Positions 1-58,286 of a stretch of DNA of 58,286 nt are shown here, one piece after another. The notes beneath the pieces are model-generated. The model made no database searches and was not told the DNA's origin. It was given only the letters and a program-made list of their open reading frames with translations. Within the stretch, counting starts at the first letter, position 1; each line of letters opens with the position of its first letter. The stretch is from positions 1 to 58,286 of the forward strand of contig CALUVS010000010.1 of NCBI GenBank assembly GCA_944324265.1. The letters are read 5' to 3'. The DNA is from an uncultured Traorella sp. Its GTDB lineage: Bacteria; Bacillota_I; Bacilli_A; Erysipelotrichales; Erysipelotrichaceae. The position numbers and the translations under genes are program-made.

Positions 1-96
1 ACATAAATATTATCTCTCTTATATCGACATTATTTATGTTGCATTAAACAAAAGGTGCATCATGTGGGGAATCATATATTTTATTATCAATCATGC

Positions 97-963
97 CTAT
101 AAAGTATTTCTAATATATTGTAAAAACAGAGATTGAATTGATGATATTGTCTGATTCTTTTTCCAAACTAATACGGATCCTGTTTCTAATCTAGGTGACA
201 ATGGAATGAAACGCAAGTTATCAAATAAAGTTCCTAAATCAAAGCACAAAGCAGCCCCTAATCCTTTTTCTGCCATATTCGCTGCATTGATGATCAAATT
301 ATACGTAGCGGCTATGTCCAAAGACTCATAAATATCCCCAAACCAACTCGCCAGTTCATTTTTCACCAGTTCACGTCGTACCATGATCATCGGCATATCT
401 TTCAGATCTTTTGGTTCTACATACTCCTTTTGAGCCAAAGGATGATCACTTCTGACCAATATCCCCCATCTTTCTTTTATCGGCATACGGATAAATTCAT
501 ATTTGCTGATATCAACCGGTTCTGTCAATAAACCAATATCCAACAAGCCTTTTTCAATTCTTTCCTTGATATCATCGGCACTTGCACTATATACATTAAA
601 ATGAATCATTGGAAATTTTTGATGGAAAGAAACAATATTTTCTGACAAAATAGACATACTTTTTGTTTCACCGCAGCCAATAGAAATTTCTCCGGAAAAC
701 ATTTCTTCTTTATGCTGAAGCTCCATTTTAGTTTTATCCGCTAAAGTGACCAACTCCTGTGCTCGTCTGCGCAGAAGCATCCCATCTTCAGTCAAACGGA
801 TATTATGCTTGCCTCTTTCAAATAATTTTACTCCTAATTCTTCCTCCAGCTGCATTAGCTGACGAGATAAAGTCGGCTGTGTTACATGCAATAAAGAAGC
901 AGCCTTTGTGATATTTTCCTCTCTGGCAACCATCAAAAAATAATTGAGTACTCTCAGATCCAT
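97..963 (-). CDS. LysR-family transcriptional regulator
   Basis: Full-length (288 residues) LysR-type DNA-binding regulator. The N-terminal winged helix-turn-helix (about residues 1-60) shows the family pattern AASLLHVTQPTLSRQL followed by the dimerisation helix; about residues 90-285 form the usual two-lobed effector-binding domain (EISIGCGETKS at its start). The ATG at 963 is the only sensible start, but in the DNA as it stands its Shine-Dalgarno is poor (GAGG only 2 nt away). Directly upstream lies a group II intron (971-1691, same strand); removing it joins AAGAGG to TGAGGAT and creates a strong site at normal spacing. Expression therefore probably depends on splicing. Target genes are not evident; no divergent partner gene is adjacent, so the effector cannot be inferred. 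Confidence 0.93.
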   Translation of the reverse strand: MDLRVLNYFLMVAREENITKAASLLHVTQPTLSRQLMQLEEELGVKLFERGKHNIRLTEDGMLLRRRAQELVTLADKTKMELQHKEEMFSGEISIGCGETKSMSILSENIVSFHQKFPMIHFNVYSASADDIKERIEKGLLDIGLLTEPVDISKYEFIRMPIKERWGILVRSDHPLAQKEYVEPKDLKDMPMIMVRRELVKNELASWFGDIYESLDIAATYNLIINAANMAEKGLGAALCFDLGTLFDNLRFIPLSPRLETGSVLVWKKNQTISSIQSLFLQYIRNTL

Positions 964-970
964 ATCCTCA
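964..970 (-). promoter_or_regulatory. 3' exon half of a split Shine-Dalgarno
   Basis: TGAGGAT lies between the predicted intron 3' end and the LysR ATG. Joined to the 5' exon AAGAGG it gives AAGAGGTGAGGATATG, with seven contiguous bases (GAGGTGA) complementary to the 16S rRNA 3' end and seven bases between GAGG and ATG. Unspliced, the intron supplies CTCGAC in front and the only SD-like run is too close to the start codon. Confidence 0.7.
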
Positions 971-1691
971 GTCGAGTAGACTATCTCGACCTTTCCCTCC
1001 TTTTCTACAATAGTCTAAATTACTCTTGCATGAGAGATTAGTCTTAATAACCCCTCACAGAACTGTACGTGCGGTTTTCCCGCATACAGCTCTTCAATAT
1101 CGCTTCGCTTAATACCATATATTTGATAGTTCACTTATGATCCTTGATTCATTTCTCACTTTTCATTACCTCTAGTGTAATTTACTGTTTATCATCTCGG
1201 ATAACGCGATATTGTCCACCCCTTCGCTCCCTATGTTTTGCATAGTTCCCTGCTACTATGGATGAATCCGACTTCTCATAGACCGTAAGGATTCCTTAGT
1301 TTACAAGACCTTGTGCCTCCCTTATCCGTTTACTCTAGGCTCACTGCCACTCGAGACTGGAAATCTATGAGACCTCCCAGGTATCCGCAATATACTTCGT
1401 TGGCTCGCCGCGCCCTTTGATTCCGGTGGAACTTCCTCATTCTTACCATATCGAATGATTTGTACTGTCTGCTTCAAAGAGGAATGAATCGATTTCCACT
1501 CTATATTACTAACGAAACTCAATAGCTTCACCCCAGTTGTTTTCAACTGACATTACGGCTCTCCAACTCTCCTGACTACGCTTAAACCTAACGTCACCGC
1601 TTCGGCTCCAAGTCTAGATACTAGCTGTTGGTTAGACTTTGCTAGATAGGGAATTTCACCCTACTATATATTACGCACCGAACTGGCGCAC
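971..1691 (-). mobile_element. ORF-less group II intron (about 721 nt)
   Basis: Read on the minus strand this starts with the group II 5' signature GTGCG (1691-1687) and ends with CTACTCGAC (979-971), which has the terminal AC and a candidate branch-point A seven bases from the end. Domain V is clear at about 1089-1057: it opens with GAGC, has a GAAA tetraloop in a GCGGGAAAACCGC hairpin and closes with GTTC. Candidate EBS1 CCTCTT (1482-1477) pairs perfectly with IBS1 AAGAGG at the end of the 5' exon (1697-1692). No reverse transcriptase/maturase ORF is present in the domain IV position; only ribozyme sequence is seen, so splicing or movement would need a maturase in trans, or self-splicing. 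The 3' boundary is less certain than the 5' one. Small ORFs inside it are not genes. Confidence 0.87.
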
Positions 1692-1735
1692 CCTCTTAAT
1701 AAGTCAATTATATCAATCTATTCATTCACTATCAA
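1692..1735 (-). promoter_or_regulatory. sigma-A promoter and short 5' exon of LysR gene
   Basis: On the minus strand TTGATA (1735-1730), a 17-bp spacer and a perfect TATAAT (1712-1707) form a strong housekeeping promoter. Transcription should begin near 1700, leaving only about 8-10 nt of 5' exon, including IBS1 AAGAGG (1697-1692), before the intron. Spacing and hexamers are read directly; the start site is inferred. Confidence 0.8.
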
Positions 1736-1769
1736 CATTTCTAATGTTAAGATATGCCTGTCACATACT

Positions 1770-1792
1770 AAAAAGAGCCAGGCAAAGCTCTT
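1770..1792 (-). terminator. Rho-independent terminator of the small ORF
   Basis: Minus strand AAGAGC, 8-nt loop, GCTCTT followed by a T-run. It overlaps the last two bases of the small ORF stop codon and insulates the LysR promoter from transcription through the small ORF. Confidence 0.75.
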
Positions 1793-1877
1793 ATTTCGTA
1801 TATTTGAATAATCCTTTAATTATGGCAAATACCAGTATGAATGGCCAAGATACAAGACAAAACAGAAATTTTAACAT
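1791..1877 (-). CDS. 28-residue predicted small membrane peptide
   Basis: A short ORF starting MLKFLFCLVSWPF and ending in GLFKYTK. Residues 2-20 are almost all hydrophobic with Trp and Cys, followed by a basic tail, as expected for a single membrane helix. It is a self-contained transcription unit: a promoter (TTGAAT, 17 bp, CATAAT at 1938-1910), a Shine-Dalgarno AAGGGGATGA eight bases before ATG, and an immediate terminator. I do not recognise a family; small potassium-pump subunits or type I toxin-like peptides have this look, and the neighbouring gene block is a cation pump operon, but no function can be assigned. The evidence for expression is the signals around it, not homology. Confidence 0.55.
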   Translation of the reverse strand: MLKFLFCLVSWPFILVFAIIKGLFKYTK

Positions 1878-1909
1878 ACGATCATCCCCTTTTTGTTTTA
1901 TCTACCTAA

Positions 1910-1938
1910 ATTATGATAATATCTATTCATGAATTCAA
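1910..1938 (-). promoter_or_regulatory. Promoter of the 28-residue ORF
   Basis: Minus strand TTGAAT (1938-1933), 17-bp spacer, CATAAT (1915-1910). Transcription would start about 25-30 nt before the ATG at 1877. Confidence 0.5.
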
Positions 1939-1958
1939 TCGATTGTGATTCAATTCAT

Positions 1959-1991
1959 TAAAAAGCTCCGAAATCATATAATTTCAGAGCT
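1959..1991 (-). terminator. Terminator of the pump/RCK operon
   Basis: Minus strand AGCTCTGAAAT, short loop, ATTTCGGAGCT and a run of T. An 11-bp stem with one G-U pair, 13 bases beyond the end of the downstream RCK gene. Confidence 0.8.
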
Positions 1992-2003
1992 CACTGTTTT
2001 CTG

Positions 2004-2675
2004 TTATTCTTCCGCACCGAATATTCGGCTTAATTCTTCAATGGCTTCTTCATCGGCAAATGCCAAAATATACTGACCTGCACGAATTACTGTTTCACCA
2101 TGCGGGATCACCATTTCATCTTCTTCATATATCGCAATCAATAGTGCTCGGGAAGGCAGATTGATTTCCGCAATTGTTTTATTAATATTCGGAGAATGAT
2201 AATCCACATGGACACGAACAATTGAGTATTCTCCTTTGGATAAACGCATCAGTGTTATGATTGATTGATAATTCATTTCATCTGCCACCATATGACCGAT
2301 AATATCTGCCTGATTGATCTTAACATCGACTCCCATGCCTGAATTAAATAACCATGCATTTTTAGGATTGTTTACTCTGGCAATTACTTTCGGTACATCA
2401 TACTCAAATTTTGCCATCATGGCCGCTGCTAAATTGATTTCATCATTGCCGGTTGCACAGACAAAAGCATTGCATCTGCGAACACCTGCTTTTTCCAAAA
2501 GCAAAGCATCTGTTCCATCACCGACAATAATATTTTCTTGTTGGATTCCATTTCTTTTTAATGCTGAAAGAGCTTTTTCTTTATTTTCAATGACAACAAC
2601 ATCATGTCCTTTTTCAATGAGTAGATTAGCAATATATCTGCCGACCTGACCTCCGCCAATAATGATTACTTTCAT
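2004..2675 (-). CDS. TrkA/KtrA-family RCK protein (NAD-binding regulator of cation transport)
   Basis: 223-residue cytoplasmic RCK protein. Residues 1-130 are a Rossmann-type RCK_N domain with GGGQVGRYIANLL and an acidic residue ending strand 2 (VVVIENKEKA), the usual NAD(H) site; the remainder is an RCK_C domain (SIVRVHVDYHSPN...). Such proteins gate Trk/Ktr/Kef potassium transporters in response to NADH or cyclic dinucleotides. It is the last gene of a three-gene operon, 18 bp after the second RCK gene, with its own Shine-Dalgarno AAAGGAG. No TrkH/KtrB channel gene is present here; the only transporter is the P-type ATPase at the head of the operon, so that pump, or an unlinked channel, is its candidate partner. 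Confidence 0.9.
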   Translation of the reverse strand: MKVIIIGGGQVGRYIANLLIEKGHDVVVIENKEKALSALKRNGIQQENIIVGDGTDALLLEKAGVRRCNAFVCATGNDEINLAAAMMAKFEYDVPKVIARVNNPKNAWLFNSGMGVDVKINQADIIGHMVADEMNYQSIITLMRLSKGEYSIVRVHVDYHSPNINKTIAEINLPSRALLIAIYEEDEMVIPHGETVIRAGQYILAFADEEAIEELSRIFGAEE

Positions 2676-2693
2676 TGTAATTGCTCCTTTCTG

Positions 2694-3341
2694 CTACAGC
2701 TGCAGCAAATCTCTGGCTTGTTCTAAATAATCCGTGCTGACAGATAAATACACAATATCATTGTATTCACAGAATTTATCCATCATCGGTATAAAAGAAT
2801 GTCCTCGCCGTTCTGCTCCGATTACTTTGATCTTGCCTTCTGCTTCCAGATCAGAGTATTTTTTTCCTTCTAAACTTGCCGGTATGCGCACTCTTATAAG
2901 CTGAACATTGCTGCCAATTTTACGGATTACACGCCAGCTCTTGATGCCTTCCAAGTATTCCACTACGTTATCGACGCCCAAACGAGTAATGGATACTGTA
3001 TAAATTCCCATCGCTTCAAACATTCTTGCTCGGATCGGATCATACATCCGTGCAATGACCATCGGTACATGGAAAACGTTTTTGGCAATACTTGCCACAA
3101 CTGCATTCAATGAATCACTGCTCGTACAGCCTATGACGATATCTGCTGATGCAATTCCTGCTTGTTCCAATACTTCTTTGTCATAGCCGATGCCGCATAT
3201 CATACGGCCGGGAAAGTCTTTTCCTAATGCCAGAAAAGATTCTGAATTGCTGTCAACTACAGCTACTTCATAATTTCTCCAAACCAAATATTCCGATAAA
3301 CGAACACCGAATTTACCGCATCCTATAATTAATGCTTTCAT
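2694..3341 (-). CDS. Second TrkA/KtrA-family RCK protein
   Basis: 215-residue RCK protein built like its neighbour: N-terminal nucleotide-binding fold with GCGKFGVRLSEYL and VVDSNSES (Asp at the ribose position), then an RCK_C domain starting near IRVRIPASLEGK. It is clearly paralogous in design but divergent in sequence from the protein encoded at 2004-2675, suggesting a hetero-oligomeric ring. The ATG overlaps the stop codon of the ATPase gene (ATGA, 4 nt), so the two are translationally coupled. A good Shine-Dalgarno AAGGAGTTGATC sits inside the end of the ATPase gene. Confidence 0.9.
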   Translation of the reverse strand: MKALIIGCGKFGVRLSEYLVWRNYEVAVVDSNSESFLALGKDFPGRMICGIGYDKEVLEQAGIASADIVIGCTSSDSLNAVVASIAKNVFHVPMVIARMYDPIRARMFEAMGIYTVSITRLGVDNVVEYLEGIKSWRVIRKIGSNVQLIRVRIPASLEGKKYSDLEAEGKIKVIGAERRGHSFIPMMDKFCEYNDIVYLSVSTDYLEQARDLLQL

Positions 3342-6151
3342 TTCAGATCAACTCCTTTTCTTTTTGTATGCAAATATTTTTTTCTTAACTCTTCAATACC
3401 AAATACAATCAATGGAATACAAATCAGATAGAGCCATTCTATCCATGAGATAGGAGCCGTATTAAATATTCCATTTAAGAAAGGTATATACATAATTGCT
3501 AATAAAATCAGTATTTCAATAACTAAACCGGCATTGATATAAGGATTGCTGAAAAGACCTCGTTTGAACACTGATTCATGATCCGTACGATTATTCATAA
3601 CCATTCCCATTTGTGCAAAAATAATACCTGCCAGCATCATTGTTGTTGCTTCTGCGTAAGTACGTGTTCCTTCTGCAGCCAATGAAATCTGCGGCCATCC
3701 ATTCAAGAAATTCGCTATAAAATATCCGCCGACTGCAAATACAGTGGCTAAAAATCCATACCAAAGAAAACCCACCAAAATGACGTTGCGATTCAATAAA
3801 CGTTCATCGGCAGAACGCGGAGGCTTGTGCATCACACCTTCTTCTGCACTCTCTGCTCCCAATCCTAATGCCGGAACCATATCTGTTCCGATATCAATTG
3901 TCAATATCTGCAATACAGTCAGAGGTACAGGAATCAGACCGCCGGAAAGAAGGTATAGAGTAGGAGCGGCAGCTTCCGGTGTATTGCTGTCAAAAATATA
4001 ACGCAGGAATTTACGAATATTGTTGTATACGGTTCTTCCTTCTTCAATGGCTCGCACGATTGTTGCAAAATTATCATCACTTAAGATCATATCAGCCGCT
4101 TCTTTAGCCACATCTGTTCCTGTGATTCCCATTGCAATGCCTATATCGGCTTTTTTCAGTGCCGGCGAATCATTGACGCCATCTCCGGTCACTGCAACTA
4201 TATTGCCCATTTCCTGCAAAGCACAGACAATTCGATATTTTTGCTCAGGAGCCATGCGGGCAAAGACAACTTCTCCCTGCAATACCTGTTTCAATGCTTG
4301 ATCATCCATTTCAGACAATTCTGAACCGGAAATAACTTTCGCATCACTTGTCCTGATAATTCCAATTTTACGAGCAATACTTTCTGCCGTCAAGCCATAA
4401 TCTCCGGTAATCATGATGATCTTGATGCCGGCACTGTGACATAAACGCACAGCCTCTTTAACTTCACTGCGCGGAGGATCCTGCATTGCAATAAGTCCTA
4501 AAAAGGTTAAATCATTTTCAACATTTTCAGCAGTATATTCACGGATTGATTCCGGAAGTGATTCATCCTCTCTGCGTAGCGGACGATAAGCAACCGCCAA
4601 TACACGCAGACCTTCTTTTGCATAGGCATCATTTGCTTGCATGATGCGTTCTTGATCTTCTTTTGTTATCAAACGAGAAAAAGAACCATCAAAGCACCGG
4701 CTGCACAGTTCCATAACTTCTTTCGGTGCCCCTTTGACAAACGCAATACGATTGCTTCCTTCAAATGTTTCACTGAGCTGATGAATCGTCGTCATTCTCT
4801 TTCTGCGGGAATCAAAGGGAAGTTCCATAATACGCGGATATTTGTGATTTAATATCTTCATATCAATTCCACCCTTCCGAGCAGCAACTTCCAAACAAGC
4901 CTCTGTCGGATCTCCCAGCACTGTATAACGTTTTCCTTCTTCCTTAGGCTGAATCTTTGCATTTGAACATAGAGCAGCACCGCTTAACAATAAATTTAAT
5001 GCACGGCTGCTTCGTGCCGTAACGACAGTATCCCCATCTTTAATTTCACCCTGGGGGTCATAACCTTCACCGCTGACTGTCATTTCACTCCGCAGATTCC
5101 AAAGATAATTGACCGTCATTTCATTCTGTGTCAAAGTACCTGTCTTATCAGAACAAATCACATTTGTACAGCCCAATGTTTCTACCGCAGATAATTTTTT
5201 TACCAAAGCATTTTCCTTGGCCATTTTCTGCACTGCCAAAGCCAAAGATAAAGTAACAGCCGGCAATAATCCTTCCGGAATAAAGGCTACAACCATACCT
5301 AAAGCAAATAAGAATGATTCCATCCAAGGATCATTTACTAAAAATACAGCAATAAGAAAAAAGGCAAGACCTATTCCAAAGGCAATCAAAGCAATTTGTT
5401 TGGTTAATATATTCAATTCCTTCTGCAAAGGAGATAAAGTCTTTTCCGTATTCTGCGTTAAATTCGCAATCTTTCCGAATTCACTCTCCATTCCCGTTGA
5501 TACAGCCAAAGCCCGGCATGTACCGGCTGCCGCAGAAGTACCGGAAAAAACCATATTGTCTGCTTCCAAGTAACTGCATTCCTGCTGCAGTGCATCCCCG
5601 TTTTTTCGAATCGGATTGCTTTCTCCAGTCAATGTTGACTGATCCGCACTGAAATCATTGCTTTGAAGAATACGTGCATCTGCACTGATACGATCTCCTT
5701 CTTCCAAAATAAGTATATCCCCAGGAACTATTTCTGAAGCCAATATTTTTTTCTCTTCTTCATCTCGAATAACTCGTGCATAAGACGGCAGCATTTTCTG
5801 CAAAGCATTTGTTGCTTTTTCTGCCTTATACTCCTGAAAAAATGAAAACAATCCATTAATCAAATTAACACAGAAAATAGAAATACCTAATTCCAATGCC
5901 CCGGATAAAATCGCCATAAACCCTCCGGCCCATAATAAAAGAGCCATTAAACTGGTAAAATTAGCCAATAATTTCTTGAGAAGACTTGCCTGCTTTTTTT
6001 GAACCAATTCATTTTTGCCGAACTGCTCCAATCTCTCTTCTGCTTCTTTCTGGGAAAGACCTCGCATATTCGATTCCATCAAACGACAGGCTTCTGCAGG
6101 ACTTGAATAAAGTATTTTTTCTTTAATATCCGAAATTTTCTTATACATCAT
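3338..6151 (-). CDS. P-type cation ATPase, Na,K-ATPase-like (P2 class)
   Basis: About 937 residues. Hallmarks in order: LTGES actuator loop (about residue 173), PEGLLPAVT in M4 (about 290), phosphorylation motif DKTGTLT (about 334), GDGVNDSPALKKAD hinge (about 654), then six C-terminal helices. The ion-site segments resemble eukaryotic Na,K-ATPase more than Ca-ATPase: FDSNTPE in M5 keeps the Ser-Asn and Glu positions, and TIDIGTDMVPA in M6 matches the two-Asp motif. The substrate is thus likely K+ and/or Na+, not proven. The first in-frame codon is TTG at 6211 with no Shine-Dalgarno; ATG at 6151 follows GGTGA and is preferred (6148 also possible). It heads an operon with two RCK genes, the first overlapping its stop codon. 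Confidence 0.93.
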   Translation of the reverse strand: MMYKKISDIKEKILYSSPAEACRLMESNMRGLSQKEAEERLEQFGKNELVQKKQASLLKKLLANFTSLMALLLWAGGFMAILSGALELGISIFCVNLINGLFSFFQEYKAEKATNALQKMLPSYARVIRDEEEKKILASEIVPGDILILEEGDRISADARILQSNDFSADQSTLTGESNPIRKNGDALQQECSYLEADNMVFSGTSAAAGTCRALAVSTGMESEFGKIANLTQNTEKTLSPLQKELNILTKQIALIAFGIGLAFFLIAVFLVNDPWMESFLFALGMVVAFIPEGLLPAVTLSLALAVQKMAKENALVKKLSAVETLGCTNVICSDKTGTLTQNEMTVNYLWNLRSEMTVSGEGYDPQGEIKDGDTVVTARSSRALNLLLSGAALCSNAKIQPKEEGKRYTVLGDPTEACLEVAARKGGIDMKILNHKYPRIMELPFDSRRKRMTTIHQLSETFEGSNRIAFVKGAPKEVMELCSRCFDGSFSRLITKEDQERIMQANDAYAKEGLRVLAVAYRPLRREDESLPESIREYTAENVENDLTFLGLIAMQDPPRSEVKEAVRLCHSAGIKIIMITGDYGLTAESIARKIGIIRTSDAKVISGSELSEMDDQALKQVLQGEVVFARMAPEQKYRIVCALQEMGNIVAVTGDGVNDSPALKKADIGIAMGITGTDVAKEAADMILSDDNFATIVRAIEEGRTVYNNIRKFLRYIFDSNTPEAAAPTLYLLSGGLIPVPLTVLQILTIDIGTDMVPALGLGAESAEEGVMHKPPRSADERLLNRNVILVGFLWYGFLATVFAVGGYFIANFLNGWPQISLAAEGTRTYAEATTMMLAGIIFAQMGMVMNNRTDHESVFKRGLFSNPYINAGLVIEILILLAIMYIPFLNGIFNTAPISWIEWLYLICIPLIVFGIEELRKKYLHTKRKGVDLK

Positions 6152-6194
6152 GTTTTCACCATAATCCTTTCGCATATTCTGAATCTTTTTAATA

Positions 6195-6225
6195 AATGAT
6201 TCATCGTTCAACGAATCATTGATTC
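6195..6225. promoter_or_regulatory. Composite inverted repeat in pump leader (putative operator)
   Basis: AATGATTC (6195-6202) and GAATCATT (6213-6220) form a perfect 8-bp inverted repeat with a 10-bp gap, and GAATCATTGATTC (6213-6225) is itself nearly palindromic, giving three GATTC-type half-sites. It lies between the promoter and the preferred ATG, so it could be a repressor site or an mRNA hairpin. Confidence 0.45.
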
Positions 6226-6240
6226 AGTTAAACAGTGCAT

Positions 6241-6269
6241 AGTCTATATCTTTGAAATAAACAAGTCAA
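6241..6269 (-). promoter_or_regulatory. Probable promoter of the pump operon
   Basis: Minus strand TTGACT (6269-6264), 17 bp, TAGACT (6246-6241). The -35 is near consensus, the -10 weaker (4 of 6). Transcription would enter the inverted repeat immediately. Confidence 0.5.
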
Positions 6270-6383
6270 CACATTTAACAAGACCTTTATATAGCAATTA
6301 AATCCTTTATATTATCTTAATTTTATATTGAAATTTATTTCGTTTTATTGTTTTGTTTGTAAAGTTTTAAAATAATTATATAT

Positions 6384-6412
6384 TTGTAAAACGACAGAAA
6401 ACCTTTTACAAT
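6384..6412 (+). promoter_or_regulatory. Promoter upstream of broken flavoprotein
   Basis: TTGTAA (6384-6389), 17 bp, TACAAT (6407-6412). A good promoter has survived although the gene behind it has lost its first half. Confidence 0.6.
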
Positions 6413-6508
6413 AGTATTATTCAATTGAATATGTCATAAGATAATGGAAGATTGAATGAAAATACGCCAAGCAATGATTCTGATTCTATTTAGGGAGATG
6501 GCATTATT

Positions 6509-7196
6509 ATGGCGGAAACATTGAATGCCAAACTGATTGATATGTCTTTCATTACGACACGTATGAAAGGGTACCAAAGCTTATGTACTACTGATGAAGC
6601 CGATATTCCTTTTGCAGCTGCTCAATTAGCTGTAAATCAAGAAGCTATAAGATTTGTCGGTCGATGAAAGCAGTGAATTCAATATTCAGGATAAAGCTGG
6701 TGTCCAGCAGACAGATGGTATCTTATATATGATCGATGATTCTAAGATGATTGTGGCAATGGTTCAAGAATCTTTTGGCATGGTTGACGAATTAATTGAA
6801 AGAGGTATGGCTTATCAGACAGATTCTATTGAGGAATTGGCAGAAGTTGCAGAATTAGATGCTGAAACATTAGCTTCTACGATTGAAACATTCAATAGCT
6901 CTGTCCATACCGAAAATGATGCTGAATTCGGAAGAACTTCATTCAATGACAAAGTGGAAGAAGGGCCTTATTATGCTGTGAAATTACAGATGGCTTACCA
7001 TTTGACTTTCGGAGATTTAATTGTAGACGAATATATGCATGTCTTGGACAGCGACAACAATGTTATCAGCGGATTATATGCCGGAGGTGACATTTTAGGA
7101 GGATTCGAAGGAGATACTCACCAGAGCGGTCCATGTATGTCAATTGTCATTTATTCAGGCAGAGAAGCAGGAATTAATGCTGCTGCCGGCAATTAA
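6509..7196 (+). pseudogene. Truncated, frameshifted fumarate/urocanate-reductase-like flavoprotein
   Basis: Only the C-terminal part of an FAD_binding_2 flavoprotein remains (compare the gene at 47113). There is no FMN domain and no FAD Rossmann motif. The first segment (ATG 6509, MAETLNAKLIDMSF...) ends at TGA 6665; the second continues from about 6660 as VDESSEFNIQD... to 7196, with the family C-terminus ISGLYAGGDILGGFEGD and GREAGINAAAG. The break is a 4-bp tandem duplication, GTCGGTCG at 6656-6663; deleting one GTCG restores an uninterrupted reading through ...AIRFVDESSEF. The substrate and FAD sites are largely gone, so the product cannot be a working reductase. A second reading, that 6654-7196 is expressed from a TTG start as a short protein, is unlikely because it lacks a Shine-Dalgarno. 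Confidence 0.85.
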
Positions 7197-7216
7197 TTCA
7201 AAACAGTAAAAAAATA

Positions 7217-7249
7217 AGGGGCAAATCACAATTGATTTGCTCCCTTTTT
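7217..7249. terminator. Bidirectional terminator between flavoprotein remnant and rluF
   Basis: GGGGCAAATCA and TGATTTGCTCC pair in a long stem with a 4-nt loop, followed by TTTTT on the plus strand and preceded by an A-rich run that serves the minus strand. It overlaps the last codons of rluF. Confidence 0.85.
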
Positions 7250-7948
7250 ATATTTCTTTATTTCATTGATTTCTTTCTCAGTTAAATAACGCCATTTACC
7301 TTCATCCAAGTTTTCCAGTGTTAAGTTAATAAAACGGATTCTTTTTAATGAACGAACTTGATATTGATAAGCTGAACACATTCTTCTGATTTGACGATTA
7401 TAGCCTTGCGTCAATATGATGCGAAACATTCTCTGATTTATTTTCTTGATCCGACAGGACTTGGTTACAACGTAACTGTTGGTCACCGGATTATAGATTT
7501 TTACACCTTCTCTTAAATGGTTTAAGAATTCATCCGTCAATTTATGATCAACCGTCACTTCATATTCTTTATCATGTCCATTTTCTTCTCTTAACAAATC
7601 ATTGACAATATCCCCGTCATTCGTTAATAGAATCGCACCTGTAGAATCTTTATCCAAGCGTCCTACAGGAAAGATACGCTCAGGATAATTGACATAATCA
7701 ATAATATTTCCTTCCACATGTCTCTCTGTCGTACAGGTAATACCAGCCGGCTTATTTAACAGAATATAAACTTCAGGATCTTTCGGTTTAATTTCTTGTC
7801 CGTCAATTGTCACCACATCATTTTCTTCAATGACTGTCTGAATTTCAGCCTGTTTGCCATTGACATAAACTCTTCCTTCCAAAATATACTGTTCAGCCAT
7901 TCTTCGTGAACAAAACCCTGATGAACTAATATATTTATTTATGCGCAT
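7226..7948 (-). CDS. rluF: 23S rRNA pseudouridine synthase, RluF type
   Basis: 240-residue RsuA/RluB/E/F-family enzyme converting uridine to pseudouridine in 23S rRNA (position 2604 in E. coli for RluF). An N-terminal S4 RNA-binding domain (MRINKYISSSGFCSRR..., about 1-60) is followed by the catalytic domain with GRLDKDSTG, whose Asp is the nucleophile, and NRQIRRMC. Features closer to RluF than RsuA/RluB are GITCTTE, NGHDKEYEVTVD and the C-terminal EGKWRYLTEKE. The start overlaps the end of nadE by 14 nt, so the two form an operon. Confidence 0.88.
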   Translation of the reverse strand: MRINKYISSSGFCSRRMAEQYILEGRVYVNGKQAEIQTVIEENDVVTIDGQEIKPKDPEVYILLNKPAGITCTTERHVEGNIIDYVNYPERIFPVGRLDKDSTGAILLTNDGDIVNDLLREENGHDKEYEVTVDHKLTDEFLNHLREGVKIYNPVTNSYVVTKSCRIKKINQRMFRIILTQGYNRQIRRMCSAYQYQVRSLKRIRFINLTLENLDEGKWRYLTEKEINEIKKYKKGANQL

Positions 7949-9803
7949 GACTCAATATTTCATCCTTTAATTTTAAATATAAATTTGTTTTTTCATAGCA
8001 GCATTGATTTTCTCTGAAATCATTGCCGAAAGCACCGCGGCTGACCATAACGATCGGAGCTGATTGAATACGTTTGAAGACTCCTTGTTCAAATTTGGAT
8101 AATACCCATTCCAAATCATCAATGAAAGCCTGAGGTTCATCCAAGTGATACCATTTGATCCATCTGCCGATTGGCTGATTGTAAATCTCACCGCTCAAAT
8201 AATCTTCCATCAGTTTTTCAATTTCATAGCCCGGATATTCTGTCAGCATGCGCACCAATTCATCATGATAGAACCATTTCATCGGATCTAACTGATTGTT
8301 TTTCAATTCTGCAGACGGCGGCATGATCCATTCAATATCATTTTCTTTTACATTCGGCAATAAATTTTGCGGAATGATTTCCTTTCCGTTCACTTCATTG
8401 ATAGAACGTGCCAAATCAAATAAAACAACTTTGGTCACATCCTGCAAAGGAGCCAAGCAGCCGATTGTATCCCCATATAAGGTCGCATAGCCAAAAGCTG
8501 CTTCTACTTTATTGCCATTATTGATGACAACTGCATTTTCTACCTGTGAAATACCGGATAAGATGCTTCCTCGAATTCTGGCTTGAATATTTTCAATGGC
8601 AAATTCACTGATTTCTTTTTCTGTATATTGTTTCAGACAAGTAATCTGTTCTTCTACTAATCGCTGAATGATACCATCTCGGCATTCAATTCCTAAAGCC
8701 TCAGCCAATTGATGCGCATTATCAATCGTTGTAGACGAATTATAGCGAGTGGCCATATTCAAACCAATGATACGCTCTTTTCCCAATGCCATTGTCAGCA
8801 ATGCTGCATTGACAGAACTGTCCAATCCGCCGGATAATCCGATGATCCATTTAAAACGAGATTGAAATACTTGCTTATCAAATTCAGAAATAGCACAAAG
8901 CAATGCTTTCAATAACTTTGTCTCACATTTTTCTGCCAAGGAACTTTCATGAATATCGACAATTTTGCATTCTTCCTGAAAAGCATCATTGCAGCTGATC
9001 TTTCTTTCTCCTTTTTCATCATATACGCTGGAATCTCCATCAAAAATACAAACACTTTTTCCGTTATTCTGCATACCGCAGGCATTCACATAAATCAAAG
9101 GAACAATAGCACCATTGTTTTTTACATGACGCATGATTTGTTTTTCTCTGCCGATTTCTTTGTTCATGGTCCAAGGAGAACTCGATATATTGACAATCAT
9201 ATCTGCCTTTTGATTTAAATAATGCTTTGTCGGATCAAAATTGTAATCATTGCTCCATAAATCTTCACAGATTTCTAATCCAATTCGTACTGTCTGTCCA
9301 TCCTTCTCAAATAAGAAACAAGAAGTTAAGAAATCTTCGTTCTCATGCAGTCTTCTGGATAATTCCAATGCAGAATAAAAATAACGGCTGTCATCAAAAA
9401 CGCGATAATCCGGATTTAAATATTTGACATACAATCCAGGATATTTCTGATTTTCTTTTTTGACCCATTGCTTATCAAAAGCAAAATAAGCACAATTACA
9501 TCTGCTTTTTCTGCCGTCTCGGCCTTTGATATTTTCAAAAGTTCCGACATTTCCCCAAATAATACCAATGCCTTCACTGGCATTTTTTAATATTTCATTG
9601 TATGAAATCAATGTTTCACAGAATGCCGGATCCATCCATTTATCTGACAGCATATAACCGGAAACGGCCATTTCCGGAAATACGATCAAATCTGCTTTTT
9701 CTTTTTTTGCCTGATCAATCATCTCAAGCATTTTATTGACATTTTTGCTTGGCTGTCCCGCCAAAACATTTATTTGTCCTAATGCTATTTTCACATTCAT
9801 CAC
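7935..9803 (-). CDS. nadE: Glutamine-dependent NAD+ synthase
   Basis: 622-residue two-domain NadE making NAD+ from deamido-NAD+ with ammonia released from glutamine. The N-terminal nitrilase-type glutaminase (about 1-280) shows FPEMAVSGY with the catalytic Glu and IGLEICEDLW with the nucleophile Cys. The C-terminal synthetase begins at about 320 with the pyrophosphate loop LSGGLDSSVNAALL. Length fits the bacterial glutamine-dependent family. A start at ATG 9803 or the adjacent next ATG (9800) is possible. It leads an operon with rluF. The NAD kinase gene of the same pathway lies at 34148. Confidence 0.95.
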   Translation of the reverse strand: MMNVKIALGQINVLAGQPSKNVNKMLEMIDQAKKEKADLIVFPEMAVSGYMLSDKWMDPAFCETLISYNEILKNASEGIGIIWGNVGTFENIKGRDGRKSRCNCAYFAFDKQWVKKENQKYPGLYVKYLNPDYRVFDDSRYFYSALELSRRLHENEDFLTSCFLFEKDGQTVRIGLEICEDLWSNDYNFDPTKHYLNQKADMIVNISSSPWTMNKEIGREKQIMRHVKNNGAIVPLIYVNACGMQNNGKSVCIFDGDSSVYDEKGERKISCNDAFQEECKIVDIHESSLAEKCETKLLKALLCAISEFDKQVFQSRFKWIIGLSGGLDSSVNAALLTMALGKERIIGLNMATRYNSSTTIDNAHQLAEALGIECRDGIIQRLVEEQITCLKQYTEKEISEFAIENIQARIRGSILSGISQVENAVVINNGNKVEAAFGYATLYGDTIGCLAPLQDVTKVVLFDLARSINEVNGKEIIPQNLLPNVKENDIEWIMPPSAELKNNQLDPMKWFYHDELVRMLTEYPGYEIEKLMEDYLSGEIYNQPIGRWIKWYHLDEPQAFIDDLEWVLSKFEQGVFKRIQSAPIVMVSRGAFGNDFRENQCCYEKTNLYLKLKDEILSHAHK

Positions 9804-9856
9804 CTACTTCATCAGTATTTTATCACAATTTTACATGATTATTAGTCCTGAAGTGA

Positions 9857-9862
9857 TATAAT
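9857..9862 (+). promoter_or_regulatory. Extended -10 promoter of AIM24-family gene
   Basis: TGATATAAT: a perfect TATAAT with an upstream TG, 20 nt before the ATG; no clear -35. Confidence 0.55.
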
Positions 9863-9882
9863 TAGAAAAAAGGAGAGACTTT

Positions 9883-10563
9883 ATGAAATACGAAATAATA
9901 GGGAATGTATTACCGGCTGTTGAAATTACTTTTGATCATGAAAATGAAGCTATCGTTACACAATCCGGAGGGATGTCATGGATGAGTGAAGGTGTCCGCA
10001 TGGATACAAATATGCGCGGCGGATTTATGAAGAGTTTAGGACGTTCTTTTGCTGGTGAATCAATGTTTATGGTCACATATACAGCTGAAAGAAGCGGATC
10101 TCAAATTGCCTTTTCATCCACTGTTCCCGGACAGATCTTAGCCATTGAAGCCAGTGAGCATCCAGGCATGATCTTGCAGAAGGGAGCTTTCTTATGCTCA
10201 GAAAAAAATGTCAATGTAGATGTAGTGTTTACGAAAAAATTCTCTTCAGGTTTATTTGGCGGAGAAGGATTTATCTTACAATCCATCAGCGGGCAGGGAA
10301 AACTGTTTTTAGAAATTGACGGGAATACTGTGCTCAAAGAATTAGCACCAAACGAAACTCTTTTAGTTGACACAGGAAATGTTGTTGCTTTTGATTCATC
10401 AATTCAATATGAAATTAAATCTATCTCAGGTGCAAAGAATATTTTATTCGGCGGGGAAGGATTATTTGTGACGAAATTAAGCGGACCGGGAAAAGTATTG
10501 ATCCAAACACAGAATTTCTCTGATTTTGCAGGCAGAATTTCTGCATTGATTCCAAGTAAATAA
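9883..10563 (+). CDS. AIM24/TIGR00266-family protein
   Basis: 226-residue cytoplasmic protein of the bacterial AIM24 (TIGR00266) family, a beta-rich repeated jelly-roll-like fold of unknown biochemical role. Recognisable are MSWMSEGVRMDTNMRGGF near the start and the glycine-rich repeats SGLFGGEGFILQSISG and NILFGGEGLFVTKLSGPG, which mark the duplicated halves. Shine-Dalgarno AAAGGAGAG precedes ATG 9883. It is followed 58 bp later by the DUF362 gene on the same strand, with no terminator between, so they are probably cotranscribed. No enzymatic residues can be named. Confidence 0.85.
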   Translation: MKYEIIGNVLPAVEITFDHENEAIVTQSGGMSWMSEGVRMDTNMRGGFMKSLGRSFAGESMFMVTYTAERSGSQIAFSSTVPGQILAIEASEHPGMILQKGAFLCSEKNVNVDVVFTKKFSSGLFGGEGFILQSISGQGKLFLEIDGNTVLKELAPNETLLVDTGNVVAFDSSIQYEIKSISGAKNILFGGEGLFVTKLSGPGKVLIQTQNFSDFAGRISALIPSK

Positions 10564-10621
10564 TTTATTTTATTGAATAATTTATAAAATGAGTTATATT
10601 ATTACTGACAAGGAGGTACTT

Positions 10622-11503
10622 ATGGAAAAAGCAAAAGTTTATTTTACAAAAGAAATTACTCCTGAAAGCTTGGTGAAGATCTTTAAGACTTTAAACAAAG
10701 AACTTCCAGGAAAAGTTGCAGTTAAGCTTCATTCTGGTGAAGATGGCAATCAGAATTATGTCAGACCTGAATTTGTCCGTGACATTGTGGAATTAGTTGA
10801 CGGAACTGTTGTCGAATGCAATACGGCTTATGAAGGTGAAAGACATACAACAGAAAAGCATCAGCACCTTATGGAAAAACACAACTGGACCAAATACTTT
10901 GATGTAGATATTATGGATGCAGAAGAGGATCTGCACATTGATATTCCAAATGGACGTGTACTGAAAGAAAACTATTTTGGAAAACATATAGAAAATTATG
11001 ATTCCATGTTAGTGTTATCTCATTTTAAGGGACACCCAATGGGCGGTTACGGCGGCGCCTTGAAACAATTATCTATCGGCTGTGCCTCAACAGCTGGAAA
11101 ATCATTGATTCATTCTGCCGGCAAGATCAAAGATATGCATATTCTTTGGGACAATACAGCTCCTCAAGATCAATTCTTGGAATCAATGGCAGATGCAGCG
11201 ATGTCTGTCGTTGACTATTTCCATGGAAATATTGCATATATCAATATCATGTGCAATATCTCTGTTGACTGTGACTGCTGTGCAGTAGCAGAAGATCCTT
11301 GCATGAAGGATATCGGTATCTTAGCAAGCACTGATCCAATTGCTATTGATCAAGCCTGCATTGATTTAATCTATCAATCTGATGATCCAGGAAGAGATCA
11401 CTTCATTGAAAGAGTAGAAACCAGAAATGGTATTCATACAATTGAAGCTGCTGCAGAGCTTGGATTCGGTACAAGAGAATACGAATTAATTTCTATTGAT
11501 TAA
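10622..11503 (+). CDS. DUF362 domain-containing protein
   Basis: 293 residues from ATG 10622, chosen over an in-frame ATG at 10589 because AAGGAGGTAC lies just upstream of 10622. The whole protein matches the DUF362 pattern: VAVKLHSGEDGNQNYV, FKGHPMGGYGGALKQLSIGCAS, and a C-terminal ASTDPIAIDQACIDLI. It lacks the extra ferredoxin domain of longer DUF362 proteins but carries a cysteine cluster, CNISVDCDCC followed by a further Cys, that could bind a metal or iron-sulfur cluster. Function is unknown; the family is common in anaerobes and suspected to be redox-related. Confidence 0.87.
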   Translation: MEKAKVYFTKEITPESLVKIFKTLNKELPGKVAVKLHSGEDGNQNYVRPEFVRDIVELVDGTVVECNTAYEGERHTTEKHQHLMEKHNWTKYFDVDIMDAEEDLHIDIPNGRVLKENYFGKHIENYDSMLVLSHFKGHPMGGYGGALKQLSIGCASTAGKSLIHSAGKIKDMHILWDNTAPQDQFLESMADAAMSVVDYFHGNIAYINIMCNISVDCDCCAVAEDPCMKDIGILASTDPIAIDQACIDLIYQSDDPGRDHFIERVETRNGIHTIEAAAELGFGTREYELISID

Positions 11504-11526
11504 AAGCCACTCTCGTGGCTTTTTTC
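11502..11526. terminator. Bidirectional terminator
   Basis: AAAAGCCAC, TCTC loop, GTGGCTTTTT, beginning inside the DUF362 stop codon and reaching the stop codon of the convergent phosphatase gene; both strands have T-runs. Confidence 0.88.
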
Positions 11527-12046
11527 ATATTTCAAACTCAATAATTTCTCCATTTTTAGGATGAACACCGCATAATGACTGTATCAGCATGCCATGACAA
11601 ACAACAATCACTGTATTATATGACGTATATTTTTGTAAAACATTCAATGCTCTTTCTCTCATGATATTGCAATCTTCCCAAGCGAAATCTTGATTTTTGG
11701 GATATACCCCTTGATATTTCATAAACTCCTGATATCCTTGCTCAGCAACTTCCTCTTCCTCATAAATATAATCTTTATTGGCCATCCATTCATGCAGATC
11801 TGTTTCAACGATAATTTCTTTCTGCAGTTCCTTAGAAAGAATGGCAGCACTCTGCAAAGCTCTGGTATATGGAGAAGATAAAATAAGTTCTGCGTCATGC
11901 AATCTTTTTTCTTTTGATGTCTTCTGTATTTCCTGGATTCCTTGATTGCTCAAAGGTGATAAATGAACTCCAAATCCCTGATATATTTTTTTATTTCTTT
12001 CTGTATAGTCTGTTTTGCCATGGCGATTCAAATAAAATTTACTCAT
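11525..12046 (-). CDS. Histidine phosphatase family protein (phosphoglycerate mutase-like)
   Basis: 173-residue member of the histidine phosphatase superfamily. The catalytic RHG motif is near the N-terminus (FYLNRHGKTDYTERN), the Arg-rich phosphate pocket SSPYTRALQSA follows, and the second catalytic His is in VVCHGMLI near the C-terminus. The protein is shorter than true dPGM enzymes, so it is better called a broad-specificity phosphatase; the substrate is unknown. Its Shine-Dalgarno AAAGGAGATG is good. It is a single-gene unit facing the DUF362 gene. Confidence 0.88.
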   Translation of the reverse strand: MSKFYLNRHGKTDYTERNKKIYQGFGVHLSPLSNQGIQEIQKTSKEKRLHDAELILSSPYTRALQSAAILSKELQKEIIVETDLHEWMANKDYIYEEEEVAEQGYQEFMKYQGVYPKNQDFAWEDCNIMRERALNVLQKYTSYNTVIVVCHGMLIQSLCGVHPKNGEIIEFEI

Positions 12047-12094
12047 TTTTTCATCTCCTTTTTATTTAATTTCATCATATCATAGAAACTGCAT

Positions 12095-12119
12095 AAAAAA
12101 ATCCTATATTTCTATAGGA
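12095..12119 (-). terminator. Terminator of nitroreductase gene
   Basis: Minus strand TCCTATA, GAAA loop, TATAGGA followed by seven T; adjacent to the stop codon. Confidence 0.88.
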
Positions 12120-12713
12120 CTATTTGAATGTTTTCATTCTTTCACTGGCCGGTATTTTTTCTTTGGGTTCATCAATTGATTCAATTTTACCAAATACCAT
12201 CTGTGCAGTTAAATGATAATTCAATGGTACATTCCATTCTTTTCTTACTCTTTCATCAATAATGGGATTGTAATGCTGAAGATGAGCTCCTAAATTCAAA
12301 CTTGCAAACATATTCCACATGTTGCCCTGCAGTATTCCCATACCATGACTGGCAAATATAGGGAAGTTGTCTTTATACAAAGGAATATTATTCATATATT
12401 TTTCTACGATACTTTCATCTTCATAAAATAAGATTGTTCCTTTTGCTTGCTTAAACATTTCAATCTTATCTTCTGTCGGCTGAAAGTGTTCAGGTTTCAC
12501 AATGGCTCTCAATACATCTTTTACAATGTCCCACAGTTTTCTATGTTCCTCATTCATCAATACAATGATCTTTGAACTTTGCATATTATATCCTGTCGGA
12601 GATTCCACAAGCACCTCAGCAATAATTTTTTCTATCTCTTCATCTTTATACGGTATATCATTTGAAAGTTTATAGACACTTCTTCTTTTCTTTAATAACT
12701 CAATGTAATTCAT
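12120..12713 (-). CDS. Nitroreductase family protein
   Basis: 197-residue FMN-dependent NAD(P)H oxidoreductase of the nitroreductase fold, of the small fatty-acid-repression (Frm2-like) type. Supporting features are the N-terminal LLKKRRSVYKLSNDIPYKDE, ESPTGYNMQSSKIIVL for FMN phosphate binding, ASHGMGILQGNMWNMFASLNLGAHLQHYNP in the dimer/FMN region (written here only as a landmark, positions about 120-150), and FGKIESIDEPK near the end. Substrate unknown. It is monocistronic, followed by its own terminator. Confidence 0.85.
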   Translation of the reverse strand: MNYIELLKKRRSVYKLSNDIPYKDEEIEKIIAEVLVESPTGYNMQSSKIIVLMNEEHRKLWDIVKDVLRAIVKPEHFQPTEDKIEMFKQAKGTILFYEDESIVEKYMNNIPLYKDNFPIFASHGMGILQGNMWNMFASLNLGAHLQHYNPIIDERVRKEWNVPLNYHLTAQMVFGKIESIDEPKEKIPASERMKTFK

Positions 12714-12775
12714 ATTATGTCCTCGTTTCTGCTTTCACTATACAGTATATTTTGCAATAGGACGAATCATATGAC

Positions 12776-12801
12776 TGAAAAAAAGCGTATTGCTACGCTT
12801 T
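12776..12801 (-). terminator. Terminator of rnpA-yidC-jag operon
   Basis: Minus strand AAAGCGTA, GCAA loop, TACGCTTT and seven T; overlaps the jag stop codon. Confidence 0.88.
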
Positions 12802-13414
12802 AGTGTTTGTTTTCATCATAGATAATCGTAATATGACGATTTTTACCGTCGCCTTCACTTTCAGTACGAATATTCGGCATATTAGCTAAGTATGAATGAA
12901 TAACCTTTCTTTCATCATTTGGCATTGGATCTAAAGAAGCTTTAATTTTTGTTCTCTGAACTGATTTAGCAGCTCTCAAAGCCGCTGCACGCTCTTTCGC
13001 ATATTTATCTTCTTTATATCCATTGATATCTGTAACAGTCATGACACGCTTCTTAAACATGCCAGAAGCAGCTGCTTTCACCACTGTATTGATATCCGTC
13101 AATGTCTGTCCATTTTTTCCAATTAAAATGGCATTATTATCTGCATCCAAACAAATTTTGAAATAATAATCTTCTTTATAACAATCAATTTCAACATTCA
13201 TGTGAATTCCATCAAAATACTTTTTCAAATAATCAACAATAAAATCACGGATATCATTGTCACAATAAGCTTCAATTTCTACTCTGCTGCCAAAACCAAA
13301 CAACCCTTGTTTTTCTTCAGTAGTTGTATAAGTCAATTCATCAACACGGCACCCTTTTGCAGCTGCCGCTGCAGCCAAAGCTTCATTTAGATTTTTTCCA
13401 GAGTATTTTTCCAT
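12800..13414 (-). CDS. jag: Jag/KhpB (EloR) RNA-binding protein
   Basis: 204-residue SpoIIIJ-associated protein. Three domains in order: Jag_N (about 1-55, with the turn KQGLFGFGSR), a KH domain (about 60-140, loop IGKNGQT) and an R3H domain (about 145-204, ERKVIHSYL with the Arg and His spaced by three). KhpB proteins bind small RNAs and, with KhpA, control cell elongation and division in Gram-positive bacteria. It follows yidC by 10 bp, the conserved rnpA-yidC-jag order near the origin. Confidence 0.95.
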   Translation of the reverse strand: MEKYSGKNLNEALAAAAAAKGCRVDELTYTTTEEKQGLFGFGSRVEIEAYCDNDIRDFIVDYLKKYFDGIHMNVEIDCYKEDYYFKICLDADNNAILIGKNGQTLTDINTVVKAAASGMFKKRVMTVTDINGYKEDKYAKERAAALRAAKSVQRTKIKASLDPMPNDERKVIHSYLANMPNIRTESEGDGKNRHITIIYDENKH

Positions 13415-13424
13415 AATATTTCAC

Positions 13425-14309
13425 CTAATCCTTAATAAAGAATTTATTAACTATAATGTTCTGAAGAATTCTTACGATAGAAGAAACCATCCAGTAGAAT
13501 GACATCGCTGTTGGCCAAGTAAAACCGATAAATCCAATCATAACAGTTGAAACAATAGACATCATCTTCATTTGATCAGGACCGCTTTGTTTATTTGCAT
13601 AATCCTTTGTCTTAATATGACTTTCTCTCTTTTTCTTTTCGGCCAGCCAGCCAGGAACTTTGATACTTAAATATTGGAAAATAATCATCAATACAAAAAT
13701 CACTACCAATGGATAAGCTCCGCTGCTCAAACCTTCCAATGGAGTCTGAGTCAGATCCACACCCATAAATGTTCCTCTTACTACAATATCAGCTCTCTGC
13801 ACTGCATAGTAAATCGCAATAATTACCGGGAACTGAACTAACATACCTATAATAGATGAAAAAGGATTTACATTGTGTTTTGCATATAATTCCTGCATTT
13901 CATTTGCCATACGCATTTTAGAATTCTGATCTGTCTTGCCTTCATACTTATTCTGAATTCTAGTCATTTCTGGCTGTATCATCTGCATTTTCTGCTGAGC
14001 AATCTGGCTCTTGATAGAAAAGACTGCTAAAATAGCATTGATTAATACAGTTGCAACAATAATTGCAATACCAGCATCATTTGTTAATCCTCCTACCCAG
14101 TTAATTAACTGTGACATTGGCCAAATAAAGATTGCGGCAAACCATCCTTCATTCCATACTTCACTAAATGAAGTAGAAGAATAGATAATGAATTCTTCAG
14201 CAGTTTTTTTTGTTTCCGGATCAACATAGTTTGCACAGCCTGCTGCGACTACAAGCAGCACCAAGCTGAACAAAATTAATTTTCTTTTACCTTTAAACAA
14301 ATTTTTCAT
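13425..14309 (-). CDS. yidC: Membrane protein insertase YidC/OxaA
   Basis: 294 residues from ATG 14309, preferred because AAGGAGAG lies just upstream; an in-frame ATG at 14333 has none. A lipoprotein signal (LVVAAGCANYV) gives a lipidated Cys, as in the Gram-positive SpoIIIJ/YqjG type. About five membrane segments follow, with the 60KD_IMP core from about residue 55: ILAVFSIKSQIAQQKMQ carries the conserved cytoplasmic Arg/Lys-rich loop. The protein inserts membrane proteins alone or with SecYEG. It lies between rnpA and jag; the yidD gene usually found between rnpA and yidC is missing (25 bp gap). Confidence 0.95.
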   Translation of the reverse strand: MKNLFKGKRKLILFSLVLLVVAAGCANYVDPETKKTAEEFIIYSSTSFSEVWNEGWFAAIFIWPMSQLINWVGGLTNDAGIAIIVATVLINAILAVFSIKSQIAQQKMQMIQPEMTRIQNKYEGKTDQNSKMRMANEMQELYAKHNVNPFSSIIGMLVQFPVIIAIYYAVQRADIVVRGTFMGVDLTQTPLEGLSSGAYPLVVIFVLMIIFQYLSIKVPGWLAEKKKRESHIKTKDYANKQSGPDQMKMMSIVSTVMIGFIGFTWPTAMSFYWMVSSIVRILQNIIVNKFFIKD

Positions 14310-14334
14310 TTTTCTCTCCTTATGTAAAATCACC

Positions 14335-14661
14335 TTATATTTTAACTTTTTTTATAAGCATTTCCAAGGCTTTTTTATTACTTGCGTAACTTTCTTCTAA
14401 AAAATGCGGGCGCACAAGCAAAATTCCATCAAAATTTTCATCAAAAGTCATTACTTCCTGCAGCATCATACGCACTTGACGCTTAATTTTATTTCTCTGT
14501 ACTGCTTTGCCTAATTTCTTTCCAACCGAAAGTCCGATACGTGCATGATCCAATGATCTTTTCTTTACATATAAGGTGAATGATGGAGAAACATAAAACT
14601 TTCTTTCGCTGAGTATTTTTTGATACTCCTGACTTTTACGTACACGAAGTTCTTTTCTCAT
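14335..14661 (-). CDS. rnpA: Ribonuclease P protein component
   Basis: 108 residues from ATG 14661 (AAAGGAG upstream; an in-frame start eight codons earlier lacks a Shine-Dalgarno). It shows the RnpA basic RNA-binding core: ARIGLSVGKKLGKAVQRNKIKR with the RNR-type signature near residues 50-70. The protein binds the RNase P RNA and assists 5' maturation of pre-tRNA. A TACAAT -10 with an upstream TG (14692-14687) gives it a promoter separate from rpmH. Confidence 0.94.
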   Translation of the reverse strand: MRKELRVRKSQEYQKILSERKFYVSPSFTLYVKKRSLDHARIGLSVGKKLGKAVQRNKIKRQVRMMLQEVMTFDENFDGILLVRPHFLEESYASNKKALEMLIKKVKI

Positions 14662-14735
14662 GCTTTCTCCTTTCGCTGCATTCAATATTGTAACATGAAA
14701 TTACTTAAAATAAATGACGAATTCATGCTATCGTT

Positions 14736-14762
14736 AAAAAAATCACCTTTCGGTGATTTTTT
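14736..14762 (-). terminator. Terminator/attenuator after rpmH
   Basis: Minus strand TCACC, GAAA loop, GGTGA with seven T. It separates rpmH from rnpA, which are normally cotranscribed, though partial read-through is possible. Confidence 0.85.
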
Positions 14763-14895
14763 AAGCTGATAACACTTTTCTACCTTTAGCACGACGACGG
14801 GCTAAAACATTGCGCCCTCCTACCGTTTTCATACGGGCTCTGAAACCGTGTGTTGTTTGGTGTTTTCTTTTGCTCGGTTGATATGTTCTTTTCAT
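14761..14895 (-). CDS. rpmH: 50S ribosomal protein L34
   Basis: 44-residue L34, easily missed because it is short. [18 protein letters not shown] and [16 protein letters not shown] are the near-invariant ends of the family. The ATG at 14895 follows a GGAGGTGG Shine-Dalgarno. Its position next to rnpA and the origin is the classic bacterial arrangement. Ends directly in a terminator hairpin. Confidence 0.98.
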
Positions 14896-14995
14896 AGAGC
14901 CACCTCCATATCTATATTAACTTTTTACAAATAGAACATTGCTTTTAGATTATACAATAGATAAATGCAATTCGTCAACAACAAATTGTACTAAT

Positions 14996-15025
14996 GAAAA
15001 ATCACTTCCGTAATAGAAGTGATTT
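14996..15025 (-). terminator. Terminator of Na/Pi cotransporter gene
   Basis: Minus strand AAATCACTTC, 7-nt loop, GAAGTGATTT then TTCATT; stem of 10 bp, modest T-run. Confidence 0.7.
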
Positions 15026-15032
15026 CTTTTCT

Positions 15033-16817
15033 TTATTTTACTTCAGGAAGCATATATCTTTCACGATTTTTCATCAAGCGTTTTTCAAAGTAATCATCAT
15101 TTCCGCTTCTCAGATTGTTCAGATATTCATGTGTTTCAAATGTATTGTTATTGATCTGAAGCATGCATACTGCCATATTGGAGCAGTGATCTGCAGCTCT
15201 TTCCATCAACGTTGTAATTTCAGTTAAATGGATACCCATTTCAATTGTACATTCACCGGTTTTCAATCTTTCTACATGACGTGTTTTCAATTCATCCTGC
15301 AGACCTTTGATAATTTCAACCAATGGTTCAACCTTGACAGCTAATTTCAGATCTTCTTTTTCATAAGCTTCCATCGTAATTGTCAGTATATCATTGATTG
15401 CTCTCATATATACTTCCAATTCTTTTTTCGCAGCTTCTGAGAATTTCAGACCTTCTGCATGAATTTCTGTCGCAATCTTCATAATGGCCGTTGCATGGTC
15501 AGAAATTCTTTCAATATCATTCAATGTATGAAGCATCAATGTCCATGTGTGATTCTGTTCTTCAGAAAGGGCATTGCCGCTCAATTTAATCAAATATGTA
15601 CCAATCTTATCTTCATAACTATTGACACGTGATTCATTGTGTTCCACCTTGCTGGCTGCATTTTCATCATAATTCAGAATAAGATTCATTGCATTGACCA
15701 TGTTTTTCTTTGCTTTATAAGCCATGTGATTCGTAACAATCTTACATTGATCAATAGCAAAGCCTGGAGTATCTAAGAATCTTTCATCCAATGTCAAGAA
15801 ATCGCTGATTGATTTAGAAGTATTTTCAACTTTTTCGCTTTCATCAACTTTGATTGTCTTGTAAGACAATTTAACAAGCACATTTGAGAATGGCAATAAG
15901 ATGATTGTTGCAAAGATGTTGAAGCTGCTATGAACAATAGCAATTCCTGTAGGATTAATCAAATCAGTTAAGAATTCGAAATGTAAGAAAACATTCAATG
16001 TATAGAATACAATCATAAAAATCGTTGTACCGATCAGATTAAAATACAAATGAATCAGTGCCGCACGCTTCGCATTTTTGTTGGCTCCGATAGCAGACAA
16101 AATTGCAGTGATACATGTACCGATATTCTGTCCCATAATAATAGGAATAGCTGTACCAACTGTTACGACGCCTGTAGAACATAATGCCTGCAAGATACCG
16201 ACAGAAGCACTGGAAGACTGAATAATTGCAGTCAAGACAGCTCCGGCAAGCATTCCTAAAATTGGATTTGAGAACATTAACAGCATATTTGCAAATTCAG
16301 GAACATCTTGCAATGGGGATACCGCAGCACTCATTGTATCCATACCAAACATCAATACAGCAAAGCCAACCATAATTGTTCCGGCATCGCGCAGTTTTTC
16401 TTTTTTACTGAATAATAAGAAGGCAACACCGATAATTGCTAAAATTGGTGAAAATGATGATGGCTTCAGCATCTGTACGAAGAAACTGTCACCCTCAATA
16501 CTTGATAAGCTTAAGATCCAAGAAGTCATCGTTGTACCAATATTGGCCCCCATGATGATACCGACAGCCTGTGTCAGTTTCATGATACCTGAGTTTACGA
16601 AACCAACAACCATAACTGTGGTAGCTGATGAAGACTGAATTACTGCTGTGACAGCAGCCCCTAACGCAACTGCTTTTAAAGGGGTATTGGTCAATCTTTC
16701 AAGAATTCTTTCTAACTTACCTCCTGAAATCTTCGTAAGCCCTTCTCCCAGTACGTGCATACCAAAAAGAAAGAGAGCTAAACCTCCAATCATGTTCAAT
16801 ACATCAAAGATTGTCAT
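15033..16817 (-). CDS. Na/Pi cotransporter family protein with PhoU-like domain
   Basis: 594-residue inner-membrane protein. The N-terminal half (about 1-320) is the PNaS transporter with the duplicated signature QSSSATTVMVV plus GANIGTT and, again, QSSSASVGIL plus GQNIGTC, typical of sodium-coupled phosphate symporters (NptA type). The C-terminal part (about 350-560) is a helical PhoU-like domain (ERISDHATAIMKI, ERAADHCSNMAV), probably cytoplasmic and regulatory. The gene reads away from the origin, its start facing the DnaA-box region. It is monocistronic with its own terminator. Confidence 0.92.
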   Translation of the reverse strand: MTIFDVLNMIGGLALFLFGMHVLGEGLTKISGGKLERILERLTNTPLKAVALGAAVTAVIQSSSATTVMVVGFVNSGIMKLTQAVGIIMGANIGTTMTSWILSLSSIEGDSFFVQMLKPSSFSPILAIIGVAFLLFSKKEKLRDAGTIMVGFAVLMFGMDTMSAAVSPLQDVPEFANMLLMFSNPILGMLAGAVLTAIIQSSSASVGILQALCSTGVVTVGTAIPIIMGQNIGTCITAILSAIGANKNAKRAALIHLYFNLIGTTIFMIVFYTLNVFLHFEFLTDLINPTGIAIVHSSFNIFATIILLPFSNVLVKLSYKTIKVDESEKVENTSKSISDFLTLDERFLDTPGFAIDQCKIVTNHMAYKAKKNMVNAMNLILNYDENAASKVEHNESRVNSYEDKIGTYLIKLSGNALSEEQNHTWTLMLHTLNDIERISDHATAIMKIATEIHAEGLKFSEAAKKELEVYMRAINDILTITMEAYEKEDLKLAVKVEPLVEIIKGLQDELKTRHVERLKTGECTIEMGIHLTEITTLMERAADHCSNMAVCMLQINNNTFETHEYLNNLRSGNDDYFEKRLMKNRERYMLPEVK

Positions 16818-17017
16818 ATAATATCTCCTTTATCCTTATCTCCTTATATATTTATCTTTTTTCCCTTAAGGCTTTATTCTACTTTATTTTAACTTACTTT
16901 TTACATTTTTCATACCCAAGATTAACTATTTTTTATTTTTCTTACATTGATTTTACAAGTTCTTTACATTTGTATTTTGTGCAGATTTTATGCTTCTGAA
17001 ATTAATTTGTTAACAAT
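16818..17017. other. AT-rich spacer left of oriC
   Basis: About 200 bp of T/C-rich sequence between the cotransporter gene and the first DnaA box. It must hold the cotransporter promoter (minus-strand TAGAAT- and TAAAAT-like hexamers occur around 16870-16890) but no convincing pair with a -35. No ORF or RNA is seen. Confidence 0.5.
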
Positions 17018-17329
17018 TGTGGATTTTATACTATTATCCAAGTGACTTTTCCACAATTATTGGATGAATTGTGGAAAGATCTGGGATTTTTTTTCCTGTT
17101 GATAAGTTTTATTGTGGAATTGTTGAAATGTAAAAAATAGCCGATAAAATAAGGATTTCTTTTCTGTTTTATTGTGGATAACTTCAAATTTATCCACAAT
17201 ACCTTTCCACAGTTTCCACAATTTTGTTTTCCACAGGAGTTTTCCACAATGAATTCCACAACAAAAGATGTGGAATTTTATTTTCACCCGATTATTACGC
17301 TATTTTTGAACTATTGCAATTGTGGAGTT
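17018..17329. other. oriC: oriC, DnaA-box cluster upstream of dnaA
   Basis: About fourteen DnaA-box-like 9-mers in 312 bp. Two are perfect and convergent: TGTGGATAA at 17173 and TTATCCACA at 17190. One-mismatch forms follow: TTTTCCACA at 17047, 17227 and 17240, CTTTCCACA 17203, GTTTCCACA 17212, AATTCCACA 17252, and in the other orientation at 17018, 17070, 17113, 17269 and 17321. The boxes switch from mostly reverse on the left to mostly forward at 17190-17260. This is the main DnaA-binding half of a bipartite origin; it probably also autoregulates dnaA. Confidence 0.93.
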
Positions 17330-17403
17330 CTTGGGATTGTGAAAATTCTTATAGCAATCACTGTAAAATTGGGTTAAAATTTATATGCATAAAGAGGTAA
17401 ATC

Positions 17404-18771
17404 ATGTCTACATATACGAAGAATTCATTAAATGCAATATGGAAAGAAACACTAGATAACATTAAATCTGGTGGTTTTGTTGATGCTTCCGTTTTTGATC
17501 AGGTTTTTGTGGATTCTCAGCTTTATGATATCAACGATGAATATGCAGTCATTGTTGCACCGAATTATCTTAGTCAATGTGTATTGAATATGGATGAAAA
17601 TAAATCGATCATCCAAAATAAATTAAGTGAAATCACTCAGAAAAATATAAAAGTAAAGTCATTATTGAAAAATGAAATACAGGAAGTAGATCTTCCGATT
17701 TCTCACTTAAGTGAGGCTAATAAAAAAATCATTCTGCAAGATAAGCTTTTAGATAAATACACATTTGATAATTTTGTTGTAGGTCATTCCAATCGAGAGA
17801 GTCAAGCTGCTGCTTTATCATGTGCGGTAAATCAAAGCAGCTATTTTAATCCTCTTTTTATTTACGGAAACAGCGGATTAGGAAAAACTCACTTGCTGCA
17901 TGCCATCGGAAATTATGTCAAACAGCATTCACCTGAAAAGAAAGTATTATATATTTACAGTGAAGATTTCATTGGTTTAATTGTCAATGCGCTGCGTGAT
18001 AATACCATTGATGAAGTCAAACGAATCATTGAAGAAACAGATTATTTATTGATTGACGATATACAGCGTCTGAAACAAGGTGAAAGAAGCCAAGAAATCT
18101 TCTTTAATATCTACAACAACCTCTACAATAAAGGAAAGCAGATTGTTTTTACCAGTGATATTCATCCATCTGAACTGAAGGGAATTGAAAATCGTCTGGT
18201 TTCTCGTTTTACTTCAGGTTTATCTGTTGGAATTGATTCACCTGAATTTGAAACTTCTTTAGCTATCTTAGAGAAAAAGATAGAAGAAAGAGGCGAATCT
18301 TTATTAATTGAAAAAGCTGTTTTGGAATATATCGCAACGACTTATTCGACTGATGTTCGTGAATTGGAAGGCAATTTAAATAAATTAATATTTAAGGCCA
18401 TTTTATATAATCCGAAAGTCATTGATCTTGATTTTGCTATTCAAGCATTTAAGGATGAACAAAGCAGTAAATCCGGCGGTGCACTTACTGTCACAAAAAT
18501 CAAAAGAGCTGTCTGTGACTTTTATGGGCTGACACGCGCTCAGCTGGAAAGCAAATCAAAAACCAGCAATATTTCGAATGCACGGCATATAGCTATATAT
18601 CTATGCCGAACTCATTTGGATCTGCCCTTTGCAAAGATTGGTGCTGAGTTTGGCGGACGTGATCATTCTACTGTCATGAGCAGTTATGACAAAATGTGCA
18701 AGTATATCAAAGAAAATGAATTATTTGCGACTGCTGTTTCTAAGATTGAGAAAAAACTCGGGCTGAAATAA
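17404..18771 (+). CDS. dnaA: Chromosomal replication initiator DnaA
   Basis: 455-residue initiator ATPase. Domain I (about 1-85), a short linker, AAA+ domain III with Walker A GNSGLGKTHLLHA (about 156) and Walker B YLLIDDIQRL, and the C-terminal DNA-binding domain IV with the signature SNARHIAIYLCR and FGGRDHSTVMSS that reads DnaA boxes. ATG 17404 follows AAAGAGG. It is flanked by DnaA boxes on both sides. Genes left of here read left and genes right of here mostly read right, as expected for co-orientation with replication. Confidence 0.98.
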   Translation: MSTYTKNSLNAIWKETLDNIKSGGFVDASVFDQVFVDSQLYDINDEYAVIVAPNYLSQCVLNMDENKSIIQNKLSEITQKNIKVKSLLKNEIQEVDLPISHLSEANKKIILQDKLLDKYTFDNFVVGHSNRESQAAALSCAVNQSSYFNPLFIYGNSGLGKTHLLHAIGNYVKQHSPEKKVLYIYSEDFIGLIVNALRDNTIDEVKRIIEETDYLLIDDIQRLKQGERSQEIFFNIYNNLYNKGKQIVFTSDIHPSELKGIENRLVSRFTSGLSVGIDSPEFETSLAILEKKIEERGESLLIEKAVLEYIATTYSTDVRELEGNLNKLIFKAILYNPKVIDLDFAIQAFKDEQSSKSGGALTVTKIKRAVCDFYGLTRAQLESKSKTSNISNARHIAIYLCRTHLDLPFAKIGAEFGGRDHSTVMSSYDKMCKYIKENELFATAVSKIEKKLGLK

Positions 18772-18842
18772 ACAATTATTCCACTAGAGTTTACCACATG
18801 TTTTTGATAAAATATTTACGATAAATAAAGGACTTGGAAGAC

Positions 18843-18900
18843 TTTTCCACAATTCCACATCCCTTATTATTGTTATTACAAAATAAAAAATATTTATATA
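18843..18900 (+). other. Second oriC element: DnaA boxes, trios and AT-rich unwinding region
   Basis: In the dnaA-dnaN gap: TTTTCCACA (18843-18851) abuts AATTCCACA (18851-18859), then a short CCC, then TTATTATTGTTATTA (18864-18878, trio repeats on the complementary strand), then a 20-bp A/T tract. The order matches the Bacillus subtilis basal unwinding system, in which DnaA loads onto one strand through the trios. Confidence 0.78.
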
Positions 18901-18916
18901 AAGGGGGAATTTCCAG

Positions 18917-20035
18917 ATGAATTTCAAAATTTCAAAATCTGTGTTCTACAACGCATTGCAGATTGCAGCTAGAGCTATTTCTAGTTATTCACCATTGCCG
19001 GCATTTTCAGGAATTAAAATTGAAGCGAAAGCAGATAGTCTGATCTTAATCGGTTCTGATTCTGATATTTCTATTCGCACAGTGATCTTAAGTTCTGAAG
19101 AAAACTCTTTGATCATTAAAGAAATGGGTTCTATTGTCATCGAATCTCGTTATATCATGGAAATCATTCGTAAGTTTGATGCAGAGACATTAGAATTTGA
19201 AGTATTAGAAAATTCTTCTGCCAAAATTTCTGATGATGTCAGTGAATTTAAGATCAATGGGATGAGAGCGAGTGAATATCCAAATATTGATTTTGCAAAG
19301 CCTGCAACATTGATTGATTTTAAGTCTGAATTATTGAAGACAACGATTATGCAGACAATTTTTGCTACAAGTAAATCTGAAAATCGTCCTGCATTAACCG
19401 GTGTAAATTTCTGCTGCAATGGAAATGAGTTAATTTGCACAGCTACAGATTCTTATCGTTTAGCCAGAAAGAAAGTACAGTTAGCTGATTCTTATCATTT
19501 TAATATTACGATTCCTTCCAGAAACTTATCTGAAGTTGTAAAGACATTGGATTTGGAAGAAGATATTGTATTTGCAGTTTCTGATAAGAAAGCTCAATTT
19601 ATTATCGGCAATACCATTATTCAATCTCGTTTGATTGATGGATCATTCCCTGAAACCAATCGTTTGATTCCTCAATCATTCAGTTATGAATTAGAAATTA
19701 ATTACAGTGATATTATCGGTGCAATCGATCGTGCCAGCTTAATTAAAAATGAAGGTATTTCTGTAATTAAGCTTTCTTTGGATGAACAGGAATGCATCTT
19801 GTCTACAAGAGCATTGGAAGTAGGTTCAAGCAAGGAAACTTTGAAAGATGCGAAATTCAGCGGGGAACATCTGGATATTTCCTTTAATGGTCAATATGTA
19901 TTTGAGGCTTTGCGTGCTTTGAACAAAGGTAAGATTCGTTTCAGCTTCTGCGGTGAAATGAAACCATTCATTATTCAAAGTGTAGAAGAAAAGGATATCT
20001 TACAGCTGGTTCTTCCATTAAGAACTTATGCATAA
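18917..20035 (+). CDS. dnaN: DNA polymerase III beta sliding clamp
   Basis: 372-residue processivity clamp; three structurally similar domains of about 120 residues each. Family landmarks include the N-terminal MNFKISKSVFYNALQIAARA, the central RPALTGVNF and ATDSYRLARKK, and the C-terminal PFIIQS...LQLVLPLRTYA that forms the partner-binding pocket. Start ATG 18917 follows AAAGGGGG. It is 145 bp after dnaA, the gap holding the unwinding element, and has its own terminator downstream. Confidence 0.97.
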   Translation: MNFKISKSVFYNALQIAARAISSYSPLPAFSGIKIEAKADSLILIGSDSDISIRTVILSSEENSLIIKEMGSIVIESRYIMEIIRKFDAETLEFEVLENSSAKISDDVSEFKINGMRASEYPNIDFAKPATLIDFKSELLKTTIMQTIFATSKSENRPALTGVNFCCNGNELICTATDSYRLARKKVQLADSYHFNITIPSRNLSEVVKTLDLEEDIVFAVSDKKAQFIIGNTIIQSRLIDGSFPETNRLIPQSFSYELEINYSDIIGAIDRASLIKNEGISVIKLSLDEQECILSTRALEVGSSKETLKDAKFSGEHLDISFNGQYVFEALRALNKGKIRFSFCGEMKPFIIQSVEEKDILQLVLPLRTYA

Positions 20036-20058
20036 GATAGGATAATTCAGTGAGATTT

Positions 20059-20094
20059 AACAGTTCGATTCGAAATGAATTGAGCTGTTTTTAT
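20059..20094 (+). terminator. Terminator after dnaN
   Basis: AACAGTTCGATTC, 5-nt loop, GAATTGAGCTGTT (13-bp stem with two G-T pairs) and a T-rich tail. Confidence 0.85.
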
Positions 20095-20162
20095 TTCAGA
20101 AATGTTTTGCTTAATTCATTGTGGAAAACTACTAAAAACTACAAATAAAAGCTTTTTTATGT

Positions 20163-20168
20163 TATAAT
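20163..20168 (+). promoter_or_regulatory. Extended -10 promoter of S4-recF-gyrBA operon
   Basis: TGTTATAAT with perfect TATAAT and upstream TG; 28 bp before the S4-protein ATG. A lone DnaA-box-like TGTGGAAAA lies upstream at about 20120. Confidence 0.55.
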
Positions 20169-20196
20169 ATATTAGATGAGTTAAAGGAGTTAATGT

Positions 20197-20399
20197 ATGA
20201 AAATTAAGATTCTTACGGACTATATCACCTTAGGTCAATTACTTAAAATGACTGATTTTATCCAAAGCGGAGGAGAAGCGAAGTTTGCAGTGAAGACATT
20301 GGATATTACTGTAAACAATGAAAAAGAGGATCGCCGCGGACGTAAATTGTATGCAGGTGATGTAATTGTCATTGAGGGACAGACATTTACGTTAGAAAA

Positions 20400-20403
<4 letters not shown>
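20197..20403 (+). CDS. yaaA: S4 domain-containing protein YaaA/RlbA
   Basis: 68-residue RNA-binding protein consisting of one S4 domain: YITLGQLLKMTDFIQSGG then ...RRGRKLYAGDVIVIEG. It is the conserved small ORF between dnaN and recF in Firmicutes, implicated in ribosome assembly in B. subtilis. Its last codon overlaps the recF ATG (ATGA), so translation is coupled. Confidence 0.93.
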
Positions 20404-23439
<3,036 letters not shown>

Positions 23440-23449
23440 GAGGATGATT

Positions 23450-25942
23450 ATGGAAATTAATAATGAGAAATTGATTCATCGTGACATTTCGAATGAAATG
23501 CGTACTTCTTTCCTAGATTATGCTATGTCTGTAATTGTTGCCCGTGCTTTGCCTGATGTACGTGATGGATTGAAGCCGGTTCATCGCCGAATTATCCATT
23601 CAATGAATGAACTTGGAATTGTTGCAGATAAACCATATAAGAAAAGTGCCAGAATTGTCGGGGATGTTATCGGTAAGTATCACCCTCACGGCGATACAGC
23701 TGTTTATGATGCGATGGTTCGTATGAGTCAGGACTTCTCTTATCGTTATGAACTTGTTCAAGGTCATGGGAACTTTGGTTCTATCGATGGGGATGGGGCA
23801 GCTGCTATGCGTTATACAGAAGCGAGAATGTCTAAGATCTGTATGGAACTTGTCAAAGATATTCAGAAAGATACGGTTGATTTTGTCGATAACTATGATG
23901 GAGAAGAAAAAGAGCCTTCTGTATTGCCGGCGCGTTTTCCGAATCTGATTGTTAATGGTGCAGTCGGTATTGCGGTTGGTATGGCAACCAATATTCCTCC
24001 TCATAACTTAAGAGAGGCTATTGATGCAACTTTGGCAATCATGGATAATCCGGATATTACGACAAAAGAATTGATGGAAAAATATATTTTTGGTCCTGAT
24101 TTTCCTACAGGAGGTATTATCTTAGGAAGAGCAGGAATCAAACAAGCTTATGAAACTGGCCGAGGAAGTATTGTTACGCGTTCTCGAGTTACAACAGAAG
24201 AAATGGCGAATGGAAAGAAAAGACTTATTGTCACAGAAATTCCATATCAGGTCAATAAAGCTGTTTTAGTTGAGAAAATTGCCTCTTTGGTAAGAGAAAA
24301 ACAAATTGATGGGATTACGGACCTGCGTGATGAATCAAATCGTGAAGGAATCCGTATTGTTATTGAATTAAGAAAAGATGTTCAGAGTGATGTCATCTTA
24401 AATCAATTATATCGTATGACTTCTATGCAGACTGCTTTTGGTGTTAATATGATGGCATTGGTCAATGGTGCGCCAAAACTGTTAAGCATGAAGGAAGCAT
24501 TGCAGTGTTATGTAGATCACCAAATTGATGTAACAGTGCGCAGAACGAAATTTGATTTGAGAAAAGCAGAAGATCGTGCTCATATTTTAGCTGGTTTATT
24601 GATTGCTTTGGATCATATTGATGAAATTATTAATATTATCCGTCATTCAAAAGATGATCCGCAGGCAATGAGTGAGATGATGGAAAGATTTAATCTTTCA
24701 GAAATTCAAGCAAAAGCAATCATGGATATGCAGTTAAGAAGATTGACTGGATTATCTCGTGCTAAGATTGAAGATGAATATAATGGCTTATTGACACTCA
24801 TTGAGGATCTGAAAGATATTTTAGCTAATCATTCTCGTGTTCTTGAAATTATTCGCAGTGAACTGACAGCAGTCAAAGAAAAATACGGGGATGAAAGAAG
24901 AACTGAAATTTCTGATTCTGATTTTGATATGCAGGATGAAGATTTGATCCCTGTAGAAGACATTGTAATTACAATGACTTCCAACGGATATATGAAGCGT
25001 ATGCCTGTAGATACTTATCGTACGCAGAATCGCGGAGGAAAAGGTGTTAAGGGTATGGCAGTCAATGAAGATGATGTCGTTGAATTCTTATTGACGATGT
25101 CAACTCATGATTATCTGATGCTGTTTACGAACTTCGGGAAGGTATATCGTATGAAAGGATATCAAGTACCAAACGCTTCACGTACGGCAAAAGGTATTCC
25201 GGTAGTGAATTTGCTTGAACTTGATAAAGATGAAAAAGTGAAGGCAATGATTGCAGTTAAGAAAGATTCTGAATCTAAATATTATGTATTTGCGACAAAA
25301 AACGGTATTGTGAAGAGAACTCGCGTGGATGAATTTACAAATATTATGCGCAAAGGAAAAATTGCAATTGTCTTGAATGAAAATGATGAATTGATTGGAG
25401 TAAAGGAAACAAGCGGCGATGATGAAATCTTATTAGCTGCAAGCAACGGAAAAGTTGCTCGATTCCATGAAGATGATATTCGTCCGATGGGAAGAAAATC
25501 AATCGGTGTTAAAGGTATGAATGTTGATGGTGCGACACTTGTCGGCATTGCGACATCGAATGAAGGTACAGATATTTTATCTGTAACGGAAAAAGGTTAT
25601 GGTAAGAAAACACCAATCAGTGAATATCGAATGAGCAAGCGCGGTGCGAAAGGTGTTTTAACTGTTAATGTTTCTGATGCAACCGGAAATCTTGTTTCAA
25701 TTCGAACAGTCAATGGTGATGAGGATGCAATGATTGTTACGAATGAAGGTATCATCATTCGTCTGAGTCTTGAAAATGTTGCTAATTACGGAAGAAATAC
25801 GAAAGGTGTTCGATTAATTAATTTATCTGACAGCGATGCTGTTGTTGCGAAAGTAACTATCGTAGAAAAAGACGAATCAGCTGAAGATGAACAAAATACA
25901 GAAAATTCTGCAGAAGTAATTGACAATACCAATGAAGAATGA
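23450..25942 (+). CDS. gyrA: DNA gyrase subunit A
   Basis: 830 residues from ATG 23450; AGGAGG lies six bases before it, while the in-frame ATG at 23444 is too close. The breakage-reunion domain has [19 protein letters not shown] and the quinolone-resistance region with [13 protein letters not shown]; the catalytic Tyr is in [12 protein letters not shown]. The C-terminal beta-pinwheel carries the GyrA box region [11 protein letters not shown], which distinguishes gyrase from topoisomerase IV. The acidic tail (residues about 805-830) is Glu/Asp/Asn rich. The serS promoter overlaps its stop codon. Confidence 0.98.
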
Positions 25943-25948
25943 TTAAAT
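25920..25948 (+). promoter_or_regulatory. Probable promoter of serS T-box transcript
   Basis: TTGACA (25920-25925) inside the last codons of gyrA, 17 bp, TTAAAT (25943-25948) just after its stop. Confidence 0.55.
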
Positions 25949-25951
25949 TAA

Positions 25952-26178
25952 GTCGATTAAATCGTTGATAAGGATAAGTAAGCAATGGAATCTTATAGAG
26001 AGATGACAGCTGGTGGAAGTCATTATTGGAAATTGCTGAAATCAACCTTGGAGTGAACTGGTGAATCAAGTAGTCAGTTTCGGTGGTTCCGTTATAACTT
26101 TCAAGTGGATATGATTGATTTCATATCAAAAAGGGTGGCAACACGAGGTATCGTCCCTTATAACGATGCCTCTTTTTT
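25952..26178 (+). promoter_or_regulatory. T-box riboswitch, tRNA-Ser
   Basis: Leader of serS. The T-box AGGGTGGCAACACG is at 26132-26146; its bulge TGGC (26136-26139) can pair with the GCCA end of uncharged tRNA-Ser (discriminator G). A likely specifier codon, TCA (Ser), is at 26042-26044 in the stem I context GAAATCAACC. The terminator stem GAGGTATCGT/ACGATGCCTC followed by TTTTTT (about 26145-26177) competes with the antiterminator. Binding of uncharged tRNA-Ser would allow read-through into serS. The bulge reads CAAC where most T-boxes have ACC. Confidence 0.92.
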
Positions 26179-26195
26179 ATTATAGGAGGAAATAT

Positions 26196-27482
26196 ATGAT
26201 TGATATTCGATTAATTCGTGAAAACCCAGAATTAGTAAAAGAAAATATTCGTAAGAAATTTCAGGATGATAAACTTCCTTTAGTGGATGAAGTCATTGCT
26301 TTGGATATTGAAAACAGAAACACAAAGAAAGCTGCAGAAGATCTGAGAGCTGAAAAAAATCGTATCAGCAAATCAATTGGTGCATTAATGGCACAAGGTA
26401 AACGTGATGAAGCTGAAGAAATGAAAAAGAAAGTTGCTGAATCAGCTCAGCGTTTGGCAGAATTAGAAGAAAAAGAAACTGAACTTGCTGAAAAAGTGAA
26501 GAAGATCATGATGGTGATTCCAAATATCATTGATCCAAGTGTTCCAATCGGCAAAGATGACAGTGAAAATGTAGAGGTTCAAAGATATGGTGAACCAGTA
26601 GTTCCTGACTTTGAAATTCCATACCACACAGATATTATGGAAAGCTTCAATGGCATTGATCTGGATAGTGCTCGTAAAGTTGCCGGAAATGGATTCTATT
26701 ATTTAATGGGTGATATTGCACGTCTGCATTCTGCAGTAATTTCTTATGCCCGTGATTTCATGATCAATAGAGGATTTACTTATTGTGTACCTCCATTCAT
26801 GATCCGCAGCAATGTCGTGACCGGTGTTATGAGTTTTGCAGAAATGGAAGCGATGATGTATAAAATTGAAGGAGAAGATTTATATTTGATTGGTACTTCT
26901 GAACATTCAATGATTGGTAAGTTCATTGATACTATTTTAGAAGAAAAATCTCTTCCTTATACATTAACTTCTTATTCACCTTGCTTTAGAAAAGAAAAAG
27001 GAGCACATGGATTGGAAGAAAGAGGTGTATATCGTATTCACCAATTTGAAAAACAAGAAATGGTTGTTGTATGTAAACCAGAGGAATCTCCAATGTGGTT
27101 TGATAAATTGTGGCAGAATACAGTAGATTTATTCCGTTCATTGGATATCCCTGTCAGAACATTGGAATGCTGCTCCGGAGATTTAGCTGATCTGAAAGTA
27201 AAATCAGTTGATGTAGAAGCATGGTCACCTCGTCAAAAGAAATATTTTGAAGTAGGCAGCTGTTCTAATTTAGGAGATGCACAGGCTCGCAGATTACAAA
27301 TTCGTGTCAATGGAGAAAATGGTAAGTATTTTGCTCATACATTGAATAATACAGTTGTCGCTCCTCCACGTATGTTAATTGCTTTCTTGGAAAATAACTT
27401 GAATGAAGATGGTTCAGTAAATATTCCAGCAGCCTTACAGCCATATATGGGCGGAATGACCAAGATTAAAAAGAAAAAATAG
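26196..27482 (+). CDS. serS: Serine--tRNA ligase
   Basis: 428 residues from ATG 26196 (AGGAGG upstream); the longer reading from 26115 runs through the T-box terminator and is not real. It has the N-terminal coiled-coil arm (about 30-110, rich in Lys/Glu) that grips the long tRNA-Ser arm, then the class II core: motif 2 in FRKEKGAHGLEERGVYRIHQF and motif 3 in TLNNTVVAPPRMLIAFLEN. Motif 3 departs from the usual TLNGSGLAVGRTL, and GTSEHSMIGKF replaces the common PTAE segment, so this is a divergent SerRS subtype. T-box control on Ser fits the assignment. Confidence 0.95.
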   Translation: MIDIRLIRENPELVKENIRKKFQDDKLPLVDEVIALDIENRNTKKAAEDLRAEKNRISKSIGALMAQGKRDEAEEMKKKVAESAQRLAELEEKETELAEKVKKIMMVIPNIIDPSVPIGKDDSENVEVQRYGEPVVPDFEIPYHTDIMESFNGIDLDSARKVAGNGFYYLMGDIARLHSAVISYARDFMINRGFTYCVPPFMIRSNVVTGVMSFAEMEAMMYKIEGEDLYLIGTSEHSMIGKFIDTILEEKSLPYTLTSYSPCFRKEKGAHGLEERGVYRIHQFEKQEMVVVCKPEESPMWFDKLWQNTVDLFRSLDIPVRTLECCSGDLADLKVKSVDVEAWSPRQKKYFEVGSCSNLGDAQARRLQIRVNGENGKYFAHTLNNTVVAPPRMLIAFLENNLNEDGSVNIPAALQPYMGGMTKIKKKK

Positions 27483-27498
27483 TGTTTCACGTGAAACA
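27483..27498. other. parS: parS site 1 (ParB/Spo0J binding)
   Basis: Perfect 16-bp palindrome TGTTTCACGTGAAACA, the canonical bacterial parS sequence, immediately after the serS stop and about 10 kb from dnaA. Confidence 0.93.
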
Positions 27499-27502
27499 TT
27501 CG

Positions 27503-27530
27503 AAAAAGGTACATGGATACCTTTTTCTTT
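27503..27530 (+). terminator. Terminator of serS
   Basis: AAAAAGGTA, 6-nt loop, TACCTTTTT then TCTTTTT. Confidence 0.88.
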
Positions 27531-27569
27531 TTATCACTTCTATATATAATAATAGAAAAGGAGTTTATT

Positions 27570-28946
27570 ATGGCAAGATTCAATATACTGCATACAAATG
27601 ACGTTCATAGTTACATCGATGAGTATTATTCATTAGCACTTCAAATGCGTCAGCTGAAGGATGAAAATACATTCTATTTTGATGCAGGTGATTTTTGTGA
27701 CTTTATGGCTCCTGAGATGATGGGTACTTCCGGAGTATTTGGTATTGAATTATTGAAAATGCAGGATTGCGATGCATTATGTATTGGTAACAATGAAGGA
27801 AATGGCGGTTATGAAAATTTAGATGTTTTCTGTCAGTCAGGATTACCGGTTCTTTCATGCAATTTGCATAGTAATTCAAAAAAAGTATTACATAATAAAA
27901 AATCTATTATTGCAGATAAAAATGGCATTCGTTTTCTAATAATCGGTGTATCACCTGATAAAACATATAATGATTTTTTTGATTTAATGGGCATACATGC
28001 AGATGACGCAGAAAATGCAATTCAAAATGAAATCGAAGCAAATAAAGGAAAATATGATTTGTGCATCTTAATAAGTCATTTGGGAATTGAAAGAGATCGC
28101 CAGATAGCCAAAGAAAATCAAGCAATTAATATTATTATTGGCGGACATTCTCATACATGGATGGAAAAGTGTGAAAAAGTAGGGAACTGTTATATTCATC
28201 AGGCAGGAAACTTTGCAATGGGATTTGGGTATTGCAGTTTTGAATATGAGAATAAGCAATTACATTTACTGCATTCAGAAATTATAATGAATCATCATGA
28301 AGAGGATCAAAATAGAAAGAAAATTTATAATCAGCTGAGAACGAATGCAATTAATATTCTGAAACAGCCGATGTATGAACTTAGTGATGAGTTAGATCAT
28401 AGCTTGGTGGAGGAGAATACAATTACCAATTTAGTGACAGATGCTTTATATGATCAATTTGAATGTGATTGTGCATTATTAAGCAGCGGTCATTTTGAAC
28501 ATGGATTAAATTCAGGGCTAGTCAGTCAATGGGATATTTTAACAGCATCCCCTTCTCATCTAAATCCAACAAAAATAAAATTAAAGGGAAGTCAAATTCT
28601 CGAGGCATTGAAAATGAGTTTAGATAAGCAATATTGCCAATCAACAGCGAAAGGTCCGGGATTCAGAGGTCATTATAATGGTTTTTTATGTGTGTCACAT
28701 ATGAAAGTGATTGTAAAAGAAAAACAAATTGATCAAGTAATGATCAATGATCAGTTATTAGATGAAAAGAGAGACTATGTCGTTTGTACTTCAGACTTTT
28801 TGCAGCGCGGATCATCATATCCGCCATTAAAGAGCAATAGAGATGTAGCATATCGTGCAGAAATGCTCAGAAATTTATTGGAAGATGTGATTCAAAATGA
28901 AAATAAAATTAAAGTAGCTAAGACCAATCGATGGATTTATAAATAG
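27570..28946 (+). CDS. YunD-like metallophosphatase/5'-nucleotidase
   Basis: 458-residue cytoplasmic (no signal peptide) two-domain enzyme from ATG 27570 (AAAAGGAG upstream). The metallophosphoesterase domain has LHTNDVHSY, DAGDF, IGNNEG, LISHLG and GGHSHTW as metal ligands; the C-terminal 5_nucleotid_C domain (about 290-440) follows with LVTDALYD. GNNEG in place of GNHE is typical of the B. subtilis YunD subgroup, not a sign of damage. It hydrolyses nucleotides or related phosphoesters; substrate unknown. It is flanked on each side by a parS site. Confidence 0.88.
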   Translation: MARFNILHTNDVHSYIDEYYSLALQMRQLKDENTFYFDAGDFCDFMAPEMMGTSGVFGIELLKMQDCDALCIGNNEGNGGYENLDVFCQSGLPVLSCNLHSNSKKVLHNKKSIIADKNGIRFLIIGVSPDKTYNDFFDLMGIHADDAENAIQNEIEANKGKYDLCILISHLGIERDRQIAKENQAINIIIGGHSHTWMEKCEKVGNCYIHQAGNFAMGFGYCSFEYENKQLHLLHSEIIMNHHEEDQNRKKIYNQLRTNAINILKQPMYELSDELDHSLVEENTITNLVTDALYDQFECDCALLSSGHFEHGLNSGLVSQWDILTASPSHLNPTKIKLKGSQILEALKMSLDKQYCQSTAKGPGFRGHYNGFLCVSHMKVIVKEKQIDQVMINDQLLDEKRDYVVCTSDFLQRGSSYPPLKSNRDVAYRAEMLRNLLEDVIQNENKIKVAKTNRWIYK

Positions 28947-28962
28947 TGTTTCACGTGAAACA
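28947..28962. other. parS: parS site 2 (ParB/Spo0J binding)
   Basis: Second identical copy of TGTTTCACGTGAAACA, just after the YunD-like gene, 1,464 bp from the first. No parA/parB genes lie in the window. Confidence 0.93.
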
Positions 28963-28981
28963 TTATAATTGAAAAAGAAAG

Positions 28982-29010
28982 TTGCATTGAACAGAAAAGT
29001 AAGGTATAAT
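28982..29010 (+). promoter_or_regulatory. Promoter of SRP RNA
   Basis: TTGCAT (28982-28987), 17 bp, perfect TATAAT (29005-29010). Confidence 0.75.
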
Positions 29011-29014
29011 AAGA

Positions 29015-29098
29015 GGGCTATCACAATGGTATCTACTGAATCTGGTCAGGTCGGGAACGAAGCAGCCATAAGGGAGCTCTATCATGTGTGATAGTTTT
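29015..29098 (+). ncRNA. ffs: Signal recognition particle RNA, small bacterial type
   Basis: The conserved tip GGTCAGGTCGGGAACGAAGC (29044-29063) and the AGCAGCC loop partner are present; CTATCACA (29018-29025) pairs with TGTGATAG (29087-29094) to close the hairpin, followed by a T-run that ends transcription. About 80 nt, without an Alu domain, as in the short SRP RNAs. It scaffolds Ffh for cotranslational targeting. Located before tadA and dnaX as in Bacillus. Ends are estimated from promoter and stem. Confidence 0.92.
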
Positions 29099-29119
29099 TA
29101 TTTTATAGGCGGTGAGATT

Positions 29120-29575
29120 ATGAATGAAAAATATATGAAGATGGCCTTAAAGGAAGCACAAAAAGCCTATCAAGAAGATGAAGTTCCTATTGGTGCGATA
29201 ATTGTACAAAATGGAAAGGTAATAGCACGAGCTCATAATCAAAGAGAAACAAAGCAGCAAGCCAGTGCTCATGCGGAAATGCTGGCAATTCAAAAAGCCT
29301 GTAAGAAAACTGGATTTTGGCGTTTGGAAGACTGTGAAATGTATGTAACATTGGAACCATGTCCAATGTGTGCGGGAGCTATTCTGCAGTCACGTATCAA
29401 GAAAGTTGTTTATGGTGCCAAAGACCCAAAGGGCGGATGTATTGAATCATGTATGAAAATGTATGAGACCAAAGGATTTAATCATTATCCTGAAACTGAA
29501 TCAGGAATATTGCAGGAAGAATGTTCTCAAATTCTAAAAGATTTTTTCAAAGAGAAACGTAAGAAGCAGAGATGA
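29120..29575 (+). CDS. tadA: tRNA adenosine(34) deaminase
   Basis: 151 residues from ATG 29120 (AGGCGGTGAG upstream); an earlier in-frame ATG lies inside the SRP RNA and is rejected. It has the cytidine-deaminase-fold zinc site: HAEMLAIQ with the proton-shuttle Glu, and PCPMCAGAI with the two Cys ligands. It converts A34 to inosine in tRNA-Arg(ACG), an essential step. The conserved C-terminal recognition helix is basic (FFKEKRKKQR). Confidence 0.95.
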   Translation: MNEKYMKMALKEAQKAYQEDEVPIGAIIVQNGKVIARAHNQRETKQQASAHAEMLAIQKACKKTGFWRLEDCEMYVTLEPCPMCAGAILQSRIKKVVYGAKDPKGGCIESCMKMYETKGFNHYPETESGILQEECSQILKDFFKEKRKKQR

Positions 29576-29589
29576 ACCTCTGCTTTTTC
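29564..29589 (+). terminator. Terminator of tadA
   Basis: AGCAGAG, 6-nt loop, CTCTGCT and TTTTCT, overlapping the tadA stop codon. Confidence 0.8.
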
Positions 29590-29615
29590 TTATGGAGTTA
29601 TAAATGAGTTTTTGA

Positions 29616-29621
29616 TATAAT
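29616..29621 (+). promoter_or_regulatory. Extended -10 promoter of dnaX operon
   Basis: TGATATAAT, perfect -10 with TG extension, 24 bp before the dnaX ATG. Confidence 0.55.
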
Positions 29622-29644
29622 AATAGACGGAAAGCAGGTGTTTT

Positions 29645-31348
29645 ATGGCATACAAAGCGTTATATAGAACTTATCGGCCAACATGCTTTGAAGAAGTTGC
29701 TGGTCAGAAACACATTGTGAGAACATTGCAGAATGCAGTTCTTCACGATAAAATAGCCCATGCATATTTGTTCTGCGGTCCAAGAGGAACAGGAAAAACA
29801 TCTATTGCCAAAATATTTGCGAAACTGATCAACTGTGAACAAAACAATGAGAAACCTTGCGGTGTTTGTCCGAATTGTATTGCTTTTCAGCAGGGAACAC
29901 ATCCTGATATTATTGAAATAGATGCCGCAAGCAATAATGGTGTGGATGAAGTCCGAGAATTGATTGAAAAAGTTAAATATGCACCTATGCTTGGTAAATA
30001 TAAAATTTATATTATCGATGAAGTTCATATGATGTCTGCCGGAGCGTTCAATGCGTTATTAAAAACGATTGAAGAACCACCGGCACATGTCATTTTTATA
30101 TTTGCTACTACAGATCCGCATAAAGTGCTGCCGACAATTCTTTCTCGATGCCAGCGTTATGATTTTACAAAAGTCGGAATGAAGGACATGCTTGAGGCAA
30201 TGAAGCGTATACTAGATAAAGAGAAAATCAATTATGAAGAAAATGCACTTCGTTTGATTTGTCAACTAGCGGACGGCGGAATGAGAGATGCTTTAAGTAT
30301 ACTGGATCAAGTCATTGCTTATGCTCAGGATGATATTCAGACTGAACATGTCAATGATATATATGGAATCATCACAACAGATGAAAAAATTCAGCTGTTA
30401 GAAATGGTTGGAAAAAAACAGGTAAGTGAATTGATGTCAAAGGTCAATGATCTTAACAATCGAGGCATTGATTTAAAACGTACAACGATGGAATTAATTG
30501 AGATTCTGAAAGAAACGATTATTCATGACTATACACATGATGTCAATTTGCTTCAGATATGCACTGAAGATCAAATTGCAAAAGCAAAAATTGATAAAAC
30601 AACGAAAGCTCGATTAAAAATGATTGATATGCTGATTGAAGCATATGATAAATATCGCTTTTCTTCCAGTGTAAGCTCATATTTTGAAGTCTGCTTATTA
30701 AATATGATGCAGGAAGAAAGTGATGTTCCTGTTTATCAGGCGCCAAAAGAGACGACATTTATTCTGGATGAAGTTCCTGTGAAACGAATGAATGAACCAG
30801 AAGACGTGAAATCAATCCGCATCGAAAAGCCAAAGCCAGAAGTCAAAGAAGAAATAAAAATAGAAATTGAAGAACCAATCATAAATAAAAAAGTACAGCG
30901 TGGACTTGAAAATAGTTATGTGATAAGATTATTGGTAGGCGCAAATAAGAAGAATAAAGCAGATGACATGCAGAAATTGAAATATTTATCCGAATATTAC
31001 ATGAATCCGCATTGGGCAAAATATGCGAATTTACTGCGCGACTCAAAACTTGTCGCCAGCGGAGACAGCTATATGGTTGTGGCAGTAGACAATCAGGCAA
31101 TGGCTAATGAAATCAATGAACTGGACAGCAATAATGAGTTTGGCGATTTCATGGAAGTCTTACTGCAGAAGAAAAAGAAAGTATTCGGTATTACAAGCAG
31201 TCAGCAGACAGCAGTTATTCAGGAATTTGTGCGATTGCAGAAACTGGGTGAATTGCCGGAACCAGTTTCGTTTGATGATGAAATTAATCAAGTTGAATTA
31301 GTAACCAATTTATTTGGTGAAGGAAATGTAACAATAACGGAGGATTAA
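29645..31348 (+). CDS. dnaX: DNA polymerase III subunit gamma/tau
   Basis: 567-residue clamp-loader ATPase. Walker A GPRGTGKTSIAKIFA (about 45), a zinc module with Cys in CEQNNEKPCGVCPNC, Walker B IIDEVHMMS and the sensor-1 ILSRCQRYDF follow; domain III runs to about 360. The C-terminal 200 residues form the variable tau part binding DnaB and polymerase. It heads a dnaX-ebfC-recR operon with gaps of 4 and -1 bp. Confidence 0.96.
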   Translation: MAYKALYRTYRPTCFEEVAGQKHIVRTLQNAVLHDKIAHAYLFCGPRGTGKTSIAKIFAKLINCEQNNEKPCGVCPNCIAFQQGTHPDIIEIDAASNNGVDEVRELIEKVKYAPMLGKYKIYIIDEVHMMSAGAFNALLKTIEEPPAHVIFIFATTDPHKVLPTILSRCQRYDFTKVGMKDMLEAMKRILDKEKINYEENALRLICQLADGGMRDALSILDQVIAYAQDDIQTEHVNDIYGIITTDEKIQLLEMVGKKQVSELMSKVNDLNNRGIDLKRTTMELIEILKETIIHDYTHDVNLLQICTEDQIAKAKIDKTTKARLKMIDMLIEAYDKYRFSSSVSSYFEVCLLNMMQEESDVPVYQAPKETTFILDEVPVKRMNEPEDVKSIRIEKPKPEVKEEIKIEIEEPIINKKVQRGLENSYVIRLLVGANKKNKADDMQKLKYLSEYYMNPHWAKYANLLRDSKLVASGDSYMVVAVDNQAMANEINELDSNNEFGDFMEVLLQKKKKVFGITSSQQTAVIQEFVRLQKLGELPEPVSFDDEINQVELVTNLFGEGNVTITED

Positions 31349-31352
31349 AGAA

Positions 31353-31661
31353 ATGAATATTCAAATGTTAATGAAACAGGCACAGAAAATGCAGCAGGAA
31401 TTAACAAAAAAAGAAGCAGAATTGAAAGGAAGACATTATGAAGGACGTGCAGCCGATGGACAGGTTGTCGTTGATATCAAAGGAGATTTAAAAATTACTA
31501 AAATTGATATTGCTGATGAATTAATTGCAGAAAATGATAAAGATTTAATGGCAGACTTAATTGCTCTTGCAGTAAACGAAGCAATCGAAAAAGCAGTAAC
31601 AGAAAAGAATGCTGTTATGAATGACCTTACTGGAGGAGTAAAAGTTCCAGGGATGTTCTAA
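31353..31661 (+). CDS. ebfC: Nucleoid-associated protein YbaB/EbfC
   Basis: 102-residue YbaB/EbfC-family DNA-binding protein. N-terminal amphipathic helix NIQMLMKQAQKMQQEL, then VVDIKGDLKITKIDI and the C-terminal DLTGGVKVPGMF that characterise the family. It forms tweezer-like dimers. Always found between dnaX and recR; its last base is shared with the recR start (TAATG). Confidence 0.95.
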   Translation: MNIQMLMKQAQKMQQELTKKEAELKGRHYEGRAADGQVVVDIKGDLKITKIDIADELIAENDKDLMADLIALAVNEAIEKAVTEKNAVMNDLTGGVKVPGMF

Positions 31662-32254
31662 TGTATCCAAAATCATTTGAAGCATTGGTCGACTGCTTTC
31701 GCAGATTGCCGGGAGTTGGTTTGAAAAGTGCAGAGAGATATGCTTTTGAATATCTGAAATGGTCAAAAGAAGATGTCGATGAATTTATCAAACAGTTGTC
31801 TTATGCAAAGGCTCATTTGAAAACCTGCAGAATATGCGGGAATCTGGCAGAGGATGAATTATGTCCGATATGTCAGGATGTTCATCGTGATACGTCTATG
31901 ATTTGTGTTGTAGAATCTATTCCGGATGTCATTGCAATGGAAAAAACACAGGAATACAAAGGACTCTATCATGTGTTAGGCGGAGTCATTTCAACTTCTA
32001 AAGGAATTATGCCGGAAGATCTGAATATAGATTCATTATTTGATCGTATTACTGAAAATGTAAAGGAAGTTATTTTAGCTACCAATCCGACTGTTGAAGG
32101 AGAAACAACTTCTTTGTATTTATCTAAATTATTAGAAAGCAAAAATGTCAATGTAACACGCATTGCGCATGGAATTCCGATGGGCGGACATTTGGATTAT
32201 GCTGATGAATTAACATTGATCAAAGCAATGGAAGGAAGAAAGAAGATGGGATAA
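31661..32254 (+). CDS. recR: Recombination mediator RecR
   Basis: 197 residues. A helix-hairpin-helix (FRRLPGVGLKSAERYAFE), a four-Cys zinc finger (CRICGNLAEDELCPIC) and a TOPRIM domain (ICVVESIPDVIAME, then GGVISTSKGIMPEDL) appear in the standard order. Works with RecF (20400) and RecO in gap repair. End of the dnaX operon; terminator follows. Confidence 0.97.
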   Translation: MYPKSFEALVDCFRRLPGVGLKSAERYAFEYLKWSKEDVDEFIKQLSYAKAHLKTCRICGNLAEDELCPICQDVHRDTSMICVVESIPDVIAMEKTQEYKGLYHVLGGVISTSKGIMPEDLNIDSLFDRITENVKEVILATNPTVEGETTSLYLSKLLESKNVNVTRIAHGIPMGGHLDYADELTLIKAMEGRKKMG

Positions 32255-32267
32255 CCATCTTTTTTTC
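32243..32267 (+). terminator. Terminator of dnaX-ebfC-recR
   Basis: AAGATGG, GATAA loop, CCATCTT with a run of seven T. Confidence 0.88.
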
Positions 32268-32349
32268 ATAAACAGAATATTATGACGATAGTGTCAGCGT
32301 GACTGAAATGGTCCTATGGTATAATGAAAACAAGAAAAGGGGTGAAAAA

Positions 32350-32619
32350 ATGATTTTATCGGCATTGTCTTATGTACCCAATAAAAAGGTTGTAAAGGAT
32401 TTAGGAATGATATTTGCTTATGATGATTCTATTCGCATGTTTCGCGGAACCTTTGGATTATTGGATCTGCAGGATTCAGTAGAAAAAGCAAAAGAAAGAC
32501 TTGCAGAAGAAGCAACAAAAATGGGTGCTGATGCTGTTTTAGGTATAAGTTTTGATTTACGCGATGTAACAAAGATTATATTGATGGGAAGTGCAGTTAT
32601 CTTAGAAGATGAAGAATAG
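32350..32619 (+). CDS. YbjQ/UPF0145-family small protein
   Basis: 89 residues from ATG 32350 (AAAAGGGGTG upstream; an in-frame ATG 17 codons earlier lies at the -10 promoter). The pattern MILSALSYVPNKKVVKDLG, then KERLAEEATKMGADAVLGISFD and MGSAVILED matches the YbjQ (DUF74) family of pentamer-forming small proteins, sometimes called heavy-metal-binding, without firm function. An extended -10 promoter (TGGTATAAT) precedes it. Likely monocistronic. Confidence 0.78.
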   Translation: MILSALSYVPNKKVVKDLGMIFAYDDSIRMFRGTFGLLDLQDSVEKAKERLAEEATKMGADAVLGISFDLRDVTKIILMGSAVILEDEE

Positions 32620-32718
32620 ACAAGAGTTGTCTCATTAAATAAAAATGGTCATTGCTCGCTTTGTGTCCTGTTATGAAGAGAAATTCTGCAGTATGCTGAT
32701 TTCAGAAAGGAGATAAAA

Positions 32719-33243
32719 ATGAATCAAGAAAAAATAGGAAATTTTCTCAAACAGCTTCGTAAAGAAAAAAATTTAACCCAAGAACAGCTGGCGGAACAAT
32801 TCAATGTTTCCCGAAGAACCGTATCACGCTGGGAGACAGGAAATAATATGCCAGATCTTGGTCTTTTAATAGAAATGTCAGATTATTATGAAGTTAGTTT
32901 AAGGGAATTGCTTGATGGAGAAAGAAAGAGCGAGAAAATGAACAAAGAACTAGAAGAAACTGTATTGAAAGTGGCAGATTACAGCAATGATGAAAAACAA
33001 AGATTATTGCATCGCATGCATTATTTATTGATTATCGGATTCATCGGATTTATGATTTCGATGATCATTGAAGCGATGAATTTAGGTCACATCTCACCTT
33101 ATCAAGAAATTTCGGATTTTGGGCTTGGATTAGCTTTTGGTACGATGATTGTCCAAATTATATTTACAAGCAAATACGAAGCAAAAATTCGAGCATTTAA
33201 GATGCGACTGCTGAAGAAAATGAAGAAAAAAGAGTTCAATTGA
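32719..33243 (+). CDS. XRE-family regulator with membrane anchor
   Basis: 174 residues. An N-terminal Cro/C1-type helix-turn-helix (about 8-62: LRKEKNLTQEQLAEQFNVS, RRTVSRWETGNNMPDLG) is followed by a linker and two predicted membrane helices (about 100-118 and 130-152), ending in a very basic tail. Membrane-tethered XRE regulators of this layout are common in Firmicutes. Shine-Dalgarno AAAGGAG. Target unknown. Confidence 0.85.
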   Translation: MNQEKIGNFLKQLRKEKNLTQEQLAEQFNVSRRTVSRWETGNNMPDLGLLIEMSDYYEVSLRELLDGERKSEKMNKELEETVLKVADYSNDEKQRLLHRMHYLLIIGFIGFMISMIIEAMNLGHISPYQEISDFGLGLAFGTMIVQIIFTSKYEAKIRAFKMRLLKKMKKKEFN

Positions 33244-33255
33244 GAACTCTTTATA
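33227..33255. terminator. Bidirectional terminator
   Basis: AAAGAGTTC, short loop, GAACTCTTT. The T-run is good on the minus strand (TTTTTTCTTC) and weak on the plus strand; it overlaps the stop of the XRE gene and serves the convergent DUF1294 gene. Confidence 0.7.
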
Positions 33256-33285
33256 TTCAAGTAATATGTATCAAAATAACTGTAT

Positions 33286-33564
33286 TTATATATAGTAATA
33301 AATCATTAAGAGAATAATGATATTCCATATCACAGCTAAGGGAAGACCATATTTAAACTTTGGTTTCTTTGTTTTATGATGAAAGATCTTCATGCCTAAC
33401 AAGCCGCCGATGCCTCCGCCGCAAAAGGCCATTCCTAATAAGAAATTTTCCGGAATTCGAAAGGCGTGGTGAATGGCATAACGTTTATCAGCGCCCATGA
33501 AAAAGAAAGTAAGCAGGTTGATCAATATCAAATAAATAATCAGAAAAGGAATCATCTTTGGCAC
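33286..33564 (-). CDS. DUF1294 small membrane protein
   Basis: 92-residue protein with three hydrophobic helices. The DUF1294 signature is clear: MGADKRYAIHHAFRIPENFLL, CGGGIGGLLGMKIFHHKTKK, then a final helix. Role unknown. Overlaps the end of the CYTH gene by 13 nt, so cotranscribed with it. Confidence 0.85.
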   Translation of the reverse strand: MPKMIPFLIIYLILINLLTFFFMGADKRYAIHHAFRIPENFLLGMAFCGGGIGGLLGMKIFHHKTKKPKFKYGLPLAVIWNIIILLMIYYYI

Positions 33565-34091
33565 GCCCTTGCAATTTTGCTTTTACAATTCTTTGTGTAT
33601 GCAGCACCAATTGGCTTTAATATCTCATTGAATTGAGCAATTCCATTATGAGGATGTTTATATTCATATTCAATTTCATAATCCTTGGTATTGTTGTATT
33701 CGTTGATATCAAAGCATAGTTCCGCATCCGGAAGTTCAATAACAGCTCGATATGTTGTCAATTCACCGATTTGATGCAATTCACCGTGAATCCCTAATTC
33801 AGATAACAATTGATGAATTTCCGGTGTATTTAAATCACCTGCAGAATTGCCATGCACATAACATTCATGTTCATTGCGTCCGTTAATATCAGGAGTCTTG
33901 CAGGTAAATAAATAGGTATTTTCTTTTTGACGAATACGCATAGAGCATTTCATCTTTTTCAACTGATCATCTTCCGTATCAAAATAAGTATTCACTTGCT
34001 TGACAAAAGTAAGATCATAAGAAGCACATAATGTTTTAAATTGATCTTCAGTTAATAAAATTTTTAATTCAGTTTCAACGTTTGATTTCAT
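33552..34091 (-). CDS. CYTH domain-containing phosphatase-like protein
   Basis: 179 residues from ATG 34091, preceded by GGTGGTGA; an in-frame ATG at 34103 falls in that Shine-Dalgarno. The CYTH tunnel fold begins with the ExExK motif (ETELK) and continues with alternating charged strands: SMRIRQKE, TCKTP, DINEYNNTKDYEIEYEY and, near the end, NCKSKIARA. Members hydrolyse triphosphates (thiamine triphosphate, inorganic tripolyphosphate) or bind nucleotides; similar to B. subtilis YjbK, which is linked to nadK as here on the opposite strand. Confidence 0.85.
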   Translation of the reverse strand: MKSNVETELKILLTEDQFKTLCASYDLTFVKQVNTYFDTEDDQLKKMKCSMRIRQKENTYLFTCKTPDINGRNEHECYVHGNSAGDLNTPEIHQLLSELGIHGELHQIGELTTYRAVIELPDAELCFDINEYNNTKDYEIEYEYKHPHNGIAQFNEILKPIGAAYTKNCKSKIARACQR

Positions 34092-34114
34092 AGTCACCAC
34101 CATCTACTTTATGT

Positions 34115-34120
34115 TACAAT
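34115..34120 (+). promoter_or_regulatory. Extended -10 promoter of nadK
   Basis: TGTTACAAT, 28 bp before the ATG at 34148. Confidence 0.5.
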
Positions 34121-34147
34121 AGATACTAGTGAAAAGGAAGTGTTCTG

Positions 34148-34921
34148 ATGAAAAAGTTTGCGATTGCAGCTAAAAAAGATGAAATATCTTATGCATTAGA
34201 ATCAAAGATGAAAGCAGCCTTGATTCAAGCCGGTTGGCAGGAAGATAAACAATCACCGGAAATAGTCTTATGCATTGGCGGTGACGGAACTTTCTTATAT
34301 GCCGTTCATAAGTATATGCACTTATCCAATCAGGTAAGTTTTTTAGGCATCCATACTGGAACATTGGGCTTCTTTACTGATTATACCAAAGATGAAGCAG
34401 AAGAATGCATTCATGATTTGTTATCGAAGACACCTGTATTTCGTGAAGTATCTTTGCTTGAAATACAATGTGATAACAAAGAGAAAGTCTATGCACTCAA
34501 TGAAATGCGCATAGAAAATATTATTCGTACACAAGAATTGGATGTCATGATTGATGAGGAACATTTTGAAATATTCCGAGGTACTGGAATGTGTGTCTGC
34601 ACGCAATCAGGGTCAACGGCATACAATCGTTCATTGAGAGGTGCTGTGATCGAACAAGACCTGAATTTGATTCAGCTGCATGAAATTACAGGGATCCATC
34701 ATCATAAATATCATTCTTTAGGTGTTCCGTTTGTTTTAAACAGCAATCGAAAGATCACCTTTACAAGCAATGATTTTACAAATGCCTTCCTTTGTTATGA
34801 TTTTTTGAATCAGGCATTGGATGATGTTCATCAAATTCGTGTTCAGTTAAGTGATAAAAAAATTCAATTAGCTAAATATCGTGAAATACCATATTTAAAA
34901 AGATTGAAAAGCTTATATTAA
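34148..34921 (+). CDS. nadK: NAD kinase
   Basis: 257-residue ATP-NAD kinase making NADP+. Signature GGDGTFLYAVHKY with the catalytic Asp (about residue 43), followed by GIHTGTLGFFTDY and ALNEMRIEN; CTQSGSTAYNRSLRGA marks the NAD-binding domain. Shine-Dalgarno AAAAGGAAG. Divergent from CYTH-DUF1294, convergent with the rodA/ftsW-type gene. Confidence 0.95.
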   Translation: MKKFAIAAKKDEISYALESKMKAALIQAGWQEDKQSPEIVLCIGGDGTFLYAVHKYMHLSNQVSFLGIHTGTLGFFTDYTKDEAEECIHDLLSKTPVFREVSLLEIQCDNKEKVYALNEMRIENIIRTQELDVMIDEEHFEIFRGTGMCVCTQSGSTAYNRSLRGAVIEQDLNLIQLHEITGIHHHKYHSLGVPFVLNSNRKITFTSNDFTNAFLCYDFLNQALDDVHQIRVQLSDKKIQLAKYREIPYLKRLKSLY

Positions 34922-34963
34922 AAAAAGCGGTTATGTTATTCGTAAACATAATCGCTTAATTTT
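34922..34963. terminator. Bidirectional terminator between nadK and SEDS gene
   Basis: AGCGGTTATGTT and AACATAATCGCT form a long stem (about 34927-34957) with A-run before and T-run after, shared by the two convergent genes. Confidence 0.85.
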
Positions 34964-36144
34964 TTTGCTTTTGCACTGGCATTCAAGATAAATCCCAAAG
35001 CTATAAAATAAGATAATAGGGAAGAACCACCATAGGAGATAAACGGCAAGGTAATACCGGTAATCGGCAATAAACCGATCACCATGCCAATGTTTTGAAT
35101 CTGCTGGAAAACAATCATTCCTAAAAATCCAATTAACATATATTTCTCATTCATATTTTTGGTTGTCGTCAAAATACGATAAATTCTGAAATCAAGTGCA
35201 AAACATAATACTAACAGAAACATAGATCCGATCCAGCCAAAAGTCTGACCGAAAACCACAAAGATCAAATCCGTATTTGCTTCAGAGATAGCAATAGTAT
35301 GCGGCTGAAGACCAACTCCGGAGAAACCTGCAGATCCCAAGGCCAATAAAGCAGTATAGAGCTGATGTCCTTGATTCAGATAAGTTTCCTCCGGATAAAA
35401 CCAGCCATCAATACGATTTAATTTATATCCAAGCAAAGATTCCAAAAGAGGACGCTGATAAAAATAGAGATATAAGAAAATCAATACGGCAGCTATAGCA
35501 ATGCTTGCACCTACGATAAACCATTCTTTTCTAATTCCTGAACATAAAACCATAAATACAATTGCTACAAAAATAATTAAAAATATACCGGTATCCGGCT
35601 GAATTAAAATCAATAATAACGGAACAATTGCCGGCTTTAAGACCTTTTTAAATAAACTGATGTCTTCTTCAAAACTATTTTCAATCTTATTTTGATTATG
35701 TTCATCAATAATCAATGCAGTTTTGATCACCAATACAATTTTCATGAATTCACTTGGCTGAAGATTGCCGACTCCCGGAATGGTAAACCATGAAATAGCT
35801 CCGTTGATCTCTCGAATCAATCCTCCGGGAAAATGACTGCCGGTAAAGTTATATAAAATTCGGTCTAAAAATAAGACGATTAGCATGACAAGCAATATCC
35901 AATAAACAATCTGGATGAAATCATATAAAGATTCATTGCCGAAATACATGATGACAATAACCGCAGCACAACAGATAACCAGCCATTCAATCTGAGTTGT
36001 CACAATATTGGATTGATAAGCAGGAATAAGTTTTAATGAAGAATAAATTGCGATGAGACTTGAAATGGTCAATAGTGCTACGACCGCAATTAAAATAAAA
36101 TCAAATCGTTTCGGCTCTTTTACTTTAGACAGTTCTTGTTTCAT
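34936..36144 (-). CDS. FtsW/RodA/SpoVE-family SEDS glycosyltransferase
   Basis: About 402 residues with ten predicted membrane helices. Conserved SEDS elements: LQPSEFMKIVLVI, PDTGIFLIIF, GVGLQPHTIAISEANTDLIF and LPFISYGGSSLLSYF. These proteins polymerise lipid II into glycan strands with a partner class B PBP; ISYGG is nearer RodA than FtsW, but no elongasome gene is adjacent to decide. The ATG at 36144 has no Shine-Dalgarno directly before it; AAGGTGG lies further up at about 36180, separated from the ATG by a perfect inverted repeat. A GTG at 36180 is the alternative start. Confidence 0.9.
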   Translation of the reverse strand: MKQELSKVKEPKRFDFILIAVVALLTISSLIAIYSSLKLIPAYQSNIVTTQIEWLVICCAAVIVIMYFGNESLYDFIQIVYWILLVMLIVLFLDRILYNFTGSHFPGGLIREINGAISWFTIPGVGNLQPSEFMKIVLVIKTALIIDEHNQNKIENSFEEDISLFKKVLKPAIVPLLLILIQPDTGIFLIIFVAIVFMVLCSGIRKEWFIVGASIAIAAVLIFLYLYFYQRPLLESLLGYKLNRIDGWFYPEETYLNQGHQLYTALLALGSAGFSGVGLQPHTIAISEANTDLIFVVFGQTFGWIGSMFLLVLCFALDFRIYRILTTTKNMNEKYMLIGFLGMIVFQQIQNIGMVIGLLPITGITLPFISYGGSSLLSYFIALGFILNASAKAKKLSDYVYE

Positions 36145-36150
36145 ATAAAT

Positions 36151-36171
36151 AATTACGAGAATATCGTAATT
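36151..36171 (-). promoter_or_regulatory. Inverted repeat between Shine-Dalgarno and ATG of SEDS gene
   Basis: AATTACGA (36151-36158) and TCGTAATT (36164-36171) with a 5-nt loop. Folded in mRNA it would bring the upstream AAGGTGG to about 11 nt from the ATG. Confidence 0.45.
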
Positions 36172-36188
36172 TACGACCACCTTTCTGT

Positions 36189-36217
36189 TTGATATGACAG
36201 TTTAATAATGTTATTAT
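36189..36217 (+). promoter_or_regulatory. Promoter of PTS-like gene
   Basis: TTGATA (36189-36194), 17 bp, TATTAT (36212-36217). Confidence 0.6.
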
Positions 36218-36234
36218 ATATGAGAGGTGATGGT

Positions 36235-37821
36235 ATGTCAAAATGGCATTCATTAATGGAGTATATACAATTTCCATTAAAAATATTATTTATAGGTACA
36301 GTCCTGCTGGGGGCAGGATATGCCGTTATCAATCCAAACCTTTCAGTTTTCTGGTCAGTGAATAATGAATGGATCATTCTTATAAGTGAATTAACCCGAT
36401 ATATCGGAGCGCTCATAATAGCATTTTTTCCATTGTTGGTATTTGTACATGTGCTTTCACATAAATTTGAATCATCAACACCCGTGGCCATGGGTTTATT
36501 GTCTTATGTATTGATCAATGTTGCAATGATTTTCTTTTTGGATACATCCTATGCCAGCTATTTTTATGAGAACACATTAGGTCTTGCAATCAGTTTTGAT
36601 ACGGTCATGATGAATAAGACAGGGCTGATCAGCCCATATAATACCGGAATTATCAGTTTGCTGTTTGCTTACGGTATTACAATGCTGGGATATCGCAGAA
36701 GCCGCCGATATTCTATTTTCGGTATTATACCATTTGTCGATCATGATGTTTGGGCCGCTATCTTTATTGCTATTGTCAGTGTGTTATGCGGTATTGGATT
36801 TGCTTATATTTGGCCATTTATCATTCAGGGATTGAATGTATTCTTTATGCTGATAGCGAATGATATTTCAAATCCAATCAATATGTTTTTGTATGGTATC
36901 TTTGAAAGATTAGCACAAGTCATTGATCTTGTTGACCTGCCTCGTCAAGTCTTCTGGTTTACTGAAGCAGGCGGAACATGGCTGAATAATGTAGGAATCA
37001 AGTATGCAGGAGATGTAGCTATCTGGACAGCTCAGAAAGCACAGGGAATCGGTTCTACAACTTCCGGAAGTTTTATTACTCCTTACTACATCATCAATAT
37101 GTTTATTATGCCTGCATTTATAATTGCTTATTATTCATTGTGTACAAGAAAGCAAGACAGAAGACGTTATATTGTATTCATCCTGCTTGCTTGTTTAGTT
37201 TCCATCTTATTTGGAAATCCATTCCCGGCAGAAATCTTAATGATTATTTTGGCACCTATGTTATATGCTGTATATCTGGTCATTGTCGGATTGTTATATG
37301 CGGGATTAAAAATGTTTAACATTGTTATCGGATATAGCTTTACTGAAAGTATGATGCTGGCAAATCCGGGCAGCGGTTTAGATTTATTGGTTTATTCAAG
37401 AAATCCGTATGTATTGCCTTCTGTTATGCGTATTATTTTAATTGGACTGGCCGTCGGATTAATATTCTTTTTACTGACTCGTTTCTACTTTAAATATTAC
37501 ACATTGCATTTCTTCCAATTTGAAGATGCTGATGTTGTCTGCGGCAAGATTGTAGAGGATCTGGGCGGTTTGGACAATATTATCAGCATTGATTCCACAC
37601 CGGATAAATTAGTTGTACAGTTAGGAAATGTAGAAGCAGTAGATTCTTCGGGATTGCATGATTATGGTATGTATCTTATTTTGGAATCAAAAAACGGATG
37701 GCTGATACGTATGGGAAATATTTCAACGGTGGTCAAAGATTATGTTGATCGTGAAAAGAGAAAACAGATGACGCCGCCTGAAAAAATTAAGCCGCTCATT
37801 CAGAAAAAAGAAGAAGAATAA
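36235..37821 (+). CDS. Degenerate PTS EIIC-EIIB protein (glucose superfamily)
   Basis: 528 residues from ATG 36235 (AGAGGTGAT upstream). About ten membrane helices form a PTS_EIIC domain (1-430); an EIIB-like domain follows (about 445-520): VEDLGGLDNIISIDSTPDKLVVQL aligns with the glucose-family segment around the phosphorylated Cys, but here the Cys position is Thr-Pro (IDSTPDKL instead of ID-x-C-x-T-R-L). The EIIC sugar-site motif GITEPIEF is replaced by FGNPFPAEI. It probably cannot phosphorylate sugar and may be a sensor, a facilitator or a relic. No EIIA or sugar-metabolic gene is adjacent. Confidence 0.8.
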   Translation: MSKWHSLMEYIQFPLKILFIGTVLLGAGYAVINPNLSVFWSVNNEWIILISELTRYIGALIIAFFPLLVFVHVLSHKFESSTPVAMGLLSYVLINVAMIFFLDTSYASYFYENTLGLAISFDTVMMNKTGLISPYNTGIISLLFAYGITMLGYRRSRRYSIFGIIPFVDHDVWAAIFIAIVSVLCGIGFAYIWPFIIQGLNVFFMLIANDISNPINMFLYGIFERLAQVIDLVDLPRQVFWFTEAGGTWLNNVGIKYAGDVAIWTAQKAQGIGSTTSGSFITPYYIINMFIMPAFIIAYYSLCTRKQDRRRYIVFILLACLVSILFGNPFPAEILMIILAPMLYAVYLVIVGLLYAGLKMFNIVIGYSFTESMMLANPGSGLDLLVYSRNPYVLPSVMRIILIGLAVGLIFFLLTRFYFKYYTLHFFQFEDADVVCGKIVEDLGGLDNIISIDSTPDKLVVQLGNVEAVDSSGLHDYGMYLILESKNGWLIRMGNISTVVKDYVDREKRKQMTPPEKIKPLIQKKEEE

Positions 37822-37828
37822 GAAAAGG

Positions 37829-37867
37829 GATCAAGTTTGTTCTTTGGAACAGCCTTGATCTTTTTTT
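37829..37867 (+). terminator. Terminator of PTS-like gene
   Basis: GATCAAG ... CTTGATC with an inner GTTC/GAAC stem, followed by TTTTTTT. Confidence 0.85.
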
Positions 37868-37902
37868 GAGCGCAGCTACTATAATTTAAAGGCTTTTTTT
37901 GA

Positions 37903-37908
37903 TATAAT
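37903..37908 (+). promoter_or_regulatory. Extended -10 promoter of mutS operon
   Basis: TGATATAAT, 26 bp before the ATG. Confidence 0.5.
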
Positions 37909-37933
37909 AAACAAGTTAAAGGAAGTGAATTTT

Positions 37934-40471
37934 ATGAGTGAAGAAATTAAATATACCCCGATGATGATGCAGTATCTGGAAGAGAAAAAGAAGTATCAAG
38001 ACTGCATTGTATTTTATCGTTTAGGCGACTTTTATGAAATGTTTTTTGATGATGCCAAGATTGCTTCACAAGAACTCGATCTTGTTTTGACCGGCAGAAA
38101 TGCAGGAGTAGAAGAACGTGTTCCAATGTGCGGTATTCCGTATCATGCAGCGAACGGGTATATTCAGCGTCTCACTCAAAAAGGATATAAAGTAGCTGTC
38201 ATTGAACAGCTGGAAGATGCGACAGCCGGGAAGATTGTTCAGCGAGGATGCATCAAAATAGTTACACCGGGGACATGGATGGATGAATCCAGCAATGAAA
38301 AAGAGAGTGTGTATTTAGCTTCACTTGTTGATACACAATACTCTTTGTTTGTTATCTATTGTGAAATGACAACTGGGGAATGCTATGCTCAGATGACTGA
38401 CCGCAATGTAGCCAGTTTACAGAAAATCTGTTTAGGAAGAAATGTACGAGAAGTGATCATCAGTTCATCTTTTGATAAACGATTGGAAAAAGCCATTGCA
38501 GAATTGCCGATGATCACAATTTCTCATTTTGATGATACTGAATGCAAAGAGGTTTATCAGCCTTTGATTGCGCATATTGATCAGCCGGCTGTGCAGAAAG
38601 CATTTGGTTTGCTGACCAATTATTTAGATGAGACACAGAAAACGGTAATGGCACATCTCAGCAAAGTCGAGATGATCTTAGAAGAAGAATCGATGCAGAT
38701 GGATTTTTCAACACGTTTGAATCTTGAATTGACACAGCCATTGCGAGCTAATTCAAAATCTCAGACACTTTGGTCTTTCTTGGATCATTGTCAAAGCTCC
38801 ATGGGTTCTCGTATGCTGAGAAAGTGGATTGAATATCCGTTGATCAATATTGAAGAAATTACCAAAAGAGAAGATGCGATTGATTTTTTAAACAGCAATT
38901 TTATCTTAAAGGATGAATTAAAAGAAGCCTTATCTCATGTATTTGACTTGGAACGACTCTGTGCAAGAATTGCTATCGGTACTGCGAATCCAAAAGACTG
39001 CATGCGTTTGGCTGCAACCTTGAAAGCCATACCGGATATTCAGAATATCATCAAAGACTGCAGGCCTTATGCTTCATTGGCTCAATTGGATCCATGTACA
39101 GCATTGATGAAAAAACTAGATGGGGCATTTTTAGATACCGCTCCTGTCAATGTTCGTGATGGGAATATCTTTGTTCAAGGTTATAATCAGGAATTGGATG
39201 AATTAAAAGAATTAAGTACTTCAGGACAGAATTGGATATTGGAATTTGAAGCCAAGGAAAGAGAAAGAACACAGATCAAAAATCTGAAGGTTGGTTATAA
39301 TCGTGTATTTGGCTATTATATTGAAGTTACCAAAGCCAATCTGAATTTGGTCAAAGATGATTTTGGCTATGTACGCAAACAGACATTGACCAATGCCGAA
39401 AGATATGTGACACAGGAATTAAAGGAAAAAGAAGAAGCAATTCTTCATGCACAGGAAAAAAGCATACGCTTGGAAATAGAATTATTTAATCAGCTGATTG
39501 ATGAAATCAAAACCTATCTGCCGAAGCTGCATGAATTGTCAACCGCTTGTGCAACGATCGATGCTTTGTATTCCTTAGCAGTTGTTTCCAATGAAAACGG
39601 CTATACACGACCTAAATTTCATCAGGAACATCGTATTTATTTAAAGGATGCCAGACATCCGATCTTAGAAAAAGTATTAAAAGGAAATCGCTATATTGCC
39701 AATGATCTGATCATGGATGAAAATAATCATATTGTCTTGATCACAGGTCCGAATATGGGCGGGAAATCAACTTATATGCGTCAGACAGCTGCAATTGTGA
39801 TCTTGGCACAGATTGGCTGCTTTGTACCGGCAAAAAAAGCAGAATTGCCTATTTTTGATAAGATCTTTACGCGTATTGGAGCCAGTGATGATATTATGAG
39901 CGGACAGTCTACCTTCATGGTTGAAATGATGGAAGCGAATAATGCTTTGCAGCAGGCAACCGAGAATTCATTGATCTTATTTGATGAGATTGGACGAGGT
40001 ACTTCTACTTATGATGGTATGTCTTTGGCACATGCAATGATTGAATATATTGATCAGAAAATCAAAGCAAAAACTTTGTTTTCAACACATTATCATGAAT
40101 TGACTGAATTAGAAGAAAAATATCCTTCAATTCATAATCTGCATGTAGATGTACATGAGGAAAATGACAGTGTCACTTTCTTATATAAGGTTGTGGACGG
40201 CAAGGCAGATAAGAGCTATGGGATCAATGTGGCTCGCTTAGCGAAATTGCCGGAATCTATTTTAAATCGTGCGCAGCAGATCTTAGCAGGATTGGAGGCT
40301 CAGCAGTCTGTAAGTTTGGATGAAGCCAGTAAATTTGAATATAAAAAAGAAGAATATTTATTTGAAAAACAGATCTGTGATGAAATCAATGCCTTGGATG
40401 CAGATGAATTGAGTCCAAAAGAAGCATTGAATTATGTATATTATTTAAAAGATAAATTAAAGAAAAATTAG
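37934..40471 (+). CDS. mutS: DNA mismatch repair protein MutS
   Basis: 845 residues from ATG 37934 (AAAGGAAGTGA upstream; the earlier GTG is too close). Mismatch-recognition motif FYRLGDFYEMFFDDA near the N-terminus contains the Phe-x-Glu wedge; ATPase Walker A GPNMGGKSTYMRQ (about 610) and STFMVEMMEA, LFDEIGRGTSTYDG follow. Binds mispairs and recruits MutL. First gene of mutS-mutL-miaA-msrA. Confidence 0.97.
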   Translation: MSEEIKYTPMMMQYLEEKKKYQDCIVFYRLGDFYEMFFDDAKIASQELDLVLTGRNAGVEERVPMCGIPYHAANGYIQRLTQKGYKVAVIEQLEDATAGKIVQRGCIKIVTPGTWMDESSNEKESVYLASLVDTQYSLFVIYCEMTTGECYAQMTDRNVASLQKICLGRNVREVIISSSFDKRLEKAIAELPMITISHFDDTECKEVYQPLIAHIDQPAVQKAFGLLTNYLDETQKTVMAHLSKVEMILEEESMQMDFSTRLNLELTQPLRANSKSQTLWSFLDHCQSSMGSRMLRKWIEYPLINIEEITKREDAIDFLNSNFILKDELKEALSHVFDLERLCARIAIGTANPKDCMRLAATLKAIPDIQNIIKDCRPYASLAQLDPCTALMKKLDGAFLDTAPVNVRDGNIFVQGYNQELDELKELSTSGQNWILEFEAKERERTQIKNLKVGYNRVFGYYIEVTKANLNLVKDDFGYVRKQTLTNAERYVTQELKEKEEAILHAQEKSIRLEIELFNQLIDEIKTYLPKLHELSTACATIDALYSLAVVSNENGYTRPKFHQEHRIYLKDARHPILEKVLKGNRYIANDLIMDENNHIVLITGPNMGGKSTYMRQTAAIVILAQIGCFVPAKKAELPIFDKIFTRIGASDDIMSGQSTFMVEMMEANNALQQATENSLILFDEIGRGTSTYDGMSLAHAMIEYIDQKIKAKTLFSTHYHELTELEEKYPSIHNLHVDVHEENDSVTFLYKVVDGKADKSYGINVARLAKLPESILNRAQQILAGLEAQQSVSLDEASKFEYKKEEYLFEKQICDEINALDADELSPKEALNYVYYLKDKLKKN

Positions 40472-40481
40472 GAGGATATCA

Positions 40482-42335
40482 ATGGCAAAAATTCAGCGGC
40501 TCAATGAACATTTAACGAATATGATAGCGGCTGGAGAAGTCGTAGAAAGACCCATGGGCATTGTGAAAGAATGTGTAGAAAATTCGATTGATGCACATGC
40601 TTCAGCAATTGAGATTCATATTCAGGATGGAGGATTATCTTTAATACGCATTATTGATGATGGTGACGGCATGGATTTTGATGATGCGGCCATGGCATTT
40701 GAGCGTCATGCGACCAGTAAAATCAGAAAAGACAGTGATTTGTGGAATATTCATACATTGGGATTCCGCGGAGAAGCCATTCCTTCGATTGCCTCTGTTT
40801 CAGAAGTAGATCTGTATACCAATGACGGAAAGGATACGACCATGGTTTCAGTTCATTATGGTCAAATGAAAGCTCATAAGAAACAGGCAACACCGAAAGG
40901 AACACAAATTGATATCCGCAATTTGTTTCAGAAAACACCGGCTCGTTTTAAGCATTTAAAAACGATACAGTATGAGTTTTCTTTGATTGTAGATGTCATA
41001 CAGAAATTTGCTTTATCTTATCCTGAAATCTCTTTTCTTCTGACACACAATGATGTGACTTCATTCAAAACGAATGGCAGTGGGAATTTGTTGGAAGTTA
41101 TCATGCAGATTTATGGACGTGATGTGGCAAAAGCTGCCCTTCCATTATCAGGAAAAGATGATGACTACACCATCAGCGGCTATGCCATCTTACCGCAGTT
41201 CAGCCGTGCCAATAAATATCATATGTTGGTTTATATGAATCATCGAATGATTCGCTCTTTCCGCATGAGCAAAGCCATACAGGATGCTTACAGCGCTTAT
41301 TTGCCGCATGATCGCTATCCGATTGTCATTCTCAATATTGATATGGATGCTCAGCTCATTGATGTCAATGTTCATCCATCCAAATGGGAAGTTCGTTTAA
41401 GCAAAGAAAAGCAATTAGAAAATTTCGTATATGCAATACTCGTAGACAGTTTAAAAAATCATTTCCAAGTACCGGAAGTTCAGTCTGTCAAAGAAAAAGT
41501 GATCATTGAGACACCAACATTGGATTTAACAGCTTCAATACCGAAGCCAATTGCTGAGATGCATAAAATGATTGATGACAGCTTTCAGGTGAAAGAAACA
41601 CCTCCAGTCTACGAAATCAAACAAGAAGAAATGCCTGTCTTTGAAAAACGTGATACAATAATAAAAGAAGAAACACTGCAGCCTGAGCAGCCAATCATTC
41701 AGCCTTCACTACCGAAACAAACTTTAGTACAGGAAAGTAAAGAACCGGTGAATCCTTCTTTTCCTGAATTAAAGGTCATCGGACAATTTCATAATTGTTA
41801 TATTTTGGCTGAGGGAGAAAAGGGATTATATATCATTGATCAGCATGCAGCACAAGAAAAATATCATTATGAACAGCTGAAGAAAAATATTTTCGAACCT
41901 TGTGAAAGGCAGCCCTTGTTAATACCGGAAGTATTCAAAGTAAAACCTTCTGTTATTGTTCAATTGAATGATATCAATCAATTATTAAGTGAAATGCATC
42001 TTCAGCTGGAATGCTTTGGAGAAGACAGTATTTTATTAAGAGAAGTTCCGATTTGGCTGAAAAATGTACAGGTGCATGAATTTATTACAGATATGCTGGA
42101 TTTCTATGAACAAAATCAAGAAGTCAATTTGGAAAAATTAAGAAAAGCTGCATTAGCTTCCGTTGCCTGTCATTCCAGCATTCGTTTTAATCGATCTCTG
42201 ACAATGGATGAAATGAAACAGGTGATTGAAGATTTACGCAAATGTGAACAGCCATTTCACTGTCCGCATGGAAGACCTACCTGCATATGCATTACCGATC
42301 ATCAGCTGAAGAAAGATTTCTATCGAGGTGGATAA
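40482..42335 (+). CDS. mutL: DNA mismatch repair endonuclease MutL
   Basis: 617 residues. GHKL ATPase motifs AAGEVVERP, DDGDGM and GFRGEA open the protein; a Pro/Glu/Lys-rich linker (about 345-420) separates the C-terminal dimerisation domain, which carries the endonuclease motif DQHAAQEKYHYE and CPHGRPT, so this is the nicking type of MutL used by bacteria without MutH. Shine-Dalgarno AGGAGG. Its stop shares a base with the miaA ATG. Confidence 0.97.
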   Translation: MAKIQRLNEHLTNMIAAGEVVERPMGIVKECVENSIDAHASAIEIHIQDGGLSLIRIIDDGDGMDFDDAAMAFERHATSKIRKDSDLWNIHTLGFRGEAIPSIASVSEVDLYTNDGKDTTMVSVHYGQMKAHKKQATPKGTQIDIRNLFQKTPARFKHLKTIQYEFSLIVDVIQKFALSYPEISFLLTHNDVTSFKTNGSGNLLEVIMQIYGRDVAKAALPLSGKDDDYTISGYAILPQFSRANKYHMLVYMNHRMIRSFRMSKAIQDAYSAYLPHDRYPIVILNIDMDAQLIDVNVHPSKWEVRLSKEKQLENFVYAILVDSLKNHFQVPEVQSVKEKVIIETPTLDLTASIPKPIAEMHKMIDDSFQVKETPPVYEIKQEEMPVFEKRDTIIKEETLQPEQPIIQPSLPKQTLVQESKEPVNPSFPELKVIGQFHNCYILAEGEKGLYIIDQHAAQEKYHYEQLKKNIFEPCERQPLLIPEVFKVKPSVIVQLNDINQLLSEMHLQLECFGEDSILLREVPIWLKNVQVHEFITDMLDFYEQNQEVNLEKLRKAALASVACHSSIRFNRSLTMDEMKQVIEDLRKCEQPFHCPHGRPTCICITDHQLKKDFYRGG

Positions 42336-43243
42336 TGGAAAAGATCATTATTATAGTAGGGCCGACAGGAGTCGGCAAAACAAGTTTAAGCATTGAATTG
42401 GCAAAACAGCTGCACACCAAAATTATCAGCGGGGATTCCATGCAGGTCTATCGAGAAATGACAATCGGTACAGCGAAAGTGACACCGCAGGAAGCACAAG
42501 GAATTCATCATTATCTGATTGATACATTTTCATATAAGGACGAATATAATGTGAAGGTATTTCAGAAAATGGGAAGAGAGGCGATTGCGGATATTATTCA
42601 AAATGGGAATATTCCGATAATCTGCGGAGGAACAGGCTTATATATCAAATCTTTGTATTATGATTATGAATTCAGAGAAGAAGAAACAGATGAAGAATTC
42701 CGTACTTTCTTACATTCACGCAGTGAAGATGAATTGTATGGGCTTTTAAAAGTGATTGATCCCAAAGCAACGGAAACCATTCATCACAACAATCGCAAAC
42801 GTGTGGAAAGGGCATTGATGAGAGCTCATGCAGGCGAAAAGAAAAGTGAAGCTGAATCTGCTCAGAATCATGAACCTATTTATGATGCATATGTCATCGG
42901 ATTGACAGCGAATCGTGAATATGTCTATGAACGTATTAATCAGCGAGTAGATGAAATGATTCGTGCAGGTCTTGAAGAGGAAGTCAGATCATTGATTCAA
43001 GAAGGAAATGAATGGGATCTGCAAAGTATGCAGGGAATTGGCTATAAAGAATGGAAAGAATATTTCCTGGGCAATAGAAGCAAAGAAGAAGTTATTGAAT
43101 TGATCAAGAAAAATTCCAGAAACTTTGCCAAACGCCAATATACTTGGTTCAATAATCAAATGCAGGTGAATTGGTATTCCATTGAAGAAGAAAAATGGAA
43201 AGAAAGATGTATGCAAGATATAGAAAGATGGATGAAATCATGA
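42335..43243 (+). CDS. miaA: tRNA dimethylallyltransferase
   Basis: 302 residues from ATG 42335. P-loop GPTGVGKTSLSIELA at the N-terminus, SGDSMQVYREMTIGTAK and GGTGLYIKSLYY are the MiaA motifs; the C-terminal QGIGYKEW and FAKRQYTWF contact the anticodon loop. It isopentenylates A37 of UNN-reading tRNAs. Follows mutL in many bacteria. Overlaps msrA by 4 nt. Confidence 0.96.
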   Translation: MEKIIIIVGPTGVGKTSLSIELAKQLHTKIISGDSMQVYREMTIGTAKVTPQEAQGIHHYLIDTFSYKDEYNVKVFQKMGREAIADIIQNGNIPIICGGTGLYIKSLYYDYEFREEETDEEFRTFLHSRSEDELYGLLKVIDPKATETIHHNNRKRVERALMRAHAGEKKSEAESAQNHEPIYDAYVIGLTANREYVYERINQRVDEMIRAGLEEEVRSLIQEGNEWDLQSMQGIGYKEWKEYFLGNRSKEEVIELIKKNSRNFAKRQYTWFNNQMQVNWYSIEEEKWKERCMQDIERWMKS

Positions 43244-43737
43244 AAAAAATTGTAGTTGCAGGCGGATGCTTTTGGGGCGTTGAAGAATACTATCGGCGTG
43301 TCAAAGGTATTGAAAAAACAAAAGTAGGTTATGCTCAAGGAAATGTTGTGAACCCGAATTATGAACAAGTTAAAAGTCAAAGTACAAATCATGCGGAAGC
43401 AGTAGAGCTTTGGTATGATGAAAATGTCATTTCATTTGAAAAGATAATAGAACTTCTATTCCGAATCATTGATCCAACCTCACTCAATCATCAAGGAGAG
43501 GATCATGGGACACAGTATCGAACCGGTATTTATGTTTTTGATGAACAAGAGCTAAGACAAGCACAGGCGTATATTGCCGAAAGACAAAAAGAATATGATC
43601 AAAAAATTTGTGTAGAAACAGAAATGCTGACATGTTTCTATGATGCAGAAGATTATCATCAAAAATATTTGGTCAAAAATCCAGCCGGTTATTGTCATGT
43701 AGATTTCAGTCAATTGAAAAAAGAAGAATGCAAATAG
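43240..43737 (+). CDS. msrA: Peptide methionine sulfoxide reductase A
   Basis: 165 residues from the ATG overlapping the miaA stop. Catalytic GGCFWGVEEYY has the nucleophile Cys near residue 10; VGYAQGNVVNP replaces the usual GYAGG; DHGTQYRTGIY and YHQKYL complete the family pattern. Reduces methionine-S-sulfoxide in proteins. No second resolving Cys of the MsrA-MsrB fusion type is appended. Confidence 0.93.
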   Translation: MKKIVVAGGCFWGVEEYYRRVKGIEKTKVGYAQGNVVNPNYEQVKSQSTNHAEAVELWYDENVISFEKIIELLFRIIDPTSLNHQGEDHGTQYRTGIYVFDEQELRQAQAYIAERQKEYDQKICVETEMLTCFYDAEDYHQKYLVKNPAGYCHVDFSQLKKEECK

Positions 43738-43747
43738 GAGAATGTAT

Positions 43748-44575
43748 ATGATCAAAAAGAAATTAGAAAAGTTCTTAGAAGAATATCGCAAAGAAGTATA
43801 TGCCAGTAAAAGCTCAGAAATTCAGGAAGAAATACAAATCTTACAGAAACGATGGAGTAAAGATGAAATTGATTTGCTGATTGATTCCACATGCAAAGAT
43901 CTGATTGAAAACTTGGAACAAATTGAAACGGAAAGAGAGGCAGAATTAACAATTGCGGAAAGCTTAGCTATGTTTAATGAAACAGCTCAGCTGATCGGCA
44001 ATAACCTGAAGTTCAGAATTTCTGTCGATGGTCTGGATGATCAAATTTATCGTATTATTTCTTTGCCTTCTTTTCTTCCGTTAAGCGGATTAGCCTATGC
44101 TATTATCGCCAGTATGAATGCAGAAGGAGATCATTTATATAACATTAAGATCGGCAGTACATATTATGTTAGTGACATTGAAGATAGTGACTATGATAAA
44201 GCATCTCAGGTTCATTTAGTTGAGATGAATTTAAAAACTGGTATGAAAATGAAGATGATTTATGACTATGGTGAAAATTATGTTTTCAATATTGAGTATC
44301 TAGGCGAAGTAGAAAGCAATAAGTTGATTGATGTTTATGAAGGAAAGGGAAATGGAATTATAGAAGATAATAAAGAAAAATTATATCAGGTTTATGAAAA
44401 TGCTAAAAGAGGAAAGAAATTGCCAAAGAAATATAGTGCATTTGATGCAGAAGAAAATACGATGGATGTTTTTTCTCGACTTTATGATTTAGCAGAATAT
44501 TATGGCGAAAATGTAGATGATGAATTTGAAGAATGGCTGGAAGAGGATTTGCCGTTTAAAGGTAATCAGGCATAA
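43748..44575 (+). CDS. pRiA4b ORF-3-like protein
   Basis: 275 residues from ATG 43748 (AGGAGA seven bases upstream). N-terminal 100 residues are helical and acidic; about 110-200 match the plasmid pRiA4b ORF-3 / IS1096 TnpR-like domain (KIGSTYYVSD, MKMIYDYGENYVFNIEYLG, YEGKGNGIIEDN). The domain is widespread but of unknown function. The acidic C-terminus (VDDEFEEWLEEDLPF) is typical. The gene follows msrA by 10 bp and is probably in the same transcript, as is mupG after it. No transposon ends or repeats surround it. Confidence 0.75.
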   Translation: MIKKKLEKFLEEYRKEVYASKSSEIQEEIQILQKRWSKDEIDLLIDSTCKDLIENLEQIETEREAELTIAESLAMFNETAQLIGNNLKFRISVDGLDDQIYRIISLPSFLPLSGLAYAIIASMNAEGDHLYNIKIGSTYYVSDIEDSDYDKASQVHLVEMNLKTGMKMKMIYDYGENYVFNIEYLGEVESNKLIDVYEGKGNGIIEDNKEKLYQVYENAKRGKKLPKKYSAFDAEENTMDVFSRLYDLAEYYGENVDDEFEEWLEEDLPFKGNQA

Positions 44576-44587
44576 GAGGTGAGTGAT

Positions 44588-45745
44588 ATGAATTTAGGTG
44601 TATCTGTATATCCAGATATTCGTCCTTTACCTGAAATCAAAGAATATTTGAAATTGGCAAGTCAATATGGCTGTACGCGAGTATTTTCCAGTATGTTTTC
44701 AGTAGAGGGAACAAAAGAAGAGGTTTTGAATTATTTTAGAGAATTGATAGAAGAGGCGCATAAATGGAACATGGAAGTTTCCTTGGATGTAAATCCATCT
44801 TGCTTTGAAAAATTGAATGCTTCGGCAGACGATTTATGTGTATTCAATGATATTCATGTCGATATCTTAAGAATGGATCTGAGCTATGGCATTGAAGAAG
44901 ATATGAAGCTGTTATTGAATCCATATAACATCAAGATTGAATTCAATGCGTCTATGATGAAACCGGAAGTTATCAAGGAAATGCTTAAAAGAGGAGCAAA
45001 ACCAGAAAATTTATTAGTATGTCATAATTTTTATCCGCAGCGCTATACAGGCTTGAAATGGGAAAAGTTCAGACAAATGAATCATGAATTTGCTCAATTA
45101 AAGGTTCGTACAGGTGCATTTATCAGCTCTCATGCAGAAAATACACATGGGGTATGGGATGCTGTATGCGGTTTGCCGACAGTTGAAAAGCTCAGAGATT
45201 TGCCGATTGATCTGCAGATGAGAATCATGATGGCTACAGAAGATGTCAGTGATGTTTTGATCGGCAATGCTTATGCCAGTGAAGATGAATTCCAGCTATT
45301 ACAGAAAGCATTAGAAATTAAAACGATGCAGAATGATCACCCGATTGTAAAAATGCTCATGAATTCAGGCAAAGATCTAGTACAGAAAAAAATACGTGTG
45401 CAGACAGATGAAAATATATCTGATGTAGAGAAAGAGATTTTATTTGACTTCTTTCCGCATACAGATGTGGGAGATAGTTCAGAATGGATCTGGAGATCTC
45501 GTATGCCGCGCTTCAAATACAGCAAAATCGGTGTAGAACCACGTCCATATGAAAAGGATTATTTTGAAGTAGGCGATGTTGTGATCGTGAATAATAATTA
45601 CAGACATTATGCCGGAGAAGTACAGATTGTTATTCAGCCAATCATCAATGATGGAACACGAAATCTAGTCGGACATATCAATGAACAAGAATATGAGATG
45701 ATGGAATTGATTCACGATAAAGATATTGTTGTATTTATGGAATAG
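44588..45745 (+). CDS. mupG: MupG-like 6-phospho-N-acetylmuramidase (DUF871)
   Basis: 385 residues from ATG 44588 (AAGAGGTGAG upstream; the earlier GTG is part of that site). The N-terminal TIM barrel begins LGVSVYPDIRPLPEIKEYL, then FSSMFSVEG and EVSLDVNPS; NLLVCHNFYPQRYTGL is a MupG/DUF871 hallmark. The C-terminal cyclophilin-like domain (about 270-385) has RMPRFKYSKIGVEPRPYEKDYFEVGD. It splits MurNAc-6P-containing disaccharide in wall recycling, but murQ and murP are absent from the window. Confidence 0.87.
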   Translation: MNLGVSVYPDIRPLPEIKEYLKLASQYGCTRVFSSMFSVEGTKEEVLNYFRELIEEAHKWNMEVSLDVNPSCFEKLNASADDLCVFNDIHVDILRMDLSYGIEEDMKLLLNPYNIKIEFNASMMKPEVIKEMLKRGAKPENLLVCHNFYPQRYTGLKWEKFRQMNHEFAQLKVRTGAFISSHAENTHGVWDAVCGLPTVEKLRDLPIDLQMRIMMATEDVSDVLIGNAYASEDEFQLLQKALEIKTMQNDHPIVKMLMNSGKDLVQKKIRVQTDENISDVEKEILFDFFPHTDVGDSSEWIWRSRMPRFKYSKIGVEPRPYEKDYFEVGDVVIVNNNYRHYAGEVQIVIQPIINDGTRNLVGHINEQEYEMMELIHDKDIVVFME

Positions 45746-45750
45746 AATGA

Positions 45751-45780
45751 AAAGGAATCAGGTCAATTGATTCCTTTTTT
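45751..45780 (+). terminator. Terminator after mupG
   Basis: AAGGAATCA, 7-nt loop, TGATTCCTT and TTTTT. Confidence 0.87.
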
Positions 45781-45848
45781 GTATAAATGAATGATTCATC
45801 TTTTTTCTGAAATCATTTTGATTTAAAATAGTGATATGGTGATAAATT

Positions 45849-46946
45849 ATGAAAAATCTTAGTTTTTTGATCAAACCCGCATCATCTTTATGTAATCTGA
45901 GATGCAAATATTGTTTCTATGCAGATGTTTCCGATCATCGGGAAATAAAAAGCAATGGAATTATGAATAAAGAAACAATGAACAATCTAATTAAAAGAGC
46001 ATTAGGTGAATTGGATGAAGATGGTTATGTTACTTTTGCATTTCAAGGAGGAGAACCAACAGTAGCAGGTTTGCCTTATTTTGAAGAATTTACAGAAACT
46101 GTCAATCAAATGAAAAGACCTCATCAGCACATTTCGTATGCGTTGCAGACAAATGGTGTTATTCTTGATGATGAATGGTGTGAGTTCTTTCATAAATATC
46201 AATTTCTGGTAGGTGTATCATTGGATGGCTATAAAGAAAATCATGATGCATTTCGTATCGCTGATGGGAATAAAGCTACTTATAAAAAAGTGATGGAAGG
46301 CATTGCGTGTCTGCGGAAACATCAAGTGGATTTTAATATCTTGACCGTATTGAGCCGTCAGTTAGCCCGTCATCCGCAGAAACTATATGAATTTTATCAA
46401 AGAGAACAATTCAATTATATTCAATTGATTCCATGCTTAGCCGGATTGGATGAAAAAGAGAATATCTTTTCTTTGACTCCTCAGCTATTTTCAGACTTTT
46501 ATAAAAAGTTTTATGATTTATGGCTCAATGAATATACCAAAGGCATTTATCGAAGTATATCTTTTATTGATAATATTGTGCTGATGTATGCAAATCAGCT
46601 GCCGCATCAATGCGGCATGCTTGGACATTGTTCATTACAGTTTGTTGTTGAAAGTGACGGCAGTGTTTATCCATGTGATTTCTATGTATTGGATGAATAT
46701 AAGAGCGGAAATATCAATGAGAATGGTATTGAAGAAATAGCGCAGAATGAAATAAGTCAAAAATTTCTGAAAGAAGAAAGATCATTCAGTCCGCTATGTG
46801 CTTCATGTGAATTTGAACAGATGTGTCACGGGAATTGCAGACGTATGTGCAATACTTATTATGATGAGAAATATTGCGGTTATCAGGATTTCTTAAGATA
46901 TGCTTCACCTACAATAAGCAGAATTGCTTTTCAATTCAGAAGATAA
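45849..46946 (+). CDS. Radical SAM/SPASM enzyme, anaerobic sulfatase-maturase type
   Basis: 365 residues. The radical SAM cluster motif CNLRCKYCFY (about residue 15) and FAFQGGEPTVAGL are followed by a C-terminal SPASM domain with Cys in CGMLGHC, VYPCDFY and CASCEFEQMCHGNCRRMC, for two auxiliary clusters. It is the size and layout of anSME, which turns Ser/Cys into formylglycine in sulfatases under anaerobic conditions. No sulfatase gene or small Cys-rich precursor is adjacent, so the substrate must be elsewhere or different. Shine-Dalgarno GGTGAT; terminator follows. Confidence 0.88.
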   Translation: MKNLSFLIKPASSLCNLRCKYCFYADVSDHREIKSNGIMNKETMNNLIKRALGELDEDGYVTFAFQGGEPTVAGLPYFEEFTETVNQMKRPHQHISYALQTNGVILDDEWCEFFHKYQFLVGVSLDGYKENHDAFRIADGNKATYKKVMEGIACLRKHQVDFNILTVLSRQLARHPQKLYEFYQREQFNYIQLIPCLAGLDEKENIFSLTPQLFSDFYKKFYDLWLNEYTKGIYRSISFIDNIVLMYANQLPHQCGMLGHCSLQFVVESDGSVYPCDFYVLDEYKSGNINENGIEEIAQNEISQKFLKEERSFSPLCASCEFEQMCHGNCRRMCNTYYDEKYCGYQDFLRYASPTISRIAFQFRR

Positions 46947-46957
46947 TTATATAAAAT

Positions 46958-46985
46958 ATAGGACCGATTGAAGGTCCTATTTTAA
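46958..46985 (+). terminator. Terminator of radical SAM gene
   Basis: ATAGGACC, 7-nt loop, GGTCCTAT then TTTA. Confidence 0.78.
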
Positions 46986-47112
46986 ATGTGTATATAGAAC
47001 TATAAACTGAAAGTAAATACTGATGAACTATTCGAAACTTCTTTCGATTACTTACTTTCTATACAATGAATTTGTAAATGATAATTTTCTAACAAAGAGA
47101 GGAGAAAGAAAG

Positions 47113-48771
47113 ATGCGAAAAACAAAAAAAGGGATGAAGCTGACAATGGCTACATTGGTATTAGCTATGACAGCTTGTTCCGTAGGTGAACAGCCGGCAC
47201 AGGAAGATGAGGGAATTCATTATACGGCAGGGACTTATACTGCAACGGCCGATGGCCGCGGGGGAGAAATGACAGTAGAGGTCACAGTTTCTGAGGATGA
47301 AATTATATCAATTGAGGTTACCGATCATCAGGAAACACCAGGTATTTCTGATTATCCTTTGACTGAAATTCCAGCTGAAATTGTTGAGTATCAGTCATTA
47401 AATGTCGACAGTGTTACTGGTGCAACAATGACTTCCAGTGCCATCGTTCGTGCAGTTTCTGATGCATTGGAACAAGCAGGTGCAGATGTTATCTTAGTTG
47501 AAAAACTGCCATTTGCCGGAGGAAGCTTGCTATTAGCTGGCGGTGGATTTGCAACGGCTGAAAGTGATGTTGTCAGTGCTATGGGTGCGGATGACAGCTT
47601 AGAAAGAATTATGGATTACTTCCGTATGGTCAATGAAGCTTCACAGCGTCAGCCAGACTATGAATTTGTGGAATATGTCTTATCTGAAACAGGTAATACG
47701 ATTGATTATATGACAAATAAGTTTGGCATGGAGCCAACTTATTCTGATCGCGGGGACTATATCCGTACAAACTTCGGTGAAGGATGGCAGGAAGTTGCAT
47801 CTTTATTGCAGGTATTGGAAGATGAAGGTGCTACAGTATTGCTGAACACTGAAGCAACAGGCATCGTAATGAAAGATGGTGCTGCAGCAGGATTGGAAGT
47901 CAGCGGAGAAAACGGTGATTTCACTATTCATGCAGATAAAGTAATCATTGCAACCGGCGGTGCTTCTTGGGATCAAGAACGTCTGCAGGCAGCTAATCCA
48001 GAATTGGAAACAGTAGCATTGAATGAACAAGCAATTCGAGGCAATTCAGGAGATGGATTGGGTATGTTGGAAGAAGTCGGTGCACAGATGGGCGAAGGAC
48101 CATTCATCAAATCAGCTTATCCTGATTTCTCAGTAGCCTTCCGCTTTACTTGGAGAAATAATCCATCCGTAGCAAACAGCTTAGTTGTAGATGCAGAAGG
48201 AAATCGTTTCTATAATGAAGCTCCATATAATTCAATGATGCTGAATCAGCACATGATTGAACATGAAAGTCCAGCATATTATGCATTATTCGATACAGTA
48301 AATACAGATGAAAACTTCCTTGCATTATTGGAAGAATATGCTGCAGATGATAATGCTAATATCGTTGTTTACGGTCAAACAATTGAGGAAGTTGCAGAAA
48401 AGTTAGATATGGATTCAGCTACTCTGCAGGCGACTTATGATCGTTATCAGCAGATGTGCATAAATGGAGTTGATGAAGACTTTGGAAAGAGTGCTTTAAA
48501 TCTGATCGCTTATCAGCCAGAAGGCGGATTCTATGCTGCTTATATTCAGCCAGCTTCATGGGGAACTATCGGCGGAGCAATCACTGATGAACAGTTCCAC
48601 GTATTAGATACAGAAAATCAGCCAATTGCAAATCTATATGCAGTAGGTGAAAGTGCAACATCAACACTCTTTGGTGATTACTATCTTGGCGGATTCTCTT
48701 TGGGTTATTACTCAACAGCAGGACGTATAGCTGCACAAAGCGCAGTATCAGAGTTAGGAATTGCAGAATAA
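47113..48771 (+). CDS. Lipoprotein fumarate/urocanate-reductase-like flavoprotein lacking the FAD Rossmann motif
   Basis: 552 residues from ATG 47113 (AGAGGAGA upstream). Lipoprotein signal with LAMTAC (Cys22); FMN-binding domain (about 36-122) with the flavinylation motif SVTGATMTS (Thr105); then an FAD_binding_2/reductase domain ending NLYAVGESATST. Normally about 50 residues bearing GxGxxG lie between the two domains; here ...DALEQAGAD runs straight into VILVEKLPFAGGS, the second half of the FAD fold. The short repeat AGAD/V suggests an in-frame deletion. FAD binding should be impaired. Related to the broken gene at 6509. Confidence 0.88.
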   Translation: MRKTKKGMKLTMATLVLAMTACSVGEQPAQEDEGIHYTAGTYTATADGRGGEMTVEVTVSEDEIISIEVTDHQETPGISDYPLTEIPAEIVEYQSLNVDSVTGATMTSSAIVRAVSDALEQAGADVILVEKLPFAGGSLLLAGGGFATAESDVVSAMGADDSLERIMDYFRMVNEASQRQPDYEFVEYVLSETGNTIDYMTNKFGMEPTYSDRGDYIRTNFGEGWQEVASLLQVLEDEGATVLLNTEATGIVMKDGAAAGLEVSGENGDFTIHADKVIIATGGASWDQERLQAANPELETVALNEQAIRGNSGDGLGMLEEVGAQMGEGPFIKSAYPDFSVAFRFTWRNNPSVANSLVVDAEGNRFYNEAPYNSMMLNQHMIEHESPAYYALFDTVNTDENFLALLEEYAADDNANIVVYGQTIEEVAEKLDMDSATLQATYDRYQQMCINGVDEDFGKSALNLIAYQPEGGFYAAYIQPASWGTIGGAITDEQFHVLDTENQPIANLYAVGESATSTLFGDYYLGGFSLGYYSTAGRIAAQSAVSELGIAE

Positions 48772-48784
48772 GGTAATAAAACAG

Positions 48785-48819
48785 AGCGAGAAATCTCATA
48801 AGGATTCTCGCTTTTTTTC
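48785..48819 (+). terminator. Terminator of flavoprotein gene
   Basis: AGCGAGAAATC, 7-nt loop, GATTCTCGCT (one bulge) and TTTTTTT. Confidence 0.85.
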
Positions 48820-48874
48820 TATTTTAAACAATTATTGAGAAAAAAGTTACAATAAAATATCTGCGTTAAATTCT

Positions 48875-49102
48875 TTACTTTTTTAAATAATCATCAATTA
48901 GTTTTTGAATCCCATCAATTGATCTTAATGAATTGCGATCAATGCGTGTTGGCTGCAGTTCAATGCCTTCATCTTCTAAATATGAAAATAATTCTATAAA
49001 AGCAAATGAATCTAAAATTCCGCTTTCTAATAAATCAATAGAGGAATCTAAAACACGTTCATCTTCACAAATTTCCATTAATATTTCTTTTAAATCTTTC
49101 AT
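48875..49102 (-). CDS. dltC: D-alanyl carrier protein-like (DltC)
   Basis: 75-residue acyl/aminoacyl carrier protein from ATG 49102 (GAAGGAGAC upstream). Helix I, then GILDSFAFIELFSYLEDEG: the Ser of DSF is the 4'-phosphopantetheine site, and GI(I/L)DSF is the form seen in DltC. It overlaps the end of the ligase gene by 38 nt. In the classic pathway D-alanine is passed from DltA to DltC to DltB/DltD for teichoic-acid decoration. Here only ligase and carrier are present, so another acceptor is possible. Confidence 0.82.
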   Translation of the reverse strand: MKDLKEILMEICEDERVLDSSIDLLESGILDSFAFIELFSYLEDEGIELQPTRIDRNSLRSIDGIQKLIDDYLKK

Positions 49103-50456
49103 AAAGTCTCCTTCTATCAATTTTATAATTGGCATTCTCTGGTATTTGATCAACAATCTTAATACTTCTAGGAACCATATAAGCAGGCAGTTTTCTGCTT
49201 AATTCTTCTTTTACTGTATTCAAAGATATATCTCCGGTCACATAAGCTTTGATTGTTTTCACCGTATTGTTTGAATCCATGATAGGAAAAACAGCGCATT
49301 GTTCTACATGAGGAACAGAAGACAATACCTGTTCAATTTCTGCTAATTCAATGCGATATCCTTTATATTTGATCTGAGAATCCTTGCGGCCAATGCAATA
49401 CAGCAGGTCATTCTCAATATATCCAAGATCACCTGTAAAATATTGATCGATATTCTTAGAGGATGAAAGATATCCATGAAAGACACTTTTGCCTGATAAG
49501 ACAATTTCATCATTGATAATAGTGACTTCACAAGCTAAATTTTTCATATCTCCTACCGGTAAGTATTTGCTTTGACACATTTCTTGATTGATCTGAACTG
49601 CACTGACAGCACTGGTTGCTTCACTGGGACCATAAGCATTAATCAGTATAAGATCTTCAAAACGAGTTAATGCCTTTAATGCTGTATCACATAGAAGCAT
49701 TTCACCGCAGCAATAGATTTGATCAATAAAAGGATAATGGTGCGAATCAAATTCTTTATTTAACAGCAGCATGCGAAGAAATGTAGGGGTTGCGACAATG
49801 CTTGATGGCTGATATCGATCTATAAGCTGAAATAACTGACCATAATCATGCAGTCTTGTTCTGTCACAGGCAATGATTGCAGAGCCATATCTCAGGCAGC
49901 AAATCAATTCAACGACACTTAGATCGAAGCTGAAACTCGCCTGACTTAAAATGGAATCGGGAATATGAGGAAATACACCGGCAATCCATTGAGAAAAATT
50001 GTCACAATTCTCATAAGTGATCGGAATGCCTTTGGGCTTTCCGCTGCTTCCGGAAGTAAAAATAATATAAGCAATTTCATTATGCAGAGATTGCAGAGGA
50101 ATATTCTGTTTCTTTTGTACAGGTGATATTTTCTCTATCACATCATAAGGAAACAAAGATACTTCAATGAGACAGGATGCCTGTGTCTGATTCATAATTT
50201 CTAAAATACGTTCTACTGGCCAAGCATCATCAATGGGTACATAAGCACGATTAGCTAAAAGACAGGCAAAAATACTGATAAGCATTTCCTTTTGTTTATG
50301 ACCATAAATAAGAACCGGTGAGCTGCCTTTTTGATTTAAAACAATAGCCAAAGATAGACTAGACTCATAGAGTTCCTGAAAGGTAAGTGAATCATCAAAT
50401 GTCTGATAAGCAATTTTATTCTGCTTCAGACAATTCTGTATCATAGCTTCAATCAT
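49065..50456 (-). CDS. dltA: DltA-like amino acid adenylation enzyme
   Basis: 463-residue member of the ANL superfamily, near DltA in size and motifs. A3 phosphate loop IIFTSGSSGKPKG, A5 LINAYGPSEATSAVS, A7 FTGDLGY, A8 SQIKYKGYRIELAEIE and the C-terminal Lys (ANYKIDRR) are all in place, so it should be active. DltA uses D-alanine; specificity cannot be fixed by eye (CCGEMLLCDTALKAL region). It follows the VanW gene with 8 nt overlap and precedes the carrier gene, giving a VanW-ligase-carrier operon without dltB or dltD. Confidence 0.83.
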   Translation of the reverse strand: MIEAMIQNCLKQNKIAYQTFDDSLTFQELYESSLSLAIVLNQKGSSPVLIYGHKQKEMLISIFACLLANRAYVPIDDAWPVERILEIMNQTQASCLIEVSLFPYDVIEKISPVQKKQNIPLQSLHNEIAYIIFTSGSSGKPKGIPITYENCDNFSQWIAGVFPHIPDSILSQASFSFDLSVVELICCLRYGSAIIACDRTRLHDYGQLFQLIDRYQPSSIVATPTFLRMLLLNKEFDSHHYPFIDQIYCCGEMLLCDTALKALTRFEDLILINAYGPSEATSAVSAVQINQEMCQSKYLPVGDMKNLACEVTIINDEIVLSGKSVFHGYLSSSKNIDQYFTGDLGYIENDLLYCIGRKDSQIKYKGYRIELAEIEQVLSSVPHVEQCAVFPIMDSNNTVKTIKAYVTGDISLNTVKEELSRKLPAYMVPRSIKIVDQIPENANYKIDRRRLYERFKRNINGNL

Positions 50457-51285
50457 GCTGATTGCCTCTTATCTGATCCGGCGGAATCAAAGCAGGATCA
50501 TACATGACTAAAGAATGATTGACAAGAATACGTTCTTTTTTGATTAATTCATTAGTATTTCGGTTATAGGTAAGACGATACACTTCTGAGTTACGATAAT
50601 ATTGGTCATTAATCTTTTCAAAGTGATGGTTTTCTTCCACTAATTTATAACGCACCGGAAATGGCCGTAATGAGCGCAGTTCACCGTATAATTCGTCATT
50701 TTCAATCCATACAAGAAGCTGCAGAGGCTGATCCGTTGTATTTTGAAAGCGATAATCGACATTCTTATAAACAATAGAAGTACCCGTACCAAAAGGAACT
50801 CGTCTTCTTTCATCCGGGAATAAAGCATCGCTGTGATGATGTAACTCGACAACACTGCAAGGGCTGTTTAAAACAAGCCAATGAATCATATTCGCCATCT
50901 GACATAAACCGCCTCCGATACCGGCTTTCATTGTATCTTTGCCGATCATCAATCCATCCAGATATCCTTTTTTGGCTGTCGGTTTTCCTACCGTTTTCCA
51001 AAATGAGAAGATTTCATTGGGTTCAATGATCAAACCATTAATTTGTTTGCAGGCCAAAGATAAATTCACTACTTTGTTTTCCTGCAGCTGCATATCAACT
51101 CCTACTAATTTTCTTCTGAGAATAGAACAATGTCCTTTGACAATATTCGGTAATATTTCAGTACTCTTTTTTGATGCAAAAGGGACATGGTTAAAAAAAT
51201 CCCTGACATCACGAAGCAGGCATTCTTTGAATAACGATATTTTATAACAAGTGGGATTTATCTCACAAAATAGTTTCCTTTTCAT
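50449..51285 (-). CDS. VanW family protein
   Basis: 278 residues from ATG 51285; longer in-frame readings run into the promoter region. The VanW domain covers most of it: IIEPNEIFSFWKTVG, PTAKKGYLDG, GIGGGLCQMANMIHW, VELHHHSDALFPD and RVPFGTGTSI. There is no signal peptide, so it resembles the original VanW of vanB clusters, an accessory of unknown role that is not itself sufficient for vancomycin resistance; no other van gene is here. TACAAT lies only 6 nt before the ATG, so the mRNA may be nearly leaderless. It heads the dltA-dltC-like operon. Confidence 0.85.
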   Translation of the reverse strand: MKRKLFCEINPTCYKISLFKECLLRDVRDFFNHVPFASKKSTEILPNIVKGHCSILRRKLVGVDMQLQENKVVNLSLACKQINGLIIEPNEIFSFWKTVGKPTAKKGYLDGLMIGKDTMKAGIGGGLCQMANMIHWLVLNSPCSVVELHHHSDALFPDERRRVPFGTGTSIVYKNVDYRFQNTTDQPLQLLVWIENDELYGELRSLRPFPVRYKLVEENHHFEKINDQYYRNSEVYRLTYNRNTNELIKKERILVNHSLVMYDPALIPPDQIRGNQHD

Positions 51286-51350
51286 ACTTTGATTGTACCA
51301 CTTATGATAAAATGTATCTAGAATAAATACTAGAAAAGAGGTTGTTTCAA

Positions 51351-52085
51351 ATGAATCAAATACAAACATTGATTGTAAAAGCACACAGAATTGTCGTATT
51401 CAGCGGTGCAGGTTTTTCAACTGAAAGCAATATTCCTGATTTTCGAAGTGACAGCGGAATTTATAAGCAAAATAAATATCCTTATCCAAGTGAAGTGATG
51501 CTCAGTCATGATTTCTTTATGGCTCATCCCAAAGAATTTTATGAATTTTATCGCAATGAGATGGTCTATGAAGAGGCTATGCCGAATCGGGGGCATTTAG
51601 CAGTTGCACAATTAGAAAGAATGGGAAAATTAGAAGCTGTTATTACTCAGAATATTGATGGACTGCATCAAAAAGCAGGAAACCAAAGGGTGATTGAACT
51701 GCATGGCAGCATTCATCGTAATTACTGTATGAAATGTCATAAGTTTTATGGTTTAAAAAAGATACTTGAAGATAAACCATTGCCGATTTGTGATTGCGGT
51801 GCTTTGATCAAGCCGGATGTTGTTTTGTATCAGGAAGGATTAGACAATGAAGTGATTCATCAAGCAATAAATGCATTAGAAAGAGCTGATTTGCTTATTG
51901 TAGCAGGAACTTCTTTAGTTGTTTATCCAGCTGCAGGATTGCTGCAGTATTATGGCGGAAAAGAAATGATCTTGATCAATCACGATCCTACCAGTGCAGA
52001 TCATTTAGCTACTGTTGTTTCCAGAAATAATATCGGAGATGAATTGGATTTTTTGAATCATGAATTGCAGGAAATGCAGGAGTAA
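51351..52085 (+). CDS. cobB: NAD-dependent protein deacylase, SIR2 family
   Basis: 244 residues from ATG 51351 (AAAGAGGTTG upstream). NAD-binding GAGFSTESNIPDFRS, TQNIDGLHQKAG and catalytic His in IELHGS are conserved; a structural zinc is bound by CMKCHKF and CDCG. Removes acetyl or other acyl groups from lysine. Diverges from the VanW operon. FSTES in place of FSAES is a modest variation. Confidence 0.93.
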   Translation: MNQIQTLIVKAHRIVVFSGAGFSTESNIPDFRSDSGIYKQNKYPYPSEVMLSHDFFMAHPKEFYEFYRNEMVYEEAMPNRGHLAVAQLERMGKLEAVITQNIDGLHQKAGNQRVIELHGSIHRNYCMKCHKFYGLKKILEDKPLPICDCGALIKPDVVLYQEGLDNEVIHQAINALERADLLIVAGTSLVVYPAAGLLQYYGGKEMILINHDPTSADHLATVVSRNNIGDELDFLNHELQEMQE

Positions 52086-52160
52086 GCCGTAAAAAGGCTA
52101 GGTGTGACACCTGATTTATGATATAATCAATAAAGATAAGCAGTGATTAGGAGTGTGTGT

Positions 52161-52793
52161 ATGAAAGGTTATTTTATTACTTTTGAAGGGCCGGACGGCA
52201 GCGGGAAAACGACAATCAGTACATTGGTGCAGAAACGTTTGGCAGAAATGGGTTATGATGCCATTTATACACGTGAACCAGGCGGAATAGATATTGCGGA
52301 ACAGATTCGTGATGTCATCTTAAATCCAAAGAATATCAATATGGATGCGAAAACAGAAGCACTGCTTTATGCAGCTTCCCGCCGTCAGCATTTAGTTGAA
52401 AAAGTATTGCCGGCAATTCAGGAAGGTAAAATTGTTATCTGTGATCGCTTTGTGGACAGTTCCTTGGTTTATCAAGGCTATGCTCGTCATTTAGGCATAG
52501 AAGATGTATACAATATTAATATGTTTGCGATTGAAGGACATTTTCCTGATGCTACAATTTTCTTGAATCTGGATTATGATGAGGGACTCAAGCGTATTGA
52601 AACACGTACGTTCAAAGATCGTCTTGATTTGGAAACGAATACCTTCCACAGTGAGGTAGCCAAAGGATATCAGATTGTGCTGCAGAAATATAAACACCGC
52701 ATGAATGTCATTGATGCTTCCAAACCCATTGATGAGGTTGTGGAAGAAGCCTTGGCCATTGTAATGGAGATAATCAATCATGCTGCAGAATAA
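52161..52793 (+). CDS. tmk: Thymidylate kinase
   Basis: 210 residues from ATG 52161 (AGGAGTG upstream). P-loop FEGPDGSGKTTIS, TREPGG, and DRFVDSSLVYQGYAR with the DR(Y/F) motif. Phosphorylates dTMP. An extended -10 TGATATAAT precedes it (about 52119). It starts tmk-holB-ricT-rsmI, overlapping holB by 14 nt. Confidence 0.97.
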   Translation: MKGYFITFEGPDGSGKTTISTLVQKRLAEMGYDAIYTREPGGIDIAEQIRDVILNPKNINMDAKTEALLYAASRRQHLVEKVLPAIQEGKIVICDRFVDSSLVYQGYARHLGIEDVYNINMFAIEGHFPDATIFLNLDYDEGLKRIETRTFKDRLDLETNTFHSEVAKGYQIVLQKYKHRMNVIDASKPIDEVVEEALAIVMEIINHAAE

Positions 52794-53754
52794 ACTTGCA
52801 GATGAACAAAAAGTAGCCTATCAGATTTTAAAGAATGGGTTAAAAAACAATAGTTTTGTTCATGCTTATCTATTTGTGGGAGAAAAAGGGACACCGAAGA
52901 TGGAAACAGCCATTTTCTTAGCGCAAAGTCTATTATGTGATCAAGAAGGTTTTGCCTGTGAAACATGTGATACCTGTCAGCGTGTCAAAGATGGCAATTA
53001 TGCCGATCTGATTATCAAAGACGGAACAGATTCTTCTATTAAAAAAGAAGATATTCTGAATATCCAGGAGCAGTTCTCTAAAACAGCGATAGAAGCTAAG
53101 GAAAGAAAAATCTATATTCTTAACATGATTGAAAATGCGACACCGGAAGCTTTGAATTCACTTTTGAAGTTTTTGGAGGAACCAAGTGAAGATGTTACAG
53201 CGATTCTTATCTGTGAACAGCAGGATCGATTATTGCCGACCATTATCTCTCGCTGTCAGATGATTCCATTTCGCAAGACATTGCCCAATGCCCTGCTTCA
53301 GAAATGCAGAAATGAAAATATGAATGAATTAGATGCTTATCTGCTGACATATTTAGTGAATAATTATGAACAGATAAGTGAAATCATTGAAGATGAGAAT
53401 TATCAAAATGCCAGATATTTGGCGATAAGTGTCTTAGAAAAAATGATTCTTTCTGTTCATGAAGCTTCTTTATTTCTTCAAATAGAAGGATTTAAAGAAA
53501 AAAAAGGCAATGATCGGGCTCAATTCAATTATTTTATTGAAATATTGATGCGTTTCTTCAAGGATTGCTTGAGAAAAGATTGTGAATGTCAGAGTGAACA
53601 ATGGCAGGAATTGATTCGTCAATATCAAAAGAAAAACTGTGTACAAATGCTGAGTGTCTGTATGCAGATCAAAGATAAATGCAATAAATCAGTCAATATT
53701 AAACTGCTTTCAGATCAATTGATGGCAGAAATAAGGAGGTGCAGTCATGAGTGA
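52780..53754 (+). CDS. holB: DNA polymerase III delta-prime subunit
   Basis: 324-residue clamp-loader subunit. The AAA+ fold is recognisable (FVHAYLFVGEKGTPKMETA) but the P-loop is degenerate, as expected for the non-hydrolysing delta-prime; the zinc module has CETCDTC. LLKFLEEPSEDVTAILICEQ and ILPTIISRCQ-like LLPTIISRCQMIPF follow. Works with DnaX (29645). Confidence 0.93.
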   Translation: MLQNKLADEQKVAYQILKNGLKNNSFVHAYLFVGEKGTPKMETAIFLAQSLLCDQEGFACETCDTCQRVKDGNYADLIIKDGTDSSIKKEDILNIQEQFSKTAIEAKERKIYILNMIENATPEALNSLLKFLEEPSEDVTAILICEQQDRLLPTIISRCQMIPFRKTLPNALLQKCRNENMNELDAYLLTYLVNNYEQISEIIEDENYQNARYLAISVLEKMILSVHEASLFLQIEGFKEKKGNDRAQFNYFIEILMRFFKDCLRKDCECQSEQWQELIRQYQKKNCVQMLSVCMQIKDKCNKSVNIKLLSDQLMAEIRRCSHE

Positions 53755-54835
53755 GGAAAAAAATGAAAAACAACCATTGAAAAAACCGGTAAATCATAAA
53801 AATAAAAAAACTAATCAGAAGCCTAAGCAGCAGGCTAATGAAGAAAAAACACCGAAAAAAGATAAACCTCAGAATCAGAACAAAAGAAAAAAAGAGACAA
53901 ATCCAGTAAAGAAAGAAACAAAAGAATTAAAAGAAGTTCAGGAAATAAAAAAAGAAGTACTTCAAAAGAAAAGTGAAACTGCAGAAAAGAAAGAAGAAAC
54001 AGCAGAAACAAGTGCAGTAACATATCGTTATCTTGCTTTTGTCAGTTTTGAAGGAAGCAAGAAGATGTATACTTTTGGTACTGACAGTGATGATTTTGAA
54101 GTAAATGATAAAGTTGTTGTGGAAACAATTCGCGGTTTAGAAATCGGTACTATTGTCAAAGAAAATCAAGTTTTCCAAGAAATTCCGATGGATATGGGAA
54201 TCAAACCGGTCATTCGTAAAGCGACAGAAAAAGATCTGCAGGACAATGAAAACAATAAATTGGCCGCAAAAGATGCATTGAAGGTTTGTGAAGAAGCGAT
54301 TGCGAAGCTTGGATTGGATATGCATTTGATTGAAGCAGAATATACACTGGACAGAAGCAAAATTATCTTTGTCTATGTAGCGGATGATCGTGTAGACTTC
54401 AGAGAATTGTTAAAGGATCTGGCAACAAAATTCAAATGCCGCATTGAGCTGCGTCAGATTGGGCCAAGAAATAAGGCAAAGATTGTAGGCGGACTTGGAA
54501 CATGCGGTATGGAAACTTGCTGCTCAAGATTTTTAAATGATTTTGATGTTGTATCTATTAACATGGCAAAAAATCAGCTATTGGCATTGAATGTTCAAAA
54601 ACTATCCGGACAGTGCGGCAAACTGATGTGCTGTCTGAAATATGAAGATGCGCAGTACAAGGAAATGCGTGAAGGACTTCCGAAGCTGAATGCACAAATT
54701 GAATATAGAGGAAGCAAGTATCGTGTGACAAGCTTGAATTTATTATTGAAGCAGGCCAAGATTGAAAACAAAGAAGATGTGCAGTTCTTGGATTTCTCTG
54801 AATTATGGCCGGATATTGATTGGTCAAAACGATGA
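53747..54835 (+). CDS. ricT: RicT/YaaT, PSP1 domain protein
   Basis: 362 residues. Residues 1-90 are a Lys/Glu/Gln-rich disordered extension absent from B. subtilis RicT; the PSP1 core (about 95-355) carries the Cys clusters CGMETCCSRF and CGKLMCCLKYE that hold iron-sulfur clusters in the RicA-RicF-RicT complex, an adaptor for RNase Y processing. Overlaps holB by 8 nt and rsmI by 4 nt. Partners RicA/RicF are not in the window. Confidence 0.92.
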   Translation: MSEEKNEKQPLKKPVNHKNKKTNQKPKQQANEEKTPKKDKPQNQNKRKKETNPVKKETKELKEVQEIKKEVLQKKSETAEKKEETAETSAVTYRYLAFVSFEGSKKMYTFGTDSDDFEVNDKVVVETIRGLEIGTIVKENQVFQEIPMDMGIKPVIRKATEKDLQDNENNKLAAKDALKVCEEAIAKLGLDMHLIEAEYTLDRSKIIFVYVADDRVDFRELLKDLATKFKCRIELRQIGPRNKAKIVGGLGTCGMETCCSRFLNDFDVVSINMAKNQLLALNVQKLSGQCGKLMCCLKYEDAQYKEMREGLPKLNAQIEYRGSKYRVTSLNLLLKQAKIENKEDVQFLDFSELWPDIDWSKR

Positions 54836-55683
54836 AACGTCAAAAGAGCTTTGAAAATGAACAGCCGACATTGTATTTGGTAGCAACACCAATCGGCAAT
54901 CTGCAGGAAATTACGCCAAGAGCCATTGAAGTCTTAAAATCTGTAGATGTCATTGCGGCCGAAGATACACGCAATACAATGAAACTGTTAAATTATTTCG
55001 ATATTCATACTCGATGTATTGCTCATCATATGCACAATGAGCATGAAAGTGCCAAAGGATTATTGAATTTATTAGAAGAAGGAAAAAATGTGGCCATCGT
55101 TTCTGATGCCGGATATCCATTGGTATCAGATCCAGGACAGATCATTGTTTCAATGGTTGTGGAAGCAGGATACAATGTGGTGCCGATTTCAGGAGCTAAT
55201 GCTGCGTTGAATGCTTTGGTTGCCAGCGGATTGAGTGCACAGCCTTTCATGTTTGTCGGTTTCTTAAAAGCCAATGAAAATGAAAGAAAAAAAGCCTGTT
55301 TGGAATTGCAGAAAATCAAACAGACTATGATTTTTTATGAAGCACCTCACCGCGTCAAAAAGACATTGGAAACCTTTTTGGAAGTGTTCGGCAATCGTCA
55401 GTTATGCTTAGCCAGAGAAATTACAAAGCTGCATGAGGAATTTATTCGCGGCAATGTTTCAGAAATATTGGCTATTGCCGATGACTTAAAAGGAGAAATG
55501 GTTTTAGTTTTGGAAGGATATAATGAAGATATCGTTGCCAAAGAAATTCCATATTCTGTCATCTATGAACATATTACTTGTTATATCGAACAAGGCTTCT
55601 CAACCAATGAAGCGATCAAAAAAGTAGCCAAAGAGCATGGAATCTCTAAAAATGAGATTTATAAAATGTATCACAGCTGTTAA
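54832..55683 (+). CDS. rsmI: 16S rRNA 2'-O-ribose C1402 methyltransferase
   Basis: 283 residues from ATG 54832, overlapping the ricT stop (ATGA). TP-methylase fold: LYLVATPIGNLQEITPRAIEVL, AAEDTRNTMKLL, VSDAGYPLVSDPG and FYEAPHRVKKTL. Methylates C1402 of 16S rRNA together with RsmH. Last gene of the tmk operon; terminator directly after. Confidence 0.96.
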   Translation: MKRQKSFENEQPTLYLVATPIGNLQEITPRAIEVLKSVDVIAAEDTRNTMKLLNYFDIHTRCIAHHMHNEHESAKGLLNLLEEGKNVAIVSDAGYPLVSDPGQIIVSMVVEAGYNVVPISGANAALNALVASGLSAQPFMFVGFLKANENERKKACLELQKIKQTMIFYEAPHRVKKTLETFLEVFGNRQLCLAREITKLHEEFIRGNVSEILAIADDLKGEMVLVLEGYNEDIVAKEIPYSVIYEHITCYIEQGFSTNEAIKKVAKEHGISKNEIYKMYHSC

Positions 55684-55690
55684 AACGAAG

Positions 55691-55720
55691 ACTCTGAATT
55701 AAATTATTCAGAGTTTTTTT
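55691..55720 (+). terminator. Terminator of tmk-rsmI operon
   Basis: ACTCTGAAT, 6-nt loop, ATTCAGAGT and TTTTTT; overlaps the end of the convergent LysR gene. Confidence 0.87.
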
Positions 55721-56609
55721 CTGCTTTCATCAAGATCATTTCTTCCAGTTTTTTAGCAGCCAAACTTAATGAAATATCTTTACGTTTCACAAGACAAATT
55801 GCTCGTTTGGGAATCGGCGGAACTAAATCAAGAACATGAATGGAAGAGGAATGATTAAAAGCTTCCAGAAATGCTTTTGGAATAAAGCCAATACCTAAAT
55901 CATGTTTCACTAATGGAAGTATTTGATCTGTTGTAGCGGCTTCAACACTTGGTGTGAATGGAACATTATTGCTTCGAAAGAAGTCAGAATAAAAAGCAAA
56001 TGTTTTGGTATTCTCATTTAAGCTGATCAAAGGATATTGAGCTAATTCAGAAAGAGCCAGCGGCTGATCAGCAAGTTCAGCAAATGCAGAAGAACATACC
56101 GCAATCTCCTGTACATCTTTAATTGTTCTGCATTCCAAGGAATGATCGATATCCAGAGGCGTTGAAACTACGGCGATATCTACAAATCCATGCTTCAAGG
56201 ATTCAATGGCCTGCAAAGTGGTATGATTGGATAATCGAATATGAATATCCGGATATAATTGCCGAAATTCTTTCAATACAGGAAGTAGAAGACTATGCAA
56301 GGCAATTTCACTGGCTCCAATTGTAATAGTACCCTGCTGCAAATTTTTATTTAAAGCCAATTCCTTTTCTCCGGCCTCAATATGTTCAAAGGCAATACGA
56401 ATATGCTCAAATAATTGTTTGCCTTCTGGGGTAAGATGTACCCCATGATGAGAACGTATAAAAAGTATACAGCCAAGTTCTGTTTCTAAATTTTTAATAA
56501 TTCTGGTCACATTGGGCTGATTATTTAATAAAAGAGAAGCTGCTTGAGTAATGTTGCCGCATTTGGCGACAAAATAAAAGGTACGGTAATAGTCATAACT
56601 GATATTCAT
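55704..56609 (-). CDS. LysR-family transcriptional regulator
   Basis: 301 residues. HTH NITQAASLLLNNQPNVTRIIKNLE with the usual LysR start DYYRTFYFVAKCG, then an effector domain from about 92 (GTITIGASEIALHSLL). Divergent from a MATE transporter gene, 123 bp apart, the arrangement of a LysR protein controlling its neighbour. The effector is unknown. It is not close in sequence to the LysR protein at 97. Confidence 0.92.
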   Translation of the reverse strand: MNISYDYYRTFYFVAKCGNITQAASLLLNNQPNVTRIIKNLETELGCILFIRSHHGVHLTPEGKQLFEHIRIAFEHIEAGEKELALNKNLQQGTITIGASEIALHSLLLPVLKEFRQLYPDIHIRLSNHTTLQAIESLKHGFVDIAVVSTPLDIDHSLECRTIKDVQEIAVCSSAFAELADQPLALSELAQYPLISLNENTKTFAFYSDFFRSNNVPFTPSVEAATTDQILPLVKHDLGIGFIPKAFLEAFNHSSSIHVLDLVPPIPKRAICLVKRKDISLSLAAKKLEEMILMKAEKNSE

Positions 56610-56678
56610 ATTTCCTCCATATAAAATAAATATGTATTACATATAAATTATACATTATCTATATGATAAGAAAAGTAC

Positions 56679-56684
56679 TATAAT
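56679..56684 (+). promoter_or_regulatory. Candidate -10 of MATE gene
   Basis: TATAAT, 49 bp before the ATG, without a good -35, consistent with an activator-dependent promoter. Confidence 0.4.
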
Positions 56685-56732
56685 AAATACGCATTTCATT
56701 AAAAATATTCGGGTATATTAGGGAGATAGGAT

Positions 56733-58067
56733 ATGAATAGGGATTTAACCGTAGGAAAACCAGAGACCGTTTTATGGAAATTTTGTCTGCCGTTATTCGG
56801 CAGTATTATCTTTCAGCAATTATATAATATTGCAGATAGTCTTGTAGCAGGGAAGTTCATTGGCGAAAATGCATTAGCCGCTGTAGGAAACAGTTATGAA
56901 ATTACATTGATATTTATTGCTTTTGCTTTTGGCTGTAATATTGGATGTTCTGTCATTGTATCGCAATTGTTCGGGGCTAAAGAATTCAATAAGATGAAAA
57001 CAGCTGTCTATACTACAATGATTGCCAGTGCTGTCTTATGTTTGGCATTGATGATCTTTGGATTAGTCATGTGTGAACCATTGCTTGATCTGATCAATAC
57101 TCCGCAGGAATTGCTTGCCGATTCAATGACTTATTTGGATATTTATGTCTGGGGTCTGCCATTTGTCTTCTTTTATAATATTGCGACCGGAATTTTCTCT
57201 GCATTGGGAGATTCCAAAACACCATTTATTTTCTTGGCGATTTCCTCTACTTCAAATATTGCAGTAGATATTCTGTTTGTTACTGCTTTTCAAATGGGAG
57301 TTGCTGGAGTTGCATGGGCTACCTTTTTATGTCAGGGAGTTAGCTGTGTATTGGCGATTGTTGTTGTATTGAGAAGATTAGCTAAGATCAAAACAGAAGG
57401 AAAGACAGAGATTTTCTCTTTTGACTTATTCAAGAAAATTACGAATGTAGCCGTACCAAGTATTCTCCAGCAAAGCTTTATTTCCGTCGGAAACATTGTC
57501 ATTCAAGGTGTCATCAATGGTTTTGGTGCCAGTGTTATGGCCGGCTATTCTGCTTCAGTTAAATTAAATAGTTTGGTTGTTACTTCATTTACAACTTTGG
57601 GTAATGGGATTTCCAATTACACAGCGCAGAATATCGGAGCAGAGAAGTATTCTCGTGTTCATGAAGGATTTAAAGCAGGACTTAAGTTAGTATGGATGTT
57701 AAGTTTGCCATTGTTCTTAGTATATTTCTTTGCAGGAGAAAACCTATTGTATTTCTTTATGGATAATCCAACTCCGGTTGCATTGCAGACTGGAATTGCC
57801 TTCTTGAGAATTTTGTCTCCGTTCTATTTTGTTGTTTCAGCTAAGTTAGTCGCTGATGGTATCTTGCGCGGAGCAGGATTAATGAAAATGTTTATGGTAG
57901 CGACATTTACTGATTTATTGCTGCGAGTTATATTGGCTGTTGTATTGTCTAAAACAGCACTGGGAGCTACCGGTATTTGGTGCGCATGGCCAATCGGCTG
58001 GATAGTTGCCGCTATTATTTCCATTCAGTTTTATCGTTCTATTCAATGGTCAAAAAATGAATATTAA
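56733..58067 (+). CDS. MATE family efflux transporter
   Basis: 444 residues, twelve predicted membrane helices in two MatE repeats. The N-terminal LWKFCLPLFGSIIFQQLYNIADSLVAGKF and GENALAAVGNSYEI, and the second repeat starting near VAVPSILQQSFISVG, place it in the NorM/DinF-like Na+- or H+-driven multidrug exporter family. Start ATG 56733 after AGGGAGATAGG. Substrate unknown; likely regulated by the divergent LysR protein. Confidence 0.9.
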   Translation: MNRDLTVGKPETVLWKFCLPLFGSIIFQQLYNIADSLVAGKFIGENALAAVGNSYEITLIFIAFAFGCNIGCSVIVSQLFGAKEFNKMKTAVYTTMIASAVLCLALMIFGLVMCEPLLDLINTPQELLADSMTYLDIYVWGLPFVFFYNIATGIFSALGDSKTPFIFLAISSTSNIAVDILFVTAFQMGVAGVAWATFLCQGVSCVLAIVVVLRRLAKIKTEGKTEIFSFDLFKKITNVAVPSILQQSFISVGNIVIQGVINGFGASVMAGYSASVKLNSLVVTSFTTLGNGISNYTAQNIGAEKYSRVHEGFKAGLKLVWMLSLPLFLVYFFAGENLLYFFMDNPTPVALQTGIAFLRILSPFYFVVSAKLVADGILRGAGLMKMFMVATFTDLLLRVILAVVLSKTALGATGIWCAWPIGWIVAAIISIQFYRSIQWSKNEY

Positions 58068-58110
58068 AAAGATCCCACCAATCAGAAATTAAGCTGAATG
58101 GTGGGATTTT
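58066..58110 (+). terminator. Terminator of MATE gene
   Basis: ATCCCACCA(A)TCAG, 8-nt loop, CTG(A)ATGGTGGGAT with one mismatch, then TTTT. Confidence 0.82.
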
Positions 58111-58116
58111 GATTAC

Positions 58117-58144
58117 AGCACAAATCAATTTTACAAGATTCTTT
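58117..58144. repeat. 28-bp direct repeat, copy 1
   Basis: Identical to 58183-58210; begins AGCACAAATC and ends AGATTCTTT. Just after the MATE terminator. A GATTA run precedes both copies, offset by one base. Confidence 0.8.
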
Positions 58145-58182
58145 ATTACAGAGTTTACAGAAGGTGTTGTTGTTGACGATTA

Positions 58183-58210
58183 AGCACAAATCAATTTTAC
58201 AAGATTCTTT
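58183..58210. repeat. 28-bp direct repeat, copy 2
   Basis: Exact second copy, 38 bp after the first (period 66 bp). No third copy follows before the window ends, and no cas gene is visible. Confidence 0.8.
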
Positions 58211-58286
58211 GAATATTTAAATTAGTTTGGGGAAAATGACCTGTTCCAATTGTTTAGGGGTATACGGTCCATTTAACTTGCTTAAG
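58211..58286. other. Unassigned right edge
   Basis: Last 76 bases hold no ORF start, hairpin or recognisable element I can support; a gene on either strand may begin beyond the edge. Confidence 0.4.

What the first reader, a model, noticed from the sequence alone, without database searches (positions are those of the whole stretch)
2004..6151. Na,K-ATPase-like pump translationally coupled to two RCK proteins
RCK/TrkA proteins normally gate Trk/Ktr channels. Here two divergent RCK genes directly follow, and the first overlaps, a P2-type ATPase whose M4-M6 ion-site motifs (PEGLL, DSNTPE, IDIGTDMVPA) match the eukaryotic Na,K-ATPase class. There is no TrkH/KtrB gene. The coupling suggests a ligand-gated (NADH, ATP or c-di-AMP) primary K+ or Na+ pump, which would be a novel regulatory pairing.
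Basis: partly seen in the sequence, partly recalled or inferred. Interest (0 to 1): 0.65.

Follow-up and report, generated by a model that had tools for sequence, protein, structure and literature searches.

The report
Ion pump paired with channel-sensor proteins
Some gut bacteria carry a sodium/potassium-type ATP-driven ion pump whose gene is always followed by two genes for nucleotide-sensing proteins that normally control potassium channels, which suggests a pump switched by a channel-type sensor ring, a pairing for which I found no published description.

Summary
On the minus strand lie a 937-aa P2-type ATPase (3338-6151), an RCK protein (2694-3341) sharing a 4-nt ATGA overlap with it, a second RCK protein (2004-2675), then a strong terminator hairpin. 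The genome does have three TrkH/KtrB genes elsewhere, but each has its own RCK gene.

The linkage is conserved and exclusive. I collected 59 loci from Bacilli and Clostridia, with the pump diverging to about 50% identity. All have the same order ATPase-RCK1-RCK2, and 29 have exactly the 4-nt overlap. In 244 genomes of the order, the 17 with this pump clade are the same 17 with this RCK2 clade. Five genomes of about 1 Mb (96-99% complete) carry the trio and no TrkH/KtrB. Pump, RCK1 and RCK2 are each one clade and co-diverge (r 0.93-0.97). The RCKs descend from a split TrkA pair like Thermotoga TM1088A:TM1088B.

Best reading: a split-TrkA ring was recruited once from a Trk channel to a cation pump and controls it by nucleotide binding. 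Pump-site residues suggest Na+/K+; the canonical c-di-AMP motif is absent. Physical association, ligand and ion are inferred, not shown. I found no prior description in the open-access literature held here.

The parts
3338..6151 (-). P2-type cation ATPase, 937 aa (catalytic D335 in DKTGT, TGES E177, ion-site residues E293, S722, N723, E726, D753, T756, D757, Q847, E879)
2694..3341 (-). RCK1, 215 aa, KtrA/TrkA-type N domain (GCGKFG, D30) plus a C domain that Pfam's TrkA_C does not detect; overlaps the ATPase stop by 4 nt
2004..2675 (-). RCK2, 223 aa, TrkA_N + TrkA_C (GGGQVG, E30)
3338..3341 (-). ATGA stop/start overlap between ATPase and RCK1 (same 4-nt overlap in 29 of 59 loci)
3352..3356 (-). 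AGGAG, likely ribosome-binding site of RCK1 inside the ATPase gene
   Evidence: sequence; inference
1963..1992 (-). terminator-like hairpin (13 pairs, -16.1 kcal/mol, z -4.5) followed by a T run, closing the operon after RCK2
6241..6269 (-). possible sigma-70-like promoter upstream of the ATPase (TTGACT-17-TAGACT; weak, of the kind expected by chance)

Best explanation
The three genes make one unit: a P2-type ATPase that exchanges monovalent cations (most likely Na+ out, K+ in) and a two-protein RCK assembly derived from a split TrkA, built like the TM1088A:TM1088B gating ring. The RCK assembly sits on the cytoplasmic side of the pump and binds nucleotides (ATP/ADP through the RCK1 type of site, NAD(H)-like through RCK2). 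Its ligand-driven change of shape turns pump activity up or down with the cell's energy or redox state, as TrkA and KtrA do for TrkH and KtrB. Shown: gene order, overlap, exclusive co-occurrence, co-divergence, single origin, ancestry from split TrkA, conserved nucleotide-binding loops and ion-site residues, and existence in genomes without TrkH/KtrB. Inferred: physical contact, ring formation, ligand identity, direction of regulation, and the transported ion.
For: Same order ATPase-RCK1-RCK2 in all 32 loci with upstream sequence present and in all further loci of a second, more distant clade: 59 loci in all, same strand, 29 with exactly -4 nt. RCK2-clade and pump-clade presence agree in 244 of 244 genomes of the order: 17 with both, 227 with neither. 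In 391 Clostridia the top seven RCK1 hits are all pump-linked, while the next group is split-TrkA pairs, several beside TrkH and, among those read, none beside a pump. In 295 genomes of the phylum every pump above 1100 bits has both RCKs, and the next ATPases (at most 772 bits) have none nearby. Five genomes of about 1 Mb (96-99% complete) with the trio have no TrkH/KtrB, and three other drafts also have none. The 37 TrkH/KtrB genes of 23 trio genomes have other RCKs: 34 on the same contig within about 2.5 kb, 3 on other contigs. Pump-linked RCK1s and RCK2s are each one clade (95, 96), with pump RCK1 grouped with Trk RCK1 (99). Pump clade support 99. Distance correlations 0.93-0.97. Best fold match of RCK1 is 3l4b, the TM1088A:TM1088B octameric ring. 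GxGxxG in 59 of 59 of both RCKs; K/R at the KtrA R16 position of RCK1 in 58 of 59. Ion-site residues as in Na,K-ATPase. Terminator directly after RCK2.
Against: No biochemical or structural evidence of contact; the tools could not model a pump-RCK complex. The read-through RCK1-RCK2 model had low confidence between the halves. Operon conservation shows shared function, not necessarily direct binding. RCK1 evolves faster than the pump (mean divergence 0.52 v 0.34). The C domain of RCK2 is missing in two lineages. D926 (site III of Na,K-ATPase) is not conserved, and the best single whole-protein model is PMR1-type Ca2+ pumps, though below cut-off.
Confidence: 0.72

Rival explanations
1. The RCK pair still regulates a TrkH/KtrB channel elsewhere in the genome; the operon only co-expresses a K+ channel regulator with a pump that energises the membrane.
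For: RCK1/RCK2 descend from Trk-linked split TrkA pairs; most trio genomes also have TrkH/KtrB.
Against: Each of the three TrkH/KtrB genes here has its own RCK, as do 34 of 37 in other trio genomes on the same contig. Five near-complete genomes with the trio have no TrkH/KtrB. In the genomes surveyed the pair is not found without the pump.
Confidence: 0.1
2. The RCK proteins do not touch the pump: they are stand-alone nucleotide or cation sensors that act on expression or on another unlinked protein, and the operon is a regulon of convenience.
For: No direct evidence of binding; RCK folds occur in regulators of non-channel proteins, for example KhtT of the KhtU antiporter (PMC10117811).
Against: One-to-one co-occurrence with the pump across two classes, tight overlap, co-divergence, no other gene conserved in the neighbourhood, and no DNA-binding domain among the Pfam hits.
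Confidence: 0.13
3. The pump is a Ca2+ (or Mn2+) pump of the P2A kind with an RCK regulator that senses Ca2+, as in MthK. (This rival concerns the ion; it is compatible with RCK control.)
For: Best whole-protein model is PMR1-type (660 bits), best solved relative SPCA1; MthK RCK is among the fold matches.
Against: Below the PMR1 cut-off (798). M6 has D-xx-TD (D804 type) and M8 has Q (Q923 type) in 59 of 59, where the calcium-type relatives in the alignment have N-xx-TD; M5 S/N/E as in Na,K-ATPase. RCK2 matches TrkA by sequence, not MthK.
Confidence: 0.2

Closest known systems
Thermotoga maritima TM1088A:TM1088B split TrkA ring (PDB 3l4b)
   Same: Two separate RCK proteins forming one assembly; RCK1 resembles TM1088A by sequence (E 1e-19) and TM1088B is its top fold match; octameric two-subunit ring according to the entry's title.
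   Different: There the ring is described as a K+ channel gating assembly; here the pair is linked to a P2-ATPase and no TrkH.
TrkH-TrkA and KtrB-KtrA/KtrC K+ channel systems
   Same: Same RCK fold and nucleotide-binding loops; a membrane transporter gene next to RCK gene(s).
   Different: The membrane partner is an ATP-driven P-type pump, not a TrkH/KtrB channel; RCK2 and RCK1 lack the c-di-AMP RCK_C signature.
Na,K-ATPase alpha subunit (P2C)
   Same: M4-M6 ion residues E327, S775, N776, E779, D804, T807, D808 and M8 Q923, M9 E954 equivalents; about 220 bits over the C-terminal third.
   Different: D926 replaced by M/A/I/V; below the NCBIfam P2C cut-off (615 v 946 bits); accompanied by RCK proteins, with no further conserved gene nearby.
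KdpFABC (P1 K+ pump with a channel-like subunit)
   Same: A P-type ATPase combined with a part of the K+ channel/transporter superfamily.
   Different: There the channel-like subunit KdpA is borrowed; here the channel's cytosolic regulator is borrowed, and the ATPase is P2-type.
RCK regulators of antiporters (KhtT with KhtU, CpeA with CpeB)
   Same: RCK proteins controlling a transporter that is not a channel (PMC10117811).
   Different: Secondary transporters controlled by c-di-AMP through RCK_C; here a primary pump and no c-di-AMP signature.

Membership tests
P2-type ATPase superfamily | DKTGT phosphorylation motif, TGES, E1-E2_ATPase, nucleotide-binding and Cation_ATPase_C domains | tested here: met
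   (D335 and E177 in all sequences that cover them)
P2C Na,K/H,K-ATPase alpha (NCBIfam TIGR01106) | Whole-protein score over the curated cut-off | tested here: not met
   615.5 bits v cut-off 946.1
P2C Na,K/H,K-ATPase alpha (NCBIfam TIGR01106) | Cation-site residues E327, S775, N776, E779, D804, T807, D808, Q923, D926, E954 | tested here: not met
   nine of ten kept (E954 in 58 of 59); D926 equivalent is M/A/I/V/N/Q
P2A Ca2+ pumps (TIGR01522 PMR1, TIGR01116 SERCA) | Whole-protein score over the curated cut-off | tested here: not met
   660 v 798 and 566 v 703
RCK (TrkA_N) protein | TrkA_N domain over Pfam cut-off and GxGxxG with acidic residue at the end of strand 2 | tested here: met
   RCK1 78 bits, RCK2 105 bits v 23.8; GxGxxG 59 of 59, D/E30 in all
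RCK (TrkA_N) protein | RCK_C domain | tested here: inconclusive
   RCK2 matches TrkA_C (50 bits); RCK1 has no Pfam hit, but its model is folded there (pLDDT mostly 78-89) and aligns over full length with two-domain RCKs, at modest TM-score
Trk/Ktr K+ channel system | RCK gene(s) linked to a TrkH/KtrB gene | tested here: not met
   the trio has no TrkH; in this genome all three TrkH/KtrB lie on other contigs, and five near-complete trio genomes have none at all
c-di-AMP-binding RCK_C | (I/L)(I/L)X2DX1RX5N(I/L)(I/L) signature | tested here: not met
   0 of 118 RCK1/RCK2 proteins; signature from PMC10117811. Caution: the genome's own KtrA-type RCKs match it only loosely
Split TrkA hetero-ring (TM1088A:TM1088B) | Octameric ring of two different RCK proteins | not testable with these tools
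   ancestry and fold agree; assembly not modelled (read-through model of the pair was low-confidence)
RCK-regulated P-type ATPase (proposed) | RCK proteins bind the pump and change its activity | not testable with these tools
   only genomic linkage and co-evolution available

The most novel reading that the evidence does not exclude
A primary-active cation pump with a K+-channel gating ring as its regulatory subunit: a split TrkA ring moved once from a Trk channel to a Na,K-ATPase-like P2 pump and makes pump turnover depend on cytosolic ATP/ADP or NAD(H). To my knowledge it would be the first RCK-controlled P-type ATPase.
Probability: 0.6. Interest if true: 0.85.

Novelty: new variant of a known kind. 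Interest (0 to 1): 0.7.

Why it matters
RCK rings are the main cytosolic controllers of bacterial K+ channels and of some antiporters; P-type pumps are known to be regulated by terminal domains, small membrane subunits or, for Kdp, KdpD. A conserved, exclusive RCK-pump operon would show that the same sensor module also controls primary pumps. It would give a tractable bacterial model of a Na,K-ATPase-like enzyme with soluble regulators, and would help explain how some small-genome bacteria without any TrkH/KtrB manage cations.

Tried and rejected
Ion-sensing or c-di-AMP riboswitch upstream of the pump: no such Rfam hit in the window or in 24 relatives. A fourth conserved gene or a small KdpF-like subunit: flanking ORFs are not shared, and the 28-aa hydrophobic ORF downstream is found only in this genome among the loci held. 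c-di-AMP control through the canonical signature: not found. RCK1-RCK2 modelled as one chain by reading the RCK1 stop through, purely as a modelling device: low confidence at the junction (mean pLDDT 70.6, pTM 0.49), so not used. Contig contamination as the reason for the pump's closeness to Clostridia: rejected, since a gyrA-like gene (judged from its sequence) on the same contig is nearest to the same genus and family. Literature searches for an RCK or TrkA linked to a P-type ATPase found no such description; the library holds open-access papers only.
Full report
Observation. On the minus strand of the window lie, in order of transcription, a P2-type ATPase (3338-6151, 937 aa from the ATG), RCK1 (2694-3341) and RCK2 (2004-2675). 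RCK1's ATG shares four bases with the ATPase stop (ATGA), with AGGAG inside the end of the ATPase gene; RCK2 follows 18 nt after RCK1. A 13-pair hairpin with a T run (1963-1992; -16.1 kcal/mol, z -4.5) closes the unit. Pfam gives the full set of P2-ATPase domains, TrkA_N in both RCKs and TrkA_C in RCK2.

Other K+ systems in the genome. The genome has three TrkH/KtrB genes, on contigs C61, C32 and C39, and each has its own RCK beside it (a 474-aa double TrkA and two KtrA-type RCKs). All channel genes are therefore provided for, and the window's two RCKs are the only strong TrkA_N genes with no channel.

Conservation of the linkage. An RCK2 profile scanned over 84,980 species genomes gave 33 loci, by their record titles mostly gut Bacillota, for example Lachnospiraceae and other Clostridia MAGs, Traorella massiliensis and Thomasclavelia. 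All 32 in which the upstream DNA is present have ATPase-RCK1-RCK2. A second, older clade with ATPases 49-60% identical to the window's, RCK1 about 32-41% and RCK2 about 41-47%, has the same order. Altogether 59 loci (a few nearly identical) have the three genes on one strand; 29 have exactly the 4-nt overlap and all but one have a gap between -4 and +22 nt.

Exclusiveness. In 244 genomes of the order, RCK2 of this clade occurs in 17 and the pump of this clade in the same 17. If genomes were independent, the chance of such agreement would be about 1e-26; they are related, so this is only a scale. In 391 Clostridia the seven best RCK1 hits (E at most 3e-63) all sit behind the pump; the next group (E 1e-51 to 1e-38) is split-TrkA pairs, several beside TrkH and, among those read, none beside a pump. 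Six of the seven have the pump over the strict cut-off; the seventh is cut by a contig end. In 295 genomes of the phylum every ATPase above 1100 bits has both RCKs, and the next, at 772 bits and below (about 37% identity), have none within 1.5 kb. A limit: only the best 2-3 ATPase candidates per genome were scored.

Is TrkH needed? Of 26 trio genomes, 23 have TrkH/KtrB and three drafts do not. By comparing coordinates, 34 of 37 TrkH/KtrB genes have a non-trio RCK on the same contig within about 2.5 kb; the other three genomes have a further RCK gene on another contig. In a second set of 22 (partly overlapping), seven have none, including five genomes of 0.9-1.1 Mb that are 96-99% complete (G676, G753, G828, G829, G832). 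The RCK pair therefore cannot depend on a TrkH/KtrB there.

Evolution. In an RCK tree the pump-linked RCK1s form one clade (SH-aLRT 95) and the pump-linked RCK2s another (96); pump RCK1 and Trk-linked RCK1 group together (99) (quick tree, long TrkA/KtrA branches uncertain). The simplest reading is that a complete split-TrkA pair left a Trk channel once and joined a pump. The pumps are also one clade (99) against P2 ATPases without RCK. Distances of the three proteins correlate at 0.93-0.97 over 48 operons and 0.87-0.90 within the close clade. The operon also moves between lineages: the window's pump is 86% identical to that of a Clostridia MAG (L046) and 78% to that of Traorella massiliensis in its own genus, while the window's gyrA-like gene shows the normal vertical order (up to 82% in the genus, 55% in that MAG).

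The pump. It scores 660 bits with the PMR1 model, 615 with the Na,K/H,K model and 566 with SERCA, all under their cut-offs, so it belongs to none of these subfamilies by curated criteria. Its cation-site residues are those of Na,K-ATPase: E293 (E327), S722 (S775), N723 (N776), E726 (E779), D753 (D804), T756 (T807), D757 (D808) and Q847 (Q923) without exception in all sequences that cover them, and E879 (E954) in 58 of 59; D926 (site III) is not kept (residue roles from general knowledge of Na,K-ATPase and SERCA). Calcium-type relatives in the alignment have N in place of D804. The gastric H,K-pump lysine at the S775 position is absent. Inference: a pump for monovalent cations with two sites and probably K+ counter-transport. 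A 2023 review of P-type ATPases discusses P2C genes in methanogens as uncharacterised and does not mention RCK or TrkA (PMC10654040).

The RCKs. GxGxxG and the acidic residue at the end of strand 2 are kept throughout; RCK1 has K or R at the KtrA R16 position in 58 of 59, RCK2 mostly Q as in TrkA. This fits ATP/ADP in RCK1 and NAD(H)-type ligands in RCK2, by analogy only. The c-di-AMP signature quoted in PMC10117811 is absent from all 118 proteins; the genome's own KtrA-type RCKs show it only loosely, so this is moderate evidence. The RCK1 model (pLDDT 86) matches first TM1088B of the TM1088A:TM1088B octameric ring (3l4b) and TrkA of the TrkH-TrkA complex; the high rmsd over the two domains means the domain arrangement is uncertain. 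RCK2 is reduced to its N domain (134-143 aa) in two lineages; TM1088A in 3l4b is also only 143 aa.

Mechanism. Most likely a TrkA-like hetero-ring binds the cytoplasmic domains of the pump and couples nucleotide state to pump activity. The genomics shows that the three proteins work together; that they touch, the ring, the ligand, the sign of control and the ion are inferred. Rivals are regulation of a channel in trans (mostly excluded by trio genomes without TrkH), a non-contact role, and a divalent-cation pump.

Novelty. Searches of the held open-access library for RCK or TrkA with P-type ATPases returned no report of such a pairing, only Kdp-related and incidental co-mentions judged from titles and abstracts. 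The parts are known; the combination appears new.

Noticed in passing
971-1656 (-): Group II intron RNA pieces (RF02005 1411-1656, RF00029 971-1094) just downstream of the operon with no long ORF between them, i.e. an intron lacking its reverse transcriptase, next to a LysR-type gene (97-963).
   Followed up: partly
1794-1877 (-): 28-aa hydrophobic ORF (MLKFLFCLVSWPFILVFAIIKGLFKYTK) after the operon terminator; not found in the other loci fetched.
   Followed up: yes
6654-7196 (+): Fragment of a flavin-dependent reductase-like gene upstream of the pump, apparently a pseudogene remnant.
   Followed up: no
L099, L100, L136, L138: RCK2 shortened to 134-143 aa (N domain only) in two separate lineages of pump operons.
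   Followed up: partly
L048 4842-5213, L051 6891-8570: A second, different P-type ATPase gene (about 32-38% identical) shortly downstream of RCK2.
   Followed up: no
L101 (G037) ATPase: Pump gene split by an in-frame TAA into ORFs of 385 and 553 aa, with RCK1 and RCK2 intact.
   Followed up: no
window 25956-26161; 29010-29107: T-box leader and bacterial small SRP RNA.
   Followed up: no
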